Positions 1 to 64,000 of a stretch of DNA of 64,000 bases are shown here, one piece after another. The stretch is taken from positions 6,076,001-6,140,000 of the forward strand of contig NZ_JBBOCA010000001.1 in the NCBI RefSeq assembly GCF_038002225.1, given 5' to 3'. Numbering within the stretch: position 1 is the stretch's first letter; each line of letters begins with the position of its first letter. The DNA is from Paenibacillus sp. FSL R7-0204 (GTDB lineage Bacteria; Bacillota; Bacilli; Paenibacillales; Paenibacillaceae). The notes under the pieces were generated by a model, which ran no database searches, was not told where the DNA came from, and saw nothing but the letters and a program-made list of their open reading frames with translations. The position numbers and the translations under genes are program-made.

Positions 1-689
1 AGCTGCCTTTTGCCGCCTCCGGCATCCAGCTCCCAGCCCGCTTCACGGGCATACATCTCGGGTGCCTGATATAACGCTGCTGCCCACTCCGGCGGGGACT
101 GCCGCCATGCCGCGAACAGCCTGACCACCTCTTCATCGCCAATCCAGGCCAGCGCCAGCAGCAGCAGATTACGGTTAACCGGATCGGACTCCACCTGAGC
201 AATGAGCCGGTCCCTGACCTGCGCGTCAGCATCCTTGAAGAGGATCGCGGGCGCATAATTCCCTGTGTGGAGGAGCATTTCCAGACCTGGCCCAAGCCGT
301 GTATCCGTGAAGCAGAGGAGTGACACCAGAACCATCTCCGCCTGGTCTATATCCTCTTCTTCCAATAAATGAACGGCGTAGCTCTCCATCCGTCCTCTCT
401 CTTCCTCCGTCAGTCCGTGGTACAGCTCCTGTGCGGTCCGGGGGTACGGGACTTCCTTGATTAGCGGATCAGGCTTCCGCGGGCTGTGCATCATGGTGAG
501 AATTTCAACCGGATCATGGATACCGGCATACCTGTTCACCTCTTTGCGGTTCTGTTCAATATAAGCCTGTCTTCCCCTCGCTCTCTTCTGCTGGTAGCAG
601 GGCATGCAGATGCCTCCGGTCTTCAGTGCGGTTGCAGGAAGAATCGTTCCCGTGCAGCCGGGGGTCTGACAAGGCAGACGTTCGCTCAT
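1..689 (-). CDS. Zinc-ribbon protein, 3' end cut by window edge
   Basis: The reading frame is open from an ATG at 689 to the left edge, so 229 codons of the N-terminal part are visible and the C-terminus is missing. A purine-rich ribosome binding site (AAGGGAGAG) precedes the ATG. The N-terminus has four cysteines, Cys7, Cys12, Cys28 and Cys31, in a C-x4-C ... C-x2-C arrangement typical of a structural zinc ribbon. The remainder is acidic and helical without transmembrane segments, and a stretch around residues 120-200 (rich in Leu/Ala, Trp-Ile-Gly-Asp-Glu) resembles repeat-helix folds of the HEAT/PBS type. The role is unknown; I recognise the style from uncharacterised cytosolic Bacillales proteins but cannot name a function. 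It is divergent from the helicase gene to its right and shares the intergenic region with it. Confidence 0.7.
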   Translation of the reverse strand, partial: MSERLPCQTPGCTGTILPATALKTGGICMPCYQQKRARGRQAYIEQNRKEVNRYAGIHDPVEILTMMHSPRKPDPLIKEVPYPRTAQELYHGLTEEERGRMESYAVHLLEEEDIDQAEMVLVSLLCFTDTRLGPGLEMLLHTGNYAPAILFKDADAQVRDRLIAQVESDPVNRNLLLLALAWIGDEEVVRLFAAWRQSPPEWAAALYQAPEMYAREAGWELDAGGGKRQ

Positions 690-751
690 ATGTTCTCTCT
701 CCCTTCATGATCAGTACGCAGATTATGCCCTCATTATAATAGATATTACCC

Positions 752-780
752 TTGACTGTTCGCCCGTCATCTAAGATAAT
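752..780 (+). promoter_or_regulatory. Sigma-A-type promoter for the helicase gene
   Basis: TTGACT (752-757) and GATAAT (775-780) are separated by 17 bp, one mismatch each from the sigma-A consensus. The spacing is ideal and the site points toward the DinG-type helicase gene. The predicted transcript would begin near 787, leaving a leader of about 50 nt before the AAAGGGG ribosome binding site at 830-836. Confidence 0.55.
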
Positions 781-931
781 AACAACCTCTGCCGTAATCC
801 ATGCAGGATAAGACTAACATTGACAAAGAAAAGGGGCGGTCGTTATCAACTGGTTAAATGATCTCTACAAATTACAGAAGCAGGAGCCGGCCAAAAACGC
901 CGAGCCTGCCCTGGTCAATGCCATCTTCCGC

Positions 932-2854
932 ATGTATGACCGGTTCAAACGGCTCGGTCTCACCGAACGGCTCGGCCAGCAGGATATGTCGCTGGATATT
1001 GCCAACGCTTATGTCCATGGCCGAAATGCCATGATTGAAGCCGGAGTCGGCATCGGCAAATCCTTCGCCTACCTGATTCCCGGCCTGCTCATTAACCAGC
1101 TCTCCCGGCAGCCGGTCATTATCGCCACCTCGTCCATCCAGCTCTCCGAACAGATCCATAAGGATCTGCGGTTCATCGGCAGCCGGCTCGGCTTCTCCAT
1201 GATCCGCTCTGTAGTCGGCAAGGGCATGGGGCAGTATGCCTGCCGGTATCGGGCAGCAGACCTGTTCCCGTCCGGGGAGTCCGGCTCACCGCTCACGGTA
1301 ATGGCAGAACGTATCCTGAATGCAGAAATCAACGAGCGGGCAGATCTGAAGGGCGGAGTCAGTGATGCCTTATGGTCTAACGTGTGTGTGACAGATTGTA
1401 AGTTCGAGCACTGTCACTACAAGCATACCTGCGCCTTCTACGACATGCGGGCTAAGATCAACGCCGGCCCGGGCGAGATGGATATCATCATCGTGAACCA
1501 GGACCTGCTGATCCGAGACCTGATCAAGAAAAAGGAAGGGACCAAAGGCCTGATCACCGAGCGGCCTGCTCTGATCATTATAGATGAAGCGCATAATCTG
1601 GAAGCCAAGGTCAGGGATGCCCAGACTCTTGAATTCACCTTCCGGCAGATCTCCCGGGTGCTGGAGGATGCCATGCAGCTTCTGTTCAAGCAGTCGGCGG
1701 ACCGCAGCCTGATGAAGTCCTGCCAGTTCGTTCGGCGATGTGCCAAAGAGCTGTTCAGACAGATCGAAGCGGACCTGCTGCACTCGGCCAAGCAGGACAC
1801 TGACCGGATTAAAGTATCGGCGATTACTGGAGTCCCGCTGCAGCAGGCCGTGCAGATTTTGCAGGAGTTCCGCCTCAGTCTCTCGGTGCTGACTTCCCGG
1901 CATGAGCGGGAGATCGACAATATCTTCGAAGCGGTTAACGGAATGATTGACCTCTTCCAGGTGCTTGCCGGGACGGAGGACAACTATCTGCTCTGGGCCA
2001 GCCAGCCCAGGGGAGAAGCTGCCGTCAGCATCTGCCCCAAGGGGATCAGCCAATTCCTGAAATACAGTCTATTTAGCGGCAAGACCTCTGTCATCCTGAC
2101 CTCCGCAACCCTCAGCCAGTCCGGCGGTACGCTGGAGGAGCAATACGCTTATCTGTCCCGTTCACTGGGCTACAGGGGGGAGTATATGGAGCGTCAGGCT
2201 TCACCGTTCGATTACGACAACCACACGATGATGTATATTGCCAAAGACGTTCCTTACTATAACCACCATAACCGGGAAGCTTATCTGGAAGCGGCGTATA
2301 AGGAGCTGCTGCGGCTGTGCAATGTAACGGACGGGCGGACGCTGGTGCTTTTTTCGGCCAAAGAGGATATGAAGTACATTCACAAGAAGCTGAGTGCGGA
2401 GAAGCTGAACTGGGCGCTGCATATGCAGCGGGAAGGCTCGTCGCAGGACGGGGTGATCGCTGAGTTCCGGGCGAGTAAGGGCGTGCTGCTGAGTACCGGT
2501 GTATTCTGGGAAGGGGTGAATATCGAGGGTGCAGATCTTTCGCATCTGATCGTCTTCCGGCTGCCGTTCCCGGTTCCGGCTGATCCTGTCTACGAATACA
2601 AGGCTGCGCAGGCGGCGAATCCGCTTATGGAGGTCTACGTGCCGGACATGCTGCTCCGCCTGCGGCAAGGCACCGGGCGTCTGATCCGCAGCGAGACAGA
2701 CCTCGGCGTGCTCAGCATTCTGGATTCCCGCCTGTCGGCCGCAGCCCGCAACCCGTACCGGGAGCAGGTCCTTGCCGCCCTGCCGTTCACCAAGGTGACG
2801 GAGGAGTTCGGGGTGCTGGAGAGGTTTGTGCGTGAGAAGGGAATTCATCGGTGA
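932..2854 (+). CDS. DinG/XPD-like superfamily 2 DNA helicase with Fe-S cluster
   Basis: ATP-dependent 5'-3' DNA helicase of the DinG/YoaA type, probably acting in repair or replication-fork processing. Seen from the first ATG: Walker A motif EAGVGIGKS near residue 36-44; a four-cysteine Fe-S domain (one Cys near 104, then Cys pairs in NVCVTDCKFEHC and HTC near 150-170); a DEAH box (IIIDEAH) near residue 215; and the C-terminal helicase motifs STGVFWEGVN and RQGTGRLIRS. The annotated ATG at 932 has no ribosome binding site. The frame is open upstream to 824 and encodes a plausible extra N-terminal helix (NWLNDLYKLQKQEP). AAAGGGG at 830-836 lies 8 nt before an in-frame ATC at 845, so translation may start at that rare codon and add 29 residues. 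Function call is firm; the start is not. Confidence 0.85.
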   Translation: MYDRFKRLGLTERLGQQDMSLDIANAYVHGRNAMIEAGVGIGKSFAYLIPGLLINQLSRQPVIIATSSIQLSEQIHKDLRFIGSRLGFSMIRSVVGKGMGQYACRYRAADLFPSGESGSPLTVMAERILNAEINERADLKGGVSDALWSNVCVTDCKFEHCHYKHTCAFYDMRAKINAGPGEMDIIIVNQDLLIRDLIKKKEGTKGLITERPALIIIDEAHNLEAKVRDAQTLEFTFRQISRVLEDAMQLLFKQSADRSLMKSCQFVRRCAKELFRQIEADLLHSAKQDTDRIKVSAITGVPLQQAVQILQEFRLSLSVLTSRHEREIDNIFEAVNGMIDLFQVLAGTEDNYLLWASQPRGEAAVSICPKGISQFLKYSLFSGKTSVILTSATLSQSGGTLEEQYAYLSRSLGYRGEYMERQASPFDYDNHTMMYIAKDVPYYNHHNREAYLEAAYKELLRLCNVTDGRTLVLFSAKEDMKYIHKKLSAEKLNWALHMQREGSSQDGVIAEFRASKGVLLSTGVFWEGVNIEGADLSHLIVFRLPFPVPADPVYEYKAAQAANPLMEVYVPDMLLRLRQGTGRLIRSETDLGVLSILDSRLSAAARNPYREQVLAALPFTKVTEEFGVLERFVREKGIHR

Positions 2855-2899
2855 TGAGGGACAGAATGGCAGGTTGGAGTGCTGAGACGTATGTGCCTA

Positions 2900-3082
2900 T
2901 TGTACTTTGTACATTAGATCGAGCTATAAAACTAACTTTCTAGCCTTTCTACTGTATTATGTACAGCAGAATTTAGAGATTTTGCCCATATTGGGCCTCT
3001 CTCCAGTATTCTACTGTACTAAATACAATCGGCATCGTTTTTAGGGGTGTTTTTATGAAATTCTACTGCACATAGTGCAATC
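2900..3082. repeat. Four imperfect palindromes of one family
   Basis: The 295-bp gap between the helicase and the esterase contains four short inverted repeats at 2900-2918, 2949-2970, 3011-3030 and 3063-3082. The last three begin CTACTG and all have the plan (C)TGYAC-nnn-GTRCA(R) with a 3-4 base loop. In the fourth copy both arms change together (TGCAC/GTGCA instead of TGTAC/GTACA), so pairing is kept. No open reading frame or promoter of note is seen around them. They could be a dispersed repeat family of the genome, a hairpin array or protein sites. Confidence 0.55.
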
Positions 3083-3149
3083 ACCACTTGATTAGCCGCT
3101 CGTTTCTTCACCAGCCAGCCCCCTACCCGCCAGCCTCAATCTGCCCGGA

Positions 3150-4217
3150 TCACCAATTCATCAGCCTGCGGATTTCTGACGCTAGTCTATCCGCCGCTTT
3201 GCGATGCGTTACCTGCGAAGGATGATAATCGACGGCGTAGCCGTCCGCCTCTAGCTGCACCTCGAGTTTCATCACCGAGATTCTGCTGTCGCCGGTTTCC
3301 CCGGTATAGCGGCTCACCGCCTGCTCCAGGACAGGGTAGAGCCTGTCCCCCATGATCCCCAACGTACATAGAATGGTGGAAGCGGGATTATTCCGTCTGA
3401 CCTTTTGGAGAAAAGCGACATAGTTCTCTGCATAATCCGCCTGCTTGGCGGGGTCCTCCTTGGTGTAAGAATCGTCGTTAGTCCCCAGATTAATGACGAT
3501 CAGCTCCGGCGTGAATCTGCTAAACTCCCAAGGTATCTCCTGAGGCAGCAGATTGCCGCCGAACCTCCCTTCCGACTTACCCACCTTCTCGTAGTAATCG
3601 GGCAGAAGATGCGTGGTCAGCTTCTGGTCGTTCTCCGTATAGCCGGTAATAATGCCGTATCCGCTGTAACACACCATACTGTAATCCGCACCAAGCTGCT
3701 CTGCGCTCAGGTAGGCGTAGGCCTTCATTACATCTTCTGTAGCCGTAGAAAAAGTATGCAGCGCCTCTTCATCATCCACACCATACCCGCAGGTAATGGA
3801 ATCGCCGATGAATTCAATCGTATGCTGCGGAGATGGAGTCGGCTTAATCCCTTCCTCAGCCTGCACCGCGATCTCCGCAATGCCAACCGTTGACATGGCC
3901 GCTTCAGACAGCTTCGTAATTCTTACAGTAATCTCTTGCTCGGTGTCGCTTTCGAACACTGTATATGTTTTGCGCGGGAGATCCACCTGATCGTCTATCA
4001 CCCGCCGGCCGTTAACGCTGATTCCGATCCGGGCCAGATTGTTGCCGGTTGCAGCGATATCATCGCCTTGCAGAGTGATCCGGGCTGCCCGTCCGTAGAA
4101 TGAGAATTCCACCCCGCCGCCGGAGAGCGCCAGCCACAGCACCTCCCCCATCCAGTGGGTCCGTCCAATGATTCTGACATGATTAGCTGCCGGTTTGTAC
4201 GTTTGCATCTGGGACAT
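3150..4217 (-). CDS. SGNH-family carbohydrate esterase (CE2-like acetyl esterase)
   Basis: Predicted to remove acetyl groups from plant polysaccharides or oligosaccharides. The protein of 355 residues has the CE2 layout: an N-terminal beta-sandwich of about 120 residues followed by an SGNH hydrolase domain. Visible catalytic blocks are the nucleophile motif IEFIGDSITCGYG near residue 135, the Asn block VINLGTNDDS near 245 and the C-terminal Asp/His block DYHPSQVTH near 333. There is no signal peptide, so it should act in the cytoplasm on imported acetylated sugars. The ATG at 4217 is preceded by AAGGAAGG. It is divergent from an AraC regulator and close to an alpha-galactosidase, which fits a hemicellulose-utilisation role. 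Some other SGNH ester substrate is possible. Confidence 0.78.
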   Translation of the reverse strand: MSQMQTYKPAANHVRIIGRTHWMGEVLWLALSGGGVEFSFYGRAARITLQGDDIAATGNNLARIGISVNGRRVIDDQVDLPRKTYTVFESDTEQEITVRITKLSEAAMSTVGIAEIAVQAEEGIKPTPSPQHTIEFIGDSITCGYGVDDEEALHTFSTATEDVMKAYAYLSAEQLGADYSMVCYSGYGIITGYTENDQKLTTHLLPDYYEKVGKSEGRFGGNLLPQEIPWEFSRFTPELIVINLGTNDDSYTKEDPAKQADYAENYVAFLQKVRRNNPASTILCTLGIMGDRLYPVLEQAVSRYTGETGDSRISVMKLEVQLEADGYAVDYHPSQVTHRKAADRLASEIRRLMNW

Positions 4218-4393
4218 TCCATAACCTTCCTTCTCTCGTTTCTATTCGTAACAGTAGCAAAGGCGCTTTATATTAGCAATGAAGATTGTTGAGTAGTGCT
4301 TTTCATATAGTTGCTTAGGTAGTGTGGTAAGATACTAAGTACTTGTCAAGTGGGAACATATAAATTCTATATTTTGAAAAAAGGAGCATATCC

Positions 4394-5275
4394 ATGGACA
4401 TCCCCCGAGGGACTTATGGCTTTCGCTTTGCCGAAGATAAGGAGCTGCAGCTGTGCGTATTGTTCGCAGCCGGTTATGATTCCGTCTCCGATCCCGCTTA
4501 CCGCTGGGACGGCATGGAGCGCAGCGACGGCCCGCTGCTGCTGTTCCAGTATACGCTCTCCGGTGAGGGCGTGTTCGAGTCAGAGAACCGGACCTACCGG
4601 GTCCGGGCCGGACAGGCTCTGCTGGCGGAAATCCCGGGGCCGCACCGGTATTACTATCCGCCGGATGCGGCAGAGCCTTGGGAGTTCCTGTTCCTCCTGC
4701 TGCGTCCAAGCCTGATCCTGCCCCACTGGCGCAGATTCCTGCGCGAAGCGGGCGAGGTGCCCCGGCTGCCCGCAGATTGCGCCCCTGTCCGGCTGGCGCG
4801 GATGATTGTTATGGATGCCGGAGCGGGCAGAATCTCCGATCCGCTGATCGCCTCGTCCAGCGTCTACCAATTCATGACCGAATTGACACGAATGCAGGCA
4901 GCTACGCTGCGCGACAGGGACAACTGGTCAGAGAATATCAAGCGCGCCGCTGCATTCATCGAGCAGCATTACCCGCAAATGATCAGCATCGACCAGCTGT
5001 CGGAGCATGTCTGCCTGTCCAAGTATCATCTCATCCGCCGCTTCTCGGCCAGCACCGGACATACGCCCGGTGCTTATCTGACCCGGGTCCGCACGGAGAA
5101 AGCGATGGAGCTGCTCCGGGGGACGAGCTTAAGCATTGAAGCCATTGCGCAGCAGATCGGCTACTCTAGCGGAAGCTACTTTATCAAGGCGTTCCGCAGC
5201 CTGACCGGTCTGACGCCGGGCGATTTTCGCAGCGGGGATGAGAGTCTGACTTACCGCCGCCTGTTTTTCGATTAA
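4394..5275 (+). CDS. AraC-family transcriptional regulator with cupin sensor domain
   Basis: A 293-residue regulator of carbohydrate genes. The first ~160 residues form an AraC-type cupin ligand pocket (RAGQALLAEIPG region). The C-terminal ~100 residues hold two helix-turn-helix motifs, first in ISIDQLSEHVCLSKYHLIRR and second in LSIEAIAQQIGYSSGSYF, ending with the family signature F-x-S-L-T-G-L-T-P-G-D-F. AAAGGAG lies 7 nt before the ATG. It sits between the divergent esterase and the downstream GH27 alpha-galactosidase, so it most likely senses a galactoside or acetylated sugar and activates one or both. The ligand cannot be read from the sequence. Confidence 0.85.
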   Translation: MDIPRGTYGFRFAEDKELQLCVLFAAGYDSVSDPAYRWDGMERSDGPLLLFQYTLSGEGVFESENRTYRVRAGQALLAEIPGPHRYYYPPDAAEPWEFLFLLLRPSLILPHWRRFLREAGEVPRLPADCAPVRLARMIVMDAGAGRISDPLIASSSVYQFMTELTRMQAATLRDRDNWSENIKRAAAFIEQHYPQMISIDQLSEHVCLSKYHLIRRFSASTGHTPGAYLTRVRTEKAMELLRGTSLSIEAIAQQIGYSSGSYFIKAFRSLTGLTPGDFRSGDESLTYRRLFFD

Positions 5276-5384
5276 GCGCAATATAGTGCTATTCCACTCG
5301 TAAGATTACTATAGATATTAGAATTCTCCTTGATTATGATGGACTTATGAAGAGCAATAATCCATCTGACAAGGAGATTATACA

Positions 5385-6665
5385 ATGAACCATAAGCTTG
5401 CAGCACCTGTCCCCCCGCTGGGCTGGAACAGCTGGGATTGCTACGGCGCAGCCGTAACAGAAGCGGAAATCCGCGGCAATGCGGAATATATGGCCGAGCA
5501 TCTCAAAGACTTCGGCTGGAGTTATATTACCGTTGATATTCAGTGGTATGAGCCTGGTGCCGTGTCCTCTCTGTACCGCCCCTTCGTCCCTCTGATCATG
5601 GATGAATACTCCCGGTTGATGCCTGCCGAGAACCGCTTCCCTTCGGCAGCGGGGGGCCAAGGCTTTAGGCCGCTGGCTGACTATGTTCACAGCCTGGGAC
5701 TGAAATTCGGTATTCATATTATGCGCGGCATTCCACGTCAGGCCGCCCATGCAGGCACCGCTGTTCTGGGGACGGAGGCAACTGCCCGCGAGATCGCGCA
5801 CACGAACTCCATCTGTCCGTGGAATACAGATATGTACGGTGTCGATGCATCTAAGGAAGGCGCTCAGGCCTACTACAATTCACTCTTTGAACTGTATGCT
5901 CAGTGGGGTGTCGATCTGGTCAAGGTGGATGACATCGCCGCTTCCAGACTATACGATACCCATCAGCCGGAGATTGCCCTGATCTCGCAGGCGATCGAGA
6001 ACTGCGGCCGTCCAATGGTGCTAAGCCTCTCGCCCGGCCCTGCTCCGGTAGAATACGCACAACATTTCACCGAACATGCCAATATGTGGCGCATCACGGA
6101 TGATTTCTGGGACCGCTGGGAGCTGCTGCTGGACATGTTCAGCCGCTGCCGCAGCTGGCAGGGCATCCCGCAGGCCGGCTCCTGGCCGGATTGCGATATG
6201 CTGCCGCTCGGCCACATCGGCGTCCGCTCCGTCGACGGCGGCGGGGATGACCGCTGGACCCGCTTCACCCGGGACGAGCAGCTGACGATGATGTCGCTGT
6301 GGAGTATATTCCGTTCCCCGCTGATCTTCGGCGGCGAGCTGCGGGACAATGACGACTGGACGCTGTCGCTGCTCACCAACCGCGAGGTACTGCGCATGCA
6401 GCGCGAGAGCCATGGCGCCAGGGAGGCCCTGTACCGAGATGAGCTAATCGTCTGGACCGCTGCTCATGACGACGGCACCCGGTATGCAGCCGTCTTCAAC
6501 ACCAGCAACAGTCCGCTGCCGGTTGACATCAGCCTCGAAGAGATCGGCCTCGGCGGCGCAGCCGCTGGTACGGAGCTGTGGAGCCAGACGCCTGCTGAGC
6601 TTAGCGGCGGCGTGCTGCAAACCACCGTGCCTCCGCACGGGGTACGGTTGTATAGCTTTTTATAG
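5385..6665 (+). CDS. GH27 alpha-galactosidase
   Basis: Hydrolyses terminal alpha-1,6-galactose from melibiose, raffinose or galactomannan fragments. The 426-residue protein starts with the clan-D signature PPLGWNSWDCYG. The nucleophile Asp lies in VDLVKVDDIA near residue 183 and the acid/base Asp in RITDDFWDRW near 238, after which a C-terminal beta-domain follows. It lacks a signal peptide, so it is cytosolic. AAGGAG precedes the ATG. It is co-oriented with the AraC regulator 109 bp upstream and is followed by a strong terminator, so it is probably a single-gene unit under that regulator. Related GH27 enzymes can also act on beta-arabinopyranosides. Confidence 0.87.
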   Translation: MNHKLAAPVPPLGWNSWDCYGAAVTEAEIRGNAEYMAEHLKDFGWSYITVDIQWYEPGAVSSLYRPFVPLIMDEYSRLMPAENRFPSAAGGQGFRPLADYVHSLGLKFGIHIMRGIPRQAAHAGTAVLGTEATAREIAHTNSICPWNTDMYGVDASKEGAQAYYNSLFELYAQWGVDLVKVDDIAASRLYDTHQPEIALISQAIENCGRPMVLSLSPGPAPVEYAQHFTEHANMWRITDDFWDRWELLLDMFSRCRSWQGIPQAGSWPDCDMLPLGHIGVRSVDGGGDDRWTRFTRDEQLTMMSLWSIFRSPLIFGGELRDNDDWTLSLLTNREVLRMQRESHGAREALYRDELIVWTAAHDDGTRYAAVFNTSNSPLPVDISLEEIGLGGAAAGTELWSQTPAELSGGVLQTTVPPHGVRLYSFL

Positions 6666-6679
6666 TAGAAGCCAGTAGC

Positions 6680-6719
6680 AAGCCGGGAGTCCAGCATGTC
6701 AGGACTCCCGGCTTTTTTT
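6680..6719 (+). terminator. Intrinsic terminator after the alpha-galactosidase
   Basis: A perfect 13-bp stem (AAGCCGGGAGTCC, 6680-6692, pairing with 6702-6714) with a 9-nt loop is followed by a run of T to 6719. It lies 15 bp after the GH27 stop codon. Confidence 0.9.
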
Positions 6720-6799
6720 AGTTCCCCGTATGGTTCATCAGCCTCCGCTGCGGTTATCGTTACAGAAATCGGTCGAGAAAGCCCACTCTGCAATCCACA

Positions 6800-6958
6800 T
6801 CATGCGTCAACCTGTGGCAGATGGTAACAGCCTGCCAGCCCAGATAGCTATACGCTCTGATCTAGGATGGGCGAAACCTTAACTTAGCAGTAGGGCAAAG
6901 CGGAAACGGATGCGCCCGCTAACTAGCTAAGAATCCCACCCTTTTAAGGGTGGAACAT
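6800..6958 (+). mobile_element. IS200/IS605-type right-end remnant with TnpB guide-RNA-like 3' scaffold
   Basis: The stretch contains a structured, non-coding sequence ending in CTAAGAATCCCACCC-TTTTAA-GGGTGGAAC. The terminal hairpin has arms 6936-6941 and 6948-6953. This layout (GCGAAACC run at about 6870, short internal stems, then a CCCACC/GGTGG hairpin) is what I know from the right ends of IS200/IS605 tnpB elements, where the end doubles as the 3' scaffold of the TnpB guide (omega/re) RNA. No tnpA or tnpB frame is present on either side, so the element is a solo end or degraded relic. The left limit is uncertain. Assignment is by pattern memory only. Confidence 0.45.
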
Positions 6959-7038
6959 TGCGCAATGATATCCGACTAAAGCGTTTGCCCGGACGGTATC
7001 CCGTTTAATGAATGGGAAGATTTCAAACCAGAGGAGGC

Positions 7039-7152
7039 GGATCGCAGACAGGCGTCTCCCTCTATGCACCTACGACAGGCGTACTGCTGCTCCCTTGGGG
7101 ACAGGATTATGCAGGTCCCATTGCCAAAACCGTAACGGATCTGGCTATTATG
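7039..7152 (+). pseudogene. Amidase gene fragment (relic related to the SLH amidase at 23851-26958)
   Basis: These 114 bp encode the same stretch as 25345-25509 of the intact amidase: GSQTGVSLYAPTTG followed by WGQDYAGPIAKTVTDLAIM. Similarity holds at the nucleotide level throughout. Compared with the intact gene exactly 51 bp (17 codons) are missing, and the missing stretch lies between two copies of ACGACAGGTG in the intact gene (25378-25387 and 25429-25438), so one repeat unit was lost by slippage or recombination. The fragment keeps the serine-nucleophile region but has no start, no catalytic Lys region and no C-terminus. It lies between the IS-like remnant and the beta-galactosidase gene. 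Nothing else is seen between 7153 and 7209. Confidence 0.85.
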
Positions 7153-7209
7153 CACCGGACCTCCTTCACCATCCATCCCTTACTCAGCCGGTCAAAAGTT
7201 TGTTTTGTC

Positions 7210-10360
<3,151 letters not shown>

Positions 10361-10432
10361 ACAAGGAAAATCCCTTATATTAAATGTTGAGTATGGTATT
10401 TCATTTATCCATTTTGGTAGGAGTGTGAATAC

Positions 10433-11281
10433 ATGAATTTTGAAGACATTAATGAAAATGATGTAATCTACCGTTGTATCGGCAAAGATTTTAATCAGGG
10501 TATTTTATCTTGCGGCTTTATGCGGAAAAGATCAGCAGAGCGTTCTCAATATGATTTTAAGATAGGCTATTACAGCTGTTTTGTAGTATTGCAAGGCAGT
10601 GGAACGTTTATTTCCATGGACGGTACCGTTACTCCTATGCAAGCAGGTGATCTTGTTCAACGTCTACCTGAACGTATGCACTCTACTACTATTGAACCAG
10701 ATGGTCATTGGATCGAGTTTTATATCAGTGTCGGGTATCCTGTCTATTCCTACTTAAAGACACTTGGAATTATTCATTCCGATAAGGAAGTCCAATCGGC
10801 ACTTCATACGAATGATTTTTTCTTTGATTTTGTTTCCTTGCTGAAAGCCTTGAAAAGTGCAACAGATGAAAGTCTTCCCTCCCTGCTAATGAAGTCTCAG
10901 GATCTAATTATCAGATTACACAGTAGCATTCATAATGCTCATAGCAATGAAAATGATAGTAAAATAACAAAAGCCTGCGAGCTGATTAGTGTCTCCAATG
11001 ATATTCACTTTGATATTCAGGAAGTGGCATCTGCCGTGAATATGGGCTATGAGAACTTTCGAAAATTTTTCAAAGAGACTACAGGGATTTCCCCTAAGCG
11101 ATACCACACTGAACATTTAATGAGACAGGCAAAAATGATGCTGTTGTCCGGACTTCCCATCAAACAGGTAGCCGTCAGTCTTGGTTACGGGGATATATAT
11201 TCATTCACCAAACAATTCACGAAGTCAGAAGGGGTATCTCCAGGACGTTATATTCGTAAAACAAAACCTGTTCAAAATTAA
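10433..11281 (+). CDS. AraC-family regulator, probable controller of lacZ
   Basis: A 282-residue transcription factor. The N-terminal half has a cupin sugar-sensing fold (QAGDLVQRLPER near residue 73). The C-terminal half holds the two AraC helix-turn-helix motifs, FDIQEVASAVNMGYENFRK and IKQVAVSLGYGDIYSFTKQ, and ends with the family G-V-S-P-G-R-Y. The start is supported by TAGGAGTG 8 nt before the ATG. It is divergent from the GH2 beta-galactosidase, and the shared AT-rich composition suggests that the two genes travelled together. A role as inducer-responsive activator of lacZ is inferred from position. Confidence 0.83.
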   Translation: MNFEDINENDVIYRCIGKDFNQGILSCGFMRKRSAERSQYDFKIGYYSCFVVLQGSGTFISMDGTVTPMQAGDLVQRLPERMHSTTIEPDGHWIEFYISVGYPVYSYLKTLGIIHSDKEVQSALHTNDFFFDFVSLLKALKSATDESLPSLLMKSQDLIIRLHSSIHNAHSNENDSKITKACELISVSNDIHFDIQEVASAVNMGYENFRKFFKETTGISPKRYHTEHLMRQAKMMLLSGLPIKQVAVSLGYGDIYSFTKQFTKSEGVSPGRYIRKTKPVQN

Positions 11282-11322
11282 TTCCCCGCCATTCCTCATT
11301 AGTGTTATCATTTCGCCAAGGT

Positions 11323-11351
11323 TTGCAACAACAAGATCAAGCAATTAAGAT
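11323..11351 (+). promoter_or_regulatory. Probable promoter of the two-component operon
   Basis: TTGCAA (11323-11328) and TAAGAT (11346-11351) are spaced 17 bp apart, 39 bp before the response-regulator ATG. The -35 region overlaps a GCAACAA motif that recurs upstream of the ABC transporter gene (within 13198-13219), where it forms an inverted repeat (TTGTAGCA ... TGCAACAA). The repeated motif could be a binding site of the response regulator. Confidence 0.4.
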
Positions 11352-11389
11352 TAACCTCATAATGGTTAGCGCCCCGGGAGGTAAGTCAA

Positions 11390-12085
11390 ATGTCAAAAAC
11401 AATATTGGTTGTAGACGATGATGAAGAAATCGTGAAACTCATCACCAAGACGCTAAGGTATGAGCAATTCGCCGTCATTACAGCCAGCTCCGGGCGAGAA
11501 GCCCTATCTGCGGTGGATGATCACCCCATCGATTTCATTGTTCTGGATATCGTCATGCCTGATATGAATGGACTGGATGTCTGTAGAACGATCCGGTCCT
11601 CTTATAATGTTCCCATTCTGTTATTAAGTGCGCGGGATCAGGACATTGATAAAATTGTCGGTCTGGAAATCGGCGCGGATGATTACATGACCAAGCCGTT
11701 CAGTATTCAGGAGCTGGCCTCCCGAATCAAGGCTCATTTCCGCAAGGTGGACAGGCTGCACAAAGAGTGGGGCGAGCTTAGTCCTGCCAAAGACAAGGCG
11801 GATGCTCCACTCATTTTGAATGACAAAACGTATGAAGCCTTCCTCTACAGCCGGAAGCTCGACTTATCCGCGAAGGAATTCCAAATTCTGTCTGTCCTGA
11901 TGCGTCACCCCAACCAGGTACTGAGCCGGGAGCAGATCTATGAGAACGTCTGGGGAGACGAATACGGCGAGATCAATACCGTAACCGTTCATATCAAGAA
12001 TATCCGCAAGAAGCTGGGTCCTGAGCAACACTTCATCAAAACTATTTGGGGCATAGGCTACAAATACACAGAAAGAGAGCAATAA
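11390..12085 (+). CDS. OmpR/PhoB-family response regulator
   Basis: A 231-residue two-component regulator. The receiver domain (residues 1-120) has the acidic pocket Asp9-Asp10-Asp11, the phosphoacceptor Asp53 in IVLDIVMPD and the conserved Lys in MTKPFS. The C-terminal winged-helix domain (about 135-230) carries SREQIYENVWGDE and TVTVHIKNIRKKLG. The ATG follows GGGAGG. It is followed after 1 bp by its sensor kinase, then by an ABC exporter, so it probably controls that exporter in response to a cell-envelope signal. Confidence 0.92.
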   Translation: MSKTILVVDDDEEIVKLITKTLRYEQFAVITASSGREALSAVDDHPIDFIVLDIVMPDMNGLDVCRTIRSSYNVPILLLSARDQDIDKIVGLEIGADDYMTKPFSIQELASRIKAHFRKVDRLHKEWGELSPAKDKADAPLILNDKTYEAFLYSRKLDLSAKEFQILSVLMRHPNQVLSREQIYENVWGDEYGEINTVTVHIKNIRKKLGPEQHFIKTIWGIGYKYTEREQ

Positions 12086-12086
12086 G

Positions 12087-13130
12087 ATGAAACTGAAAAT
12101 CAAGCTTCCCCTGTTATTCCTGCTGATGCTGCTGGTTCTGATGTTCTCGATTGGTTTGTATTTAAAGTTTATCTTTGCCGTATATTCCCCAATACGCACC
12201 ACTTTGCTGGACTCACCATATGTAGTATTACTGCTGCCCATCTTCGTCATCGCCGGCTGCATATTTTCCATTCTGATCATCTATATTCACTTCCGCATTG
12301 AGCAGCCCATCCGGCGTCTGAATGCCCGGCTGGAGGAAGTCAATGTGGTCCATCCCTTGCCTCCGCTGGCTTTGAAGCGTAAGGATGAGATTGGAGAGCT
12401 CTATAAGCATTTCAATAAAATGGAGCATCGGCTTCAGCTCGCCCACAGAGAACAGACCGATATGATTGCAGCCATCGCCCACGATTTGAAGACACCCCTG
12501 ACCTCGATTAACGGCTTCACTGAACTGCTGGCTACACACCAGGACTTACCCGAAGCTGAAAAGCAGGAATATTATGAGCTGATTCAGCGGAAGTCAGCCT
12601 ATATGGTTGAGCTTCTCAATGATTTCTCCAGCTTCACCAAAGAAAAATCGGAGCTCGAATCTATGTCTGCTAAGCCTGTAAAGGCGACAGAATTGTTTGA
12701 AGAGATTGCTTTTGAATATGAATATGAGCTGGCGGGACTTGATATTGAACTGACTTGCCGCCATTCCTTCACGGACAGTATATGGCTGACGGTCAATGAA
12801 CCGATGCTACGCCGGGTGTTCGGCAACCTCTTCAGTAATGCTGTAAGATACGGCGGGAAGCCTGAGCTGAAGGTGTACATGACCGGATATCTGCGGGAGC
12901 ATCATGCCTATTTTCAGATTGAGGATAATGGCATTGGTGTGCCGGAAAAGGATATGTCTTCGCTGTTCCTCAAATTCTTCACGGTGGACCCGTCGCGGCA
13001 GATCCGTAAGGGCGGACTTGGGCTGGGACTGGCAAGCTGTAAATCTATTATTGAGCACCATGGAGGCGAGATTGTGGCCTTCTCCTCCGAATATGGCGGT
13101 CTCGGAATCAGATTCAGCCTGCCTTTATAG
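12087..13130 (+). CDS. Sensor histidine kinase with two TM helices and very short external loop
   Basis: A 347-residue membrane kinase paired with the preceding regulator. Two hydrophobic helices, at about residues 8-30 and 44-67, are joined by only a dozen external residues, the layout of intramembrane-sensing kinases that detect antimicrobial peptides through a partner ABC transporter. A HAMP-like linker follows (about 68-120), then the HisKA box AIAHDLKTPLTS with the phosphorylated His near 133, and the ATPase boxes N (NLFSNAVRYGG), G1 (EDNGIGVP) and G2 (GGLGLGLA). The signal is unknown; resistance to a cell-wall-active peptide is the likeliest reading because of the downstream exporter. 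Confidence 0.9.
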   Translation: MKLKIKLPLLFLLMLLVLMFSIGLYLKFIFAVYSPIRTTLLDSPYVVLLLPIFVIAGCIFSILIIYIHFRIEQPIRRLNARLEEVNVVHPLPPLALKRKDEIGELYKHFNKMEHRLQLAHREQTDMIAAIAHDLKTPLTSINGFTELLATHQDLPEAEKQEYYELIQRKSAYMVELLNDFSSFTKEKSELESMSAKPVKATELFEEIAFEYEYELAGLDIELTCRHSFTDSIWLTVNEPMLRRVFGNLFSNAVRYGGKPELKVYMTGYLREHHAYFQIEDNGIGVPEKDMSSLFLKFFTVDPSRQIRKGGLGLGLASCKSIIEHHGGEIVAFSSEYGGLGIRFSLPL

Positions 13131-13251
13131 TTTTTTATATTCTCTTCAGATTTATTTATTTTTCCTTTAAAGAAGCTTCATGTTTGGATGTGACAATAAG
13201 TTGTAGCAGGATGCAACAATCACTGGAACCAAGCAGGAGGTCGGAGGAAAA

Positions 13252-14202
13252 ATGAGTATTTTATCCAAGAAAAGAATCGGCAGCACGCCCGCCATACACA
13301 TTGACGGAGTGCACAAAAGGTTTGGCGACTATACCGTATTAAACAATCTTTCGCTGGAGGTCACCCGGGGCGAGATCTTCGGATTCCTGGGACTGAACGG
13401 CGCCGGGAAGACAACGACGATTAAGATGCTCCTGGCGATGCTCAAGCCTACTTCCGGCAAGCTCTACATGTTAGGTGAGAAGGTCGATGCCGGAAACTCT
13501 AAATTATGGAGTAACGTCGGATATTTGGAGGAGGCTACCTTTTATCCGGATCTGACTGTAACGGAGAATCTTGACATCGCACGGCGGATGCAAGGAGTCC
13601 CGGACAAGGATGCCGTATCTCAGGTGATCTACAAGCTGGGGCTTACGCCGCACAAAAAGAAAAAAGCAAAACATCTCTCCCTCGGGAACAAGCAGCGCCT
13701 GGGACTGGCCAAAGCAATGATTCACAACCCGGAGATTCTAATCCTGGACGAACCGATCAACGGCCTTGATCCCGCAGGCGTAGCGGAAATACGGAATATG
13801 TTATATAATCTGGCGCACAATTTCGGTATCACGGTATTTATATCCAGCCATCTGTTAGAGGAACTCTCGAAGGTGTCCACACGGATTGGCATTATTCACG
13901 GCGGCCAGTTGGTGAAAGAAGTCGCAATGGACAAGCTAGAGCAGTCCTTAGAAAAAAGCCTGGTCGTGAACGGCCGGAACAAGCCCGCCTTAAAGAAGGT
14001 GCTGGAAGAGCATGGCTATGACTTCGTGGATACGGCGGACGGCTCTATTAAACTAACCAATGAACATGCGGAAGATCATCCTGAACGGCTGGCCGAACTG
14101 CTCGTTACCTGCAATCAGCCGCCAACGTCGCTCCGGGTAGTTACAGAGGACCTGGAAGGCTATTTTCTCCGCACCATCGGGGTTAACAGGGGGATTAAAT
14201 AA
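13252..14202 (+). CDS. ABC-2 exporter ATP-binding protein (BcrA-like)
   Basis: ATPase subunit of an ABC-2-type exporter, 316 residues. Walker A is GLNGAGKTTT near 46-55, the signature is LSLGNKQRLGLAKA, Walker B is ILILDEPINGLDP and the H-loop His lies in FISSHLLEEL. The last ~90 residues form the C-terminal regulatory extension common in BcrA/YtrB-like proteins. A strong GGAGGTCGGAGG region precedes the ATG. Its stop codon TAA shares one base with the ATG of the permease, so the two are translated as a pair. It probably exports or confers resistance to a peptide or lipid-linked substrate. Confidence 0.9.
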   Translation: MSILSKKRIGSTPAIHIDGVHKRFGDYTVLNNLSLEVTRGEIFGFLGLNGAGKTTTIKMLLAMLKPTSGKLYMLGEKVDAGNSKLWSNVGYLEEATFYPDLTVTENLDIARRMQGVPDKDAVSQVIYKLGLTPHKKKKAKHLSLGNKQRLGLAKAMIHNPEILILDEPINGLDPAGVAEIRNMLYNLAHNFGITVFISSHLLEELSKVSTRIGIIHGGQLVKEVAMDKLEQSLEKSLVVNGRNKPALKKVLEEHGYDFVDTADGSIKLTNEHAEDHPERLAELLVTCNQPPTSLRVVTEDLEGYFLRTIGVNRGIK

Positions 14203-14918
14203 TGAATATTCTATCGGTGTTACATTGTGAGCTTCGCAAGATTATCCGCTCGAATGTGTTCTGGATCATGTTTCTGGTTTTAGGCTTCGGGCCCATCATG
14301 ATGGGCGTTGGAAATGTATTATCCAGTGACGCCGGCGGTGTAACCTGGGAAGCGTATTTAAACGGATTGCTGGAGACGCTTGCCCCGCTGGGACTGATCG
14401 GCTACACCTTTGTGGCGGCATGGGTATTCGGACGGGAGTTTTCGGATCGGACCATCAAAGATTTACTGGCCAAGCCCATTTCCCGAGCGAAAATTGTATT
14501 GTCCAAGTTCCTGGTCATTTTAGCATGGTGTTTGTTACTTTCCATCTATATGTTCGCAGTAGGTCTTGCCGTAGGAGCTATCTTGGGTGTTGCAGGCGGG
14601 ACCGCCACTTTCATTTGGAGCTTGTTCCTTAAATTTCTGATTACCTCCCTGCTGTACATTTTGGTGACCGCACCAAGCATTCTTTTGGCTAATGTAACCA
14701 AAGGCTATCTTGCCCCCTTGGGGCTCATCCTGATCATCGTCATTCTATCCAATGTGCTGGCCTCCTTCGGATTTGCACCCTATTTCCCATGGACGATCCC
14801 ATCGGTATTTCAAAGCACCGGTTCGCTGCAGCTGAGCAGTATCATCATTGTTGCCTATACCGGGATTGTCGGAATCGCCGGAACCTTCGCCTGGTGGAGA
14901 TATGCGGAGCAGCCTTAA
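14202..14918 (+). CDS. ABC-2 family permease
   Basis: Membrane partner of the upstream ATPase. The 238-residue protein has six hydrophobic segments (about 18-38, 58-80, 103-128, 135-160, 168-190 and 210-232), as in ABC-2 permeases of the BcrB type. The FGREFSDRTIKDLLAKP stretch after the second helix is the characteristic cytoplasmic coupling motif. Its start overlaps the ATPase stop by one base. It ends 11 bp from the convergent AraC-type gene. Confidence 0.87.
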   Translation: MNILSVLHCELRKIIRSNVFWIMFLVLGFGPIMMGVGNVLSSDAGGVTWEAYLNGLLETLAPLGLIGYTFVAAWVFGREFSDRTIKDLLAKPISRAKIVLSKFLVILAWCLLLSIYMFAVGLAVGAILGVAGGTATFIWSLFLKFLITSLLYILVTAPSILLANVTKGYLAPLGLILIIVILSNVLASFGFAPYFPWTIPSVFQSTGSLQLSSIIIVAYTGIVGIAGTFAWWRYAEQP

Positions 14919-14929
14919 GCGGGAAATGC

Positions 14930-17254
14930 TCACTCCTCATCACCTGCGGCGCTCTTCATCGCCTCCTGTTCCCGGAAGGCCGAAGGGGTCAGCCCGTACT
15001 TTTTCTTGAACAAGGTGGAGAAGTAAGTGATATTGTAGATCCCTACCGCTTCGCTGATCTTAGCCGCCGTGTCATACGTTGAGGCAAGCAGCTCCTTCGC
15101 TTTGTCCAGCCGGGTGTTGTTCAGGTATTCACTGAAGGATTGCCCGGTCGCTCCCTTGAACAGCTTGCCCAGATAGCTGGGTGACAGTCCGGCGATTTTG
15201 GACACCAGATCGAGAGAGATGTTAGGCTCGGCATAATGCTCATGGACATAATTCTGCACTTTTTCAATGAGACTATTATGCTTCTTAGCATTCATCCAGT
15301 GATTCTTGTCTTCAATTAACTTGCAGATGGTGGAGCAATAGCGGCCAAACAGGTTACGGATCTCCGCCAAATCCTCAGCACCTTCAATCTCGGTTACCGC
15401 CTGCAGGTAATCATTGAAATTAGAATCCGGCACATGCTGTAAATAATCAAAAGCTTTTAGTAAAGACAACATGAGCTGAGTGCTGAAGGTAATGATCTGA
15501 TGAACAGAACCGCCGGATAGGGTATCGATAAATTCTTCTATCGCGCTAACAATAGGCTCCGGCTTGCCCTGCTGGACGGCATCAATCAGCTTCTTCTCGC
15601 AGGCTGCGGGATAGCTTAAGACCTTCAACACATGGTGCCGTGTCGCTGCCGCGTCCAGAATCGCTTCCTTCCCATAGATTAAGCGGTATTTCACATACTG
15701 CTGGGCTGATGTATACGAGGACGGAATATTCCCCTTGCCAAAGGAGATATCTCCTACACCTATCGATACAGTGACCTTGAAGTAACGGCTCAGGAAGCTC
15801 TGAACATTACGCAAGGCAGGCACCAGTTCCTCCGGCAGCTGATTTTTCGTGTATTGAAGGATGGTGGAAGCTTCGTTTCCTCCCATAATGAGCACATCAC
15901 ACGGGCCGATATGCTCCAGCAGCTCTTTGGCGATATTCCCAAGTGCGAAGCGCAGCAAAGACTGCTGTTTCCCCTCTACCCTCTCCCCTGCAGGCTCAAG
16001 CTCATTAATCTTGAATACCAGCACGCCGAAGAATGGTCCCGCAACCTCCTCGCCGATCTCCTTAATCATTTCGCTTGAGACAGAGTCCTCCAGGGAATGA
16101 CCACGCAGCAAAGCATGAAGATAATGCTCACGAACCGTCCGGGAAGAATGGCTGATGACGAACTGCATCGATTTCTCACGTTCATGATAGGATTGGAAGA
16201 CCTCAGTCACCATCTTGTATTCATCAATCAGTGCCAAGCCGGTTGCGGGTTTGGCCGGGGCAGGCATAACTTTTTCCAGCAGCGCCGATAAGGGTTTATT
16301 CATGTTCGAGGTCAACAGGATAGAACTCAACAGAGCTGCGAGTACAATTCCGGCTGTAACCAGCAGCGTAATCCCCCGGAGCTGGTCAATGTCAGTGATG
16401 AGCTCAGAATACGGTGAAACGCTTACAAAATACCAGTCCAGTTCCTCTGATTTCACATAAGTGACCAGATTCTTTTGGTTTGCGATGGTTGTGGTGAAGC
16501 TGTTCTCCGGTTGGTTCTCGATTAATAGGGTCCGCACATACTCTTCCCCGGATAAATCATCCAGGAACAGATTGGAATCGGTATGAGATAATACTTTACC
16601 TTCATTATTGATCACGAAGACATTATTGGCAGCGTCCGCTTTGCCGATCTTGCGGATCGTCGTCAGAATCGACTGCTCCTCCACATTGATATAGATCAGC
16701 GGACTGCCTGCGGTCTGGTATGCGAAATTCGGGTACAGCAAAAAGGTCAGGAACTGTAAGGGTCTGCCGTTGTTGCGGCTGGCAACCTTTAGGCTGCGCG
16801 GATTGAACTCCATATACTGCTTCGCGCTGAGCGAGGTAAGCGATACGTCGAACGGAAGTCCGGCTGTATCGACTGTCGTTCCTGTAGAAGGCCGGTGGAT
16901 TCCGATACTGTGGATATAAGGGTTCAAATTGGCAATTTGTTCGATCTGCTGAAAAATATGATAATTGCTTACCTTGTTCTCCACCGTCTCATCCAGAAAC
17001 GAAAGGATCTCCGGTTGAGTCAGCAGTGTATTTCCAATCGTCATGACCTGATTATAGACTACATCCGAAGCGTACGTGATCTGGGATAACATCGCCCGGG
17101 AATTGCGTTCGATTTCCTTAATGGCGCTTCTGGAGAACAGGGAGAAGAGTACACTGGACAGCAGGCTTACGGTTAGAAGCACGAGAAGGAAATATGAAAT
17201 TGTGAGTTTTTGAAAGGCCTTGTATCGAACAAGCCGGTTGATGGTTGCCCGCAT
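14930..17254 (-). CDS. Membrane-bound AraC-type regulator of the oligosaccharide operon
   Basis: A 774-residue transmembrane transcription regulator. I chose the ATG at 17254 because GGGAGGAA lies just upstream; the longer frame to 17524 would overlap the divergent permease gene. A first helix (about residues 18-40) is followed by an external sensor domain of ~260 residues of Cache-like type, a second helix near 300-322, a cytoplasmic linker and a central domain. The C-terminal ~100 residues carry the double helix-turn-helix (SLDLVSKIAGLSPSYLGKLF and AAKISEAVGIYNITYFSTLF). Proteins with this architecture in Paenibacillus sit next to LplB/YtcP-type importers and respond to extracellular glycans. 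Here it is divergent from exactly such an operon. Confidence 0.87.
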   Translation of the reverse strand: MRATINRLVRYKAFQKLTISYFLLVLLTVSLLSSVLFSLFSRSAIKEIERNSRAMLSQITYASDVVYNQVMTIGNTLLTQPEILSFLDETVENKVSNYHIFQQIEQIANLNPYIHSIGIHRPSTGTTVDTAGLPFDVSLTSLSAKQYMEFNPRSLKVASRNNGRPLQFLTFLLYPNFAYQTAGSPLIYINVEEQSILTTIRKIGKADAANNVFVINNEGKVLSHTDSNLFLDDLSGEEYVRTLLIENQPENSFTTTIANQKNLVTYVKSEELDWYFVSVSPYSELITDIDQLRGITLLVTAGIVLAALLSSILLTSNMNKPLSALLEKVMPAPAKPATGLALIDEYKMVTEVFQSYHEREKSMQFVISHSSRTVREHYLHALLRGHSLEDSVSSEMIKEIGEEVAGPFFGVLVFKINELEPAGERVEGKQQSLLRFALGNIAKELLEHIGPCDVLIMGGNEASTILQYTKNQLPEELVPALRNVQSFLSRYFKVTVSIGVGDISFGKGNIPSSYTSAQQYVKYRLIYGKEAILDAAATRHHVLKVLSYPAACEKKLIDAVQQGKPEPIVSAIEEFIDTLSGGSVHQIITFSTQLMLSLLKAFDYLQHVPDSNFNDYLQAVTEIEGAEDLAEIRNLFGRYCSTICKLIEDKNHWMNAKKHNSLIEKVQNYVHEHYAEPNISLDLVSKIAGLSPSYLGKLFKGATGQSFSEYLNNTRLDKAKELLASTYDTAAKISEAVGIYNITYFSTLFKKKYGLTPSAFREQEAMKSAAGDEE

Positions 17255-17375
17255 GTTGTATTCCTCCCCAAGCTGCACGTTATCATTTCTAAATATAGTA
17301 CATTCTTGACTGAAAAGGTACCGGATCAGGCGAAAATGAAAGCCATTCCGTTTTTTTGAAAGCCTTATGAGCGAA

Positions 17376-17403
17376 TTCGAAAGCGTTTGCCGGGTTTTAA
17401 AAT
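17376..17403 (+). promoter_or_regulatory. Promoter of the oligosaccharide operon overlapped by a CcpA cre-like site
   Basis: TTCGAA (17376-17381) and TAAAAT (17398-17403) with a 16-bp spacer point toward the permease genes. Positions 17378-17391 read CGAAAGCGTTTGCC, which matches the cre consensus TGWAARCGYTWNCW except at the first and last base. A cre inside the promoter core would give carbon-catabolite repression, as expected for a sugar-uptake operon. Confidence 0.5.
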
Positions 17404-17480
17404 AGACTCTTACTGCGGCTATAGCTAAGCTGAAATCAAGGCAACAGTCATCTATAACAAACCAATAGGGGGAACAGGAA

Positions 17481-18416
17481 TTGAAGAAAAAACGGCGTCC
17501 AGGGCTCAGCATACTGTCAGACATCCGCAGGAATGGTACGTCCTATTTGTTGGCTTTGCCGGCCATGGCATACACGTTTATTTTCGGCTATCTGACCTAT
17601 CCTTATATGGTTATTGCTTTCCAGCGCTTCAATTATACAAAGGGAATCTTCCATAGTGAATGGGTGGGCTTCAAAAACTTTGAATTTTTCTTCCGTTCTA
17701 ATAAAGCGCTTACAGTCACCTTTAATACCATTTACCTCAATTTACTGTTTATTATTTTCGGCACGCTGATGGCGCTGGCCATTTCACTGGTACTGAATGA
17801 GCTGCGCAAGAAGCTGTTTGTGAAGATCAGCCAGTCGCTGATGTTATTCCCGAACTTCATCTCATGGATCGTCATCAGCTATGTGCTGTATGCACTGTTC
17901 TCCATGGATATGGGCGTGATGAACAGAATCCTGAACCAATTCGGAATGGCCTCCGTGAACTGGTATACCGAAGCCCAGTCCTGGCCGGCGATTCTAACCA
18001 TCATGCATGTCTGGAAGGGCGCCGGTATGAGCGCTATCATCTACCTGGCGACCATTACCGGCATCGATGAAACGTTGTATGAAGCAGCAGAAATTGACGG
18101 GGCGAACCGCCTGCAAATGTGCTTCCGGATCACGCTTCCGCTAATGATGCCAACAGTTATAATTCTGACCATGCTCTCTGTCGGCAAAATTATGTACGGC
18201 GATTTCGGGATGATCTACGCGCTCATCGGGGACAACGGCACCCTGTATTCGACTACGGATATTATTGATACTTACGTATTCCGTTCCTTACGCCAGATCG
18301 GCGACCCTTCCGAAGCCATGGCCGTAGGACTGTTCCAGTCCGTTATCGGATTTATCCTTGTCTTTGGTACCAATGCCATTACCCGCAAGTACTTCAAAGA
18401 TGGTGCATTATATTAA
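17481..18416 (+). CDS. Oligosaccharide ABC importer permease 1 (LplB-like)
   Basis: First inner-membrane subunit of a binding-protein-dependent carbohydrate importer, 311 residues, with six transmembrane segments. The conserved EAA loop that contacts the ATPase reads YEAAEIDGANRLQMCFRITL near residue 196-215. The start is TTG at 17481, placed after GGGGGAACAGGAA. It is followed at 24 bp by permease 2 and then the lipoprotein. As is usual for this family, no ATPase gene is in the operon, so a shared MsmX-type ATPase encoded elsewhere is expected. Confidence 0.9.
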   Translation: MKKKRRPGLSILSDIRRNGTSYLLALPAMAYTFIFGYLTYPYMVIAFQRFNYTKGIFHSEWVGFKNFEFFFRSNKALTVTFNTIYLNLLFIIFGTLMALAISLVLNELRKKLFVKISQSLMLFPNFISWIVISYVLYALFSMDMGVMNRILNQFGMASVNWYTEAQSWPAILTIMHVWKGAGMSAIIYLATITGIDETLYEAAEIDGANRLQMCFRITLPLMMPTVIILTMLSVGKIMYGDFGMIYALIGDNGTLYSTTDIIDTYVFRSLRQIGDPSEAMAVGLFQSVIGFILVFGTNAITRKYFKDGALY

Positions 18417-18440
18417 ATCCAGAAAGGAGGAGGAGTATCA

Positions 18441-19313
18441 ATGAAAAGAACTTCAATCAGCAGAACGGTCATGTACACGCTGACTGCGGTCTATTCAGCA
18501 CTGTGTCTCCTTCCGATGCTGCTTGTACTGATGATCTCCATCACGGATGAGGATGCCATTCTTAAGAACGGCTACAGCCTGTTTCCGGAGAAATTCTCCC
18601 TGTATGCCTATAAGCTGATCTTCACTAGCGGCTCCCAGGTCATTCAGAGCTATGGCATTTCGATCTTTGTCACTCTCGCCGGTACCACGCTGGCCTTGCT
18701 GATTACTTCTATGGCGGGCTATACCCTGGCGAACAAAAATGTGAGGCACCGCAATCTGCTGGCCCTGTACTTCTTCATCACCATGATTTTCTCAGCCGGC
18801 ATTGTGCCCTGGTATCTGATGAACCGCGCACTCGGATTAACAAATAATATTCTTGCTCTGATTATTCCGTCGCTCCTGTTCAGCCCGTTCAACCTCTTCC
18901 TGGTGCGCAATTTCATGAACGGCATTCCTGACTCGCTGCGGGAATCCGCCACCATAGACGGGGCCAGTGATATTGTCATTGCCTTCAAAATTTATCTTCC
19001 GTTATGTAAACCGGTACTGGCGACGATCGCCCTCTTCTATGGACTGGATTATTGGAACAACTGGTGGAATGCGATCATGCTGATTGACACGAAAGATTTA
19101 TACCCGCTGCAATTTATGCTTCTGCAGATGCAATCGGAGATCAGTATGCTGAACGATATGGCCATGCTGGCCGGTACAAGCGACGTTACGCTTCCTTCGG
19201 AGTCGGTCAAGATGGCAACAGCTATCGTAACTATCGGGCCGATCATTTTCCTGTATCCTTACTTACAGAAGTACTTCGTGAAAGGGCTCGTGATCGGTTC
19301 GGTGAAAGGCTGA
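18441..19313 (+). CDS. Oligosaccharide ABC importer permease 2 (YtcP/LplC-like)
   Basis: Second permease subunit, 290 residues, six predicted helices. The EAA loop is LRESATIDGASDIVIAFKIY near residue 170-190. GAAAGGAGGAGG immediately upstream gives a very strong ribosome binding site for the ATG at 18441. It forms a heterodimer with the preceding permease. The order permease 1, permease 2, binding lipoprotein, glycosidases is standard for Paenibacillus glycan-uptake operons. Confidence 0.9.
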   Translation: MKRTSISRTVMYTLTAVYSALCLLPMLLVLMISITDEDAILKNGYSLFPEKFSLYAYKLIFTSGSQVIQSYGISIFVTLAGTTLALLITSMAGYTLANKNVRHRNLLALYFFITMIFSAGIVPWYLMNRALGLTNNILALIIPSLLFSPFNLFLVRNFMNGIPDSLRESATIDGASDIVIAFKIYLPLCKPVLATIALFYGLDYWNNWWNAIMLIDTKDLYPLQFMLLQMQSEISMLNDMAMLAGTSDVTLPSESVKMATAIVTIGPIIFLYPYLQKYFVKGLVIGSVKG

Positions 19314-19371
19314 TGTCATCCCTTAGGGGTTAACATATAGAAGACAACATAAGAGGAGGTCCGTATTATTC

Positions 19372-20934
19372 ATGAGAAAATCCTATGCAACCCTGTTAGC
19401 TGTGGTGCTTGCCCTGTCCACCCTAGTTGGATGCGGCAAGGCCGATAATGCCAGCCCTGGCGCAAATGGAGAAAGCAATGCTTCATCCCCGAATTCAGAG
19501 AATGCCAATGCCTCTGAGGTCGTCAAGATCAAATACGTGGTTCCCGGCACCGAGCCCAAAGACTACCAGAAGGTGTTCGAGAAGGTCAATGAGAAGCTGG
19601 CTGCAGATGGTGTCGGCGTTGCCGTGGAGAAAACCTTCATCCCCTGGGATGCTTGGGACCAGAAGCTGAACCTGATGCTGTCCACCGGTGAAGAGTTCGA
19701 TCTGTTTCATGTCATGCAGGACCGCACTCCTTTTTCCAATTACTATACCCGGGGTGCACTGGCAGATATCTCGGAAGAGATTGAGAAGTACGGAGCTAAC
19801 CTGAAAAAGAATATTCCGGAGGATATCTTTAGCGGCGCCACCATCGGCGGGAAATATTATATCGTCCCCTCCTACTGGGTTGAAATGGCCAGCGAAGGCC
19901 AGTTCAATATCCGCCGCGACATTCTCCGCGAGAACAATTTGCAGGAGCCCACAACTCCGGCTGAGCTGATCAGCGCCTGGGAGACGGTGATGAAGAACTG
20001 GAAGGGAAAGAACAAGCCTTACTTAGGCACCCGGGCCGATTTTGACCCGATCAATCTGCATACCTCCATCCTGCACCGGACCTATGACACCTTCCCGTTC
20101 ACGGTGAAGGATAAGTTCTTCTATGTCAACCAGAACGGAGAGGTCAAATCCTGGATTGAGACTGATGAATTCAAGAAGGATGCCGCCTTCATGCACGAGC
20201 TGTACACCAAGGGAATTACGAATCCTGACATCCTGGTCATGAAGCAGGAGCAGGTAGATGCCCAGCTCGACAGCGGGGAGTGGTTCGTACGCCTGGGAAC
20301 CGGCGGAAGCTTGAACGGACTCCAGAAATATAACCCGGATGCTACAGTGGACGATATCGGCGTCGTATGGTTTAACCCGGAGAAAGAGTATCTGCGCCCC
20401 CTCTCCTTCAAGAACGGAAATGCCGTGCCGGCGAACAGTAAACATCCCGAGGCTGCCGTTAAATTTATGGATTGGATGCTGGCCAGCCAGGATAACTACG
20501 ATCTGGTTCAATATGGCATCGAGGGTGAGCACTACACCAAAGATGGCGACAAAGGCTTAAAGCCGATCAAAGACCCGAACAACAATAATAATCCGCGGTA
20601 CAGAGGCTCTGATTCGCAGAACGGGAATGTGAACTTTATGCGCTTCGACCCGGAGAGCAGTATTCCTGAGAATAACAAAGTCTTATTCGAGCCAAATCCT
20701 AATGCGGTCAACAGTATTGCAGCTAACTTTATTTTTGACCCGACGAATGTAAGAACCGAATATACCAATATTCTCTCGGAAGCTTCAGCCAGCATCACTC
20801 CAATCTATATGGGTGTACTGGACTACGACAAGGCATTCCCGGAAGCTCTGGATAAAATGAAGAAAGCAGGTCTGGACAAGGTCGTTGCGGAATACCAAAA
20901 GCAGTTCAAGGAATATCAAGCTTCTCTTCAATAA
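19372..20934 (+). CDS. Extracellular solute-binding lipoprotein of the importer
   Basis: A 520-residue substrate-binding protein anchored to the outer face of the membrane. The signal peptide (residues 1-20) ends in the lipobox LVGC, with Cys21 as the lipidation site, followed by a flexible Asn/Ser/Gly-rich linker to about residue 45. The remainder has the LplA-like family-1 binding-protein fold. A GAGGAGG ribosome binding site precedes the ATG. The ligand is probably a mannoside or manno-oligosaccharide, inferred only from the GH130 enzyme downstream. Confidence 0.9.
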   Translation: MRKSYATLLAVVLALSTLVGCGKADNASPGANGESNASSPNSENANASEVVKIKYVVPGTEPKDYQKVFEKVNEKLAADGVGVAVEKTFIPWDAWDQKLNLMLSTGEEFDLFHVMQDRTPFSNYYTRGALADISEEIEKYGANLKKNIPEDIFSGATIGGKYYIVPSYWVEMASEGQFNIRRDILRENNLQEPTTPAELISAWETVMKNWKGKNKPYLGTRADFDPINLHTSILHRTYDTFPFTVKDKFFYVNQNGEVKSWIETDEFKKDAAFMHELYTKGITNPDILVMKQEQVDAQLDSGEWFVRLGTGGSLNGLQKYNPDATVDDIGVVWFNPEKEYLRPLSFKNGNAVPANSKHPEAAVKFMDWMLASQDNYDLVQYGIEGEHYTKDGDKGLKPIKDPNNNNNPRYRGSDSQNGNVNFMRFDPESSIPENNKVLFEPNPNAVNSIAANFIFDPTNVRTEYTNILSEASASITPIYMGVLDYDKAFPEALDKMKKAGLDKVVAEYQKQFKEYQASLQ

Positions 20935-20966
20935 AAGAGCTGCTAGAATAAAGGAGTGGGAAAATT

Positions 20967-21917
20967 TTGAGCCTGTATCAGCAAAAACAAGAATTTGAAG
21001 CGACCAAAACCGTTTATGAAAGCGCAACCCTGGTTTTTAAAAACGTGGACGGATTTGATGTCTATAATATTTCGATTCCTTTTGAACGGGCTGGCAAACG
21101 CTACTTGTTCGGCCGGGTAGAACGCCGGGAGGAATGGGCCCGCTCCTGGGTCCGGCTGTTCGAGCAGACAGGCCAGGATGAATGGACCCTGGTGGAAAAC
21201 AGCATGATCTACACGCTGGAGGACCCGTTTATCAGCGAAATAGGAGATGAACTTGTATTGGGCGGAACGCATGTGCAATATCAAAGCGGCAAATACAGCA
21301 CGTTTTTCGGATATTTTTACCGGGGGACGGACCTCCACGATTTGTACTACTTCACTACCGGTCCTAACAAAATGAAGGATATCCGTCTGGTTGCTCTGGC
21401 GGACGGCAGAATCGGCGTCTTCTCGCGTCCGCGGGGCCATGAGGTGAAGGGCCAATATGGCAGTGAATCCATGATCGGCTTCACGGTGATTGACAAGCTG
21501 GAGGATTTGACTGCTGAAGTCATTGAGAATGCACCTTACATTGATGGTATCTTCGGAGCAGGCGAATGGGGAGGCGTCAATCAGGCTTACCTGCTGAGCA
21601 GCGGCAAAATCGGAATCATCGGCCATATCTGTTATTCGCATAAGGATGAGAATGGGCAGGAAATCAAGGTATATTTGAACATGGCCTTCGTCTTTGATCC
21701 CGTGACCCGGGAATCCCATGACCTGCATCTGATCGGAAGCCGTTCCTGCTACCCGCCCGGACCTGCCAAGTTACCCTATTTGACGGACTGCGTCTTCTCT
21801 TCGGGGATCGTGATGCGCGAAGACGGCAAGGCCGATCTGTACAGCGGGGTTGGCGACTGCCAGGCCGGGCGGATTACGATTGACTATCCGTTCGAACGCT
21901 ATGGACGCATTGTCTAG
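20967..21917 (+). CDS. DUF1861-family protein, beta-propeller glycoside-active candidate
   Basis: A 316-residue cytosolic protein that I assign to DUF1861 from its overall pattern (KMKDIRLVALADGRIGVFSRP, EWGGVNQAYLL, SRSCYPPGPAK). The repeated blade-like segments with DGRIGVF and GKIGIIGH suggest a five-bladed propeller like GH43/GH130 enzymes. The start is TTG at 20967, with AAGGAG 10 nt upstream. It lies between the importer lipoprotein gene and the GH130 gene with short gaps, so a role in breaking down the imported glycan is likely. The exact reaction is not known to me. Confidence 0.75.
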   Translation: MSLYQQKQEFEATKTVYESATLVFKNVDGFDVYNISIPFERAGKRYLFGRVERREEWARSWVRLFEQTGQDEWTLVENSMIYTLEDPFISEIGDELVLGGTHVQYQSGKYSTFFGYFYRGTDLHDLYYFTTGPNKMKDIRLVALADGRIGVFSRPRGHEVKGQYGSESMIGFTVIDKLEDLTAEVIENAPYIDGIFGAGEWGGVNQAYLLSSGKIGIIGHICYSHKDENGQEIKVYLNMAFVFDPVTRESHDLHLIGSRSCYPPGPAKLPYLTDCVFSSGIVMREDGKADLYSGVGDCQAGRITIDYPFERYGRIV

Positions 21918-21952
21918 AACACAGTTCGTACTCACAAGGAGGAAATTCAACG

Positions 21953-22963
21953 ATGAGTTATAACAATACACCCGTCATTGGGGCTTTGGCTTCCAGTCCG
22001 CTCATCCGCCGTCATCCGGCTAACCCTGTGCTGGATGCGGCGCGGGTCCCTTATCCCACCGCACTTGTGTTCAACGCGGGAGTCGTTAAGTTTGGCGGCC
22101 GGTATGTAATGGTATTCCGCAATGACTACGGCTCTCTTGAGAAGCAGACCCTTGAGCCGTCTCATACAACGGATCTCGGTATCGCTTTCAGTGAAGACGG
22201 GATTCACTGGACGGCCGGCCCCAAGCCGGTATTCAAGCTGCATGACGAAGAGTTTGTGCGCGGATATGATCCGCGTCTGACGGTGATCGGCGGCCGTTGC
22301 TATATGTGCTTCGCTGTAGATACGCGGCATGGTATCCGAGGCGGGATTGCAGTCACGGATGACTTCGAATCCTTTGAAATCTTGAGCTTGTCTACGCCGG
22401 ACCTGCGGAATATGGTGCTGTTCCCGGAGAAGATCAACGGCAACTTTGTGCGGCTGGAGCGGCCGTTCACCGTATACAGCCGCGGAGGCAAGGACCGGTT
22501 CGACACCTGGATTGCGGAGTCGCCGGATCTGATCTACTGGGGACGTTCCGACCTGTTACTGGCGGTGGAGCAGGTCCCGTTCGCCAATGACAAAATCGGT
22601 CCGGCAGCACCGCCGGTGAAGACGGATAAGGGCTGGCTGACCACCTTCCATGCGGTGGATGTCGATCCCGCCAGAGGGAAGAACGGCTGGGAGCCATCCT
22701 GGAAGAAGCGGTATACGGCAGGCATTATGCTGCTTGACCTGAACAATCCGAAGAAAATCCTCGGAATGAGCGCCTCGCCACTGCTCGCCCCGGAAGCCCC
22801 CTACGAAGTGGGCGGAGGCTTCCGCAATGATGTCATCTTCCCCGGCGGCATGATCCTGGAGGACGATGGCGAAGTCAAAATCTATTACGGTGCTGCTGAC
22901 ACTGTGGAATGTTTGGCGACCGCGCATGTCGATGATCTGATCAGGCTTTGTTTGGGAGAGTAA
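21953..22963 (+). CDS. GH130 glycosidase/phosphorylase (mannoside-active)
   Basis: A 336-residue five-bladed propeller enzyme of family GH130, which phosphorolyses or hydrolyses beta-mannosides such as beta-1,4- or beta-1,2-manno-oligosaccharides. Family motifs visible are the N-terminal HPANPVL, FNAGVVKFGGRYVMVFRNDY, the catalytic Asp in RGYDPRLT near residue 105, and FPGGMILEDDGEVKIYYGAAD near the end. AGGAGG precedes the ATG. It is the last gene of the importer operon and is followed by a terminator. Whether it is a phosphorylase or hydrolase, and which linkage it cuts, cannot be decided by eye. Confidence 0.88.
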   Translation: MSYNNTPVIGALASSPLIRRHPANPVLDAARVPYPTALVFNAGVVKFGGRYVMVFRNDYGSLEKQTLEPSHTTDLGIAFSEDGIHWTAGPKPVFKLHDEEFVRGYDPRLTVIGGRCYMCFAVDTRHGIRGGIAVTDDFESFEILSLSTPDLRNMVLFPEKINGNFVRLERPFTVYSRGGKDRFDTWIAESPDLIYWGRSDLLLAVEQVPFANDKIGPAAPPVKTDKGWLTTFHAVDVDPARGKNGWEPSWKKRYTAGIMLLDLNNPKKILGMSASPLLAPEAPYEVGGGFRNDVIFPGGMILEDDGEVKIYYGAADTVECLATAHVDDLIRLCLGE

Positions 22964-22996
22964 AGACAGGCAGCCACTCTGGCCACCTAACAGAAG

Positions 22997-23035
22997 CGGG
23001 TATCATCCTTGAATGAGGATGGTACCCGTTTTTTC
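22997..23035 (+). terminator. Intrinsic terminator of the GH130 operon
   Basis: A 14-bp stem (arms 22997-23010 and 23015-23028, one G-T type mismatch) with a GAAT loop is followed by TTTTTT. It lies in the 75-bp convergent gap before the small membrane protein gene and may also serve that gene on the other strand. Confidence 0.85.
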
Positions 23036-23038
23036 AAA

Positions 23039-23530
23039 CTATGCTTCAACCGCTTGCGGCAATGTTCTTTCGTACTCCTTATATAACGCATAACGCTGGA
23101 CGCCTCTCGAAGCCTCTACTGCGAGCAGAGCTGATCTCATCCATTGCTTCCTAATGGACTCAAGATGTTCCCGCGCCTGTGTACTTTTCCCTTCCTCCAA
23201 CAGCAGAACCACTTCATAGTACGCCCGGTAATCAGCATGGCGGATATACGGCACGGCTTCCTGAACAGCAGCCATGTCTTTGCAGTACAGTCCGTAGCCC
23301 GCCTTGAATGTTGCCTGTAATGCTACCCTTTTATGCTTGCTCATCTGCTGCTCCATAACCGTTCCCGCTTCATCCTCAAGCCTGTTCGCAAGAACATACT
23401 GAATATAAAGGGCTGGATTACTTTTTTGGCTGCGCAAAAAAGACTCCACGCGGTCCACACGCTTTTCCAAAACTGCCGGGTAATAGAATTGGATTGTAAA
23501 AACAATGAGACAAGCCGCCACAGCCCCCAT
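23039..23530 (-). CDS. Small membrane-anchored protein of unknown function
   Basis: A 163-residue protein with one N-terminal hydrophobic helix (about residues 1-20) followed by a soluble, helical, charged domain resembling TPR-like helical repeats (alternating Ala/Tyr/Leu, about 25-160). I do not recognise the family. The ATG at 23530 lacks a ribosome binding site. The frame continues upstream through hydrophobic codons (ISPILIV) to an in-frame TAG at 23558-23560 and, beyond it, an ATG at 23578 with MKFLLV. The N-terminus may therefore be truncated by a nonsense mutation, or translation may start at a non-standard codon after the AGGA at 23556-23559. Confidence 0.6.
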   Translation of the reverse strand: MGAVAACLIVFTIQFYYPAVLEKRVDRVESFLRSQKSNPALYIQYVLANRLEDEAGTVMEQQMSKHKRVALQATFKAGYGLYCKDMAAVQEAVPYIRHADYRAYYEVVLLLEEGKSTQAREHLESIRKQWMRSALLAVEASRGVQRYALYKEYERTLPQAVEA

Positions 23531-23774
23531 AACGATCAGGATGGGTGAAATGTCATCCTATACAAGCAAAAATTTCATTTAAAATATTGTAGCACATTCC
23601 ATAATCTATCAGCGAAAAAGTAGAATTATGAAAACCCAAGCACTATATCTGTCATTAATATAACGTTAAATGTTATTTAAAACACCTTTATATTATTTTT
23701 TATGCACTTTTCAATAAATGCACTGCTCTCCCTTTGTTAAAATCTCTAAAAATAGTTCAATTTCATATTATTCA

Positions 23775-23803
23775 TTGACTGAATTAATATACAATGTTAT
23801 ATT
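23775..23803 (+). promoter_or_regulatory. Sigma-A promoter of the SLH amidase gene
   Basis: TTGACT (23775-23780) and TATATT (23798-23803) are spaced 17 bp apart, giving a leader of about 40 nt to the ATG at 23851. The surrounding region 23579-23850 is very AT-rich and shows no gene; this promoter and the ribosome binding site are the only features I see in it. Confidence 0.6.
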
Positions 23804-23850
23804 TTCTAACACAAATAATAATATACATAGAGGAAAGGGAGATTGCCTAC

Positions 23851-26800
23851 ATGAGTAAGTTAAAACGTCTGCGTAGAACCAAGAGGCAAGTTATAGCTAC
23901 TTCCATTGCGTTATCTGTTATTGCTTCGGGAGTCATTCCGTTTCAAACGGCTGATGCTTTAACCAGGGTTACTTCATCAAGTGGCACCGTATGGGAGATT
24001 CACGATGCTTTTGCCCCCAGCTTGGACACTGGAAGCTTGCGTACCGTTGGTACTACCCAAGTGCAAGGGTTCGGCAACATTTTTGTGAAGGTATCCTCGC
24101 CTACAGCTTCCCTGATGAATGGACAAATGATGCGCGGGTTTGACCTCAAGTACGATGGTGTTAATAGATTCACTTCGTCTCAATCTGTCAATCTGGGAAA
24201 TGTAACGGTTACTCGTGATGTGTATGTGGACACTATCAATAACCGGACGAGATTCTTTGATACTTTTACCAATAAGAATGATATGGCTGTAAAGGTTGAC
24301 GTATCCTTCGGAGGCTCCTTAGGATATGGCACAGCGGCCAATGCTTCAGTCGTCAAGGCAACCTACTCCAATGATCTGGAGGTCACTACGGATGATTCAT
24401 GGATTGTGGTCGATAGCAGTGCCAGAAACAATAAACCTCTAGGTATTGCAGTCGGGTCTCCACATCCATTTAGTAATGGATTAACCGCTCTTGGGAATCA
24501 GCAGCAGAATCCATTCACTACACCTCTCGCCAAGTCCGGTAATGAGGCGAACTTCTATGGCTTCATTAATACCTTGAATCTTGAACCGGGCCAGTCGAAA
24601 TCCCTGGTCAATTTTGTACAAGTTGGAGAAGCTGGGGAAGCTGGGCTGAACAATCTGATTGCTACGCTTAACGGATTTAATCAGCAGTTGGATGTGTCCG
24701 GCTTAACCCCTGCACAGATCCGCTCCATCAGTAACTGGGATATCTCAGGTATAGAGGGACTTAATACCGGAGATATCCTGTTCATTCCAGAGGCTCCTGC
24801 AGCGCAAAGCTTCATCACTTCCTCCCCCTACGATGTTGTGAATAAATCCATTGCACAGATGCAGCAGGATATGATTAGCGGTACAACGACTTCTGTCCAA
24901 ATTACTCAAGCGTATCTGGATCGAATTAAGGCTTACGATATGGGCCAACTCGGCTTCCATGCCTTCCTCCATGTATCCGAAACTGCGCTGGCCCAAGCCA
25001 AAGCAGCTGACGATGCCCGTGCACAAGGCGCCAAGGGTGATCTGCTGGGAATTCCGATTGCGATCAAAGATATCTATGACACCAAGGATATGCCGACTAC
25101 AGGCGGCAGTAAAGCACTTGAAGGCTGGCGGCCGGAATCGGATGCCTTCCAGGTGAATAAGCTGCGGGAAGCCGGCGCTGTCATTATTGGCAAAGTCAAT
25201 ACTTCGGAGTTCGCGAACAGCGGAAGCTTCAGTGAAAGCGGCTGGATGCAGACATGGAATGCGCTCTATCCATCCAAAACCTCTTTTGGCTCCAGCGGCG
25301 GATCAGCAGTATCGGTTGCAGCTGATTTCGCAGCGGCAGCTATGGGATCGCAGACAGGGGTATCCCTTTATGCCCCTACGACAGGTGCCAGCCTAAAAAG
25401 CTTCCGTGGTACAGACGGCATGGCGAGTACGACAGGTGTGCTGCCGCTCACTTGGGGACAGGATTATGCGGGGCCTATTGCCAAAACCGTAACAGACCTG
25501 GCTATTATGCTGAACGCTACAACGGGTACAGATCCGCAGGATATTTTCACCGTAACTGCAGATGCAGATCATAAACGTCCGGAGAACTGGAAGGAAGCCC
25601 TGGATGCCGGCGCATTGAAAGGAAAGAAAATCGGCTATATCCCCGCATCCTTTGTCTCCAGCTACGCAGATGATGATACCGGACAAGCGGTAATGAATAA
25701 GTTCTCAGAGCTTCAGGCCGCAGGCGCGACAATGGTTGAGATGTCAACAATGCCATCAGCCCCTACCCGCCCTCAGGGCATCAACGGCTCTACAGAAGGT
25801 TGGGCGCGCTACATCGAGCTTCACAAAGCTTTCCCTTATGCGGATGGAGCAAGTGTGCTCGCCTCAGATAAGGTGCTTATCTATAATCAGAGAGGGTATA
25901 CCGCGCCTACGCGGATGACAGAACAGGCTGTACAGGATTACATCAAGTACAGAACTGATTATAAGGAAGTTATCAAAGGCTGGATGGACGAGAATGGCGT
26001 GGATGCTATTGTATATGCAGGTTTCATTAGTGACGTATATAACAATGATGCATCAGCCTCTCAGTTAAGCTCGGACCGGGGCACAGGCGTATTAACGTCG
26101 AATGTCGGTCTCCCTACAGTAGTGGTTCCTGTAGGAACGAACGACAGCGGATATTCGATCTCGATGCAGCTTGTGGGCAGAGCGTGGGACGATGCCAAAG
26201 TTCTAGGTATGGGTTATGCGCTTGAGCAGCACAGTCAAGCCAGACTGCTTACCGCCTTTGCTCCAGCACTTCCATACGTCTCAAACCCTACTACTCCTGA
26301 TCCAACAGATAATGAACCAAGCAATCCAAGCCCTGGAGGAGGTACCGTAACTCCACCGGCAACACCAACACCAACGCCAGTACCTACTGCTACACCAGCT
26401 CCAGCAGAAACAACAACACCAACACCTAAGCCGGAAGTGGTCAGTTTCACAGATACACTGAATCATTGGGCAAAGGCAAGCATTGACCTGCTGATTTCCA
26501 AAGGATTACTAACAGGGTATTCCGATGGCAGCTTCCGCCCGGATTCAGGTCTGACCCGTGCCGAGGCCATTAAGGTCATTACAACGTACATGGGACTTGA
26601 AGGACAAGCAAGCAGCTTCACGGATGTATCTGGAGCGCATTGGGCGAACAAATATATCGGCGCAGCGGCCAGTGCAGGCCTGATGAACGGTTACAGTGAT
26701 GGCACCTTCCGCCCCAATACGAAGATTAGCCGCAGTGAATTAGCAACACTAATCACCAGAGCGTTCAAGCTGACAGGTACCGGAAGCACATCGTTCAAAG

Positions 26801-26958
26801 ATGTTAAAAAAGAGGCCTGGTATTATAACTCCATTGATGCACTCGCATCGAATAAAATTATTACTGGATACGAAGACAGTACCTTTAAGCCTGCAAAGGA
26901 TATTACCCGGGCAGAGTTTGCTACTATGGTGGCGAGGTTGCTGGAGAGTGGGAAATAA
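23851..26958 (+). CDS. Secreted, S-layer-anchored amidase-signature enzyme with three SLH domains
   Basis: A 1035-residue exported protein. I chose the ATG at 23851 (AAAGGGAG 10 nt upstream), which gives a typical signal peptide (KLKRLRRTKRQ then a hydrophobic core, cleavage near residue 36). Residues ~40-320 form an unassigned N-terminal domain. Residues ~325-800 are an amidase-signature hydrolase with the catalytic Lys in GIPIAIKDIYDT, the cis-Ser loop GSSGGSAVS and the Ser nucleophile region GSQTGVS. A Pro/Thr-rich linker (~810-855) leads to three S-layer homology domains, each with W-A/Y ... GYSDG-F-P (about 860-905, 920-965 and 980-1030), which bind pyruvylated cell-wall polymer. It should cleave an amide at the cell surface; the substrate is unknown. 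A terminator follows. Confidence 0.88.
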   Translation: MSKLKRLRRTKRQVIATSIALSVIASGVIPFQTADALTRVTSSSGTVWEIHDAFAPSLDTGSLRTVGTTQVQGFGNIFVKVSSPTASLMNGQMMRGFDLKYDGVNRFTSSQSVNLGNVTVTRDVYVDTINNRTRFFDTFTNKNDMAVKVDVSFGGSLGYGTAANASVVKATYSNDLEVTTDDSWIVVDSSARNNKPLGIAVGSPHPFSNGLTALGNQQQNPFTTPLAKSGNEANFYGFINTLNLEPGQSKSLVNFVQVGEAGEAGLNNLIATLNGFNQQLDVSGLTPAQIRSISNWDISGIEGLNTGDILFIPEAPAAQSFITSSPYDVVNKSIAQMQQDMISGTTTSVQITQAYLDRIKAYDMGQLGFHAFLHVSETALAQAKAADDARAQGAKGDLLGIPIAIKDIYDTKDMPTTGGSKALEGWRPESDAFQVNKLREAGAVIIGKVNTSEFANSGSFSESGWMQTWNALYPSKTSFGSSGGSAVSVAADFAAAAMGSQTGVSLYAPTTGASLKSFRGTDGMASTTGVLPLTWGQDYAGPIAKTVTDLAIMLNATTGTDPQDIFTVTADADHKRPENWKEALDAGALKGKKIGYIPASFVSSYADDDTGQAVMNKFSELQAAGATMVEMSTMPSAPTRPQGINGSTEGWARYIELHKAFPYADGASVLASDKVLIYNQRGYTAPTRMTEQAVQDYIKYRTDYKEVIKGWMDENGVDAIVYAGFISDVYNNDASASQLSSDRGTGVLTSNVGLPTVVVPVGTNDSGYSISMQLVGRAWDDAKVLGMGYALEQHSQARLLTAFAPALPYVSNPTTPDPTDNEPSNPSPGGGTVTPPATPTPTPVPTATPAPAETTTPTPKPEVVSFTDTLNHWAKASIDLLISKGLLTGYSDGSFRPDSGLTRAEAIKVITTYMGLEGQASSFTDVSGAHWANKYIGAAASAGLMNGYSDGTFRPNTKISRSELATLITRAFKLTGTGSTSFKDVKKEAWYYNSIDALASNKIITGYEDSTFKPAKDITRAEFATMVARLLESGK

Positions 26959-26979
26959 AAGAAGTTAAAAGTGTAAAGG

Positions 26980-27007
26980 AAAGGCCATCCCCAAAGGGAT
27001 GGCCTTT
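26980..27007 (+). terminator. Intrinsic terminator after the SLH amidase
   Basis: Stem AAAGGCCATCCC / GGGATGGCCTTT (26980-26991 and 26996-27007) with a 4-nt loop. The A/T ends make it usable on both strands, so it may also end the biosynthetic operon coming from the right. Confidence 0.8.
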
Positions 27008-27047
27008 AACTTGATCTAAGAGCGTGGTGAACCCTATTCACACACTC

Positions 27048-28103
27048 TTATACAATTACAAAACGCATATTTTTAATGCTTTCACGTTCTAAGAAAATGA
27101 TCCTTTGAAGGTATTCTTTAAGTAAAGATATATCATTACTGTTTTTCTTCAACCTGCATTTGAGAGTAGAGTTTCTAAATACTTCCCATTCGTTACTCAA
27201 ATTCCTGCTTTGTTCTGCAAGTTCTAATATACTCATATTATTATAACCTTCAGAAGCATATAAATGATTGAAAATCGACTCATTTTTTTTATGATTTTGT
27301 ATGAATGATGTTGTTCTAAGCGCAAATATACTTTCATCATTCAATGTGGAGGTTATCTCTTCAAATTCATCAAAATAATCTTCCAATGCACTTATACCTA
27401 CTTGGTAGTAAAGATCAACCTCGCCATTATAAACAATCTCATCCTTCGCTATATTATTCCTAATATCCAATAAGATTGATTTAGAATAATCTATTGTATA
27501 ATCATTAACTTTTTGTTCATTCAAAGATACTGTCATAAAGCGTACATTTTGTCCTGAATCAATTAAGTACTTAGTCGATCTATAAATAACTTCAAAGTTA
27601 ATATTATAGTAATGCATTCGACCAGGTGATAAACAATCTTCAATTGCTTCATAATTATTATCTAATTCATACATATCAGAAATATTATGAATAAAAATCG
27701 GATGGATAAAGTGGATTTTATTGGACTCCCTCCCATTGGGATAAAAGAAACGATCAATACTTAAGAAAATAAACTTCTGCTGAGATAATGTATCCCGAAT
27801 TAGTTCATTCAGACTGTCTAAATCTGATGACGTAATGTCAATCTCAGTAATCTCAAAAAAGGAGTACAAAATCTCATTGGTATATACAACCTTAGGTAAA
27901 AATAATCCTTGTTCTAATAAACTCTTGTAAGTTTCCTGAGAATCGAATTTTTGTAAAGTTAGTTTCTTCCAATATTGAGACTTAAATGCGAAGGGTAATG
28001 TACTTAAAGAATCATTGTAGCTGATAAGAATTGACATTAGATTATTTTTGACACAATCTAACCATAGAGAGTTATAAGGAAGTAATTTACTAGTCTGAGA
28101 CAC
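27048..28103 (-). CDS. BtrH_N-like protein (cysteine-hydrolase/acyltransferase fold), copy 1
   Basis: A 351-residue protein at the far end of the biosynthetic operon. GTG at 28103 is preferred because AGAGGTG lies 6 nt before it; GTG at 28112 is also possible. The N-terminus has Cys in WLDCVKNNLMSIL, and residues ~150-180 contain LSIDRFFYP followed by a His-rich block (IHFIHPIFIH). This pattern of N-terminal Cys, (V/I)D-x-(F/Y)-Y-x-P and a downstream His resembles the N-terminal domain of butirosin protein BtrH, which moves an acyl group from a carrier protein to an amine. The C-terminal half is helical and variable. It is much more AT-rich than the synthetase genes. The family call is by motif and remains tentative. 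Confidence 0.6.
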   Translation of the reverse strand: MSQTSKLLPYNSLWLDCVKNNLMSILISYNDSLSTLPFAFKSQYWKKLTLQKFDSQETYKSLLEQGLFLPKVVYTNEILYSFFEITEIDITSSDLDSLNELIRDTLSQQKFIFLSIDRFFYPNGRESNKIHFIHPIFIHNISDMYELDNNYEAIEDCLSPGRMHYYNINFEVIYRSTKYLIDSGQNVRFMTVSLNEQKVNDYTIDYSKSILLDIRNNIAKDEIVYNGEVDLYYQVGISALEDYFDEFEEITSTLNDESIFALRTTSFIQNHKKNESIFNHLYASEGYNNMSILELAEQSRNLSNEWEVFRNSTLKCRLKKNSNDISLLKEYLQRIIFLERESIKNMRFVIV

Positions 28104-28121
28104 TTTTTTCACCTCTTTAAT

Positions 28122-29159
28122 TTATGGTAGATCGTTTTGATTCACAGGACTCGATTCAACTTTGATAAGCTGCAAGAACCTGTCTAAATAATCTAATTCC
28201 AGTAAATATACCCGCTCAAGAATTTCAATAATTTTAATTATATTTTTTTTATCATTAGTTAATTGCAATCTCGTATTTAAGTTAACTGCAATTTGCAAAT
28301 CATTTATTATAATTTTCAAACAATTAATTATTCTTGTCTGTTCTTCTCCTATATTTCCCAGAATAGATTCCACACGAGTTTTCATAATTCTTTTATGTTC
28401 AAGCAAGACATATAAGTTTTTCGTCAATAACTGTATATTGTCGTTTTGTATAGCTAATTGATAGTACTTTATTAGTACACGGTATACTGATATGCCAAAA
28501 TAAGTATCACAATTTGAATAATAATCCTTAACAAAATTCTTTTGTGTGTTTATCGAAGTTGTATATTCATTAATCAGACCAATCAATAAATCTTTATTTA
28601 AAGAATGTTCAACTGACTTAGGTTTTAACATAAATATTTTTTTGAGATATTCATCATCATTATGCTCGAAATAATCTGATAATTTATCATAAGATTCACT
28701 CAATTGAGAATATCTTATCAAGTTAAACGATAGTTTATTATTAAGGTCATAGCCTGCTATATTAAAAGTACAATCATTCTCATTATAACCATGTATCATA
28801 ACTCCATGTCCGAACTGCCGCTTCATATAAGATGATGTAAATGGAAGATAGAACTCATCAACATGTAGAAAAATATAAAATCCCTTTTCAATATATTTAA
28901 TTACAAAATCTACAATGTTTTCAGTTATCTCGTTTCTTTTAAGTAAATAACTGCTCTCTTTCAATTGTGTAAAAGATAAAAAATCATCTTCGCAATAGTC
29001 CAGTACGACAACCTCATTTTTATATTCGTCTATTTTCAATTGAAAGTACCTATCCAATATAATCCATTCTATGGGGTTACCAACTTCTAAAATTGACATT
29101 ATATATGAATGGTGAGGCAAGGAATCTATTCTCGAATGAACAAGAGGGAGCAGCTTCAT
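28122..29159 (-). CDS. BtrH_N-like protein, copy 2, lacking the N-terminal Cys
   Basis: A 345-residue paralogue of the neighbouring gene, 18 bp upstream of it. The ATG at 29159 is chosen because GGAGG lies 8 nt before it. Residues ~100-140 carry LHVDEFYLPF and the His block GHGVMIHGYNEND, matching copy 1 and the partial gene at 63127-64000. At the place of the N-terminal Cys the sequence is SLPHHSYIMSIL, so the putative catalytic thiol is missing. The C-terminal ~180 residues are helical. It may be an inactive partner of copy 1. Composition is very AT-rich, like copy 1. Confidence 0.6.
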   Translation of the reverse strand: MKLLPLVHSRIDSLPHHSYIMSILEVGNPIEWIILDRYFQLKIDEYKNEVVVLDYCEDDFLSFTQLKESSYLLKRNEITENIVDFVIKYIEKGFYIFLHVDEFYLPFTSSYMKRQFGHGVMIHGYNENDCTFNIAGYDLNNKLSFNLIRYSQLSESYDKLSDYFEHNDDEYLKKIFMLKPKSVEHSLNKDLLIGLINEYTTSINTQKNFVKDYYSNCDTYFGISVYRVLIKYYQLAIQNDNIQLLTKNLYVLLEHKRIMKTRVESILGNIGEEQTRIINCLKIIINDLQIAVNLNTRLQLTNDKKNIIKIIEILERVYLLELDYLDRFLQLIKVESSPVNQNDLP

Positions 29160-29188
29160 ATTGAGAACCTCCATAGTTATTTAGCATC

Positions 29189-29218
29189 AAAAAAAAGCCA
29201 ACCGAATGCCGGATGACT
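29189..29218 (-). terminator. Intrinsic terminator between the zinc-ribbon gene and the BtrH-like pair
   Basis: On the minus strand a 9-nt stem with one mismatch (arms 29218-29210 and 29204-29196, loop 29209-29205) is followed by a run of T (29196-29189). The rest of the 178-bp gap shows no clear gene. It separates the two BtrH-like genes from the operon, so they need read-through or their own promoter. Confidence 0.6.
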
Positions 29219-29337
29219 CATCATAAAATCATATGTAAACTTAGCTTAGTTAGATTGTTGTATCTGATCCTCTTCAGAATTCATTGATCCACAGAGGACC
29301 AGACAATGATGATGCACTTGCAGTTTAAATAAAAGTC

Positions 29338-29604
29338 TTATTTTCCACCAGACACAAGGCTTTCCTTGATCTTAAAAAACTCTTTTTCATGGTGTCTTCG
29401 GAATGCCAATGTCTTAGTGTCAACTGCTTTAGCAATTCTTTCAGCGGTCGCACCTTTACAATTTTTACATACTTTAAGTTGCTTACCTTCTGAATTACTC
29501 ACAGTATATAGAACTTTAATTCTTGTTGAAAGACATACCGGGCATACACCGCGACCTCTGGAAGGCACTTTCAAAAGTCCCTTACCCCTTGTTGTTTTTG
29601 CCAA
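29338..29604 (-). CDS. Small basic zinc-ribbon protein
   Basis: An 88-residue basic protein. TTG at 29604 is chosen because GAGAGGAG lies 8 nt upstream and it gives a natural start (M)AKTTRGKGLLKVP. Two cysteine pairs, CPVC near residue 22-25 and CKNC near 47-50, form a zinc ribbon. The Lys/Arg-rich ends and size recall ribosomal zinc-ribbon proteins such as L32 or L33, but I cannot assign it to any of them. Being inside an antibiotic-type cluster between a hydrolase and the BtrH-like genes, it could be a nucleic-acid- or ribosome-binding immunity or regulatory factor; this is speculation. Confidence 0.6.
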   Translation of the reverse strand: MAKTTRGKGLLKVPSRGRGVCPVCLSTRIKVLYTVSNSEGKQLKVCKNCKGATAERIAKAVDTKTLAFRRHHEKEFFKIKESLVSGGK

Positions 29605-29745
29605 ACAAATTACTCCTCTCAAGATGAAAATATTTACATCTAACTATACCAAATCTCCTCACCCGATGTCAAGTTTTAGGATTTGTTACATTTAGTTTCT
29701 TTAATTTAAAATTTTATATTTACAATTTTTATAGCATATTACCTG

Positions 29746-30879
29746 CTATCGGGTCAAATGAAGTCCTTTACGATCATAGCACAATATTTGCATGGCGTTT
29801 ATTATCTTGCTCTGTTGCTTCATTTTTATACCTTCGGGATAACTGTTAATATTCTCTCCAACAATGTCCAGAACCCATTCACGCAGCAAACGGTTGATGA
29901 TATGGCTTCCATTTACACTGTTTGTCAACAGGGCTATTCCAGCTCCCTGCTCTGGAAAGACCGCAAAAGAGCTGTTGAATCCGATATTGGTTCCGTGATG
30001 AAAAAGCATTTTCTTATTTTGCGGAAAGGTTACTATATGATACCCCAAGCCGTAATTTACTTTGCGGAAAATTCTTGTCCTCAGTTTGGTTTGAGACTCT
30101 GGAGACAAGAAGCCCGAGTTATCCGAATCGTTCATATGAGCGCTTAAAAACCTAGAGATATCGCTAATCGAGCTGTACATACCTGCAGCAGCATGCTCTG
30201 CATAATACCTTTTCGGCATAACGAATCCATATCCGCCGAATGATTGCGATATTCTGGGCTCTACCCGTTCGGTAATAAGAAATGTGCTCTCCACCATTCC
30301 TAAGGGTTCAAAAACGTTCTTCTTCATATAATGATCAAACTTCATTCCTGTTACTTCCTCAATAACATGCTGCACTAAGCTATATCCGCCACCAGAATAT
30401 TTAAAGCCTTGTTGAGGCTCATAAATAACTTTAAGTCCATTCTCCCGCTCAAAAGTCCGTGTGCGTAGCAAATCAGTATTCACCTGATCCTCCGGATATC
30501 CGAGATACCCGGTGATATTCATCCCGCCCGTATGACTCAAGAGTGACTGAAGGGTGATTTTACTGTGATCAAAGCTGGATGAGGGAAGCTTCCATTTATT
30601 CAAATAAGTATCGACCGGAGCCTCCAAATCCAGAATTTTTTCTTCAACCAATTTCATAACTCCCCAGGCTGTCAAGGTTTTCGAGATGGAACCCAACTGA
30701 AACACAGAATTCTCTCCGGTTGCCATACGCCTTTGGTGATCTGTGAAACCATATCCCTCTAGATGCACCCTTTTGCCATTGTGCCAAAGAGCGAGCGCCA
30801 CACCAGGAATTGTATTCTTTTTCATTAGTGCTGCAATACTTTCATTCAGAGCTTCTTTATCAGCAAAAAGTGAAGGCAT
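29746..30879 (-). CDS. Serine hydrolase of the class C beta-lactamase/PBP4* family
   Basis: A 377-residue hydrolase with the serine beta-lactamase fold. The catalytic Ser-x-x-Lys tetrad is SISK near residue 63, the Tyr motif is YSGGGY near 155, and the third element is the HHGTN stretch near 310. GGAGTG precedes the ATG. There is no signal peptide and no C-terminal membrane helices, unlike ClbP, XcnG and ZmaM, the periplasmic D-Asn prodrug peptidases of this family. Its place after the exporters in a cluster with a D-Asn starter module makes it a candidate for prodrug removal, self-resistance or chain tailoring in the cytoplasm. Simple esterase or transesterase activity is an alternative. Confidence 0.82.
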   Translation of the reverse strand: MPSLFADKEALNESIAALMKKNTIPGVALALWHNGKRVHLEGYGFTDHQRRMATGENSVFQLGSISKTLTAWGVMKLVEEKILDLEAPVDTYLNKWKLPSSSFDHSKITLQSLLSHTGGMNITGYLGYPEDQVNTDLLRTRTFERENGLKVIYEPQQGFKYSGGGYSLVQHVIEEVTGMKFDHYMKKNVFEPLGMVESTFLITERVEPRISQSFGGYGFVMPKRYYAEHAAAGMYSSISDISRFLSAHMNDSDNSGFLSPESQTKLRTRIFRKVNYGLGYHIVTFPQNKKMLFHHGTNIGFNSSFAVFPEQGAGIALLTNSVNGSHIINRLLREWVLDIVGENINSYPEGIKMKQQSKIINAMQILCYDRKGLHLTR

Positions 30880-30936
30880 AATTACACTCCATTTCCATGA
30901 TATTGAGAATACCTTGGGTATTGCACCGCCTTCATT

Positions 30937-32622
30937 CTATAATCTCTCCACTTTGCCTTGCCGTAGCGTGAAAACATGTGAGAACCCGGTATATGCGGTA
31001 GGACGATGTGAAATCATCAGCACGGTTTGCTTGCCCTTCAACTTGTTCAGCGATTGGATAATTCGTTTCTCCGTCTCGAAATCCAGCGCCGAGGTAGCTT
31101 CATCCAACAGCAGTACAGGCGCCGTTTTAATGAAGGCTCTGGCGAGAGCAATCCGCTGTCTTTGCCCTCCAGATAAGTTAGTGCTGTTTTCACTGATTAT
31201 CGTGCCATATCCTTCCGGCAGCTCCATAATGAACTCATGAGCACACGCTCTTTCAGCGACCGTGGCGATTTCTTCATCACTGGCCTCTGGTTTGCCGAAC
31301 CGGATATTCTCTGCAATACTCCCTTCAAACAAAAAGCTATTCTGAGGTACATATGCGATATTGCTTCTCCAGAGCTCTAAATCGGACTCTGCTAGCGATT
31401 GTCCTGCGGCGGAAATGTCACCCTTCAATGGTTCATAGAAACCCATCAGCAGTTTTATTACGGTACTCTTGCCCTCTCCACTGGGTCCAATCAATGCGGC
31501 AAGCTCTCCTTGCTCGACAGACAGACTCGCTTGATCCAGCACTTTTTTACCGTTTCTGTGTGTGAAGCCTATGTTATCCAGTTTTATGCCTCTTTTTTCA
31601 TTCACCGCCTGGGGAAGACTGCCGGTTCCGTCCGCTACTTCAGCGCCGCTTCTCTCCGTTCGCTCTTCCATTAACTCCAGTACCCGGTTTACTGCCGGTT
31701 CAGAAGCCTTAAAATCCATCATAAATCTGCCGATATTATTCAACATAAAGTTAACTCCGTAAAGCAGTTGTCCAATAGCCAGCAGTTCTCCAAGCTGAGA
31801 TTTCCCATCCAGTAGAAGTAAGCAGCCGATAACAATAAGAGAGACTTGGACAATCCAACTAAATATATAATTTGTGCTGTCCAACAACGCATATTTGAAA
31901 TTATTATCCAGATCCGCACTAGTAGCCTTCAGGTTATTCTCCGAGTATTCCCGAACCATCCATTTTTTCATCTGGTACATTTTTATGGTGTTGGCTCCAT
32001 TGATTGTATCGGTCATTTTCTCCGTCATTTTCCCTATATGCTGCTGCAACCGGCTTGCCGTTGAATGAACGCCTTGCGACATCCGACTGTTCAACCACGA
32101 CAATATGACTCCAAAAAAGGAAAAGACCAGGGCATATCGCCAGTTCAGAATCAGCATGACGGTTAAAGATCCCAAGCCGAACACAAGGGCATAGATCAAA
32201 GAATATAGACTGCTGGTAAATACTCTGTGGATCACCCCAACATCGTTGATAACTCGGGAAAGTACCTCTCCACTATGCTTATTCTTTAAGGTATCTTCGG
32301 GAAAATGAAGAACTTTCTGAAACAATGACATTTTTATATGTCCAATTGAATGATAAACTACCCGATTATACAGAAAATGTGCACTGAACATAACCAGTGC
32401 GCACAAAAACGTCTGCAGAAACGCTATCCACAGCGCCTGTATTAGCGAGTCTCTGCTGTTATTCACTGCGGCGTTTACTACATTCCGGATGACTAAACCA
32501 ACAGCAATGTATAATCCTGCTTCGCCGGCGCTTTTAAATATGATGGATACCGCGTATAAAAATTTATCTTTATGAATTAGGGCAAACAGCTTAAGCCATA
32601 AATTGGATTTCTGCATAATCAA
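30937..32622 (-). CDS. Half ABC exporter (membrane plus ATPase domain), subunit 1
   Basis: A 561-residue exporter half with a six-helix membrane domain (about residues 15-310) fused to an ATPase domain (about 345-560). Walker A is IGPSGEGKS, the signature is LSGGQRQRIALARA and Walker B is VLLLDEATSALD. The start is TTG at 32622, overlapping the stop of the upstream ABC gene (TTGA) with GAGGAGG 8 nt before it. With its neighbour it should form a heterodimer that exports the cluster product or its inactive precursor. Confidence 0.9.
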   Translation of the reverse strand: MIMQKSNLWLKLFALIHKDKFLYAVSIIFKSAGEAGLYIAVGLVIRNVVNAAVNNSRDSLIQALWIAFLQTFLCALVMFSAHFLYNRVVYHSIGHIKMSLFQKVLHFPEDTLKNKHSGEVLSRVINDVGVIHRVFTSSLYSLIYALVFGLGSLTVMLILNWRYALVFSFFGVILSWLNSRMSQGVHSTASRLQQHIGKMTEKMTDTINGANTIKMYQMKKWMVREYSENNLKATSADLDNNFKYALLDSTNYIFSWIVQVSLIVIGCLLLLDGKSQLGELLAIGQLLYGVNFMLNNIGRFMMDFKASEPAVNRVLELMEERTERSGAEVADGTGSLPQAVNEKRGIKLDNIGFTHRNGKKVLDQASLSVEQGELAALIGPSGEGKSTVIKLLMGFYEPLKGDISAAGQSLAESDLELWRSNIAYVPQNSFLFEGSIAENIRFGKPEASDEEIATVAERACAHEFIMELPEGYGTIISENSTNLSGGQRQRIALARAFIKTAPVLLLDEATSALDFETEKRIIQSLNKLKGKQTVLMISHRPTAYTGFSHVFTLRQGKVERL

Positions 32623-34367
32623 TGGGCAACCTCCTCATTGGAGAATAGGTCGGCCTCATACTCCCCTCCCTTTTGTGACTGGTGGATGTACAATTGATAG
32701 TAGAGACCGCCAGAATTCATTAATTCTGCGTGTGTCCCTCTTTGAACGATCCGCCCCTTTTCCATCACAAGAATGAGGTTCGCATCTTTGGCTGAAGCTA
32801 ATCTGTGGGTCACTGCAATAGTACAACGGTTGTTCCTGTTCCATGCTCCCTGCTTCTCAATAAAATTGGCTTCTGATGCTGCATCAAGCGCAGATGTGGC
32901 TTCATCCAAAAGCAGGATCGGAGCATCTTTATAGAGCGCCCTAGCTATAGCAACCCGCTGGCGCTGCCCGCCGGATAACAATTGACCTCCCTCACCAGCC
33001 AAGCTATCGAGTGGGATATCCAGGCCCGCCACTTCCGAAGACTGAGTCAGCCTTTGGGAATCGGCTTCCTGGAAACAACAAATATTCTCACCAATAGTTC
33101 CCGGGAATAAAAAGGAGTCCTGAGAAACAAGCGCTACACCTTTGCGCAATGCTCTGCCTCCCAACTCCCCGAGCTCCACTTCCGAAATCATGATCCGGCC
33201 GGCCTGAGGTGTATAGAAACCGCACAACAATTTGAGCAGTGTGCTCTTCCCGCTGCCGCTAGGTCCTACAACCGCAACCAGTTCTCCAGGCTGCACATAG
33301 AAGCTTACATCCTGAAGAACCGGTATCCCTCCATAGGAAAAGGAAACTTCGTCAAAATGAATGGCCGGGGTCAATGCCACTGTAGTATCCGTCCCAAACT
33401 CCGGTTCAACGCTCTCCTCCAGAAGCTCAAACAAATAATTAGAGGTGTCTCTTAATTTACGGATCTCGCCCATTAAGCCAGGCAACATATTGAGTGCTTC
33501 GTTTAAATAATTCTGCATTTGAATGAACGCCATTAACTCCCCTACCGAAATCTGGTCATTATATGCCAAATACCCGCCATATACCGCACAGAACATCAAA
33601 GGAACCAACCCAAGGGCAATGCTTACTGGAATAATGGCGCTCTCAATTCTCAATGCCCGAATATTTCCGGCTATCGAAGCTTCCAGATATCGTTTGTATT
33701 TGCCTTCCAAAAAACCGAAAATGTTAAATGCTTTTACAATCTCGCTGCCATGAATACTCTCTGCCAGCACCGAATCACTGACGGCGGCATTGTGCTGAGC
33801 CGAAACAATATGCTTGCCTATGGAATTGCTCAATCGTTTACTGATTAAGAAAGCAAACGGGAATATTATTAAGCTGACCAGCAGCAATCTCCAACTGATA
33901 AACGCCAGTATGAAGCAGCATACGATTGCTCTAGTGAATTGGTGAACATATGTCGGAAGCCGGTCCTTTAAAAAGTAGTGAAGGGTCTCACCTGCTTGCA
34001 TGATCCGGGATATCATTTCACCCGTTTTTTGTTTCTCCAAATAAGTTACCGGCAAATCAGGAATTTTCCCAACGATTTCGTTTCGAATTACTTGCGTAAT
34101 GTAGGCGGCAAATTTGCCTGAGCTGTTAATGCTAAGAATATTAGTCAGAAAACCAACAATTACAGTAACAACCGTAATAATAATATAAATGATCAAACTC
34201 CGATACTGGCTCTCCATAGCATAGTCTATTAAATTCCTCATATATAGAGCTAGTGAAATGTCGATCCAGACAAACAGTAACGCGCAAAAAATGCTGATGG
34301 CCGCCAGCCGGCGATATTCTTTTAAGTAGGGCAGCAGCCGGCGGTAGAACAATTTCCATTCACCCAT
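32619..34367 (-). CDS. Half ABC exporter, subunit 2
   Basis: A 582-residue partner of the downstream ABC gene. I place the start at ATG 34367 (MGEWKLFYRR) because AAAGGA lies 6 nt upstream; a longer frame would run into the acyltransferase gene. Six membrane helices occupy about residues 15-305 and the ATPase domain about 335-570, with Walker A VVGPSGSGKST, signature LLSGGQRQRVAIARA and Walker B ILLLDEATSALD. The four-base overlap with subunit 1 implies joint translation and a heterodimer. Confidence 0.9.
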   Translation of the reverse strand: MGEWKLFYRRLLPYLKEYRRLAAISIFCALLFVWIDISLALYMRNLIDYAMESQYRSLIIYIIITVVTVIVGFLTNILSINSSGKFAAYITQVIRNEIVGKIPDLPVTYLEKQKTGEMISRIMQAGETLHYFLKDRLPTYVHQFTRAIVCCFILAFISWRLLLVSLIIFPFAFLISKRLSNSIGKHIVSAQHNAAVSDSVLAESIHGSEIVKAFNIFGFLEGKYKRYLEASIAGNIRALRIESAIIPVSIALGLVPLMFCAVYGGYLAYNDQISVGELMAFIQMQNYLNEALNMLPGLMGEIRKLRDTSNYLFELLEESVEPEFGTDTTVALTPAIHFDEVSFSYGGIPVLQDVSFYVQPGELVAVVGPSGSGKSTLLKLLCGFYTPQAGRIMISEVELGELGGRALRKGVALVSQDSFLFPGTIGENICCFQEADSQRLTQSSEVAGLDIPLDSLAGEGGQLLSGGQRQRVAIARALYKDAPILLLDEATSALDAASEANFIEKQGAWNRNNRCTIAVTHRLASAKDANLILVMEKGRIVQRGTHAELMNSGGLYYQLYIHQSQKGGEYEADLFSNEEVAH

Positions 34368-34416
34368 GTCTTGTCCTTTCATATTCGTAATGACTCGTAA
34401 CGGGTCAATCAAGCGT

Positions 34417-35700
34417 TTATATGTTGCACAACTCAGGATTGGCCAAATCGTGAAACTGCGGATAAACCCTGCTGATTTGTGTTTCTTGAAGCAATTGCTC
34501 AAACCTTTCCTTCTGTTCAGCAGCAGGCGTTAGTTTGGTTACAAACACACTTCGCAGCATGTCAATGGCCTCCTGAACCTTATCGGCACCGGCTGGTTTA
34601 CCTTCCCTGGTTAATTGCTCTTCCATTTCCTTGATCCGGCGGTATGGCTCCAGCACTCCTTTTTGATACGCTTCTTGATCCCAATTACGGTTGCGAGTGC
34701 ATACGGCGATTGCCAGACACCGGCTGATCAGCTTTAATGTAGCATCCTCTGCACTCAAATCCTTCGAAACATTCAAAGCCTTCCATTCCTGCAAATCTTC
34801 CTCGCTGTCAAAGGCAAATGTCCGAATAGAGGGGAAATCTTTAAACAGGTTTTTCAAAACTTTTCTTGGGCCCAGCTCCACGGCCGTCTCCATTCCCTTT
34901 GAAGCGAGAAATTGCATGGTTTCGCTCCAACGAACGGGTTCAATGATTTGTCTCGACAAAAATGCAGGTATACTTTCTTTGTTCAAATAAGGTCTGGCAT
35001 GTACATTGGAAATGACGGGAATAGTCAACGGGTTGAAATCCATCTTGTCCAGCACAGCTTTATATTTTAACGAGGCCTCTTCCATAAGTGGACTATGGAA
35101 AGGGGCACTGACCGTTAACCGGAGCGTCCTGGCTCCTGAAGCCTGCAGTTGTTCCTCCGCCCGCGACACCGCAGACCCATGCCCTGAGATCACCCACTGG
35201 GACTTTGAATTATAATTGGAGACAGCCACCTGCGCCGTTTCATCCGAGCATGCTCTGCAAACATGCTCAACCAGCTCCTTATCCGTCCCAGATACTGCAG
35301 ACATTGCACCAGCGATGCCAATGCTGGCCTCGCTCATAAGCTGCCCTCTAATACGGACCAGTTGAACAGCATTTGCGAATGAAATTGCCCCGCTAACCAC
35401 AAGTGAAGTAAACTCTCCGAGACTGTGACCTGCCAGATAATGGGGCTGAGGACCTCCTTCTTCTCGGTATATACGGTACGCGGCAATGCTTGCGGTCAGA
35501 ATCGCCGGCTGGGCATTCTCTGTCTGCATCAATTCCTTTTCATCGCCTTCAAAACACAAGCGGGAAAGGGGGAGCCCCAAGACACTGTCACATTCCTTGA
35601 ATGTTTTGGCGGCAACTTCATAACTGTCAAACCATTTTTTCCCCATCCCTATATATTGCGCCCCTTGTCCTGGAAAAAGCAGTGCAATTTTCATTACCAT
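34417..35700 (-). CDS. Stand-alone acyltransferase for the AT-less PKS (trans-AT 2)
   Basis: A 427-residue malonyl-CoA:ACP transacylase-type enzyme that should load extender units onto the AT-less PKS modules in trans. Motifs: N-terminal LFPGQGAQYIGMG, nucleophile Ser in AGHSLGEF near residue 93, the Arg in VRIRGQLM near 118 expected to bind the malonyl carboxylate, and the catalytic His in APFHSPLM near 200. About 110 residues beyond the normal AT end (from ~315) include TRNRNWDQEAYQKGVLEPY, which is also found in the other AT of the cluster. AAGGAGG lies 5 nt before the ATG at 35700. An acyl-hydrolase (proofreading) role is an alternative for one of the two. Confidence 0.87.
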   Translation of the reverse strand: MVMKIALLFPGQGAQYIGMGKKWFDSYEVAAKTFKECDSVLGLPLSRLCFEGDEKELMQTENAQPAILTASIAAYRIYREEGGPQPHYLAGHSLGEFTSLVVSGAISFANAVQLVRIRGQLMSEASIGIAGAMSAVSGTDKELVEHVCRACSDETAQVAVSNYNSKSQWVISGHGSAVSRAEEQLQASGARTLRLTVSAPFHSPLMEEASLKYKAVLDKMDFNPLTIPVISNVHARPYLNKESIPAFLSRQIIEPVRWSETMQFLASKGMETAVELGPRKVLKNLFKDFPSIRTFAFDSEEDLQEWKALNVSKDLSAEDATLKLISRCLAIAVCTRNRNWDQEAYQKGVLEPYRRIKEMEEQLTREGKPAGADKVQEAIDMLRSVFVTKLTPAAEQKERFEQLLQETQISRVYPQFHDLANPELCNI

Positions 35701-35730
35701 ATTTCCTCCTTAAAATAGGCGCCTTAACCA

Positions 35731-38700
35731 TCACCATTCGAACTCTACACTAATCTCATTCTCAACTTTTTCAGAGCCTGAAATATGATCCGTCCGGCTA
35801 AGCCCTGTCAATTGACCAATTGTGGTTCCGCAAGCTGCCGAAACCTCCTTCAATACACTAATATACTCAGCACCCAGCAACTCAGCATCTCCATCTTCAA
35901 ACTTCGCAGGATTGTACAGGAAACTGCATCTCCAGCCATCAATGACTTGAACTACATGTAAAAGAAGGTCAAAACGCATACTACGGTGATCATTATCCAT
36001 AAGTGCAAGCTGAATTTCATCGTGCTGGAATCTGCCCTTGTCCTCTTCATAGACTTCATAGACAATCACCGTGTTGAATAGCGGATCCCTGCGAGAAGAA
36101 GGAGTCTCCGCCAATTCATCCATTATCAGTTGAAGCGGGTACTCTTGATGATCTAACGAGCTCCCTACTTTTTGCCGGACCCTGTCAACAAATTCGTTGA
36201 AATTCAATTCCGGAGACAAATAATTACGGATGCCGATCATATTGGTAAACATACCGATCAAAGACTGTACCTCTTCCGCTGGTCTGCCTAGTACGGGATA
36301 TCCTATTGTAATATCATCCGTCTGGCAAATCTTAGCAAGTACAATATTCAAAATAGCTACTGCAAGAATAAACGATGTGGTATTAGTGTCAGATGCTGCT
36401 GTCCGAATCAGTGTAGAGCTAACTTCAAACTTTTTGCTGGCGTATACCGAGGCTACCGTACCCCCATCTTCATTTCCCCATCGCTTAAAAGGAAAGACCA
36501 TTGGAGCAGACCTGGATTGATACTCTTTCAGCCAGTATGCGCGCTGCTTCCTGAATTCCTCACTGTGCAAATATTCCTCATTGAACCATACCGTATAATC
36601 CGAAAACTGGACTTGCAGCGGAGGAAGACTGGCACCGCCATAGAGTTGTCTAATTTCTGTCGCCATAATCTCCATTGATTTGCCGTCCACATTAATGTGA
36701 TGCGCATCGAATAACAGTATTTGTTCTTCTTCCCCCTCCACTTCCAAAAGGCAGGCTCTGAGAAGAGGTGCTTGCTTCAAATCAAAGGGCTGGATGAACT
36801 CATTTACGGCGTTGCGGATCTGAGACTTGCCTATGGTTTTGGAGTCCAGCTTAAATACAACATTCTCGTGCACCAGCTGCACAATTTCCCCTTCCCTGAT
36901 ATCAAAGGAGGTACGGAGGGAACCATGTCTACGGATCAGGCTTTGAAATGCGCTCTCCAGCCTCGAACTGTCCAGCCTTCCTATAACCCGATAGGAATGA
37001 GTTTCGTTGTACAGGGTCTTATTTTCAGAAATGACCTGGTGGATATATACATTCAATTGAGAAGGAGTAAGCGGATAAGCACTCCTCTTCGAGAAACCGA
37101 TTCTCCGGTTGTTCTTCTCCTGAATACAGCTTTGCTCTTCTATCAATACTGCCTGTTTCATGAATTCCGGCTCTTCAAACAGCAGTGAGGCTGGTAAATG
37201 ACATCCAAACTCCTTGTTGATTTTCGAGGAAAGCACCATGACTGAAAGAGAATCACCGCCAAGATCAAAAAAATGACCTGAGGTATTTATCTTCTCGATC
37301 CCCAAAATATCATTCCAGATTTTGGCCAGGCGTGCTCTGGTATTACCAGTCTCTTTATCAGGCGGATCTGCGGGCTGTAGGTTAGCTGGAGAATTCTCTT
37401 CTTTCAAACTCAGCCATGGCATAGACACAATCCTGTTTATTTCAAACCAGCATCGCGTATTTGCGAATGGATAGACAGGCCACTTTATTTTGGCCGGCGG
37501 GTCTGCTTCGTACCACTGACTCCAGTCGATCCATCCCCCATCAACATAATATTCCCCGAAACGCATCAGCAGTTCTCTGTCATCCCCCGGTTGTGGACAC
37601 CATGGAACTTGCTTCAATTGCTCGCGGCTAAGTTCACCTCGATAAAAGATTCCCTCTTCTGGCCTATGGAATGCCCCTCTTATCAAGAACTGTTCAAGGA
37701 TACGGATCAATTCTCCAATGCTGGAGACGACCATAGCGGCCCTGTGGCTATAATGTCCTCTTCTGGAATTCAAAATAAACGAAATCTGCCTCAGATCCAC
37801 GGAAGAACCATAACGCAGCTCGTACACATAATCCTTCACAAGTGCCGTAAACGCCTCCGCACTCGCCGCCGAAATTGTACAGAGTTCCGATTGGCCGGCC
37901 GGTTTGAGCACTGTAAGTTCTTGAACCGGAGCTTCCTCCAATACAAGGTGACAGTTCGTACCAGAAAGCCCAAACGAACTGACACCGCAGCGTAATGGTG
38001 CATCGGCGATCCAAGGCATACTCTTGTCTGCAACAAACACAGGCGAATTACCGAAGTCGATATTTTGATTCGGTTTCTGAAAGTTCAGCGTAGCGGGAAT
38101 GGTTCTATGCTGCAAAGCCATAACCGCCTTTAATAAACCTGCCGCCCCGGAGCAGTGATCGAGATGGCCGATATTTGTCTTTACCGAACCTATGGCACAG
38201 AACTGTTTTTTGTCGGTAAATCTTTCAAATGCTTTGGTGATGGCGCTAATCTCAATCGGGTCGCCAAGTCTCGTGCCTGTTCCATGGGCTTCAATGTAAC
38301 CGATGGACTCCGGAGGTATCCGGGCATCCTTCCAAGCATCAACTAACAACTGCTCTTGCGCCAGAGGGTTTGGAGCTGTGATTCCCGATGAGCTTCCGTC
38401 CTGATTGACAGCCCCTCCCTTAATTACTGCATAGATGCGGTCTCCATCCCTCACCGCCGTTGATAACGGTTTCAGGACAAAGGCTGCACTGCCCTCACCC
38501 CATACTGTTCCGTCAGAAGCATCATCGAACGTCCGGGTCTTATAATCTGATGATTCAATCCCAACCCCGCTGATATCTGCTACCGGAAGCGGTATTATTT
38601 TGACGCTACCCGCTATAGCCTGTTCACATTCTCCATTACGGAGACTTAGGCATGCCCTATGGATGGCAACCAGTGAAGAGGAGCAGGCTGTATCAATGAC

Positions 38701-41700
38701 CATACTGGGACCCCTTAAATCCAACAAATAGGCGATACGGCTGGCAATAATGGATGTTACATTTCCCGCCAAAGCCAGTGGGGCTGATTCCGGTTCCAGC
38801 AACGAAACAACCTGTCCGTAGACAGGGAGACCGATATACCCTACGAAGACGCCTGTTTTGCTTCCCCTTATGCTGTCGCCCCCGTAACCGGCATCTTCTA
38901 TCGCCTTCCATGCTTGCTGGAGGAATATCCGCTGATTCGGGTCCATCAGACTAGCTTCTTTGTGCGATATCCGGAAGTACCTGTGATCGAAGGCATCCAC
39001 CCGGTTGAGGTAACCTCCCTCCACATAGGAATTCTCCGTACCGGTGTTTGCCGTCAGCCATTGAAACGGCGTACTATCAGAGATTCTTCCTTCCGGGAAC
39101 ATACGGATGCAATCCATTTTTTGCTCAATATTCTCCCAGAACTCGTCCGCATTCTCCGCATATGGAAATACCCCTGACAGACCAATAATAGCAATGCTTT
39201 GTTCTCCTTTTATATCATCGGAATAATGAATGACTTCCTTAGTAATCTCAGCCTGTGCATAAATGTAATCTGCGAGCTTAGCTAGCGTGGGATAAGCGAA
39301 AAGATCTGCCATGGACAGAACTCCCGGATAATGGGGAAGCAGCTTTTCGTAAACTCTTGTGATGTAAATGGAATTGCCGCCGATTTCAAAGAAATTGTCA
39401 TCAATATGAAATCGGGAGTAACCAAGCACATCAGCCCAGACTTGGCCAATCTGTTCTTCGATCTGTTGTAAATGCTCTTCTTGTTTACCAACAATCTCTG
39501 TTCTGGCAGCAGGCTTTAGGGTCGGCCTTTTCTTCTCTTTGTCCAGTTGACTCCGCAGCTCTGTGGACAAGCCGATACCTAAGCTGTCCGGTGTAAGACC
39601 GTATATGTGTCCGTTCTCTCTAATCGTTCCGATAGCCACGCGTCTGTAAGGCTGCCGGAACGCTTGTCGAAAGGCCTTCACGGCTCTGGCTACCGGAAGA
39701 GCTGTGAAGATATCTCTACTTCTGTCATGTCTATGCTGGCCGGCCATCCCTGTATCCTCCCAGGCCGACCAATTAATGCATAATGTAATTTGATCCGGAT
39801 GCGTTCTGTGCCGGTAATCAGCAAATACATCCTGATAATGGTTCGCCGCGGTGTAATCCCCCTGACCCAATCCCCCCGATATAGTGGTAACCGAGGAAAA
39901 CAGGATAAAGAAGTTTAAGGGATCTTGACTTGTTAAATTATGCAAATTCCGTGTTCCGCTTACTTTGGGAGCCATTACTCTCCAGAACTCTTCTGCTGAC
40001 TTATTAAAAATATAGCCTCCGCCTCCGCGGCCAGCACTATGTACCACACCCTTGATGGGTCCGTGCTCTGTTCTGATCTGATTGAGAGTTACATCAAGCG
40101 CATTGGAATCCGCTATGTCGGTAGTATAAAAAAACAAACGGGAGCCCTTGCTTTCAATTTGCCTGCAAGCTTCCACTCTGCGGGCAAGCACCGGATCTGC
40201 TTGTTCCTTTCCAAATGCCGGCCAAGCCGTCCGTTCAGGAAATCCTGTGGAGCTGATAAGGGCATAAGCAGCGGGCATTTCTTCCGCCCAATCGGAGATC
40301 AATTCTAACGCGATTCCTCCGCTTCCTCCTGCAACTACATAAATCCCCCGGGAATCCAGCTCCAACTGCTGCTGCGGACCCGAAGCAGGCTCAACCTCTT
40401 TCCAGCTTTCAACGTATTTGCAACCCTTCCGGTAAGCCACCGTATACGAGTCGAAAGTACAGGCAAGCTCACGTAAAATCTGCTCCGTCGTGACATCATC
40501 ATCTATGTCTATACAACGGCAGCGCAGCGGGCTTTCCAGGCGAATGGTTTTTCCTAGACCGTACAATGCCGCATTCTCGGGCAGCAGGTCCGATTCGTCA
40601 CCGGTGATCTCATAGCAATAATTTGAAATGAGGGTCACATCAATCGGGTTGTTGAATTTCCGCTTCATAAAATGTTTGCTGAAATAAAAGAAATTCCCGG
40701 TTGACCTGGCTAATCGCTGCGTGTGGGCACTATCTGACCGTTCATCGGTAGCAGCCAATGCGCTCATATAAATAATCTGGATAATATTTAAATGCTCCAA
40801 GCACTTGCACAACAACTGGTATGCGTCTTCTTCAGTTCCAGTCTTGAATTTCAACTCACCAGTCTGTTCAAAGCCCTCCCCTGTGTCCTCTACCTCAACT
40901 ACCAGATACTTCAAGGATCGATAGTGATCTATAACCGGTTGAGATTTCCCCATTCGGTCCTTGAAGACAAGGACTGCTCCCCCGTCCATAAAGGGTACGT
41001 TTAAAGGCTGTGCGAGCGGAATGCCTGCCTCTTTCCATACGGGAGCAAGCAGGCGGATAGACTGTTCACTAACACCCGGATCAGGAAGCCAGCATCGTTG
41101 CTGCTGGAACGGATACGTTGGCAAATGAAGCTTTTGCTGTTCCCTCCCGTTATACAAGTTCTCCCAGGCAATACTTAGCCCCTCAACATACGACTGGCAT
41201 AACTGTTCAAGACGGGCAAGCTCGTTTTGATGATAGTAGTCCTGTAGCGGATACTCTAAACCGTCGCTTTCATTTACAGAGGATTTATGAGGGCTGCGTT
41301 CATTCTCATCAGTTAGTGCAACATAAATGCTGCGGGATACATCTGCCTCCAGCCTCTCCTCCAACAGCTCCAGCTTGTCTTCCAGCTCTTTATGACTTCT
41401 GACAATAAAGGCAACGCGGTTGCTATAATGTCCTCTTCCACAGTTAGAAATATAGCAGATAGCTCTCCAATCGGCATTTGACCGTATTGCTTCCCTCCAG
41501 CTTCTGACGGATTCTGATAACGCAGAAGGAATAAGTGCTGATAGTGTGAAAACTGCTGCTTGTCCTTGGGAAGCCATTTCGTCTGCTTTGCCTTCGGGAG
41601 CCTCCTCCAATATTACATGGCAGTTGGTTCCGGTAATCCCAAATGAGCTTACAGCACATCTTCTGGGATAGTTGTCCGGCTTCCAGTCAGAGAGTTCGGT

Positions 41701-42963
41701 GTTCACGTAAAGCGGCGTATCCGAGAACTGAATCTGGCGGTTAGGATATTGGAAATGGGTCAGAGGCGGCAGTTTCCCATACTTCACAGTTAAGACTGCT
41801 TTGACAAGGCCCGCTATTCCGGCCGCATTATCAAGGTGGCCCAGGTTTGCTTTGATGGAACCCAAAGCGCAAAACTGTCTGTTCATGATATATCGGGATT
41901 CATAGGCCTTGGAAATCGCTTCAATCTCAATTGGATCACCGAGCCTGGTTCCGGTACCATGTGCCTCCCAATAGCGGATCGACAATGGATCAATGCCTGC
42001 AGCCTCCCACGCCCTCACGATAACATCCTTTTGCGATTCCGAATTTGGCGCAGTCAAACCGATTGAGCTGCCAGTCTGGTTGATGGCACTTCCTTTGATT
42101 ACTGCATAGATGGAATCCTTGTCCCTCACTGCCCGGTGAAGCGGTTTCAGCATTACTGCTGCAACCCCCTCTCCCATACCGGTACCCTCAGCGTTTTCGT
42201 CGAAGGAGCGCGTTCTGCCATCTGTTGCTTCTACGCCAATCCAGGTATTTCGGACCGGAAGAATATTGATCTTGACCCCTCCGGCTACTGCCTGGTCACT
42301 CTCCCCCCTGCAGATGCTCTGGCAGGCCATATGTACTGCAACAAGAGAGGAAGAGCAGGTTGTGTTAATAAGCATGGAAGGACCCTTCCAGTCAAGCAGA
42401 TAGGAAATGCGGGAACCAATGAATGGCTGGATATTGCCCGCAACCGCCATTGAAGCCAAGTCAGGATACCCCTCGTCAATAATCCGCTTGTATTCACTCT
42501 CATTCCCGAAGCCCACAAATACACCGGTGTTACTCCCTTTCAGGGCGTTGCCTCCGTAACCGGCATCTTCAATACAAGCCCATGCGGTTTGAAGAAACAA
42601 TCTTTGATTGGGATCCATTAAATTAGCCTCGTTGGGTGACAGGTTAAAAAAAGAATAGTCAAAATCATCTATTCTCTCTAAATAACCGCCTTCTTCGTAC
42701 ACAAGTCCGTCAATTGGCTTGCCAGAATGCTCCAGAATATCCTCTACATCTTTTTTTCTATTCTGCGGAATCGGTCCCACACAGTCTGCACCAGACTGGA
42801 TAAGCTCCCAAAATTGCTGCAGTGAAGAAGCACCCGGCATTCGGACGGACATTCCCACTACAGCAATATCCATCTCACCGTTGAGTTCGTCTGTGCATGA
42901 GGTATGTAATGCTCCGCTTTCTTCATCTTCAAATAATTGATCAATACGAAAATCATTAATCAT
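35731..42963 (-). CDS. Trans-AT polyketide synthase with terminal condensation domain (KS-KR-ACP-KS-ACP-C)
   Basis: A 2410-residue megasynthase. Domains by motif: KS1 about 30-455 (Cys in TTCSSS ~202, HGTGT ~336, NLGHLDNAAG ~375); a long linker without an AT; KR about 870-1090 (VVAGGSGGIA ~876, catalytic Tyr in GQGDYTAAN ~1036); ACP1 with GGNSI Ser ~1197; KS2 about 1254-1678 (DTACSSS ~1427, HGTGT ~1560, NIGHLDHCSG); ACP2 with GGDSL Ser ~1905; and a condensation domain about 1960-2370 with HHINVDG ~2090. Both KS domains have complete active sites. Module 1 should give a beta-hydroxy unit and module 2 a beta-keto unit. No thioesterase is present; the C domain ends the protein. The start overlaps the stop of trans-AT 1 (ATGA). 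Confidence 0.9.
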   Translation of the reverse strand: MINDFRIDQLFEDEESGALHTSCTDELNGEMDIAVVGMSVRMPGASSLQQFWELIQSGADCVGPIPQNRKKDVEDILEHSGKPIDGLVYEEGGYLERIDDFDYSFFNLSPNEANLMDPNQRLFLQTAWACIEDAGYGGNALKGSNTGVFVGFGNESEYKRIIDEGYPDLASMAVAGNIQPFIGSRISYLLDWKGPSMLINTTCSSSLVAVHMACQSICRGESDQAVAGGVKINILPVRNTWIGVEATDGRTRSFDENAEGTGMGEGVAAVMLKPLHRAVRDKDSIYAVIKGSAINQTGSSIGLTAPNSESQKDVIVRAWEAAGIDPLSIRYWEAHGTGTRLGDPIEIEAISKAYESRYIMNRQFCALGSIKANLGHLDNAAGIAGLVKAVLTVKYGKLPPLTHFQYPNRQIQFSDTPLYVNTELSDWKPDNYPRRCAVSSFGITGTNCHVILEEAPEGKADEMASQGQAAVFTLSALIPSALSESVRSWREAIRSNADWRAICYISNCGRGHYSNRVAFIVRSHKELEDKLELLEERLEADVSRSIYVALTDENERSPHKSSVNESDGLEYPLQDYYHQNELARLEQLCQSYVEGLSIAWENLYNGREQQKLHLPTYPFQQQRCWLPDPGVSEQSIRLLAPVWKEAGIPLAQPLNVPFMDGGAVLVFKDRMGKSQPVIDHYRSLKYLVVEVEDTGEGFEQTGELKFKTGTEEDAYQLLCKCLEHLNIIQIIYMSALAATDERSDSAHTQRLARSTGNFFYFSKHFMKRKFNNPIDVTLISNYCYEITGDESDLLPENAALYGLGKTIRLESPLRCRCIDIDDDVTTEQILRELACTFDSYTVAYRKGCKYVESWKEVEPASGPQQQLELDSRGIYVVAGGSGGIALELISDWAEEMPAAYALISSTGFPERTAWPAFGKEQADPVLARRVEACRQIESKGSRLFFYTTDIADSNALDVTLNQIRTEHGPIKGVVHSAGRGGGGYIFNKSAEEFWRVMAPKVSGTRNLHNLTSQDPLNFFILFSSVTTISGGLGQGDYTAANHYQDVFADYRHRTHPDQITLCINWSAWEDTGMAGQHRHDRSRDIFTALPVARAVKAFRQAFRQPYRRVAIGTIRENGHIYGLTPDSLGIGLSTELRSQLDKEKKRPTLKPAARTEIVGKQEEHLQQIEEQIGQVWADVLGYSRFHIDDNFFEIGGNSIYITRVYEKLLPHYPGVLSMADLFAYPTLAKLADYIYAQAEITKEVIHYSDDIKGEQSIAIIGLSGVFPYAENADEFWENIEQKMDCIRMFPEGRISDSTPFQWLTANTGTENSYVEGGYLNRVDAFDHRYFRISHKEASLMDPNQRIFLQQAWKAIEDAGYGGDSIRGSKTGVFVGYIGLPVYGQVVSLLEPESAPLALAGNVTSIIASRIAYLLDLRGPSMVIDTACSSSLVAIHRACLSLRNGECEQAIAGSVKIIPLPVADISGVGIESSDYKTRTFDDASDGTVWGEGSAAFVLKPLSTAVRDGDRIYAVIKGGAVNQDGSSSGITAPNPLAQEQLLVDAWKDARIPPESIGYIEAHGTGTRLGDPIEISAITKAFERFTDKKQFCAIGSVKTNIGHLDHCSGAAGLLKAVMALQHRTIPATLNFQKPNQNIDFGNSPVFVADKSMPWIADAPLRCGVSSFGLSGTNCHLVLEEAPVQELTVLKPAGQSELCTISAASAEAFTALVKDYVYELRYGSSVDLRQISFILNSRRGHYSHRAAMVVSSIGELIRILEQFLIRGAFHRPEEGIFYRGELSREQLKQVPWCPQPGDDRELLMRFGEYYVDGGWIDWSQWYEADPPAKIKWPVYPFANTRCWFEINRIVSMPWLSLKEENSPANLQPADPPDKETGNTRARLAKIWNDILGIEKINTSGHFFDLGGDSLSVMVLSSKINKEFGCHLPASLLFEEPEFMKQAVLIEEQSCIQEKNNRRIGFSKRSAYPLTPSQLNVYIHQVISENKTLYNETHSYRVIGRLDSSRLESAFQSLIRRHGSLRTSFDIREGEIVQLVHENVVFKLDSKTIGKSQIRNAVNEFIQPFDLKQAPLLRACLLEVEGEEEQILLFDAHHINVDGKSMEIMATEIRQLYGGASLPPLQVQFSDYTVWFNEEYLHSEEFRKQRAYWLKEYQSRSAPMVFPFKRWGNEDGGTVASVYASKKFEVSSTLIRTAASDTNTTSFILAVAILNIVLAKICQTDDITIGYPVLGRPAEEVQSLIGMFTNMIGIRNYLSPELNFNEFVDRVRQKVGSSLDHQEYPLQLIMDELAETPSSRRDPLFNTVIVYEVYEEDKGRFQHDEIQLALMDNDHRSMRFDLLLHVVQVIDGWRCSFLYNPAKFEDGDAELLGAEYISVLKEVSAACGTTIGQLTGLSRTDHISGSEKVENEISVEFEW

Positions 42964-44240
42964 AACAGCATCCTTTCTGCATATTCCGGGAATAGGTATT
43001 CTAACCCAGTCGCATGGAGCATGCTCATGATTTTCCTCTGCTGTATCTCCGATTCAACACGCTTCGTCTCCAAAATCAGATCAAGACACCTCAACGCTTT
43101 CAACGATACTTCTCTATCGGGATAGCAATCGGCTTTCTCCGCTTCTTCCAGCAACGCAGCCAGCGTTTTGTAAGGTTCAGATACCCCCTGCTCATAAGCA
43201 AGGGGGTCCATATTATCATTGCGGGTAGTGGCGACAATGGAAAGACAGCCGGCTACCACATTGAAGGTGTATCCCTTGCCAGCCACTCCTGCCTTTCCGG
43301 GCAGGACCTTGTATGCCTTCAAGAGGTTTTCCCGCTCGGAAGGCGAGGCATAAGACAGACATTGAACCGGAAGACCGCTCTTGCCGAATAACTCCGATAA
43401 CAACCGGCCTGTTCCCATTTCCACAACTTGGTCCATCCGCTGATTTAAGAATTGCATCGTTTTGTTCCATTGCACCGGCATCACCAGTTGCTTCTCCATT
43501 AAATGGGCTATCGTATTGCCATCTATTGCAGGCAGTGCAGTAGTATTCATGATAATTGGAAATTTGGGACGGCAAAATTCAATGGATCTTATCCTTTGAC
43601 GGATCTCCATTGCTACAGGCTCCATCATGGCACAATGAAACGGGGCGCCCGTAAAGAGCGGAGTCACGCTTGCGCCTTGCTCCATAACTATCGACTCTAC
43701 TTGCTCCAGAAGCGGAGCATACCCTGATACCGCAACCTGATTATCTGTATTGAAACAAGCGATTCCAATCGTGCCCCCGGCCTTTGCCTTCACGTTCTGA
43801 CATATTTGCTCTACCTCTGTTTCGGCCAGTCCGTCAATCACTGTCATGTATCCGTCTTCCTGCCTGGCAATCTGCATCGCCAGCCGGCTGCGCTCCATCA
43901 CCAGCTCCAATCCGTTCTGGAAGGTGATTACACCGCTGCAGGCCAACGCAGAGTATTCACCAAGACTATGACCGGCGACGAATTGCGGACGGATACCTAT
44001 ATCTCTATAAAAAGCTCTGAAGCAGGCGATGCTTATGACATAGATGGCAGGAAGTGCATGGTCAAGCAGGCTCATATCTCTTAATGTGCCATCAAAACAA
44101 TATTCTCTTAAATCAAAACCCAGTTGCCTGCTAGATTCATGAAACAAATCTCTAGTCTCGCGGCAAGAATCATATAAAGCTCTGCCCATTCCTACATGTT
44201 GTGCGCCTTGCCCAGGGAATACATAAGCCAAGTTCCGCAA
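42960..44240 (-). CDS. Stand-alone acyltransferase (trans-AT 1)
   Basis: A 426-residue AT of the same type as the gene at 34417-35700. I choose TTG at 44240 because AGGAGG (44247-44252) lies 6 nt before it and the protein then starts directly with (M)RNLAYVFPGQGAQHVGMG. The nucleophile Ser lies in AGHSLGEY near residue 92, a carboxylate-binding Arg in MERSRLAMQ near 117 and the His in GAPFHCAMM. The extended C-terminus holds TRNDNMDPLAYEQGVSEPY, a motif shared with trans-AT 2. With two ATs and two KS modules, one may load malonyl-CoA and the other the oxygenated malonyl-ACP made by the upstream genes; which does what is open. Confidence 0.87.
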   Translation of the reverse strand: MRNLAYVFPGQGAQHVGMGRALYDSCRETRDLFHESSRQLGFDLREYCFDGTLRDMSLLDHALPAIYVISIACFRAFYRDIGIRPQFVAGHSLGEYSALACSGVITFQNGLELVMERSRLAMQIARQEDGYMTVIDGLAETEVEQICQNVKAKAGGTIGIACFNTDNQVAVSGYAPLLEQVESIVMEQGASVTPLFTGAPFHCAMMEPVAMEIRQRIRSIEFCRPKFPIIMNTTALPAIDGNTIAHLMEKQLVMPVQWNKTMQFLNQRMDQVVEMGTGRLLSELFGKSGLPVQCLSYASPSERENLLKAYKVLPGKAGVAGKGYTFNVVAGCLSIVATTRNDNMDPLAYEQGVSEPYKTLAALLEEAEKADCYPDREVSLKALRCLDLILETKRVESEIQQRKIMSMLHATGLEYLFPEYAERMLL

Positions 44241-44250
44241 TGTGTTCCTC

Positions 44251-47200
44251 CTATCTGCCGGCCTTTTCACCGATGTTTTTCAATGCGAACCGTTGAACAG
44301 CATAGCTGCACTGAGCTGCCACCTGATTGACAACCAGAGAATTAATCCGCTCACGATTATACAGCCAAATCATTTGCAGGCCATGCTCGCCTTCCCATGT
44401 ACAGCAGCAAATCAGATCAAAGTACAACCTTTCCTGGCTCCACTCGGGAAGCGTGTCGCCGAAGACGAGCGCCGGGATAAACTGCCCGGCTTCAGGAGAG
44501 GATTGAAAGATTGATTGTGCCCATTCAGTTCCCTCTTCGTTCCGCATCCGTGCATACATGTGCTCCGACTGGCGTAATGCATCCAGCATTCCTTTGGCTT
44601 CAAGCGGCCGGTAGGTCATTCCGTGAACCCGCCGGTCCTGAGAAATATAAGCAAAGGAAAGCGGATCCAGGCCAGTGGAACGATGCAATGCCGTCAAGAA
44701 GAGAACGGTCAATACGCTTTGAAGGCTGTGGTTCCCCTCTGCAGCAAATTTATTAAGACCATTAACTGCATCAACTCCGGTGTCCATTATGACTTTCCCA
44801 TACTCCTCTGTGCTGGAAGGAATCGCAGATAGTGCCCGCCATTGTTCAGGCATCGGGTTCACCCAGGTCAATACCGGCCGGTTAATCCGCTTTTTGAGCA
44901 ACGCCGCCATATGCCGGACACTTGGATGCTCAAATAAATCCACAATTCTGAGTACACCCGGATAACGTGCCTCTATTCTCAAGTGCACGCGGGTAAGCAA
45001 TATAGAGTTACCTCCACTTTCAAAAAAATTATTCTCCGGATTGAGCTCCCGCACTTGAAGAACTTCTCTCCAGATTCCGATAATTTCTTCTTCCATCGGG
45101 TCCAGGGCAGCACCTGATGATACGGCGCCGGGTAGCACGCGGGCTTCAAGTGCGCCCCTGTCGATCTTCCCGTTTTGATTAACCGGCAGACGGTTCATGA
45201 CTGAATAAGACGAAGGAAGCAAGGCGGCAGGAAAATATCCGGCCAGCCATTGCTCCAGCTTCTCCTTATCGATTGGTTGTTCAGCACCTATAAATGCAAC
45301 CAGAATAGCGCTGTCCGCTGCCTTCTGCCGCTTCATAACAATCGCTTCTGCGATTCCTGGATATTCCAGTATCTTCAACTCAAGCTCCAGAGGATTAATC
45401 CGTATTCCCCTCAATTTAATTTCATGGTCCTTTCGGCCAATGAACCGGAGCTCACCGCCGCTGGTCCACTGCACCAAATCTCCGGTTCGGTACAATGTCT
45501 TCTCAGGAAAAACCGGATGACTAATGAAGCATTCCTCCGTCAGTTCCGGCCGATGGAGATATCCCCTCGCAATACCTGATCCGGCAACGCATAACTCCCC
45601 GGTAATGCCTGCAGGAAGCGGATTTATATCCCTATCCACAACAAGACATTCCACATTGTCGATGGGTTTGCCCAGCAGAACCTCCTGCCGCTCCTGGTCA
45701 AACCGGTAAACAGTAGAACAGACGCTATTTTCACTTGGCCCGTATTCATTGTATAGCTGCACATGACTCAGACATTCATAATGACGTCTCACTAGTTCTT
45801 CTCCAAAGGCTTCTCCTGCCAAAGTGACACTTCTCAGAGACGACAGTGCATCAGGAATCTCATACAGCATGGCTCTGTAAAAAGCCGGAGTAATCAACAG
45901 ATGAGTTACCTGCTCCTGTAGCAGGGTCTGTCTGATGTAGGCCAAATCCATCCTTGATTCCTGAGGCAGCAGAACTAATCGTGCCCCTGTACTTAATGCA
46001 CTGAAAATATCCTCGACCGAACTGTCAAATGACACTGAAGGCAATTGCAAAACGACATCCTCCGGTCCAAAACCGTAGGTTCTGGTTCGCCAGCTAATGG
46101 TATTAACAATGGACCGGTGCTCAATCATTACTCCTTTAGGGGTACCTGTACTTCCAGAAGTATAGATGAGATAAGCAAGGTCTTCTTCCTTCACTATATC
46201 TACCGTCCGGCAATCCGACTCTGAGCAGGGAGAATTGCTATCAAGCCTGTCCATATGAACCTGACAGATCTCCGATCCAAAGCGCTGCGACATTGAACTG
46301 TGTACCAGCACAATTTCTGCTCCGCTGTCTTCCAGCATCAAATTCATCCGGGCATACGGCATTTCGGTGTCCAAAGGCAAATAGGCGCCACCGGCCTTTA
46401 ACACCGCCATAATTGCGGCAACCATCTCAAACGAGCGTTCCAGACAAATGGCAACGATTGTTTGCGGCCTCATCCCCTGACGAAGCAGTTCCTTCACTAC
46501 CTGCCCTGCATATTCGTTCAGCTGGCCATAGGTCATATGGCTTCCAGCATATGTCAGCGCAACGTTATCCGGAAACCTTGCGGCACTTTCTTCGAAAAGC
46601 CTGTGTAGAAGATAATCGCCATTTCTGTTCGGGGAATGGATCATTCCGCTTTCCAGCATTAATTGGGTTTCCGCTTCATTTAGCAAGTTCAGTTTTGAGA
46701 GCGGACGCTCCGGCAACGCTGAAACTTTCCCGATCACGATAAAAAATCGTGTCATTATCTCGTCAATCTCTTCCTTGCTGAAATGCCCGTTATGATAGAC
46801 GACATTCATTGCGATGCTGCCATCCTTTAGTTCAAACATAAGGTTAAACGAATAGTGCGGACGGCTCGTAACTTCAATATGTTCTACCCGCAAATCCTGA
46901 TTCTTCGCCAGCATGTCTTGGTTAATCGGGTAGTTATCGAATGAGAGCGTATGATCAAACCATTCTCCGGATACATCAGCCACATGCATTTCATATAATG
47001 GCAAGAATCCAAAGACCTGATTATTCCATAGATCGGCTTGGAGTCTATGAGCAACCTGATAATAGGTTTCTCCCTCCTCACTTATCGAGCGTACCGGAAG
47101 CGCACTTGAATAATGGCCCACTGCCTTTTCAAAGGCTCCGCTGGATGGCCGTAAAGTAGTGACACACCCGAATACGATATCCCTCCGGTTTGTAAATTTA

Positions 47201-50200
47201 TGAAGAAAAATTCCCCAAAGTGCTTGAATGGCCACACTAAGGGAGGTTCTTGCCCCTTCGGCAAGCCGGTGTATTCCTGCACTTAACGCAGTATCCATCG
47301 TATACCGTTTTACTTCTGATATTCCTGATTTGCCCGAATTTCGTTTATTGGAAGACAAGAGGGAACCATCACCCGAATATCCGGCGAGATAATCCTTCCA
47401 ATGGTTTTTAGCCTGCACATGATCCTGTTGCCCGATCCAATCTACGAAACGCTGATAACCTGCAGGTACAGCCAGCTCTTTCATGCTCCCGGACCGATAA
47501 TATTCCTGCATCCACTCTTCCAGTACCACAGCCAAACTCCATCCATCCATCACGATATGATGATAGCTTAGAAGGATATAGTATTCTTCAAGACCTGTCT
47601 TGAAAATATTGGTGCGAATCGCAGGTTCCATGCGCAGATTAAAACCACGTCTGCGATCTGTTTCTTTGAAGGCAGTTAAGGCAAGTTCTGCCGAACGGCT
47701 ATCCATATTCGACCAATCAACCATGTGAAATTCATAGAACATACTATCACGGGTTGTTTGAACCGGCTCATCTTCGTCGTCGTAGTTAAAAATATTTCGC
47801 AGGATACCGTGGCGGGCAACCACCTTTTTGTAAGCGACTTCTAATTTATGGGCATCCAGAGTACCTGCCACATGGACGCACAACTGTTCCATGTAAACAG
47901 AGGACTGCTCATCAAGTTGCTTGTAGAGCAACAAACCCAGTTGTGCCGGTGAGAGCGGATAGGGATATGCACTATTGCCGGCACCGCAAAGATACAGACA
48001 TGATTCTTTTAAATGTTCCGAAAAGGCCTGCACATCCCCGGCGTTTGGACTATAGTTCAAACGAATGACAAGTCTCCCTTGTTCAATTGAGCTGTTCATA
48101 ACCAGTGCATGCCGAACGGGCATTTCCTCATGTACAAGCGACTGAAATGAGCCGGGCACCAACTGCAGTCCGGAAGCATTCAGCGAATCTAGTTCCCCCA
48201 TATAGTTGAACAAAATCCCCGGCAGGACAGGAGAAAACCGTTCCTTGATCCATGGATAACCTATACCGTGATTGGGCACGCTTCTCAGCCGCTGAGTGAG
48301 CCCTTCAAGGTTATCCTCCGAACCCCTGCTCCATTCCAGCATAAATGGGAAAATAGTGGTGAACCATCCGACAGTACGGGATACATCTACCCCTGATATT
48401 ATTTCATGTCGGCCGTGGCCTTCGATATCCACCCACAAGATCTGCCTACCGCTCCAGAGACAATGGGCCCTAGAGAGAGCAGCCAACAGAAACTCATCCA
48501 TCTTCACCCGTCTATTCTCCATTACATCATGTAGCAGCTTGCGGGTCTCTCCCATGCTGAATTCAACGGTGAGCTCGCCCCTCTCACTCCATATTCCTCC
48601 AGTTGGAAGTTCAAGAGTTTCGGCCTTGAAATCGTCACTCACATTTTTCCAGTATAACAATTCATTCTCCGGAGTTTCCCGGTCAAAATAGCCTTCGGCT
48701 CGGGAAGCCCAGGAATAGTATGACACCGAAGTTGCCTGCAATTCAGTCTGAATATCCGCCTTGACGGCATTAATCATAGCATCTAGATCCTCCATAATAA
48801 TCCGCCAGGAGACGCCGTCTATAATTAAGTGATGGAACACCAAACCAATGAAATCACAGGTCTCCGTCCTAAACAATCCCGCTCGTGCCAGGGGGCCGTT
48901 CCATACATTAATGTCTTGTGCCAGTTCCTGCAACATGGTATCTGTCGGTACAGGTAACCCGCTTATATCTGTAACCTTTAATGGGCAGAGGTCCTGACGG
49001 CTGCCACTACGCTGGACAATTTGATCTCCTTCAAGCTTAAATTCCATGCGCATAGCGCTATGTACGGCTGCCAACCGGTTCAAGGCTTCCTTCAGCACTT
49101 TCGGTTCAACAGCTTCAGCACTCTGCAGCACTAACCCTTGGCAAAAAAAGAATTCACTGCCACCCATTTCTTCGAAATAAGTTCTTTGAATCGGAGTCAA
49201 CTTCACCAGCCCGCCGTCATATTCCATGAACTGGTCTGGCATCCGGGTCAACCTCATCTGCTGTGCGCATTCCTTCAGAACCGGATAATGAAGTACATCC
49301 AGAACCTTCAGTGAGTAGCCGTTCTTACCTACTCTTGAAACAATCTGCATGGCTTTAATTGAATCGCCGCCAAGACTGAAAAAATCATGCTGTTTAGAAA
49401 TCATTCCTTGAGGATGAAGAACCTCACTCCACACCTTAAGAAGGATCTTCTCCTGTTCATCGTCGGGGATCAACCGCTCCGATCCTGTATCTTCAGCCGT
49501 TCTCTGTGCAAATCCGGATAACGCTTTCCGGTTAATTTTTCCATTTGCATGTACCGGCATCTCATCTAGTACAACATAATAACTGGGCATGGAATAACGG
49601 GGCAAAAACCGGGCAAGATGCGCCTGAATTACATCATCTAGAGGCTCACCGGCCACATAATATAATACAAGGCTCTTGTGCCCTGCGACGCCTTCTTTCA
49701 CTGCGGCGGCTACGGATTGAATCCCGCCTAGATCAAGCGCACAGCTCTCAATTTCCTCAAGTTCAACGCGGAACCCGCGGACCTTCACCTGATGATCTGC
49801 ACGTCCGGCAAATACCAGCTGACCATCGGCTTGCATTCGTACCAAATCACCGGTCCGGTAGCATCTTTCTTCCTGATTCAGCGGATTAGGCACGAAACGT
49901 GTCTTGGTCTGTTCCGGCTGACCGATGTAACCTCTGGCAATACCTTGTCCGCACAGCCAAAGCTCACCCAGAACCCCGGCGGGCATTAGACGCTGGTGCG
50001 AGTCCATTACCATTGCCCGGCAATGGGGAAACGGACGTCCAATAGGAACATTCGACTGGAGAACATCGGCTTGTACCTCATACATGGTCGCATATATTGC
50101 TGCTTCCGTTGGGCCATACAGATTTATTAGCCGCACTTTCGGCAGATGCTCGAATACGCCCCGGCAGAGCATTAACGGTAATGCTTCTCCGGCGGCAAAT

Positions 50201-52407
50201 ATGTATCTCCAATGTATCGGAATAACAGCCTCTCGCTGTTCCAGGAACTCCAGTAATACCCCCAGATAGGAAGGAACCAGATGGACATGAGTAACTCGAT
50301 AATTATCGAGCAACTCAAGAAATCCCCCAGGCTCTCTAACCGCCTCAGCCGAGGCAATGGCCAATCTGCCTCCTTGCCAAAACCATCCAAAAATTTCTGC
50401 CAGGGATACATCAAAAGTAAACGTGGTTTTGAACAAGAGGGTATCATCCATCCCGACGGGGTAGCACTCCTGCATATCCTGCAATGTATGAAGAACCTGC
50501 CGGTGTTCAACGACGACCCCTTTAGGCCGGCCTGTAGAACCAGAGGTATATATTATGTAAGCTGGATCGCCCGGTTCACACCGGGGGATGAACGGAGAGC
50601 TTGCCTTACCTGTTACCCTGCTTACAGACAGCATTTTAAGCTGCTGGTTCAGTCTGTCCCGCATCTGTTCCCGGCAGGATTCATCGAACAATAATGTTGT
50701 AGCCTGGCTATCTTTAATAATATACTCCACCCGCTCATACGGGTCCTCCGGTGAAATGGGGACATATACCGCACCCGCCATCATTATGGCATATATGCTG
50801 ATGAGCATACCATCCGACCGGTTCATCATAACTGCAATGACATCGCCCTTTTGAACGTTAAACTCGACGACAAGTGCTTCCGCAAGATTGGAAATTCGTT
50901 CATAGAACTGTCTGTAGGTTAAAGATGCGTCAGCACTGCACATTGCTTCACGTTCAGCATACCGGCTGACGCTGATTAGAAACTCGGACATTAATGTACC
51001 CGGATAGAAAGGAACGGGATGAACGGGCCCGGAGTACAAACTCTTTATTTCCTGTTCCATCAAAAATTCCATACTATTTACATACCGGTCTGAGTGCGCA
51101 ATCATCCATTGCATAACAGCAAATAAGTGACTGCTTATTTGCTGAATCTCGTCGGACCGGAAGCGCTGTGGATTATATTCCAATTGCCATTGTAAACCAG
51201 TAAAAGGGATGATCTTCAACGTAAGATCGTAGTGGTTGCTTTCTTCAAGCTCAAAGGAATGAAACAAGCTCTCCGTTCCTGTATTCTGAAAACCTTCATC
51301 TATAGGGTAATTCTCCACGACAATGATTGATTCGAATAAATCAGGCAATTCTTCACGGCCTGCAAATGATTTGATCTTCACCAGCGGCGTCCATTCATGC
51401 CCGGATCTTTGACTGAGCTTCAGCATGACCCGTCTGCACAACTCATCAACCGTCTCCGTTGCTTCCCCCAGTTCCAAGACAAACGGAACTGTATTCATGA
51501 AAAGGCCTGCAATCGATTCAATATCAGGCAAATGGGCCGGACGGCCGGATATAACCGTTCCAAACATCACCCGATGGCTGTCAGTGTAACGGTGCAGCAA
51601 TAACCCCCAAGCACAATAGACAAATGAGGCCAAGGTGATCCCTCTGCTTTGCAAAAAACAGTCCATTTGGCTTGAAAATGTTTCTGGAGCACAGTATGAG
51701 AATGAACGCCTCCCGGGAACTTCCTCAACACATGTCCTGTGGGAACCGGGAAACAGAGCAGTTTCAGCCCAAGGCCCAACTTCTTCTTTCCAGTATTGGT
51801 CATGCTCACTCTCCAGTCTATAATTTTGAAGCCAGTCTACATATTGTTTATATGATGATTTACACCTTAGGTACGGTGCTGATTGCGCACATAGTTGTTT
51901 ATATAGGTCCAGCCATTCTCTGAGAATGATGGAGCAGCTCCAGCCATCCAGTAATATATGATGATATGAAAACAGAACATTGACTGTATGGTCTGCCCAT
52001 TGGATGATCTCTATGCGATACGGAGATGCCGTTAGGTCAAGCACTGCCTTGTTATTTTGTGCTTTGATGCTGTTTAGCTCCGACTCTCTCGCTTCAGCAG
52101 GAATATTGGTACAATCAAACAATTCATAGGGAGGTGAAAAATTTTTCAGCACAATCCTTACCGGAAAATCAAGGTGCTCCCAACGGAATACTGAACGCAG
52201 AATATCGTTGGCCTGCATCACAAGATTAAATGCTTTGCGCAGGAGCGGCAGTTCCACGTATCCGCGGATACCGAAGCTCAAATGTTCGTGATACAATGCA
52301 GCTCCCGAATCGGCTATATGATGAAATAGTATTCCTTCTTGCATTGAACTGAGTCTTGACAGCTCTTCTACATTCGCTTTATCTAACTTGGCTTCTGGAA
52401 GTTTCAT
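44251..52407 (-). CDS. Two-module NRPS (C-A-PCP-E-C-A-PCP) with extra C-terminal half-domain
   Basis: A 2718-residue synthetase. Module 1: C (HHILLDG ~151), A (YTSGSTGRPKG ~620), PCP (GGDSI ~1015), epimerase (HHLIIDG ~1194, GHGRHE, RTVGWFTTIFP). Module 2: C (HHIVMDG ~1619), A (YTSGSTGTPKG ~2083), PCP (GGNSI ~2466). Aligning by eye to GrsA, the first eight specificity residues are D-V-A-H-F-A-L-I for A1, which I cannot assign, and D-S-E-L-T-A-E-V for A2, where Glu at position 239 hints at a basic side chain. The last ~190 residues after PCP2 resemble the C-terminal half of a condensation domain (LSFAYISQDRR, YFDLICCC) but have no HHxxxDG, perhaps a docking region to the PKS. GGGAGG precedes the ATG. 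Confidence 0.9.
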   Translation of the reverse strand: MKLPEAKLDKANVEELSRLSSMQEGILFHHIADSGAALYHEHLSFGIRGYVELPLLRKAFNLVMQANDILRSVFRWEHLDFPVRIVLKNFSPPYELFDCTNIPAEARESELNSIKAQNNKAVLDLTASPYRIEIIQWADHTVNVLFSYHHILLDGWSCSIILREWLDLYKQLCAQSAPYLRCKSSYKQYVDWLQNYRLESEHDQYWKEEVGPWAETALFPGSHRTCVEEVPGRRSFSYCAPETFSSQMDCFLQSRGITLASFVYCAWGLLLHRYTDSHRVMFGTVISGRPAHLPDIESIAGLFMNTVPFVLELGEATETVDELCRRVMLKLSQRSGHEWTPLVKIKSFAGREELPDLFESIIVVENYPIDEGFQNTGTESLFHSFELEESNHYDLTLKIIPFTGLQWQLEYNPQRFRSDEIQQISSHLFAVMQWMIAHSDRYVNSMEFLMEQEIKSLYSGPVHPVPFYPGTLMSEFLISVSRYAEREAMCSADASLTYRQFYERISNLAEALVVEFNVQKGDVIAVMMNRSDGMLISIYAIMMAGAVYVPISPEDPYERVEYIIKDSQATTLLFDESCREQMRDRLNQQLKMLSVSRVTGKASSPFIPRCEPGDPAYIIYTSGSTGRPKGVVVEHRQVLHTLQDMQECYPVGMDDTLLFKTTFTFDVSLAEIFGWFWQGGRLAIASAEAVREPGGFLELLDNYRVTHVHLVPSYLGVLLEFLEQREAVIPIHWRYIFAAGEALPLMLCRGVFEHLPKVRLINLYGPTEAAIYATMYEVQADVLQSNVPIGRPFPHCRAMVMDSHQRLMPAGVLGELWLCGQGIARGYIGQPEQTKTRFVPNPLNQEERCYRTGDLVRMQADGQLVFAGRADHQVKVRGFRVELEEIESCALDLGGIQSVAAAVKEGVAGHKSLVLYYVAGEPLDDVIQAHLARFLPRYSMPSYYVVLDEMPVHANGKINRKALSGFAQRTAEDTGSERLIPDDEQEKILLKVWSEVLHPQGMISKQHDFFSLGGDSIKAMQIVSRVGKNGYSLKVLDVLHYPVLKECAQQMRLTRMPDQFMEYDGGLVKLTPIQRTYFEEMGGSEFFFCQGLVLQSAEAVEPKVLKEALNRLAAVHSAMRMEFKLEGDQIVQRSGSRQDLCPLKVTDISGLPVPTDTMLQELAQDINVWNGPLARAGLFRTETCDFIGLVFHHLIIDGVSWRIIMEDLDAMINAVKADIQTELQATSVSYYSWASRAEGYFDRETPENELLYWKNVSDDFKAETLELPTGGIWSERGELTVEFSMGETRKLLHDVMENRRVKMDEFLLAALSRAHCLWSGRQILWVDIEGHGRHEIISGVDVSRTVGWFTTIFPFMLEWSRGSEDNLEGLTQRLRSVPNHGIGYPWIKERFSPVLPGILFNYMGELDSLNASGLQLVPGSFQSLVHEEMPVRHALVMNSSIEQGRLVIRLNYSPNAGDVQAFSEHLKESCLYLCGAGNSAYPYPLSPAQLGLLLYKQLDEQSSVYMEQLCVHVAGTLDAHKLEVAYKKVVARHGILRNIFNYDDEDEPVQTTRDSMFYEFHMVDWSNMDSRSAELALTAFKETDRRRGFNLRMEPAIRTNIFKTGLEEYYILLSYHHIVMDGWSLAVVLEEWMQEYYRSGSMKELAVPAGYQRFVDWIGQQDHVQAKNHWKDYLAGYSGDGSLLSSNKRNSGKSGISEVKRYTMDTALSAGIHRLAEGARTSLSVAIQALWGIFLHKFTNRRDIVFGCVTTLRPSSGAFEKAVGHYSSALPVRSISEEGETYYQVAHRLQADLWNNQVFGFLPLYEMHVADVSGEWFDHTLSFDNYPINQDMLAKNQDLRVEHIEVTSRPHYSFNLMFELKDGSIAMNVVYHNGHFSKEEIDEIMTRFFIVIGKVSALPERPLSKLNLLNEAETQLMLESGMIHSPNRNGDYLLHRLFEESAARFPDNVALTYAGSHMTYGQLNEYAGQVVKELLRQGMRPQTIVAICLERSFEMVAAIMAVLKAGGAYLPLDTEMPYARMNLMLEDSGAEIVLVHSSMSQRFGSEICQVHMDRLDSNSPCSESDCRTVDIVKEEDLAYLIYTSGSTGTPKGVMIEHRSIVNTISWRTRTYGFGPEDVVLQLPSVSFDSSVEDIFSALSTGARLVLLPQESRMDLAYIRQTLLQEQVTHLLITPAFYRAMLYEIPDALSSLRSVTLAGEAFGEELVRRHYECLSHVQLYNEYGPSENSVCSTVYRFDQERQEVLLGKPIDNVECLVVDRDINPLPAGITGELCVAGSGIARGYLHRPELTEECFISHPVFPEKTLYRTGDLVQWTSGGELRFIGRKDHEIKLRGIRINPLELELKILEYPGIAEAIVMKRQKAADSAILVAFIGAEQPIDKEKLEQWLAGYFPAALLPSSYSVMNRLPVNQNGKIDRGALEARVLPGAVSSGAALDPMEEEIIGIWREVLQVRELNPENNFFESGGNSILLTRVHLRIEARYPGVLRIVDLFEHPSVRHMAALLKKRINRPVLTWVNPMPEQWRALSAIPSSTEEYGKVIMDTGVDAVNGLNKFAAEGNHSLQSVLTVLFLTALHRSTGLDPLSFAYISQDRRVHGMTYRPLEAKGMLDALRQSEHMYARMRNEEGTEWAQSIFQSSPEAGQFIPALVFGDTLPEWSQERLYFDLICCCTWEGEHGLQMIWLYNRERINSLVVNQVAAQCSYAVQRFALKNIGEKAGR

Positions 52408-52422
52408 AGGTCCTCCCGACTC

Positions 52423-53184
52423 TCATTTTTGGCATACAAAATATACTCTGTCTTCCTGCTCAGGGTCAGCGACCGGAACGTTTAGATCACTTGCAGTTGC
52501 ATAATATATACGGGTGAAACCTGTGTTTTCGAGTACCTTTTTTATCTCATTCATTGCGTATACCCTGTTATATATCAATTCTTCAAAGCGAACGTAGTTT
52601 CCGTCAGCCTGTCTCTGAAATCCGTCAATTGTGATATAAGCTGAATCCATGCCCGGGTGATAGATACCTTTTTCAAGAATAAAAACATCGCCGCTGTCAT
52701 AGACATTCAATTTATTGGACTTCAGCAACCCTCGGGAAGTGTTCATATCAAAAACAAAAAAACCTCCCTCTTTCAACGAAAGGTAGACATTGCCAAAGCA
52801 GCTTTTCAGAGACTCAAGGCCCTCCAAGTGATTCATTGCATCGTATAGAGAGTAAGCAAACTCAAAAGACATCTCTCCCGGAACCGAAAATGCGGCGGCG
52901 TCTGCCTCTATCAAAACTGCTCTTGTTTTCAGAATATAATAGTATAATTTTTGTCTCGCAACATTCAACATATCTGGGGACCGATCCACCAGAACCACTT
53001 GATGCCCTTTTTTCAAAAAAGCCAGCGCGGATGTACCGGTTCCCGCACATAAATCCAGTACAGATCCCTTCAGACCCTTCTGTTCAAAAAATGAATAGAG
53101 CGCAGGCGTATATTTGCGTGAGAATCCCCCCCATTGGTCAACATTATCGTATAGGTTTGCCATCCATTTTCCGTATTGTTGCAT
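52423..53184 (-). CDS. Class I SAM-dependent methyltransferase
   Basis: A 253-residue methyltransferase with the SAM-binding motif I VLDLCAGTGTSALAFLKKG near residue 40 and motif II VVLVDRSPDML near 65. AGGAGG lies 5 nt before the ATG at 53184, and the gene overlaps the thioesterase end by 41 bp. It could O-methylate a hydroxylated unit (for example to methoxymalonyl or a tailoring step) or N-methylate an amine of the product. It is not of the typical FkbG O-methyltransferase type, so hydroxymalonyl may be the true extender and this enzyme a tailoring one. Confidence 0.85.
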   Translation of the reverse strand: MQQYGKWMANLYDNVDQWGGFSRKYTPALYSFFEQKGLKGSVLDLCAGTGTSALAFLKKGHQVVLVDRSPDMLNVARQKLYYYILKTRAVLIEADAAAFSVPGEMSFEFAYSLYDAMNHLEGLESLKSCFGNVYLSLKEGGFFVFDMNTSRGLLKSNKLNVYDSGDVFILEKGIYHPGMDSAYITIDGFQRQADGNYVRFEELIYNRVYAMNEIKKVLENTGFTRIYYATASDLNVPVADPEQEDRVYFVCQK

Positions 53185-53890
53185 GACTTCCTCCTATTTC
53201 ACATATGTTATTCAGCACTGGCATAAAGGAACGTTCATGATCGAACAAATAAAAGTGTCCTCCTGGAAAAACATGGCTTTCGAACTTTCCGGTTACCAGT
53301 TCTCCCCACTTCCGGACATCCTTTTTAATCATTTCATCCTCCTGGCCATACATTACTGTTAAATCTATAGGTAGCGGTTCAAAGGGTTCTGAGCAACCGT
53401 AACGGTCCAGCATGGCAAAATCGGCACGCAGTATTGGCAGGAACAGATTCATCAATTCGGGGCTCGAAGCTATTTCCTTTGACAATCCACCCAGTTCCAG
53501 CATTTCCTCAATCAACTGCTGCTGCTCCATTAGATGATATTTCTTGTCCGGTTCACGAATCATTGGCGCGTCGCTGCCGGAAACAATAAGCTTAGCCGGC
53601 AAGGGAGCCTGCATTCGGTGCAGAAGACGACATAGCTCGTAGGCAAGTATGCTTCCCATACTGTGCCCGAACAGAATATAAGGCTGATTCCGGATAACCG
53701 GGCGGATCAGCGCCTCAATATCCGTCACAGCCTCTTCTACAGTAGAATAATAGGGTTCTCTAATTCTCCGCCCTCTGCCGGCAATTTCCATGGGCAGCTG
53801 CTTCACCTTTTTATCCAAATACTTGGCCCATCTGTTGTAGGCATAACAAGATCCTCCAGCATAGGGTAAACACAGCAACTGAACTTCCAC
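53144..53890 (-). CDS. Type II thioesterase
   Basis: A 248-residue alpha/beta hydrolase that clears wrongly loaded or stalled carrier proteins. GTG at 53890 is chosen (AAAGGTG just upstream), which gives the usual type II length and start (M)EVQLLCLPYAGGS; GTG at 53899 is also possible. The Ser nucleophile lies in FGHSMGS near residue 86, the Asp near 190 (YGQEDE) and the His in GGHFYLFDH near 220. It lies 25 bp after the first NRPS gene. A release function is possible because no integrated thioesterase is present in the visible megasynthases. Confidence 0.9.
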   Translation of the reverse strand: MEVQLLCLPYAGGSCYAYNRWAKYLDKKVKQLPMEIAGRGRRIREPYYSTVEEAVTDIEALIRPVIRNQPYILFGHSMGSILAYELCRLLHRMQAPLPAKLIVSGSDAPMIREPDKKYHLMEQQQLIEEMLELGGLSKEIASSPELMNLFLPILRADFAMLDRYGCSEPFEPLPIDLTVMYGQEDEMIKKDVRKWGELVTGKFESHVFPGGHFYLFDHERSFMPVLNNICEIGGSHATIRKMDGKPIR

Positions 53891-53915
53891 ACCTTTCACC
53901 TTTCCATTCTGCGTC

Positions 53916-56900
53916 CTATTTAAACAAGTAATCCAAATCCTCGCCGGGTAACCCCGCTGTTTCAAACAACTCGTGCCCCGGCGCCATTTCAACAGAAGAA
54001 TATTGCGCGGCCAAAGCCAGTAGACGCTCCTTATAATTAGCCGCCAGCTGTTCCGCATCAGGAATGCCATATGTGATCAATTCGATTTGCAATTTACGTT
54101 CCATCACCATAATATTGATCTCTAAGTTAACTGTAGGGGCATTATTCCTGCCGGTTTTTTTCCCGAAAGAACCTTCGATGATTAAAAAATCGTTATAGTT
54201 TGCAGAAATCTCTCCCAGATAATTGAACAATATTGCCGGGTGACGTTGCGGTGAGAACTTTCCTGCTCCATATCCTGTGCCATGACGGGGAACAGCATTA
54301 AGCCTCTTTTGTGTATCAATGATTGCCGTCTCACCTTCCATACAGGTTCGCAGCATCATCGGATACATTCCGGTGAACCAGCCAACAGTGCGTGCAACGT
54401 TCATATCTCCGGTAATTTCATGCCTGCCATGATTCTCTAGCATCAACCACAGATCGGCGTAATTTGTACGCTGGCCCATTTCCTCACCCAGTATTGCCAT
54501 AAAAACAGCCTGGGGCTCTATGCTCAAGGCAGCCGGTACTGCATGAATTAAGCGCTCTGTAGTCTCCTCATCCATTATCAGAGTTAAGCTTCTGTACGTA
54601 TCCTGAGAAATCGGTTGCTTATGAGTCAACAGCCAAGGGTGAGAAGCATTCAACTGGTCAACAATATCCATCCAGTAATCATTTTCCTCTTGGGTACACC
54701 GGTAATTTTGAAGGAGCTCTGACCATCTGCTATAAGAGTCCGTCCGGGGCGGCATGCTTCTCGCATCAACCAGCCGTTTGGACTCATGGCTTAGTAAGCT
54801 CTGGAGATCATCCAGCAATATCCGCCATGATACACCGTCCACAACGAGATGGTGAGCAAATATTACGATTCTTGTTGTGTCGGGACTCAATTGGAAGGCG
54901 ATGGCTTGAAACAGCAAATCTTCGGTGATGCTCACTCTTGACATACATTCGTCAACATATTCTGTTATTTTCTCAATCTGACGGCTCCCAAGCTCAGAAC
55001 TCATATCCACCATGTCAACCCATTTGTCCCGTTGCAGATGAAGCTCGTTGTAGAATAATTGCTTACGCACCGGATCATAATTCATGCGCAATTCATCATG
55101 ATGAATGATTAAACGCCGGAACACCCGGTTAAGCGCTGCTGCTGGCCTGTTCTTTAACTCAAGCGCCAGTGTGTGGAAATAATAATTTTTATCAAGGAGC
55201 GGCTGACTAAAAAACCATGAAATGGAAGGCGTTTGATGAATGTAGCCCTTCAGCGGCGGCTGCAATGGGGCCGCCTGTAGCGCCACGGCCTTGCCCACCA
55301 TATCATCCAGATGAGGAAAAGTCAGAATATCCGTCACCTTCAGATAAATCTCTTTCTCATATAGTCTGGAAGATAACTGCAGCGCCTTGATGGAGTCCCC
55401 CCCTAATTTGAAGAAATGATCTGAAAATCCGATTTCACTGTTATGAAATAAGCGCCGGATTTCTTCTAAAATGTCCCCCTGCGCCCCGCCGTAATCGGTA
55501 GGCTTGTCTATTTGCCTGATTTTGAAAGAGGGCGGGGGAAGCTTACTTTTGTCGATTTTACCGTTTGCATTTATCGGAAGGGCCTCCACAGTCACAAACC
55601 CACTGGGAATCATATACTGCGGCAAATGTGCTTCCATCGCTGAGAACAAAAATTCATCCGTAACAGCACCATCTTTAACCACATATGCGTATATGTGTTT
55701 GGTATCACCATGTTGAACAACAGTCGCTACAGATGCTTCTATACCGTCCAAGCTGTTCAGCAAGCCTTCAATTTCCCCCAATTCAATACGGTATCCCCTG
55801 ATTTTCACCTGCTCATCTATTCGGCCGCCGTATTCCATGATCATTTCGGGCAGAAGCCGTCCCACATCACCCGTTCTGTACAACCTGCTTCCCTCATGGA
55901 ATGGATGGGCAATGAATTTCTCTGCAGTTAACTCTTGGCGGTTCATATATCCTTCGGCCAGTCCTGCACCAGCAACACAAATTTCCCCTTCCGCTCCAAA
56001 AGGCAGCAAATTCTGAGCTGAATCCAGCACATACACCTGCATATTCGAAATTGGTCTTCCGATGGGAACAGAGAGACCGATGTCTAGTTCTGGATTAAAT
56101 TTGTGAATCATACAGCCTACCGTCGCCTCTGTTGGCCCATATTCATTATAAATTGAGAGCGAGCGTCTGAATTTATTTACTATCCTGCAGGCCAGACCTG
56201 CTCTCAGGTCTTCTCCCCCCACAACCATTATCTTCAGAGATCGCTCAATCCTATCATGCAGGGGCAAGTCTTCAATCACCGATAGATGAGAAGGAGTCAG
56301 CTTAATAATTGAGAAATCCCCGTCCCGCCAGGCTTCTAGAAGAGCTGCCCCGGAATCGCCGCCACGAAATACCTTTATGGTGCCGCCGCATATCAGCGGA
56401 GTAAAGATGGAGGTGATTGTCAGATCAAAGGCCAATGACGAATATAAAGGGAAGACCGGTTCAGCTTCTTGCACATAGGTCTCCTGTGCAAACCTGACAT
56501 AGTGTGCCAGTGCACCCTCGGATACCGCTACCCCTTTTGGCTGCCCGCTTGTGCCTGAAGTATAGAGAATATAAGCCAGGGGCTCTGAATTATTGATGTG
56601 TGCAATTCCGGCCCCGCCGCCGCATCTCCAGAGTTCAAGACTGCCCACTGTCGTTTCATATCCGAAATCACCCGGGGGAAGGACCGCAGGGTCCGAGACA
56701 ATGCAATATTGCGCCCCTGCATCCTCAAGAATAAATTTAATCCTTTCGGAAGGAGTTTCCGGTTCAATGGGTATATATGTTCCCTTAGCTTTTAAAACAG
56801 CAAGCATAGCAACAATACACTCTGCACTTCTGGGGAGTACCAGAGCCACTATCGGATATGTGCTTTGAGCACTATTGAGCAGATGCTCCAGCAGCTTGTT

Positions 56901-58388
56901 TGCATTTAAATTCAGTTCCGCGTAACTGAGCCGCTCTTCTTGATCGATTACCGCAATCCTGCTGGGAGTCCGTTCTGCCTGTTTTTCAAATAAAGAGATA
57001 ACGGTGTCCGGCGGGCTATGGACTGCGGTATCATTATAAGCATACAAAATCTTCTGTCTCTGAGACTCGTCAAGGACCCCTATTTCTCCAATGCTCCTTC
57101 CGGCATTTGCTATTATATCCCGGAGAAGTGCCCGGAGACTTAACGCCATGTTCTCAATAATTGATTCATTGAAAATACTGGTCCAGTAATCAATTTCAAG
57201 AGTAATTGTATCCCTGTCGTTCCATTCTTTCGCAATGAACTGTAAGGGAAGAAGTTGCTGCCCGCTGTGAAATTCATGATTTTCAATATTGATTCCAGCT
57301 ATCTGGTTTACAAGTGAGGTACTGTAACAGTTAATTGCACATTGAAAGATCGGGAGACCGTCCCTTTCTTTGTTCGACAGCTTTACCAGTTCATCTTGAG
57401 GAAATTTCCGGTGGATCAGCCCTTTCTGGTAAATACTCCGGCAATGCCGTATAAATTCAAAAACAGCCTGCTGATTGCAGACTTTGATTCTAAACGGCAT
57501 TATTTTAGTGCACATAGAAAAACTTTGCTTGTGGCGTCTACCCACTCTATTCATTACTGGCATATTTACGAGCAGTTCAGAACATTGATAATATTTGCTT
57601 ATTAGGATGACACATGCGGCTTGAATTACATCATTAAGCGTGAACTCATGGGTGTTTATAAATTGCCGTAATTGTGTTACCAAATCTCCTTTGAGTACAG
57701 TGATGTGACGCTTCCCGTTAAAAGCACCTGATGCAGGCTGCCTGATCATTGGCTCAGGTAAATTTTCCATTACCCCCTGCCAATATTCCATGTCTTTCAG
57801 AAAGCGTCCAGAGGCCAGATATTTTTGCTCTTCCCGCAAATACTCAGCATAGCTGGCGGACAAGGTGTTAACCTCAGATGCCGGCATTCCGTTAGATAAA
57901 CGATTATATTCGCTGCAAATAGATGCTGTCATAATCTCCATGGACCATCCGTCAGCTATCAAATGATGCAGTTTTACGAAATATCCCCATTGCTGTTCAT
58001 TAAGTTGCAGGACATAAAACTCAAACAAAGGGCTGTCCACCAAGCTAAACGGTTTTGCGGCCTGTTCTTCGGTCCAGTCCTTGAAAGCTAGTTCAGGATT
58101 TTTTTTCTCACTAAAATTCACAAATGAGGGGGGAAGCAGAGCATTGCTTGCCTCATATTGTTTGGGCAGATTCCCCTCCTTACAAAATTGATAACGCACA
58201 CCCTCATGGCTTTGTAAAAAATGCAGAATGCTTTTCTGAAGATAACCAGGATGAATCATCCCTTTGAAAATGACCGTGCCCCCAAGATTATAAATGGAAG
58301 TTCCCGGGTACATTTCTTCCGTATACCAGATCTGCTTTTGGGCGTCGGTTAAATCGAGTAATGCAGCATGATTATCTCTGGAATGCAT
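53916..58388 (-). CDS. NRPS starter module C-A(Asn)-PCP-E
   Basis: A 1490-residue single-module synthetase. I choose ATG 58388 (MHSRDNHAAL) with AAAGGAG 9 nt upstream; the upstream extension runs through a terminator hairpin. Domains: C (HHLIADGWS ~143), A (YTSGTSGQPKG ~610, NEYGPTE ~748), PCP (GGDSI ~997), E (HHLVVDG ~1181, NHGRHE, RTVGWFTGMYP). Read by eye against GrsA, the specificity residues are D-L-T-K-V-G-E-V, which matches the asparagine code apart from a Val for Ile. A C-A(Asn)-PCP-E start therefore predicts an N-acyl-D-Asn cap, as in zwittermicin, colibactin and xenocoumacin prodrugs. It is the first gene behind the LoaP leader. Confidence 0.9.
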   Translation of the reverse strand: MHSRDNHAALLDLTDAQKQIWYTEEMYPGTSIYNLGGTVIFKGMIHPGYLQKSILHFLQSHEGVRYQFCKEGNLPKQYEASNALLPPSFVNFSEKKNPELAFKDWTEEQAAKPFSLVDSPLFEFYVLQLNEQQWGYFVKLHHLIADGWSMEIMTASICSEYNRLSNGMPASEVNTLSASYAEYLREEQKYLASGRFLKDMEYWQGVMENLPEPMIRQPASGAFNGKRHITVLKGDLVTQLRQFINTHEFTLNDVIQAACVILISKYYQCSELLVNMPVMNRVGRRHKQSFSMCTKIMPFRIKVCNQQAVFEFIRHCRSIYQKGLIHRKFPQDELVKLSNKERDGLPIFQCAINCYSTSLVNQIAGINIENHEFHSGQQLLPLQFIAKEWNDRDTITLEIDYWTSIFNESIIENMALSLRALLRDIIANAGRSIGEIGVLDESQRQKILYAYNDTAVHSPPDTVISLFEKQAERTPSRIAVIDQEERLSYAELNLNANKLLEHLLNSAQSTYPIVALVLPRSAECIVAMLAVLKAKGTYIPIEPETPSERIKFILEDAGAQYCIVSDPAVLPPGDFGYETTVGSLELWRCGGGAGIAHINNSEPLAYILYTSGTSGQPKGVAVSEGALAHYVRFAQETYVQEAEPVFPLYSSLAFDLTITSIFTPLICGGTIKVFRGGDSGAALLEAWRDGDFSIIKLTPSHLSVIEDLPLHDRIERSLKIMVVGGEDLRAGLACRIVNKFRRSLSIYNEYGPTEATVGCMIHKFNPELDIGLSVPIGRPISNMQVYVLDSAQNLLPFGAEGEICVAGAGLAEGYMNRQELTAEKFIAHPFHEGSRLYRTGDVGRLLPEMIMEYGGRIDEQVKIRGYRIELGEIEGLLNSLDGIEASVATVVQHGDTKHIYAYVVKDGAVTDEFLFSAMEAHLPQYMIPSGFVTVEALPINANGKIDKSKLPPPSFKIRQIDKPTDYGGAQGDILEEIRRLFHNSEIGFSDHFFKLGGDSIKALQLSSRLYEKEIYLKVTDILTFPHLDDMVGKAVALQAAPLQPPLKGYIHQTPSISWFFSQPLLDKNYYFHTLALELKNRPAAALNRVFRRLIIHHDELRMNYDPVRKQLFYNELHLQRDKWVDMVDMSSELGSRQIEKITEYVDECMSRVSITEDLLFQAIAFQLSPDTTRIVIFAHHLVVDGVSWRILLDDLQSLLSHESKRLVDARSMPPRTDSYSRWSELLQNYRCTQEENDYWMDIVDQLNASHPWLLTHKQPISQDTYRSLTLIMDEETTERLIHAVPAALSIEPQAVFMAILGEEMGQRTNYADLWLMLENHGRHEITGDMNVARTVGWFTGMYPMMLRTCMEGETAIIDTQKRLNAVPRHGTGYGAGKFSPQRHPAILFNYLGEISANYNDFLIIEGSFGKKTGRNNAPTVNLEINIMVMERKLQIELITYGIPDAEQLAANYKERLLALAAQYSSVEMAPGHELFETAGLPGEDLDYLFK

Positions 58389-58416
58389 TTCTCTGGTCTC
58401 CTTTCTTCTTTTCAAA

Positions 58417-58446
58417 TAAAAAATGCGCCTCAGGAAGAGTCGCATC
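58417..58446 (-). terminator. Leader terminator in front of the NRPS operon
   Basis: On the minus strand GATGCGACTC (58446-58437) pairs with GAGGCGCAT (58431-58423) with one A-G mismatch and a 5-nt loop, followed by TTTTTATTT. It ends only 28 nt before the NRPS start codon and 188 nt after the ACP stop. A terminator directly before a 30-kb operon and directly after a LoaP gene suggests controlled read-through. Confidence 0.75.
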
Positions 58447-58508
58447 ATCAAAAATAATTAATTTTTTATTATATATTGAAATATAAGTGCACATAGCTTC
58501 GCCATGCC

Positions 58509-58528
58509 TGCGTATATTACTATACACA
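58509..58528 (-). promoter_or_regulatory. Candidate LoaP-responsive RNA hairpin (GUAA tetraloop)
   Basis: On the minus strand arms TGTGTATA (58528-58521) and TATACGCA (58516-58509) form 8 bp, including one G-U pair, closed by GTAA, a GNRA-type tetraloop. It lies in the transcribed leader between the ACP gene and the leader terminator, about 60 nt before the terminator stem. LoaP of Bacillus velezensis binds an RNA hairpin in the leader of its target operon, so this is a candidate for the same role. The rest of the 58447-58633 leader is AT-rich without a gene. Confidence 0.45.
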
Positions 58529-58633
58529 TGTTAAGAAAAATTCAAAAACATAATAATTAACTTGCCGAAACAAAGATTAATTATAATATGTTTTTTTGTG
58601 TGAGAAACGGCACTCTATAATAGACCTTTATCC

Positions 58634-58891
58634 TCAATGGCCACTAGCAGTATTACAGTCACTATAGGACTCTATGAATTGTACTAAAGCATCCACCGTT
58701 GGAATCTTTTCCAATGAAAGAAATTCGTCAGGAAATTCAAAATTGAATTCTTCCTCGATAGAAACAATCGCTTTGATAAACGTAATTGAATTAAGGCCGT
58801 TTGCACTTAGGACGTTAACTATATTGGCTTCTTTGGGATTTTCAAGCACTTCATTAATAATTGTCTTGATTCTCCCTCTTGTATTGTCCAT
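58634..58891 (-). CDS. Stand-alone acyl carrier protein 2
   Basis: An 85-residue carrier protein. ATG 58891 has AGGAGG 6 nt upstream. The phosphopantetheine attachment Ser lies in ANGLNSITFIKA near residue 35, in the usual G-x-(D/N)-S-(I/L) context, and the helix after it (IEEEFNFEFPDE) is typical of type II ACPs. It starts right after loaP, so the two share a transcript, and it precedes the leader of the NRPS. It may carry the acyl starter for the N-terminal C domain, or a glyceryl/oxygenated unit from the FkbH-like enzyme. Confidence 0.85.
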   Translation of the reverse strand: MDNTRGRIKTIINEVLENPKEANIVNVLSANGLNSITFIKAIVSIEEEFNFEFPDEFLSLEKIPTVDALVQFIESYSDCNTASGH

Positions 58892-58916
58892 GTTAGTCCT
58901 CCTACTATCCGCTTGT

Positions 58917-59468
58917 TCATATAGGGCTAGATTCAAATTCTATACCTAAATCAATTATTTTACTGGCGCCCATAAACTCAAAGTTAATCTTCGCTCTTCT
59001 ATGCCGTTTGTCCAGCTTGGTAATTCTACTTTCCTTTCCTTTTAGAGGTCCGGATAATATGTATAACTGATTATCGACAAAAACAGCCTTGGACAGTTCA
59101 ATGATATCTTCCCCATTAATTAGCTCCAAGATGGGCTCGATTTCGCCTACGGGGACACATTTAAAATAATCTCCCTCACTGGCCTCTTCTCTGCAATGTA
59201 TTCTCTTATCTTTTTCATTACAATAATCAAGAATTTTAAAAACGCCATATATTGAATTAATACCGGTGTACTTGTCAGCATCCATGTTGATGTAAACGAA
59301 TACATAACCAGGGAACATGATTCTTGTTACTTCTCTAAAGACCCCCTCCTTCTTCTCATGAATTTTCCGTTTGGGTATACAACAATGCAAATAATCCAAC
59401 TGCTTGTATAATTGTGTTCTAACCTGTTCCTCTCTCCCTGTCTGGACATAAACTGCATACCATTTCAA
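58917..59468 (-). CDS. loaP: LoaP-type specialised NusG paralogue (processive antiterminator)
   Basis: A 183-residue protein of the NusG/RfaH superfamily. The NGN domain (about 1-110) starts MKWYAVYVQTGREEQVR and contains IMFPGYVFVYI; the KOW domain (about 128-178) contains VFVDNQLYILSGPLKGKES and KINFEF. LoaP proteins bind RNA polymerase and a leader hairpin and let transcription pass terminators inside long antibiotic operons; in Bacillus velezensis they control difficidin and macrolactin. Here it has its own promoter and lies just before a leader with a terminator and hairpin, in front of the NRPS/PKS operon. It is thus the likely pathway switch. A housekeeping NusG is excluded by position and by its divergence. 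Confidence 0.88.
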   Translation of the reverse strand: MKWYAVYVQTGREEQVRTQLYKQLDYLHCCIPKRKIHEKKEGVFREVTRIMFPGYVFVYINMDADKYTGINSIYGVFKILDYCNEKDKRIHCREEASEGDYFKCVPVGEIEPILELINGEDIIELSKAVFVDNQLYILSGPLKGKESRITKLDKRHRRAKINFEFMGASKIIDLGIEFESSPI

Positions 59469-59545
59469 GATGGTTATCCCCCATAGAAGTTTTGTAGTAT
59501 CCTCTTAACAAAAGAGAATAGGTGCATATAGTAAAAATAAAGTAA

Positions 59546-59573
59546 ATTATATTATTAATGATAATATATTCAA
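59546..59573 (-). promoter_or_regulatory. Promoter of loaP
   Basis: On the minus strand TTGAAT (59573-59568) and TATAAT (59551-59546) are spaced 16 bp apart, about 80 nt before the loaP ATG. The 252-bp gap 59469-59720 is very AT-rich. A weak stem (GATCTT ... AAGATC) followed by TTTTTTT about 40 nt after the FkbH-like gene may end the upstream transcript. So loaP can be switched on independently of the extender-unit genes. Confidence 0.55.
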
Positions 59574-59720
59574 TATAATACCATCTTACACCATCTTCAC
59601 TTATGAAAAAAATCACTTCACAGGGAGTAAAATGTAAATGTGAGTCATTATTCCAAAAAAATCGTCATATAATTGATCTTCCTGGAAAGATCCAGCTTCT
59701 GTTCCTACAATCCGTTGGCT

Positions 59721-60803
59721 TCAAACATCCGCATCGCGTTGGACCTGGTCATGAGGTAAGAACGGACTTTCGCTAATCAGCGACATGTAGGCTGGAGGAT
59801 TCTGGAGCTGTGCCTTATCATGTTCAAGAATAATCAGATCTCCATACCGCTCCAGTTCCTTAAAGCCGGCAAATAGATAGGTAAACTTCATCATCCGGTT
59901 GTACTCTGTAGGGACAAACTCAGCACGCAGGGTTACGCCCGCATCCTTAGCCAGAGCAGCGACATAATTCAGCAGCACACTTCCAATTCCTCTTGACATA
60001 ACCCGGCAAGACATTAACAAAAGCTTAAGCGTCCATACATTCTCGTCCATTTCGAGGAGTGTAAGCCCAATTTTCCCGTATGACCCATATTTATCTTTCA
60101 AGTCCGACATGAACAGCAGATGCTGGGGGGATAGCCGGAATTGGTCCAATTCTTCATAGGAATAGGTGTAACCAGTGGCATTTAGTTGATGGGTCCTCAC
60201 CGTCAGCTCTTCCGCACGCTTTAAATCATCCTCCCGAACCGCTGCTACCGTGAGCTCCAACCCGAGTGAAGACAGAAATTCTTCATTGGAGCCAGCAAAT
60301 TTCTCCTCAATATGGTTCCGTATAATATCATTCCTGTAGAGCTGCCTGCGATTTTTGGAATCTGCAGTAATAAACAACGGGTTAAACTCGGCCATCCCAA
60401 GTAAGGAGTCCATCTCTACCGAGTCTATGCATAACACTTCCGGATGCTGAAAATTCACTTCCTCGCGCTCAAACGGCTGATCATCAATAAAAGCCATGGA
60501 TTCCCTACTGATATTAATTAAGGACCGAATATTCTCCACAGCAACAGACTTACTGTCCCAGCCGATTTGAGGATAGAGAAAAAATTCATCCAGGCCGAAT
60601 TGCTTTAACTTAGCCATCGCCATATCATGGTTATTCCGGCTGGCAATGGATTGCAATATTCCCCGTTCATCCAAAGTTTTAACTATTGCGGCAACTCCCT
60701 CACGGAGTAAAACTTCCCGGTCTTCTGACAGAATGCCGTGCCACAATGTATTGTCCAAATCCCAGACTAAACACTTGATTTTTCGGGCTCCCATCAGACT
60801 CAC
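59721..60803 (-). CDS. FkbH-like HAD-family glyceryl-ACP forming enzyme
   Basis: A 360-residue bifunctional enzyme that takes 1,3-bisphosphoglycerate, removes a phosphate and transfers the glyceryl group to an ACP. The HAD domain has the nucleophile motif VWDLDNTLWHG near residue 14-24 and the acidic motif FIDDQPFER near 100-108; the C-terminal half (about 190-320) looks like a GNAT-type domain (RVMSRGIGSVLLNYV). The GTG start overlaps the stop of the acyl-CoA dehydrogenase gene by 4 bases. With the ACP and two dehydrogenases it makes the hydroxymalonyl-ACP (or, after methylation, methoxymalonyl-ACP) extender. Confidence 0.88.
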   Translation of the reverse strand: MSLMGARKIKCLVWDLDNTLWHGILSEDREVLLREGVAAIVKTLDERGILQSIASRNNHDMAMAKLKQFGLDEFFLYPQIGWDSKSVAVENIRSLINISRESMAFIDDQPFEREEVNFQHPEVLCIDSVEMDSLLGMAEFNPLFITADSKNRRQLYRNDIIRNHIEEKFAGSNEEFLSSLGLELTVAAVREDDLKRAEELTVRTHQLNATGYTYSYEELDQFRLSPQHLLFMSDLKDKYGSYGKIGLTLLEMDENVWTLKLLLMSCRVMSRGIGSVLLNYVAALAKDAGVTLRAEFVPTEYNRMMKFTYLFAGFKELERYGDLIILEHDKAQLQNPPAYMSLISESPFLPHDQVQRDADV

Positions 60804-61969
60804 GCACCTTCTCTCGACTTCCGCCGCAGGAGCCGTCTAACATTGACAATCTCCTGAGCAGCAATAAGTAATTCATGCATTTGTGTGGTTCCTTCGATAA
60901 TCTCGTTAATTTTTGCGTCGCGAAAATACCGTTCTACAGGGTAGCCCTCATGACAGCCATTGCCTCCATGAATCTGTACCGCATAATCGGCAGCCATAGT
61001 AACCATGGTCGAAGCGTAGTATTTAGCCGACCATGTCTCCATAATGCTGTCCGGGTCTCCTGTATCCTTCAGATATCCGGCCTTGAAGCACAGCAGCCTT
61101 GATGCCTTAAGTTGAACGGCAATCTCCGTGATCATCTTCTGAATAAGCTGATTTTCACGGATAGGCCGGCCGAATTGAACTCTCTTGCTCGCATAATCAA
61201 TAGATGCCTCCAGGCATGCCTGCGCTAGTCCGACACAACCCCAAGCTATTGTATATCGTCCATAATCCAGACTTGAAAGAGCAACATGTGAAAGTCCGGT
61301 ACCGATTTGCCCCAACAGATTCTGGGAAGGTATTCGGCAGTTCTCAAAGGATAATTCAGCAATCATTGAAGCCCGAGCTCCCAGCAGGCCGGACATGGGT
61401 TTCGTGTTAAACCCTTCCCGAAACCGCTCGACAATAAAGGCGGTCGGCTTGCCTTCACATTTGGCGAAGATCAAAAAGACATCAGCAATTTGTCCCATTG
61501 TTATCCAGCGTTTATGCCCATTTAATACATAGTCATCGCCGTCCCGGATAGCTGTCGTTTCGATGCTCTTGGCGTCGCTGCCGGCATTGGGTTCCGTGAG
61601 ACCAACGGCTCCTATCGCTTCGCCAGACGCGAACTTAGACAACCACTCCGCTTTTTGTGCATCTGTCCCCCAGCGCAGGATCGCTAAAGCTATCATTCCC
61701 TGAACAGTCAGCAGACTCCTAACGGACGAACAGGCCCGCCCAATCTCTTCATTTAATAATCCGGTTGTAATATTATCCAGACCCATACCTCCGTAATGTT
61801 TCGGCAACATGGAACCCAGATACCCTTTCTCTTTAAGGCTGCTCAGTGCATTCGGGTGAATCCGTTCCTCCTTGTCGTTGATCTCAGCGTATGGAAGCAC
61901 CTCCATATCAACAAATCTTTGAAACTCCTCTTGCCAATTCTGCTGCTCCACTGTTAATTCAAGCTTCAT
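60800..61969 (-). CDS. Acyl-CoA dehydrogenase-like enzyme of the extender-unit pathway
   Basis: A 389-residue FAD enzyme of the acyl-CoA dehydrogenase family (FkbI/ZmaE-like by context), proposed to act on a glyceryl-derived ACP thioester. Signatures: GAVGLTEPNAGSDAKS near residue 118-133, the flavin-binding YVLNGHKRWITMG, QIHGGNGCHEGYPVERYFRD near 335-354, and the catalytic-region Glu in IIEGTTQ. It lies between the ACP (21 bp away) and the FkbH-like gene (4-bp overlap), so all are one operon. Confidence 0.87.
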   Translation of the reverse strand: MKLELTVEQQNWQEEFQRFVDMEVLPYAEINDKEERIHPNALSSLKEKGYLGSMLPKHYGGMGLDNITTGLLNEEIGRACSSVRSLLTVQGMIALAILRWGTDAQKAEWLSKFASGEAIGAVGLTEPNAGSDAKSIETTAIRDGDDYVLNGHKRWITMGQIADVFLIFAKCEGKPTAFIVERFREGFNTKPMSGLLGARASMIAELSFENCRIPSQNLLGQIGTGLSHVALSSLDYGRYTIAWGCVGLAQACLEASIDYASKRVQFGRPIRENQLIQKMITEIAVQLKASRLLCFKAGYLKDTGDPDSIMETWSAKYYASTMVTMAADYAVQIHGGNGCHEGYPVERYFRDAKINEIIEGTTQMHELLIAAQEIVNVRRLLRRKSREGA

Positions 61970-61990
61970 CGTAATGGCCTCCCATGAGTT

Positions 61991-62227
61991 TTATAATGTC
62001 TTCATCTCAATCAGCTTGAGCATTCCATTAATTGTGCGGAAATTGTCCAAATCCATATCCGCATTGTCTATCCGGATGGAGAATTCCTTCTCCAGAAACA
62101 TCACAAGCTGCATGGCGAATAACGAATTGACAAAGCCTAGAGCAAAAATATCCTCCTCGTCCCCAAGCTCATATTTACGGAAAAAACGGGACAAAAATAA
62201 CCTGATCTTCACTTTGTTCTCTTCCAT
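61991..62227 (-). CDS. Stand-alone acyl carrier protein 1 for the extender unit
   Basis: A 78-residue carrier protein with its phosphopantetheine Ser in LGFVNSLFAMQLV near residue 35, in a G-F-V-N-S context known from FkbJ-type ACPs that hold glyceryl and methoxymalonyl units. AAGGGAG precedes the ATG. It sits between the 3-hydroxyacyl dehydrogenase and acyl-CoA dehydrogenase genes and should carry the glyceryl thioester while both enzymes oxidise it to hydroxymalonyl-ACP. Confidence 0.88.
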   Translation of the reverse strand: MEENKVKIRLFLSRFFRKYELGDEEDIFALGFVNSLFAMQLVMFLEKEFSIRIDNADMDLDNFRTINGMLKLIEMKTL

Positions 62228-62263
62228 TTAAGTATCTCCCTTTTTCTTATTGGATTAGCGGTA

Positions 62264-63112
62264 CTATACGTAATTGTAGAACCCGCGGCCGCTCTTGCGG
62301 CCAAGCAATCCTGCGTGCACCATCTTTTGCAATAATGGACAACAACGGAATTTTGAATCCTGGTAGCTTTCGTATAGTACCTTTAGAGAATGAACCACTG
62401 TGTCGAGACCAATCAAATCTGCAGTTTCCAGCGGTCCCATGGCATGTCCATAACATTTCTTGAAAATGTCGTCTATCTCTGAAGGTTCGGCTACTTGATC
62501 CTGAACCACAAAAGCGGCTTCATTCATAAATAGGTGGGAAATACGGTTAGAAACAAACCCCGGATAATCTTTCACTACAATTATGTCCTTGCCCATTCTG
62601 TCCATCAGCATCTCTACCGAAAGCACACAATTCTCCGATGTGTGGAAGCCGCGTATTACTTCGACCGTCTTCTTTGCTGGAACCGGATTCATAAAATGGG
62701 TTCCGATTACCCGATCCGCCCGCTGGGTCAAACCTGCGATTTGGGTAATAGAAATACAAGAGGTATTAACCATAAATATGCACTCTTCTGGGCAGATGCT
62801 GTCCAAACCACCATAAAGCTCCTTTTTTATCTCCCAATCCTCTGTAACATTCTCAATCACAAATTGCGTGTCAGCCAGCATCATTCTGTCGGTACTGAAT
62901 GCAATGCGCCCCATAACAGTATCTGCATCCTCAAACTGCTGCCCGTTGCCGAACAAGGCACGAAAACGCAGGTTGTTCTCGATCTCTTTGCTGCAGCTCT
63001 CCAGCCGCTCTTCATCAATATCAATTGCTACTACCGGCAGACCCGCTTGTGCCAAAGTTTGTGCTACCCCGGTACCCATAATCCCTAAACCAACTACACC
63101 GATCTTCATCAT
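62264..63112 (-). CDS. 3-hydroxyacyl-CoA dehydrogenase-like enzyme of the extender-unit pathway
   Basis: A 282-residue NAD(P)-dependent dehydrogenase. The nucleotide-binding glycine motif is GVVGLGIMGTG at residues 5-15, followed by the acidic residue in VVAIDIDEERL. The catalytic His lies in GTHFMNPVPAKKTVEV, and the C-terminal substrate domain carries GHAMGPLETADLIGLD. GGGGGG precedes the ATG. In FkbK/ZmaG-type pathways this enzyme oxidises glyceryl-ACP at the terminal hydroxyl; neighbours support the same role here. Confidence 0.88.
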   Translation of the reverse strand: MMKIGVVGLGIMGTGVAQTLAQAGLPVVAIDIDEERLESCSKEIENNLRFRALFGNGQQFEDADTVMGRIAFSTDRMMLADTQFVIENVTEDWEIKKELYGGLDSICPEECIFMVNTSCISITQIAGLTQRADRVIGTHFMNPVPAKKTVEVIRGFHTSENCVLSVEMLMDRMGKDIIVVKDYPGFVSNRISHLFMNEAAFVVQDQVAEPSEIDDIFKKCYGHAMGPLETADLIGLDTVVHSLKVLYESYQDSKFRCCPLLQKMVHAGLLGRKSGRGFYNYV

Positions 63113-63126
63113 GTAATCCCCCCACG

Positions 63127-64000
63127 TTATACAGAAGATAATTTATCCAGACAGACTCTTTCAAGTTCAATGATTTTTGCAATATTCTCTGTAAAAAAAC
63201 CTGTACATAAGCTAATGGAACTGCCCGAGAAAAGATTCTTTGCGACTTTCGCTCTTATCGCTTTCCAGAGGTTCAGTATATCCTCTACAATCTTTACTTC
63301 ATCTTGGCTGGAGCCAAACAAAAGTTTTATCCGGTACAGTTCCACTTGCTTCACATTAACTAAGGTATTAAGACCTTCAAGAACCTGATCATTTGCCATC
63401 AATTTTCTAGAATTTTCATCACAAAGATACTCCTCCAGCTCCATGATTCCCTTGGCGATGGCTTCTCTGCCAGTAAGGTAACTCCTCTTTAATTCATTAA
63501 TTTGATAATCCGGTTCTGAAAGAGCAGCCCTTTCTCCAGTTCCGCTTAAATAATATTCATAATAGGAATACTCATCAAAGAAATTCGTGAAATTTTCAAG
63601 ATAACCGTTATAGGCTCGGGTTACCTCCTCAAAGGAAACCTTTTTTTTGTCATAGGCCAAATTGTCCCGTAGAGGATGTTCGATTATATGAAATACTTGT
63701 TCTTCTTCGTTATATCCGTAAATTAGCCAAGTATGGGGCAGATGTGTTGTCTCGTACAAATCCTTTCTTATAGAAGCATAATAACAATCAATCCAGAGGA
63801 TAACCGGATTCCCCTTTTGGATTGCCTTCATAGCATCTGGGATGATCTTCTCACTTTTAGATTTTGCATGAAATTCAATCCCGGTATGCTGCAACAGAAG
63901 ACTGTTAGACTGCCTTGGAAGATATCGGGCTTCTGGCCATACTCCGTCTTCCTTGCGCTGAATCTGGTATACAATCAAGTCATTCAGTAGGAAGGGAATG
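63127..64000 (-). CDS. BtrH_N-like protein, copy 3, N-terminus beyond the window
   Basis: The frame runs from the stop at 63127 to the right edge without a start, so the N-terminal part is missing (291 codons visible). Near the edge it has PVILWIDCYYASIRKD followed by HLPHTWLIYGYNEEE, the most canonical BtrH_N block of the three copies in the cluster. By family knowledge BtrH moves an acyl group from a carrier protein to an amine. It is 14 bp upstream of the dehydrogenase gene and therefore the first visible gene of the extender-unit operon. It is less AT-rich than copies 1 and 2. Confidence 0.68.
   Translation of the reverse strand, partial: IPFLLNDLIVYQIQRKEDGVWPEARYLPRQSNSLLLQHTGIEFHAKSKSEKIIPDAMKAIQKGNPVILWIDCYYASIRKDLYETTHLPHTWLIYGYNEEEQVFHIIEHPLRDNLAYDKKKVSFEEVTRAYNGYLENFTNFFDEYSYYEYYLSGTGERAALSEPDYQINELKRSYLTGREAIAKGIMELEEYLCDENSRKLMANDQVLEGLNTLVNVKQVELYRIKLLFGSSQDEVKIVEDILNLWKAIRAKVAKNLFSGSSISLCTGFFTENIAKIIELERVCLDKLSSV

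Follow-up and report, generated by a model that had tools for sequence, protein, structure and literature searches.

Work by Goodson in 2017 and the papers on LoaP-RNA binding and structure reportedly deal with the LoaP-dfn/mln system of Bacillus velezensis. As described in the available portion of the mBio 2025 paper on this system (PMC12691694), LoaP acts there with a UNCG-loop hairpin in the leader, an intrinsic terminator precedes a huge synthase operon and loaP lies beside its target. The same portion allows a comparison with lambda N and boxB, where an RNA hairpin likewise recruits the antiterminator to the polymerase, while both the protein family and the RNA differ. RfaH of Enterobacteria, which acts at ops, is like LoaP a paralog of NusG (PMC5995543, in the part available); in contrast to RfaH, LoaP uses an RNA hairpin.

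The locus analyzed here lies in a 64,000-nt stretch of Paenibacillus sp. FSL R7-0204 (the window) and shares all four dfn/mln features. Unlike in dfn/mln, as far as the available portion of PMC12691694 describes them, the leader is internal, lies behind loaP-acp and carries the second of two boxes in its cluster; in addition, U-A takes the place of G-C at an otherwise invariant pair of the box, and the module downstream of it has diverged. We consider it probable that the 245-nt stretch behind acp is an internal LoaP control leader of a ~73-kb trans-AT PKS/NRPS cluster and serves as a midway checkpoint. The relevant features are, in the direction of transcription:

59546..59573, minus strand: promoter-like site claimed for loaP (candidate; at chance frequency, -35 not conserved)
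58917..59468, minus strand: loaP, for a specialised paralog of NusG (183 aa from a TTG start, NF033641 profile)
58634-58891, minus strand: acp, free-standing acyl carrier protein (PF00550)
58544..58595, minus strand: box with outer helix (AAAAACAUA / UAUGUUUUU), from folding
58556..58581, minus strand: candidate LoaP box, a hairpin with a UUCG loop and two bulges of one nucleotide each (R1 covariance model)
58509..58528, minus strand: GUAA stem-loop with 8-bp stem, from folding; by position P2 of the second module
58492..58503, minus strand: pause-like (ops-like) 12-mer GGCGAAGCTATG, from model R2; predicted RNA 3' end at 58493
58417..58446, minus strand: intrinsic leader terminator (-10.7 kcal/mol, z -3.6)
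53916..58388, minus strand: first NRPS gene after the putative internal checkpoint, with condensation, adenylation and carrier domains (ATG at 58388)
26981..27006, minus strand: strong hairpin, followed by a modest T run, past the last gene on this strand (-20.1 kcal/mol), possible cluster end

A LoaP gene in the middle of a PKS/NRPS cluster

In a profile search of the window ORFs, the protein encoded by loaP reached 179 bits with NF033641 (cut-off 125), which bears out the antiterminator gene named in an earlier sequence-only reading of this DNA. No other protein in the whole genome exceeds this cut-off. The same protein stayed below the cut-offs of the NusG, UpxY and RfaH models, with 38.9 bits for the RfaH model TIGR01955 (cut-off 144.5). 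Among the residues by which B. velezensis LoaP contacts RNA, E40 and I143 are retained, and R41 is replaced by a lysine that is also common at this position in other LoaPs (alignment A1).

The gene is located within a PKS/NRPS cluster and thus beside a secondary-metabolite operon. It is followed by acp, for which PF00550 scored 33.7 bits on a longer ORF; the ATG start was picked by eye and the mechanical ORF extends to 58936. Between acp and the NRPS start codon at 58388 lie 245 nt on the minus strand, in length and position as first described. Since the ~73-kb same-strand cluster, of the trans-AT PKS/NRPS type, runs ~35 kb past the window end, loaP is not its first gene. Instead, loaP-acp lie in the middle of the cluster, and its head, 41 kb upstream, has a LoaP box of its own with a better R1 score (35.9 bits versus 32.2 for the window box). 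The LoaP-controlled leader of the sequence-only reading is supported, but its picture of two leading genes that open the following ~30 kb is incomplete with respect to the position of these genes and the second box.

A promoter for loaP had also been claimed. The site does match the consensus in 10 of 12 letters (59573-59546), yet seven such matches occur in the region against a mean of 6.8 in shuffled sequences, and the sister cluster of genome G096, in which the -10 is unchanged, has TAGAAT in place of the -35 hexamer TTGAAT. A separate loaP promoter is unproven.

The leader carries a candidate UUCG box with a predicted outer helix

The comparisons strongly support a LoaP-controlled leader in the 245-nt stretch. 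In all likelihood LoaP would be recruited by the UUCG box at 58556-58581 rather than by the GUAA hairpin; with its loop and two bulges, the box is of the dfn type published for B. velezensis. The sequence-only reading overlooked it: loaP, leader and terminator are present in the processive-antitermination layout that it described, but the LoaP-binding element was most likely misassigned. With R1, which was trained without it, the window box obtained E-values of 4.3e-9 in the window and 5.2e-7 genome-wide, where it ranks second. At the pair where it has U-A, the training alignment shows G-C in each of its 42 distinct rows, a departure that, like the lysine at R41, counts against the proposed reading. 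Neither the window nor the loci of B. velezensis and B. siamensis had an Rfam match at the gathering level. A simple search for UNCG hairpins was restricted to unbroken stems and gave no information, as it did not admit the two bulges.

The 56-nt segment comprising box and outer helix folds with a z of -4.2, and only 1 of 200 shuffles was equally good. An outer helix attaining the score was found in 31 of 45 leaders, while 8.2 were expected with swapped flanks. This helix offers a possible structural reason for the finding that a 10-nt deletion before the dfn hairpin abolishes activity, which the available portion of PMC12691694 leaves unexplained: the deleted bases would form one of its arms.

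As claimed before, a terminator at 58417-58446 ends 28 nt before the NRPS ATG, and its fold is beyond chance (0 of 200 shuffles equally good). A simple terminator scan of the window did not list it, probably because of a mismatch in the stem. Of 48 boxes, 30 have a terminator in the 300 nt that follow, that of the window among them, compared with 65 of 400 random 300-nt stretches; the 48 leaders include related ones. The head leader has a terminator with a strong stem and a poor U run that this box-terminator scan missed. Counting internal terminators across the cluster loci gave 44 sense and 27 antisense cases; this contrast is too weak to be used, and the loci overlap and extend beyond the cluster ends.

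R1 finds boxes together with LoaP

R1 was built from 43 loaP-linked hairpins (alignment A2), with the window box and the head box excluded. Out of 49 loci reaching the score, L040 was dropped as its hairpin lies 4 kb away, and L042, L060, L063, L066 and L076 as near-duplicates. The A2 boxes were picked by a scan scoring the same pairs that were later counted, so the figure of 98 percent paired positions is partly built in. Five pairs are changed on both sides, which was equalled in 10 of 500 shuffles, and the other measures were equalled in 0 to 5.

Only the best first-look candidates were scored, namely 150 in each R1 or R2 genome scan, including those of B. velezensis and B. siamensis, 38 in the survey of relatives and 19 in the box-spacing scan; all resulting counts are thus lower bounds. 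Among the best 150 of 4510 candidates in the 7.7-Mb genome, there were two convincing places, both within the cluster: the head box (35.9 bits) came first and the window leader (32.2 bits) second. A third match (22.6 bits) was rejected, as it falls inside folD. At an E-value of up to 1, B. velezensis has at least two matches, one beside loaP and one elsewhere, of which the first was part of the R1 training set and the second was not. Both precede a gene for a trans-acting acyltransferase/PfaD protein, and we take the two genes for dfnA and mlnA; the number agrees with the two LoaP operons reported in the available portion of PMC12691694. For B. siamensis at least one match was listed, rather than two.

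Across 200 relatives, at least 37 genomes have an R1 box, and 36 of these belong to the 44 with a LoaP over the cut-off (Fisher p 1e-30, from the 2x2 table of LoaP-profile and R1 counts). Many of these 36 belong to species that contributed boxes to the training of R1; independent of this overlap is the low rate of one box among the 156 genomes without a LoaP over the cut-off, and this one (G047) contains a LoaP-like fragment. At the thresholds used, with the best 38 candidates scored, no box was found in 8 of the 44 LoaP genomes. In the loaP loci themselves, 49 of 80 have a box, compared with 3 of 80 when reversed, and 31 of the 80 have none at the thresholds used. On viral contigs, 52 loci with NusG-like genes gave no full R1 box and one partial match (E 0.019). 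As a model of sequence plus structure, R1 selects LoaP targets from genomes.

A proposed midway checkpoint and its alternatives

Starting from the observed elements, their conservation and covariation and the association with loaP, we propose the following course. In analogy to the published dfn work, LoaP would bind the UUCG hairpin at 58556-58581, clamped by the outer helix, as it exits RNA polymerase. About 53 nt further on, the 12-mer at 58492-58503 may slow the polymerase so that the LoaP-RNA complex can load. Again as in dfn, LoaP would then counter NusA, and the polymerase would pass the terminator at 58417-58446 and continue through the NRPS genes to the remainder of the cluster. With a second box 41 kb upstream, at the head of the cluster, the leader would be a midway checkpoint; judging from the layout, the cluster may be transcribed as a single operon, with re-arming at this point. 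One cluster can evidently bear two LoaP boxes ~40 kb apart: in the sister cluster G096 both boxes are preserved at 41 kb, together with the leader.

It is very improbable that the GUAA hairpin at 58509-58528 recruits LoaP, as the sequence-only reading had it. The hairpin exists exactly as described: its 8 bp lie between box and terminator, and G096 has it without change. However, its 54-nt segment is close to chance in stability (z -1.7; 12 of 200 shuffles equally good), and the relatives differ in the sequence, the length and the loop of the stem-loop found here. Moreover, the LoaP RNA described in PMC12691694 (available portion) is a UNCG hairpin, and a hairpin of dfn architecture stands 27 nt upstream. 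Hardly more probable is a scenario in which loaP-acp form a separate transcript that stops at the terminator, while the NRPS genes have their own promoter and the box is a relic. In its favour are the terminator itself and the promoter-like sites of the region, whose frequency is that of chance. Against this, only 28 nt separate the terminator from the NRPS start codon, box, spacing and terminator stem are all preserved in G096, and terminators behind boxes exceed chance.

An origin of the 41-kb spacing by fusion of two LoaP operons has more weight, though we still think it unlikely. It accepts the LoaP mechanism with a functional box and contests only the midway role, as no re-arming would occur. 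Same-strand box pairs in different clusters are 41, 40, 12 and 2.5 kb apart, so there is no fixed box distance, and loaP-acp lie at the junction. What speaks against this origin are genomes G156, G186 and G274, where two long ORFs on the same strand enclose a gap of ~250-295 nt that holds the internal box, with PKS domains on either side in G274, and loaP is found at the head box only.

A second module with an ops-like motif

By position, the GUAA hairpin corresponds to P2, a stem-loop of a downstream second module. A second stem-loop together with the 12-nt pause-like motif GGCGAAGCTATG is common to many LoaP leaders. P2 covaries in relatives: seven pairs changed on both sides, a number equalled in 55 of 500 shuffles, and the remaining covariation measures were equalled in 0 to 5 of 500. 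The window copy itself matches the model weakly. For 16 of 43 boxes the strict 12-mer pattern follows at a distance of 53-64 nt, where 0.03 such cases would be expected; this pattern and the P2 pairs were read off the alignment before counting. The rows of A3 and A4 were chosen for having the module, A3 including the window and L183, A4 excluding both as well as L033 and L034.

In the window, model R2 of this module matched 58489-58521 with 16.5 bits and an E-value of 0.011; genome-wide the E-value is 1.36 and other places score higher among the best 150 candidates. Because this match is weak, the head leader lacks an R2 match at its own module and mln has no second module on inspection by eye, the module is not essential. 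A long-range pairing of A3 columns 74-76 with 117-119 was hardly supported (score reached in 16 of 500 shuffles, one pair double-changed). The module also cannot be claimed as the mapped dfn pause, which the available portion of PMC12691694 places about half way between hairpin and terminator: in B. velezensis dfn, the module ends ~70 nt and the terminator stem begins ~170 nt behind the box.

As far as PMC5995543 is available, ops has the same 12-nt GG...TG pause-like layout with TG at positions 11/12, and both motifs could form a C3-closed mini-hairpin in the non-template DNA, around a GAA loop here and GGTA in ops. Taken alone, this two-pair hairpin shows little covariation (2 cells), and DNA folding parameters predict no stable form. 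We retain it because GNA/GNNA loops form a stable class in the available part of PMC4686876 (GCGAAGC, Tm 78 °C) and recur in 22 of 30 A3 rows, which were chosen for having the module. In PMC12691694, in the portion available, LoaP binding to single-stranded DNA upstream of the dfn hairpin was only non-specific and of low affinity. Among the matches listed from the open-licence literature and in the available portion of PMC12691694, no published account of an internal box, an outer helix or a conserved second module came up, which is a weak indication that these are new.

Quite tentatively, and with the odds somewhat against it, we suggest that LoaP leaders are two-part loading sites, consisting of the RNA hairpin and an ops-like pause 53-64 nt downstream with a possible GNA-loop mini-hairpin; LoaP and RfaH would share a step on non-template DNA, and very long operons would contain internal copies for reloading. 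This proposes a testable link between the loading of LoaP and that of RfaH. The terminator stem, the GUAA stem-loop and the leader as a whole are retained in G096, the stem-loop being identical there.

LoaP and a UUCG hairpin in the leader

The LoaP encoded in the window scored above the curated LoaP cut-off and below the cut-offs of the NusG, UpxY and RfaH profile models. Across the genome, a single match exceeded this LoaP cut-off; a further one scored lower, and we took it for the housekeeping NusG. Equivalents of E40 and I143 are retained and R41 is replaced by K; these three residues of LoaP were mutated to stop hairpin recognition in PMC12691694. A 245-nt gap separates acp from the NRPS gene, and the features are arranged as follows:

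58917-59468, minus strand: loaP
58634-58891, minus strand: acp
58556-58581, minus strand: LoaP box, AUUAAUCUUUGU-UUCG-GCAAGUUAAU
58388, minus strand: start of the NRPS gene
26981-27006: hairpin, possible cluster end

The sequence-only reading had proposed a promoter for loaP, a GUAA hairpin (58509-58528) as LoaP anchor and a leader terminator (58417-58446). Hairpin and terminator lie exactly where it placed them, the terminator fold being strong given its composition (z -3.6) and that of the GUAA segment not (z -1.7). The promoter match is at chance level and its -35 element is altered in the sister cluster of genome G096. It is very unlikely that the GUAA hairpin serves as LoaP anchor, since the published target is an RNA hairpin with a UNCG loop (PMC12691694) and such a box, missed by that reading, is present at 58556-58581. 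We read the LoaP hairpin of the leader next to loaP in B. velezensis as UUCAAUCGCUGU-UUCG-GCACGUUGAA; the window box has the identical loop and both bulges, with one internal G-C to U-A exchange.

We scanned 80 loaP loci of named genomes for this shape, and 49 passed at score 18 versus 3 of 80 reversed sequences. The loop of the best hairpin was at most 700 nt from loaP in 46 of the 49 loci; over all 49, its location relative to loaP was upstream on the other strand (25), or downstream (18) or upstream (6) on the same strand. From 43 of these hairpins, leaving out the window, we built the covariance model R1, whose pairs covary (two-sided changes in 53 cells versus 17.9 in shuffles), the same pairs having already been scored by the selecting scan. 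Among 200 relatives, R1 matched at E<=1e-4 in 37 and LoaP exceeded its cut-off in 44; both were found in 36, many of them species also used to train R1, and 8 of the 44 LoaP genomes had no R1 match at this threshold. Free of this overlap is the rarity of matches without LoaP (1 of 156 relatives), and that single genome carries a LoaP-like fragment. Across the order, R1 matched at E<=1e-5 in 55 of 392 genomes. B. siamensis has one match and B. velezensis two at E<=1, the first, adjoining loaP, from the training set, the second elsewhere and outside it. Acyltransferase/PfaD-type trans-acting genes stand behind both, which we took for dfnA and mlnA, the regulon in print.

The window leader is internal to a larger cluster

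In the genome of the window, R1 gave two convincing matches (35.9 and 32.2 bits), 41,060 bp apart, which belong to this cluster and share its strand; a third (22.6 bits) lies inside folD and was rejected. Beyond the window, large same-strand PKS and NRPS ORFs, and then a further long ORF, reach as far as a radical-SAM gene. The higher-scoring head box precedes this gene and is followed by a strong hairpin with a poor U run. Thus, the window leader is the second, internal one. LoaP control of this PKS/NRPS cluster is very likely. Counted to the hairpin at 26981-27006, which may end it, the cluster is ~73 kb long. In sister G096 the same boxes are 41,018 bp apart and the leader is near-identical.

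G156 and G186 among the 200 relatives, and G274 and G300 in the order-wide scan, carry another box on the same strand after 40 kb. The internal boxes of these four genomes score alike (33.5 bits), so that the genomes probably share one cluster. In G156, G186 and G274 the internal box lies within a gap of ~250-295 nt separating two long ORFs of the same strand, and in G274 PKS domains flank it; it is followed by a strong terminator in G186 (-14.0 kcal/mol) and, by eye, in G156. Same-strand boxes are 12.3 kb apart in G308 and 2.5 kb in G219. Altogether, at least 8 of 55 box-positive genomes, in about four cluster kinds, have same-strand boxes less than 50 kb apart on one contig, a lower bound because the genomes are fragmented.

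The head box (contig 1 of the genome, 6175616-6175641; L183 5117-5142, minus) has a C-G to U-A exchange at the pair adjoining the one that differs in the window box. Both exchanges affect pairs nearly invariant in training boxes and may reflect co-evolution with the LoaP of this cluster. FkbH-type, acyl-CoA dehydrogenase and hydroxyacyl-CoA dehydrogenase genes (59721-63978) stand near the free acp (58634-58891), from which loaP separates them; they suggest an ACP-bound extender-unit pathway.

An outer helix and a pause-like module

The box is clamped by an outer helix: own arms in 45 distinct leaders scored 13.4 on average versus 8.99 for swapped arms (sd 0.44, 500 swaps), and 31 of the 45 reached score 12 (8.2 expected). 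The helix is CCUAUU/AAUAGG in dfn and weaker in mln (score 10). According to PMC12691694, deleting the 10 nt before the dfn hairpin abolished activity, although mln has no similar sequence. A helix arm would explain both, if the published hairpin start corresponds to our placement.

Further downstream follows a module of GUAGUG, a stem-loop and CAUGAANGGGCGAAGCUAUGCC. In alignments of leaders chosen for holding it, its stem covaries, with 43 cells changed on both sides versus 12.9 shuffled (A3, window included) and 40 versus 12.0 (A4, window left out; reached by 0 of 500 shuffles). Its model R2 matched 31 of 80 loaP loci at E<=0.1, 26 of them in its training set, and also the G219 and G308 leaders outside that set, with unchanged spacing behind the box. 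In the window, the GUAA hairpin occupies the place of the module stem, 5 nt ahead of GGCGAAGCTATG as in relatives, but without GUAGUG; its R2 score was only 16.5 bits, with E 0.011 when the window was searched and 1.36 genome-wide, and higher-scoring places exist elsewhere in the genome. R2 was weak at the internal boxes read in G156, G186 and G274 (18.5 bits). In the head leader GGCGAAGCGTG is present by eye, where R2 found no match, and by eye the module is absent from the leader taken for mln. At L041, L058, L089 and L230 a very strong terminator begins ~38-42 nt behind the box, at the place of the module in other leaders. A Pelosinus locus (L079 4351-4393, minus) has an R2 match of 30.5 bits near loaP, outside the training set, and no recognisable box.

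G at -10 with TG across -1/+1 is the elemental pause consensus, and 26 of 30 module rows in A3 carry it. The strict pattern GG-x-GNA-x'-C-NN-TG, framed after the module had been seen, occurs 53-64 nt behind 16 of 43 training boxes versus 0.03 expected from own-locus frequencies; in the window, the distance from the box to this element is 53 nt. The pause letters fall in a 12-nt frame similar to the RfaH ops element, in which TG takes positions 11 and 12 and C3-G8 pair in a non-template DNA hairpin (PMC5995543). d(GCGAAGC) and other GNA/GNNA loops are described in PMC4686876 as unusually stable DNA mini-hairpins, a stability that the DNA folding parameters used here did not reproduce. In dfn the pause letters are retained and the mini-hairpin is not. 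The polymerase pause of dfn, about half way from hairpin to terminator and aiding antitermination (PMC12691694), is predicted to be the same module.

Terminators stand behind 30 of 48 boxes, the window's counted, versus 65 of 400 random stretches. Most likely, LoaP would bind the box RNA, polymerase would hesitate at the 12-mer, LoaP would be loaded and NusA-aided termination at 58417 would be overcome. LoaP binding, NusA antagonism and read-through are inferred here by analogy to dfn. The window checkpoint would then repeat the action of the head leader 41 kb earlier. As far as the literature searched reaches, three features are new: a second box inside the cluster, the outer helix around the box, and the pause-like module with its conservation.

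Boxes and LoaP at other loci

In G219 (L234), a box and the module precede loaP itself, and the large gene that comes next has a box of its own in front; LoaP may thus feed its own expression in a loop. In G152, a box (L230, contig 34, 429862-429887) lies ahead of an acyltransferase gene. That contig has no LoaP match, and both loaP genes are on other contigs, so LoaP targets beyond the adjoining operon are likely. No box was found at the spirochaete LoaP loci L090, L099 and L101-L111, where the RNA target, if any, must differ. On the viral contigs L113, L116, L118, L121 and L125, a similar-shaped UNCG hairpin, which R1 does not recognise, stands within ~50 nt behind NusG-like genes; these are possibly other LoaP-RNA pairs.
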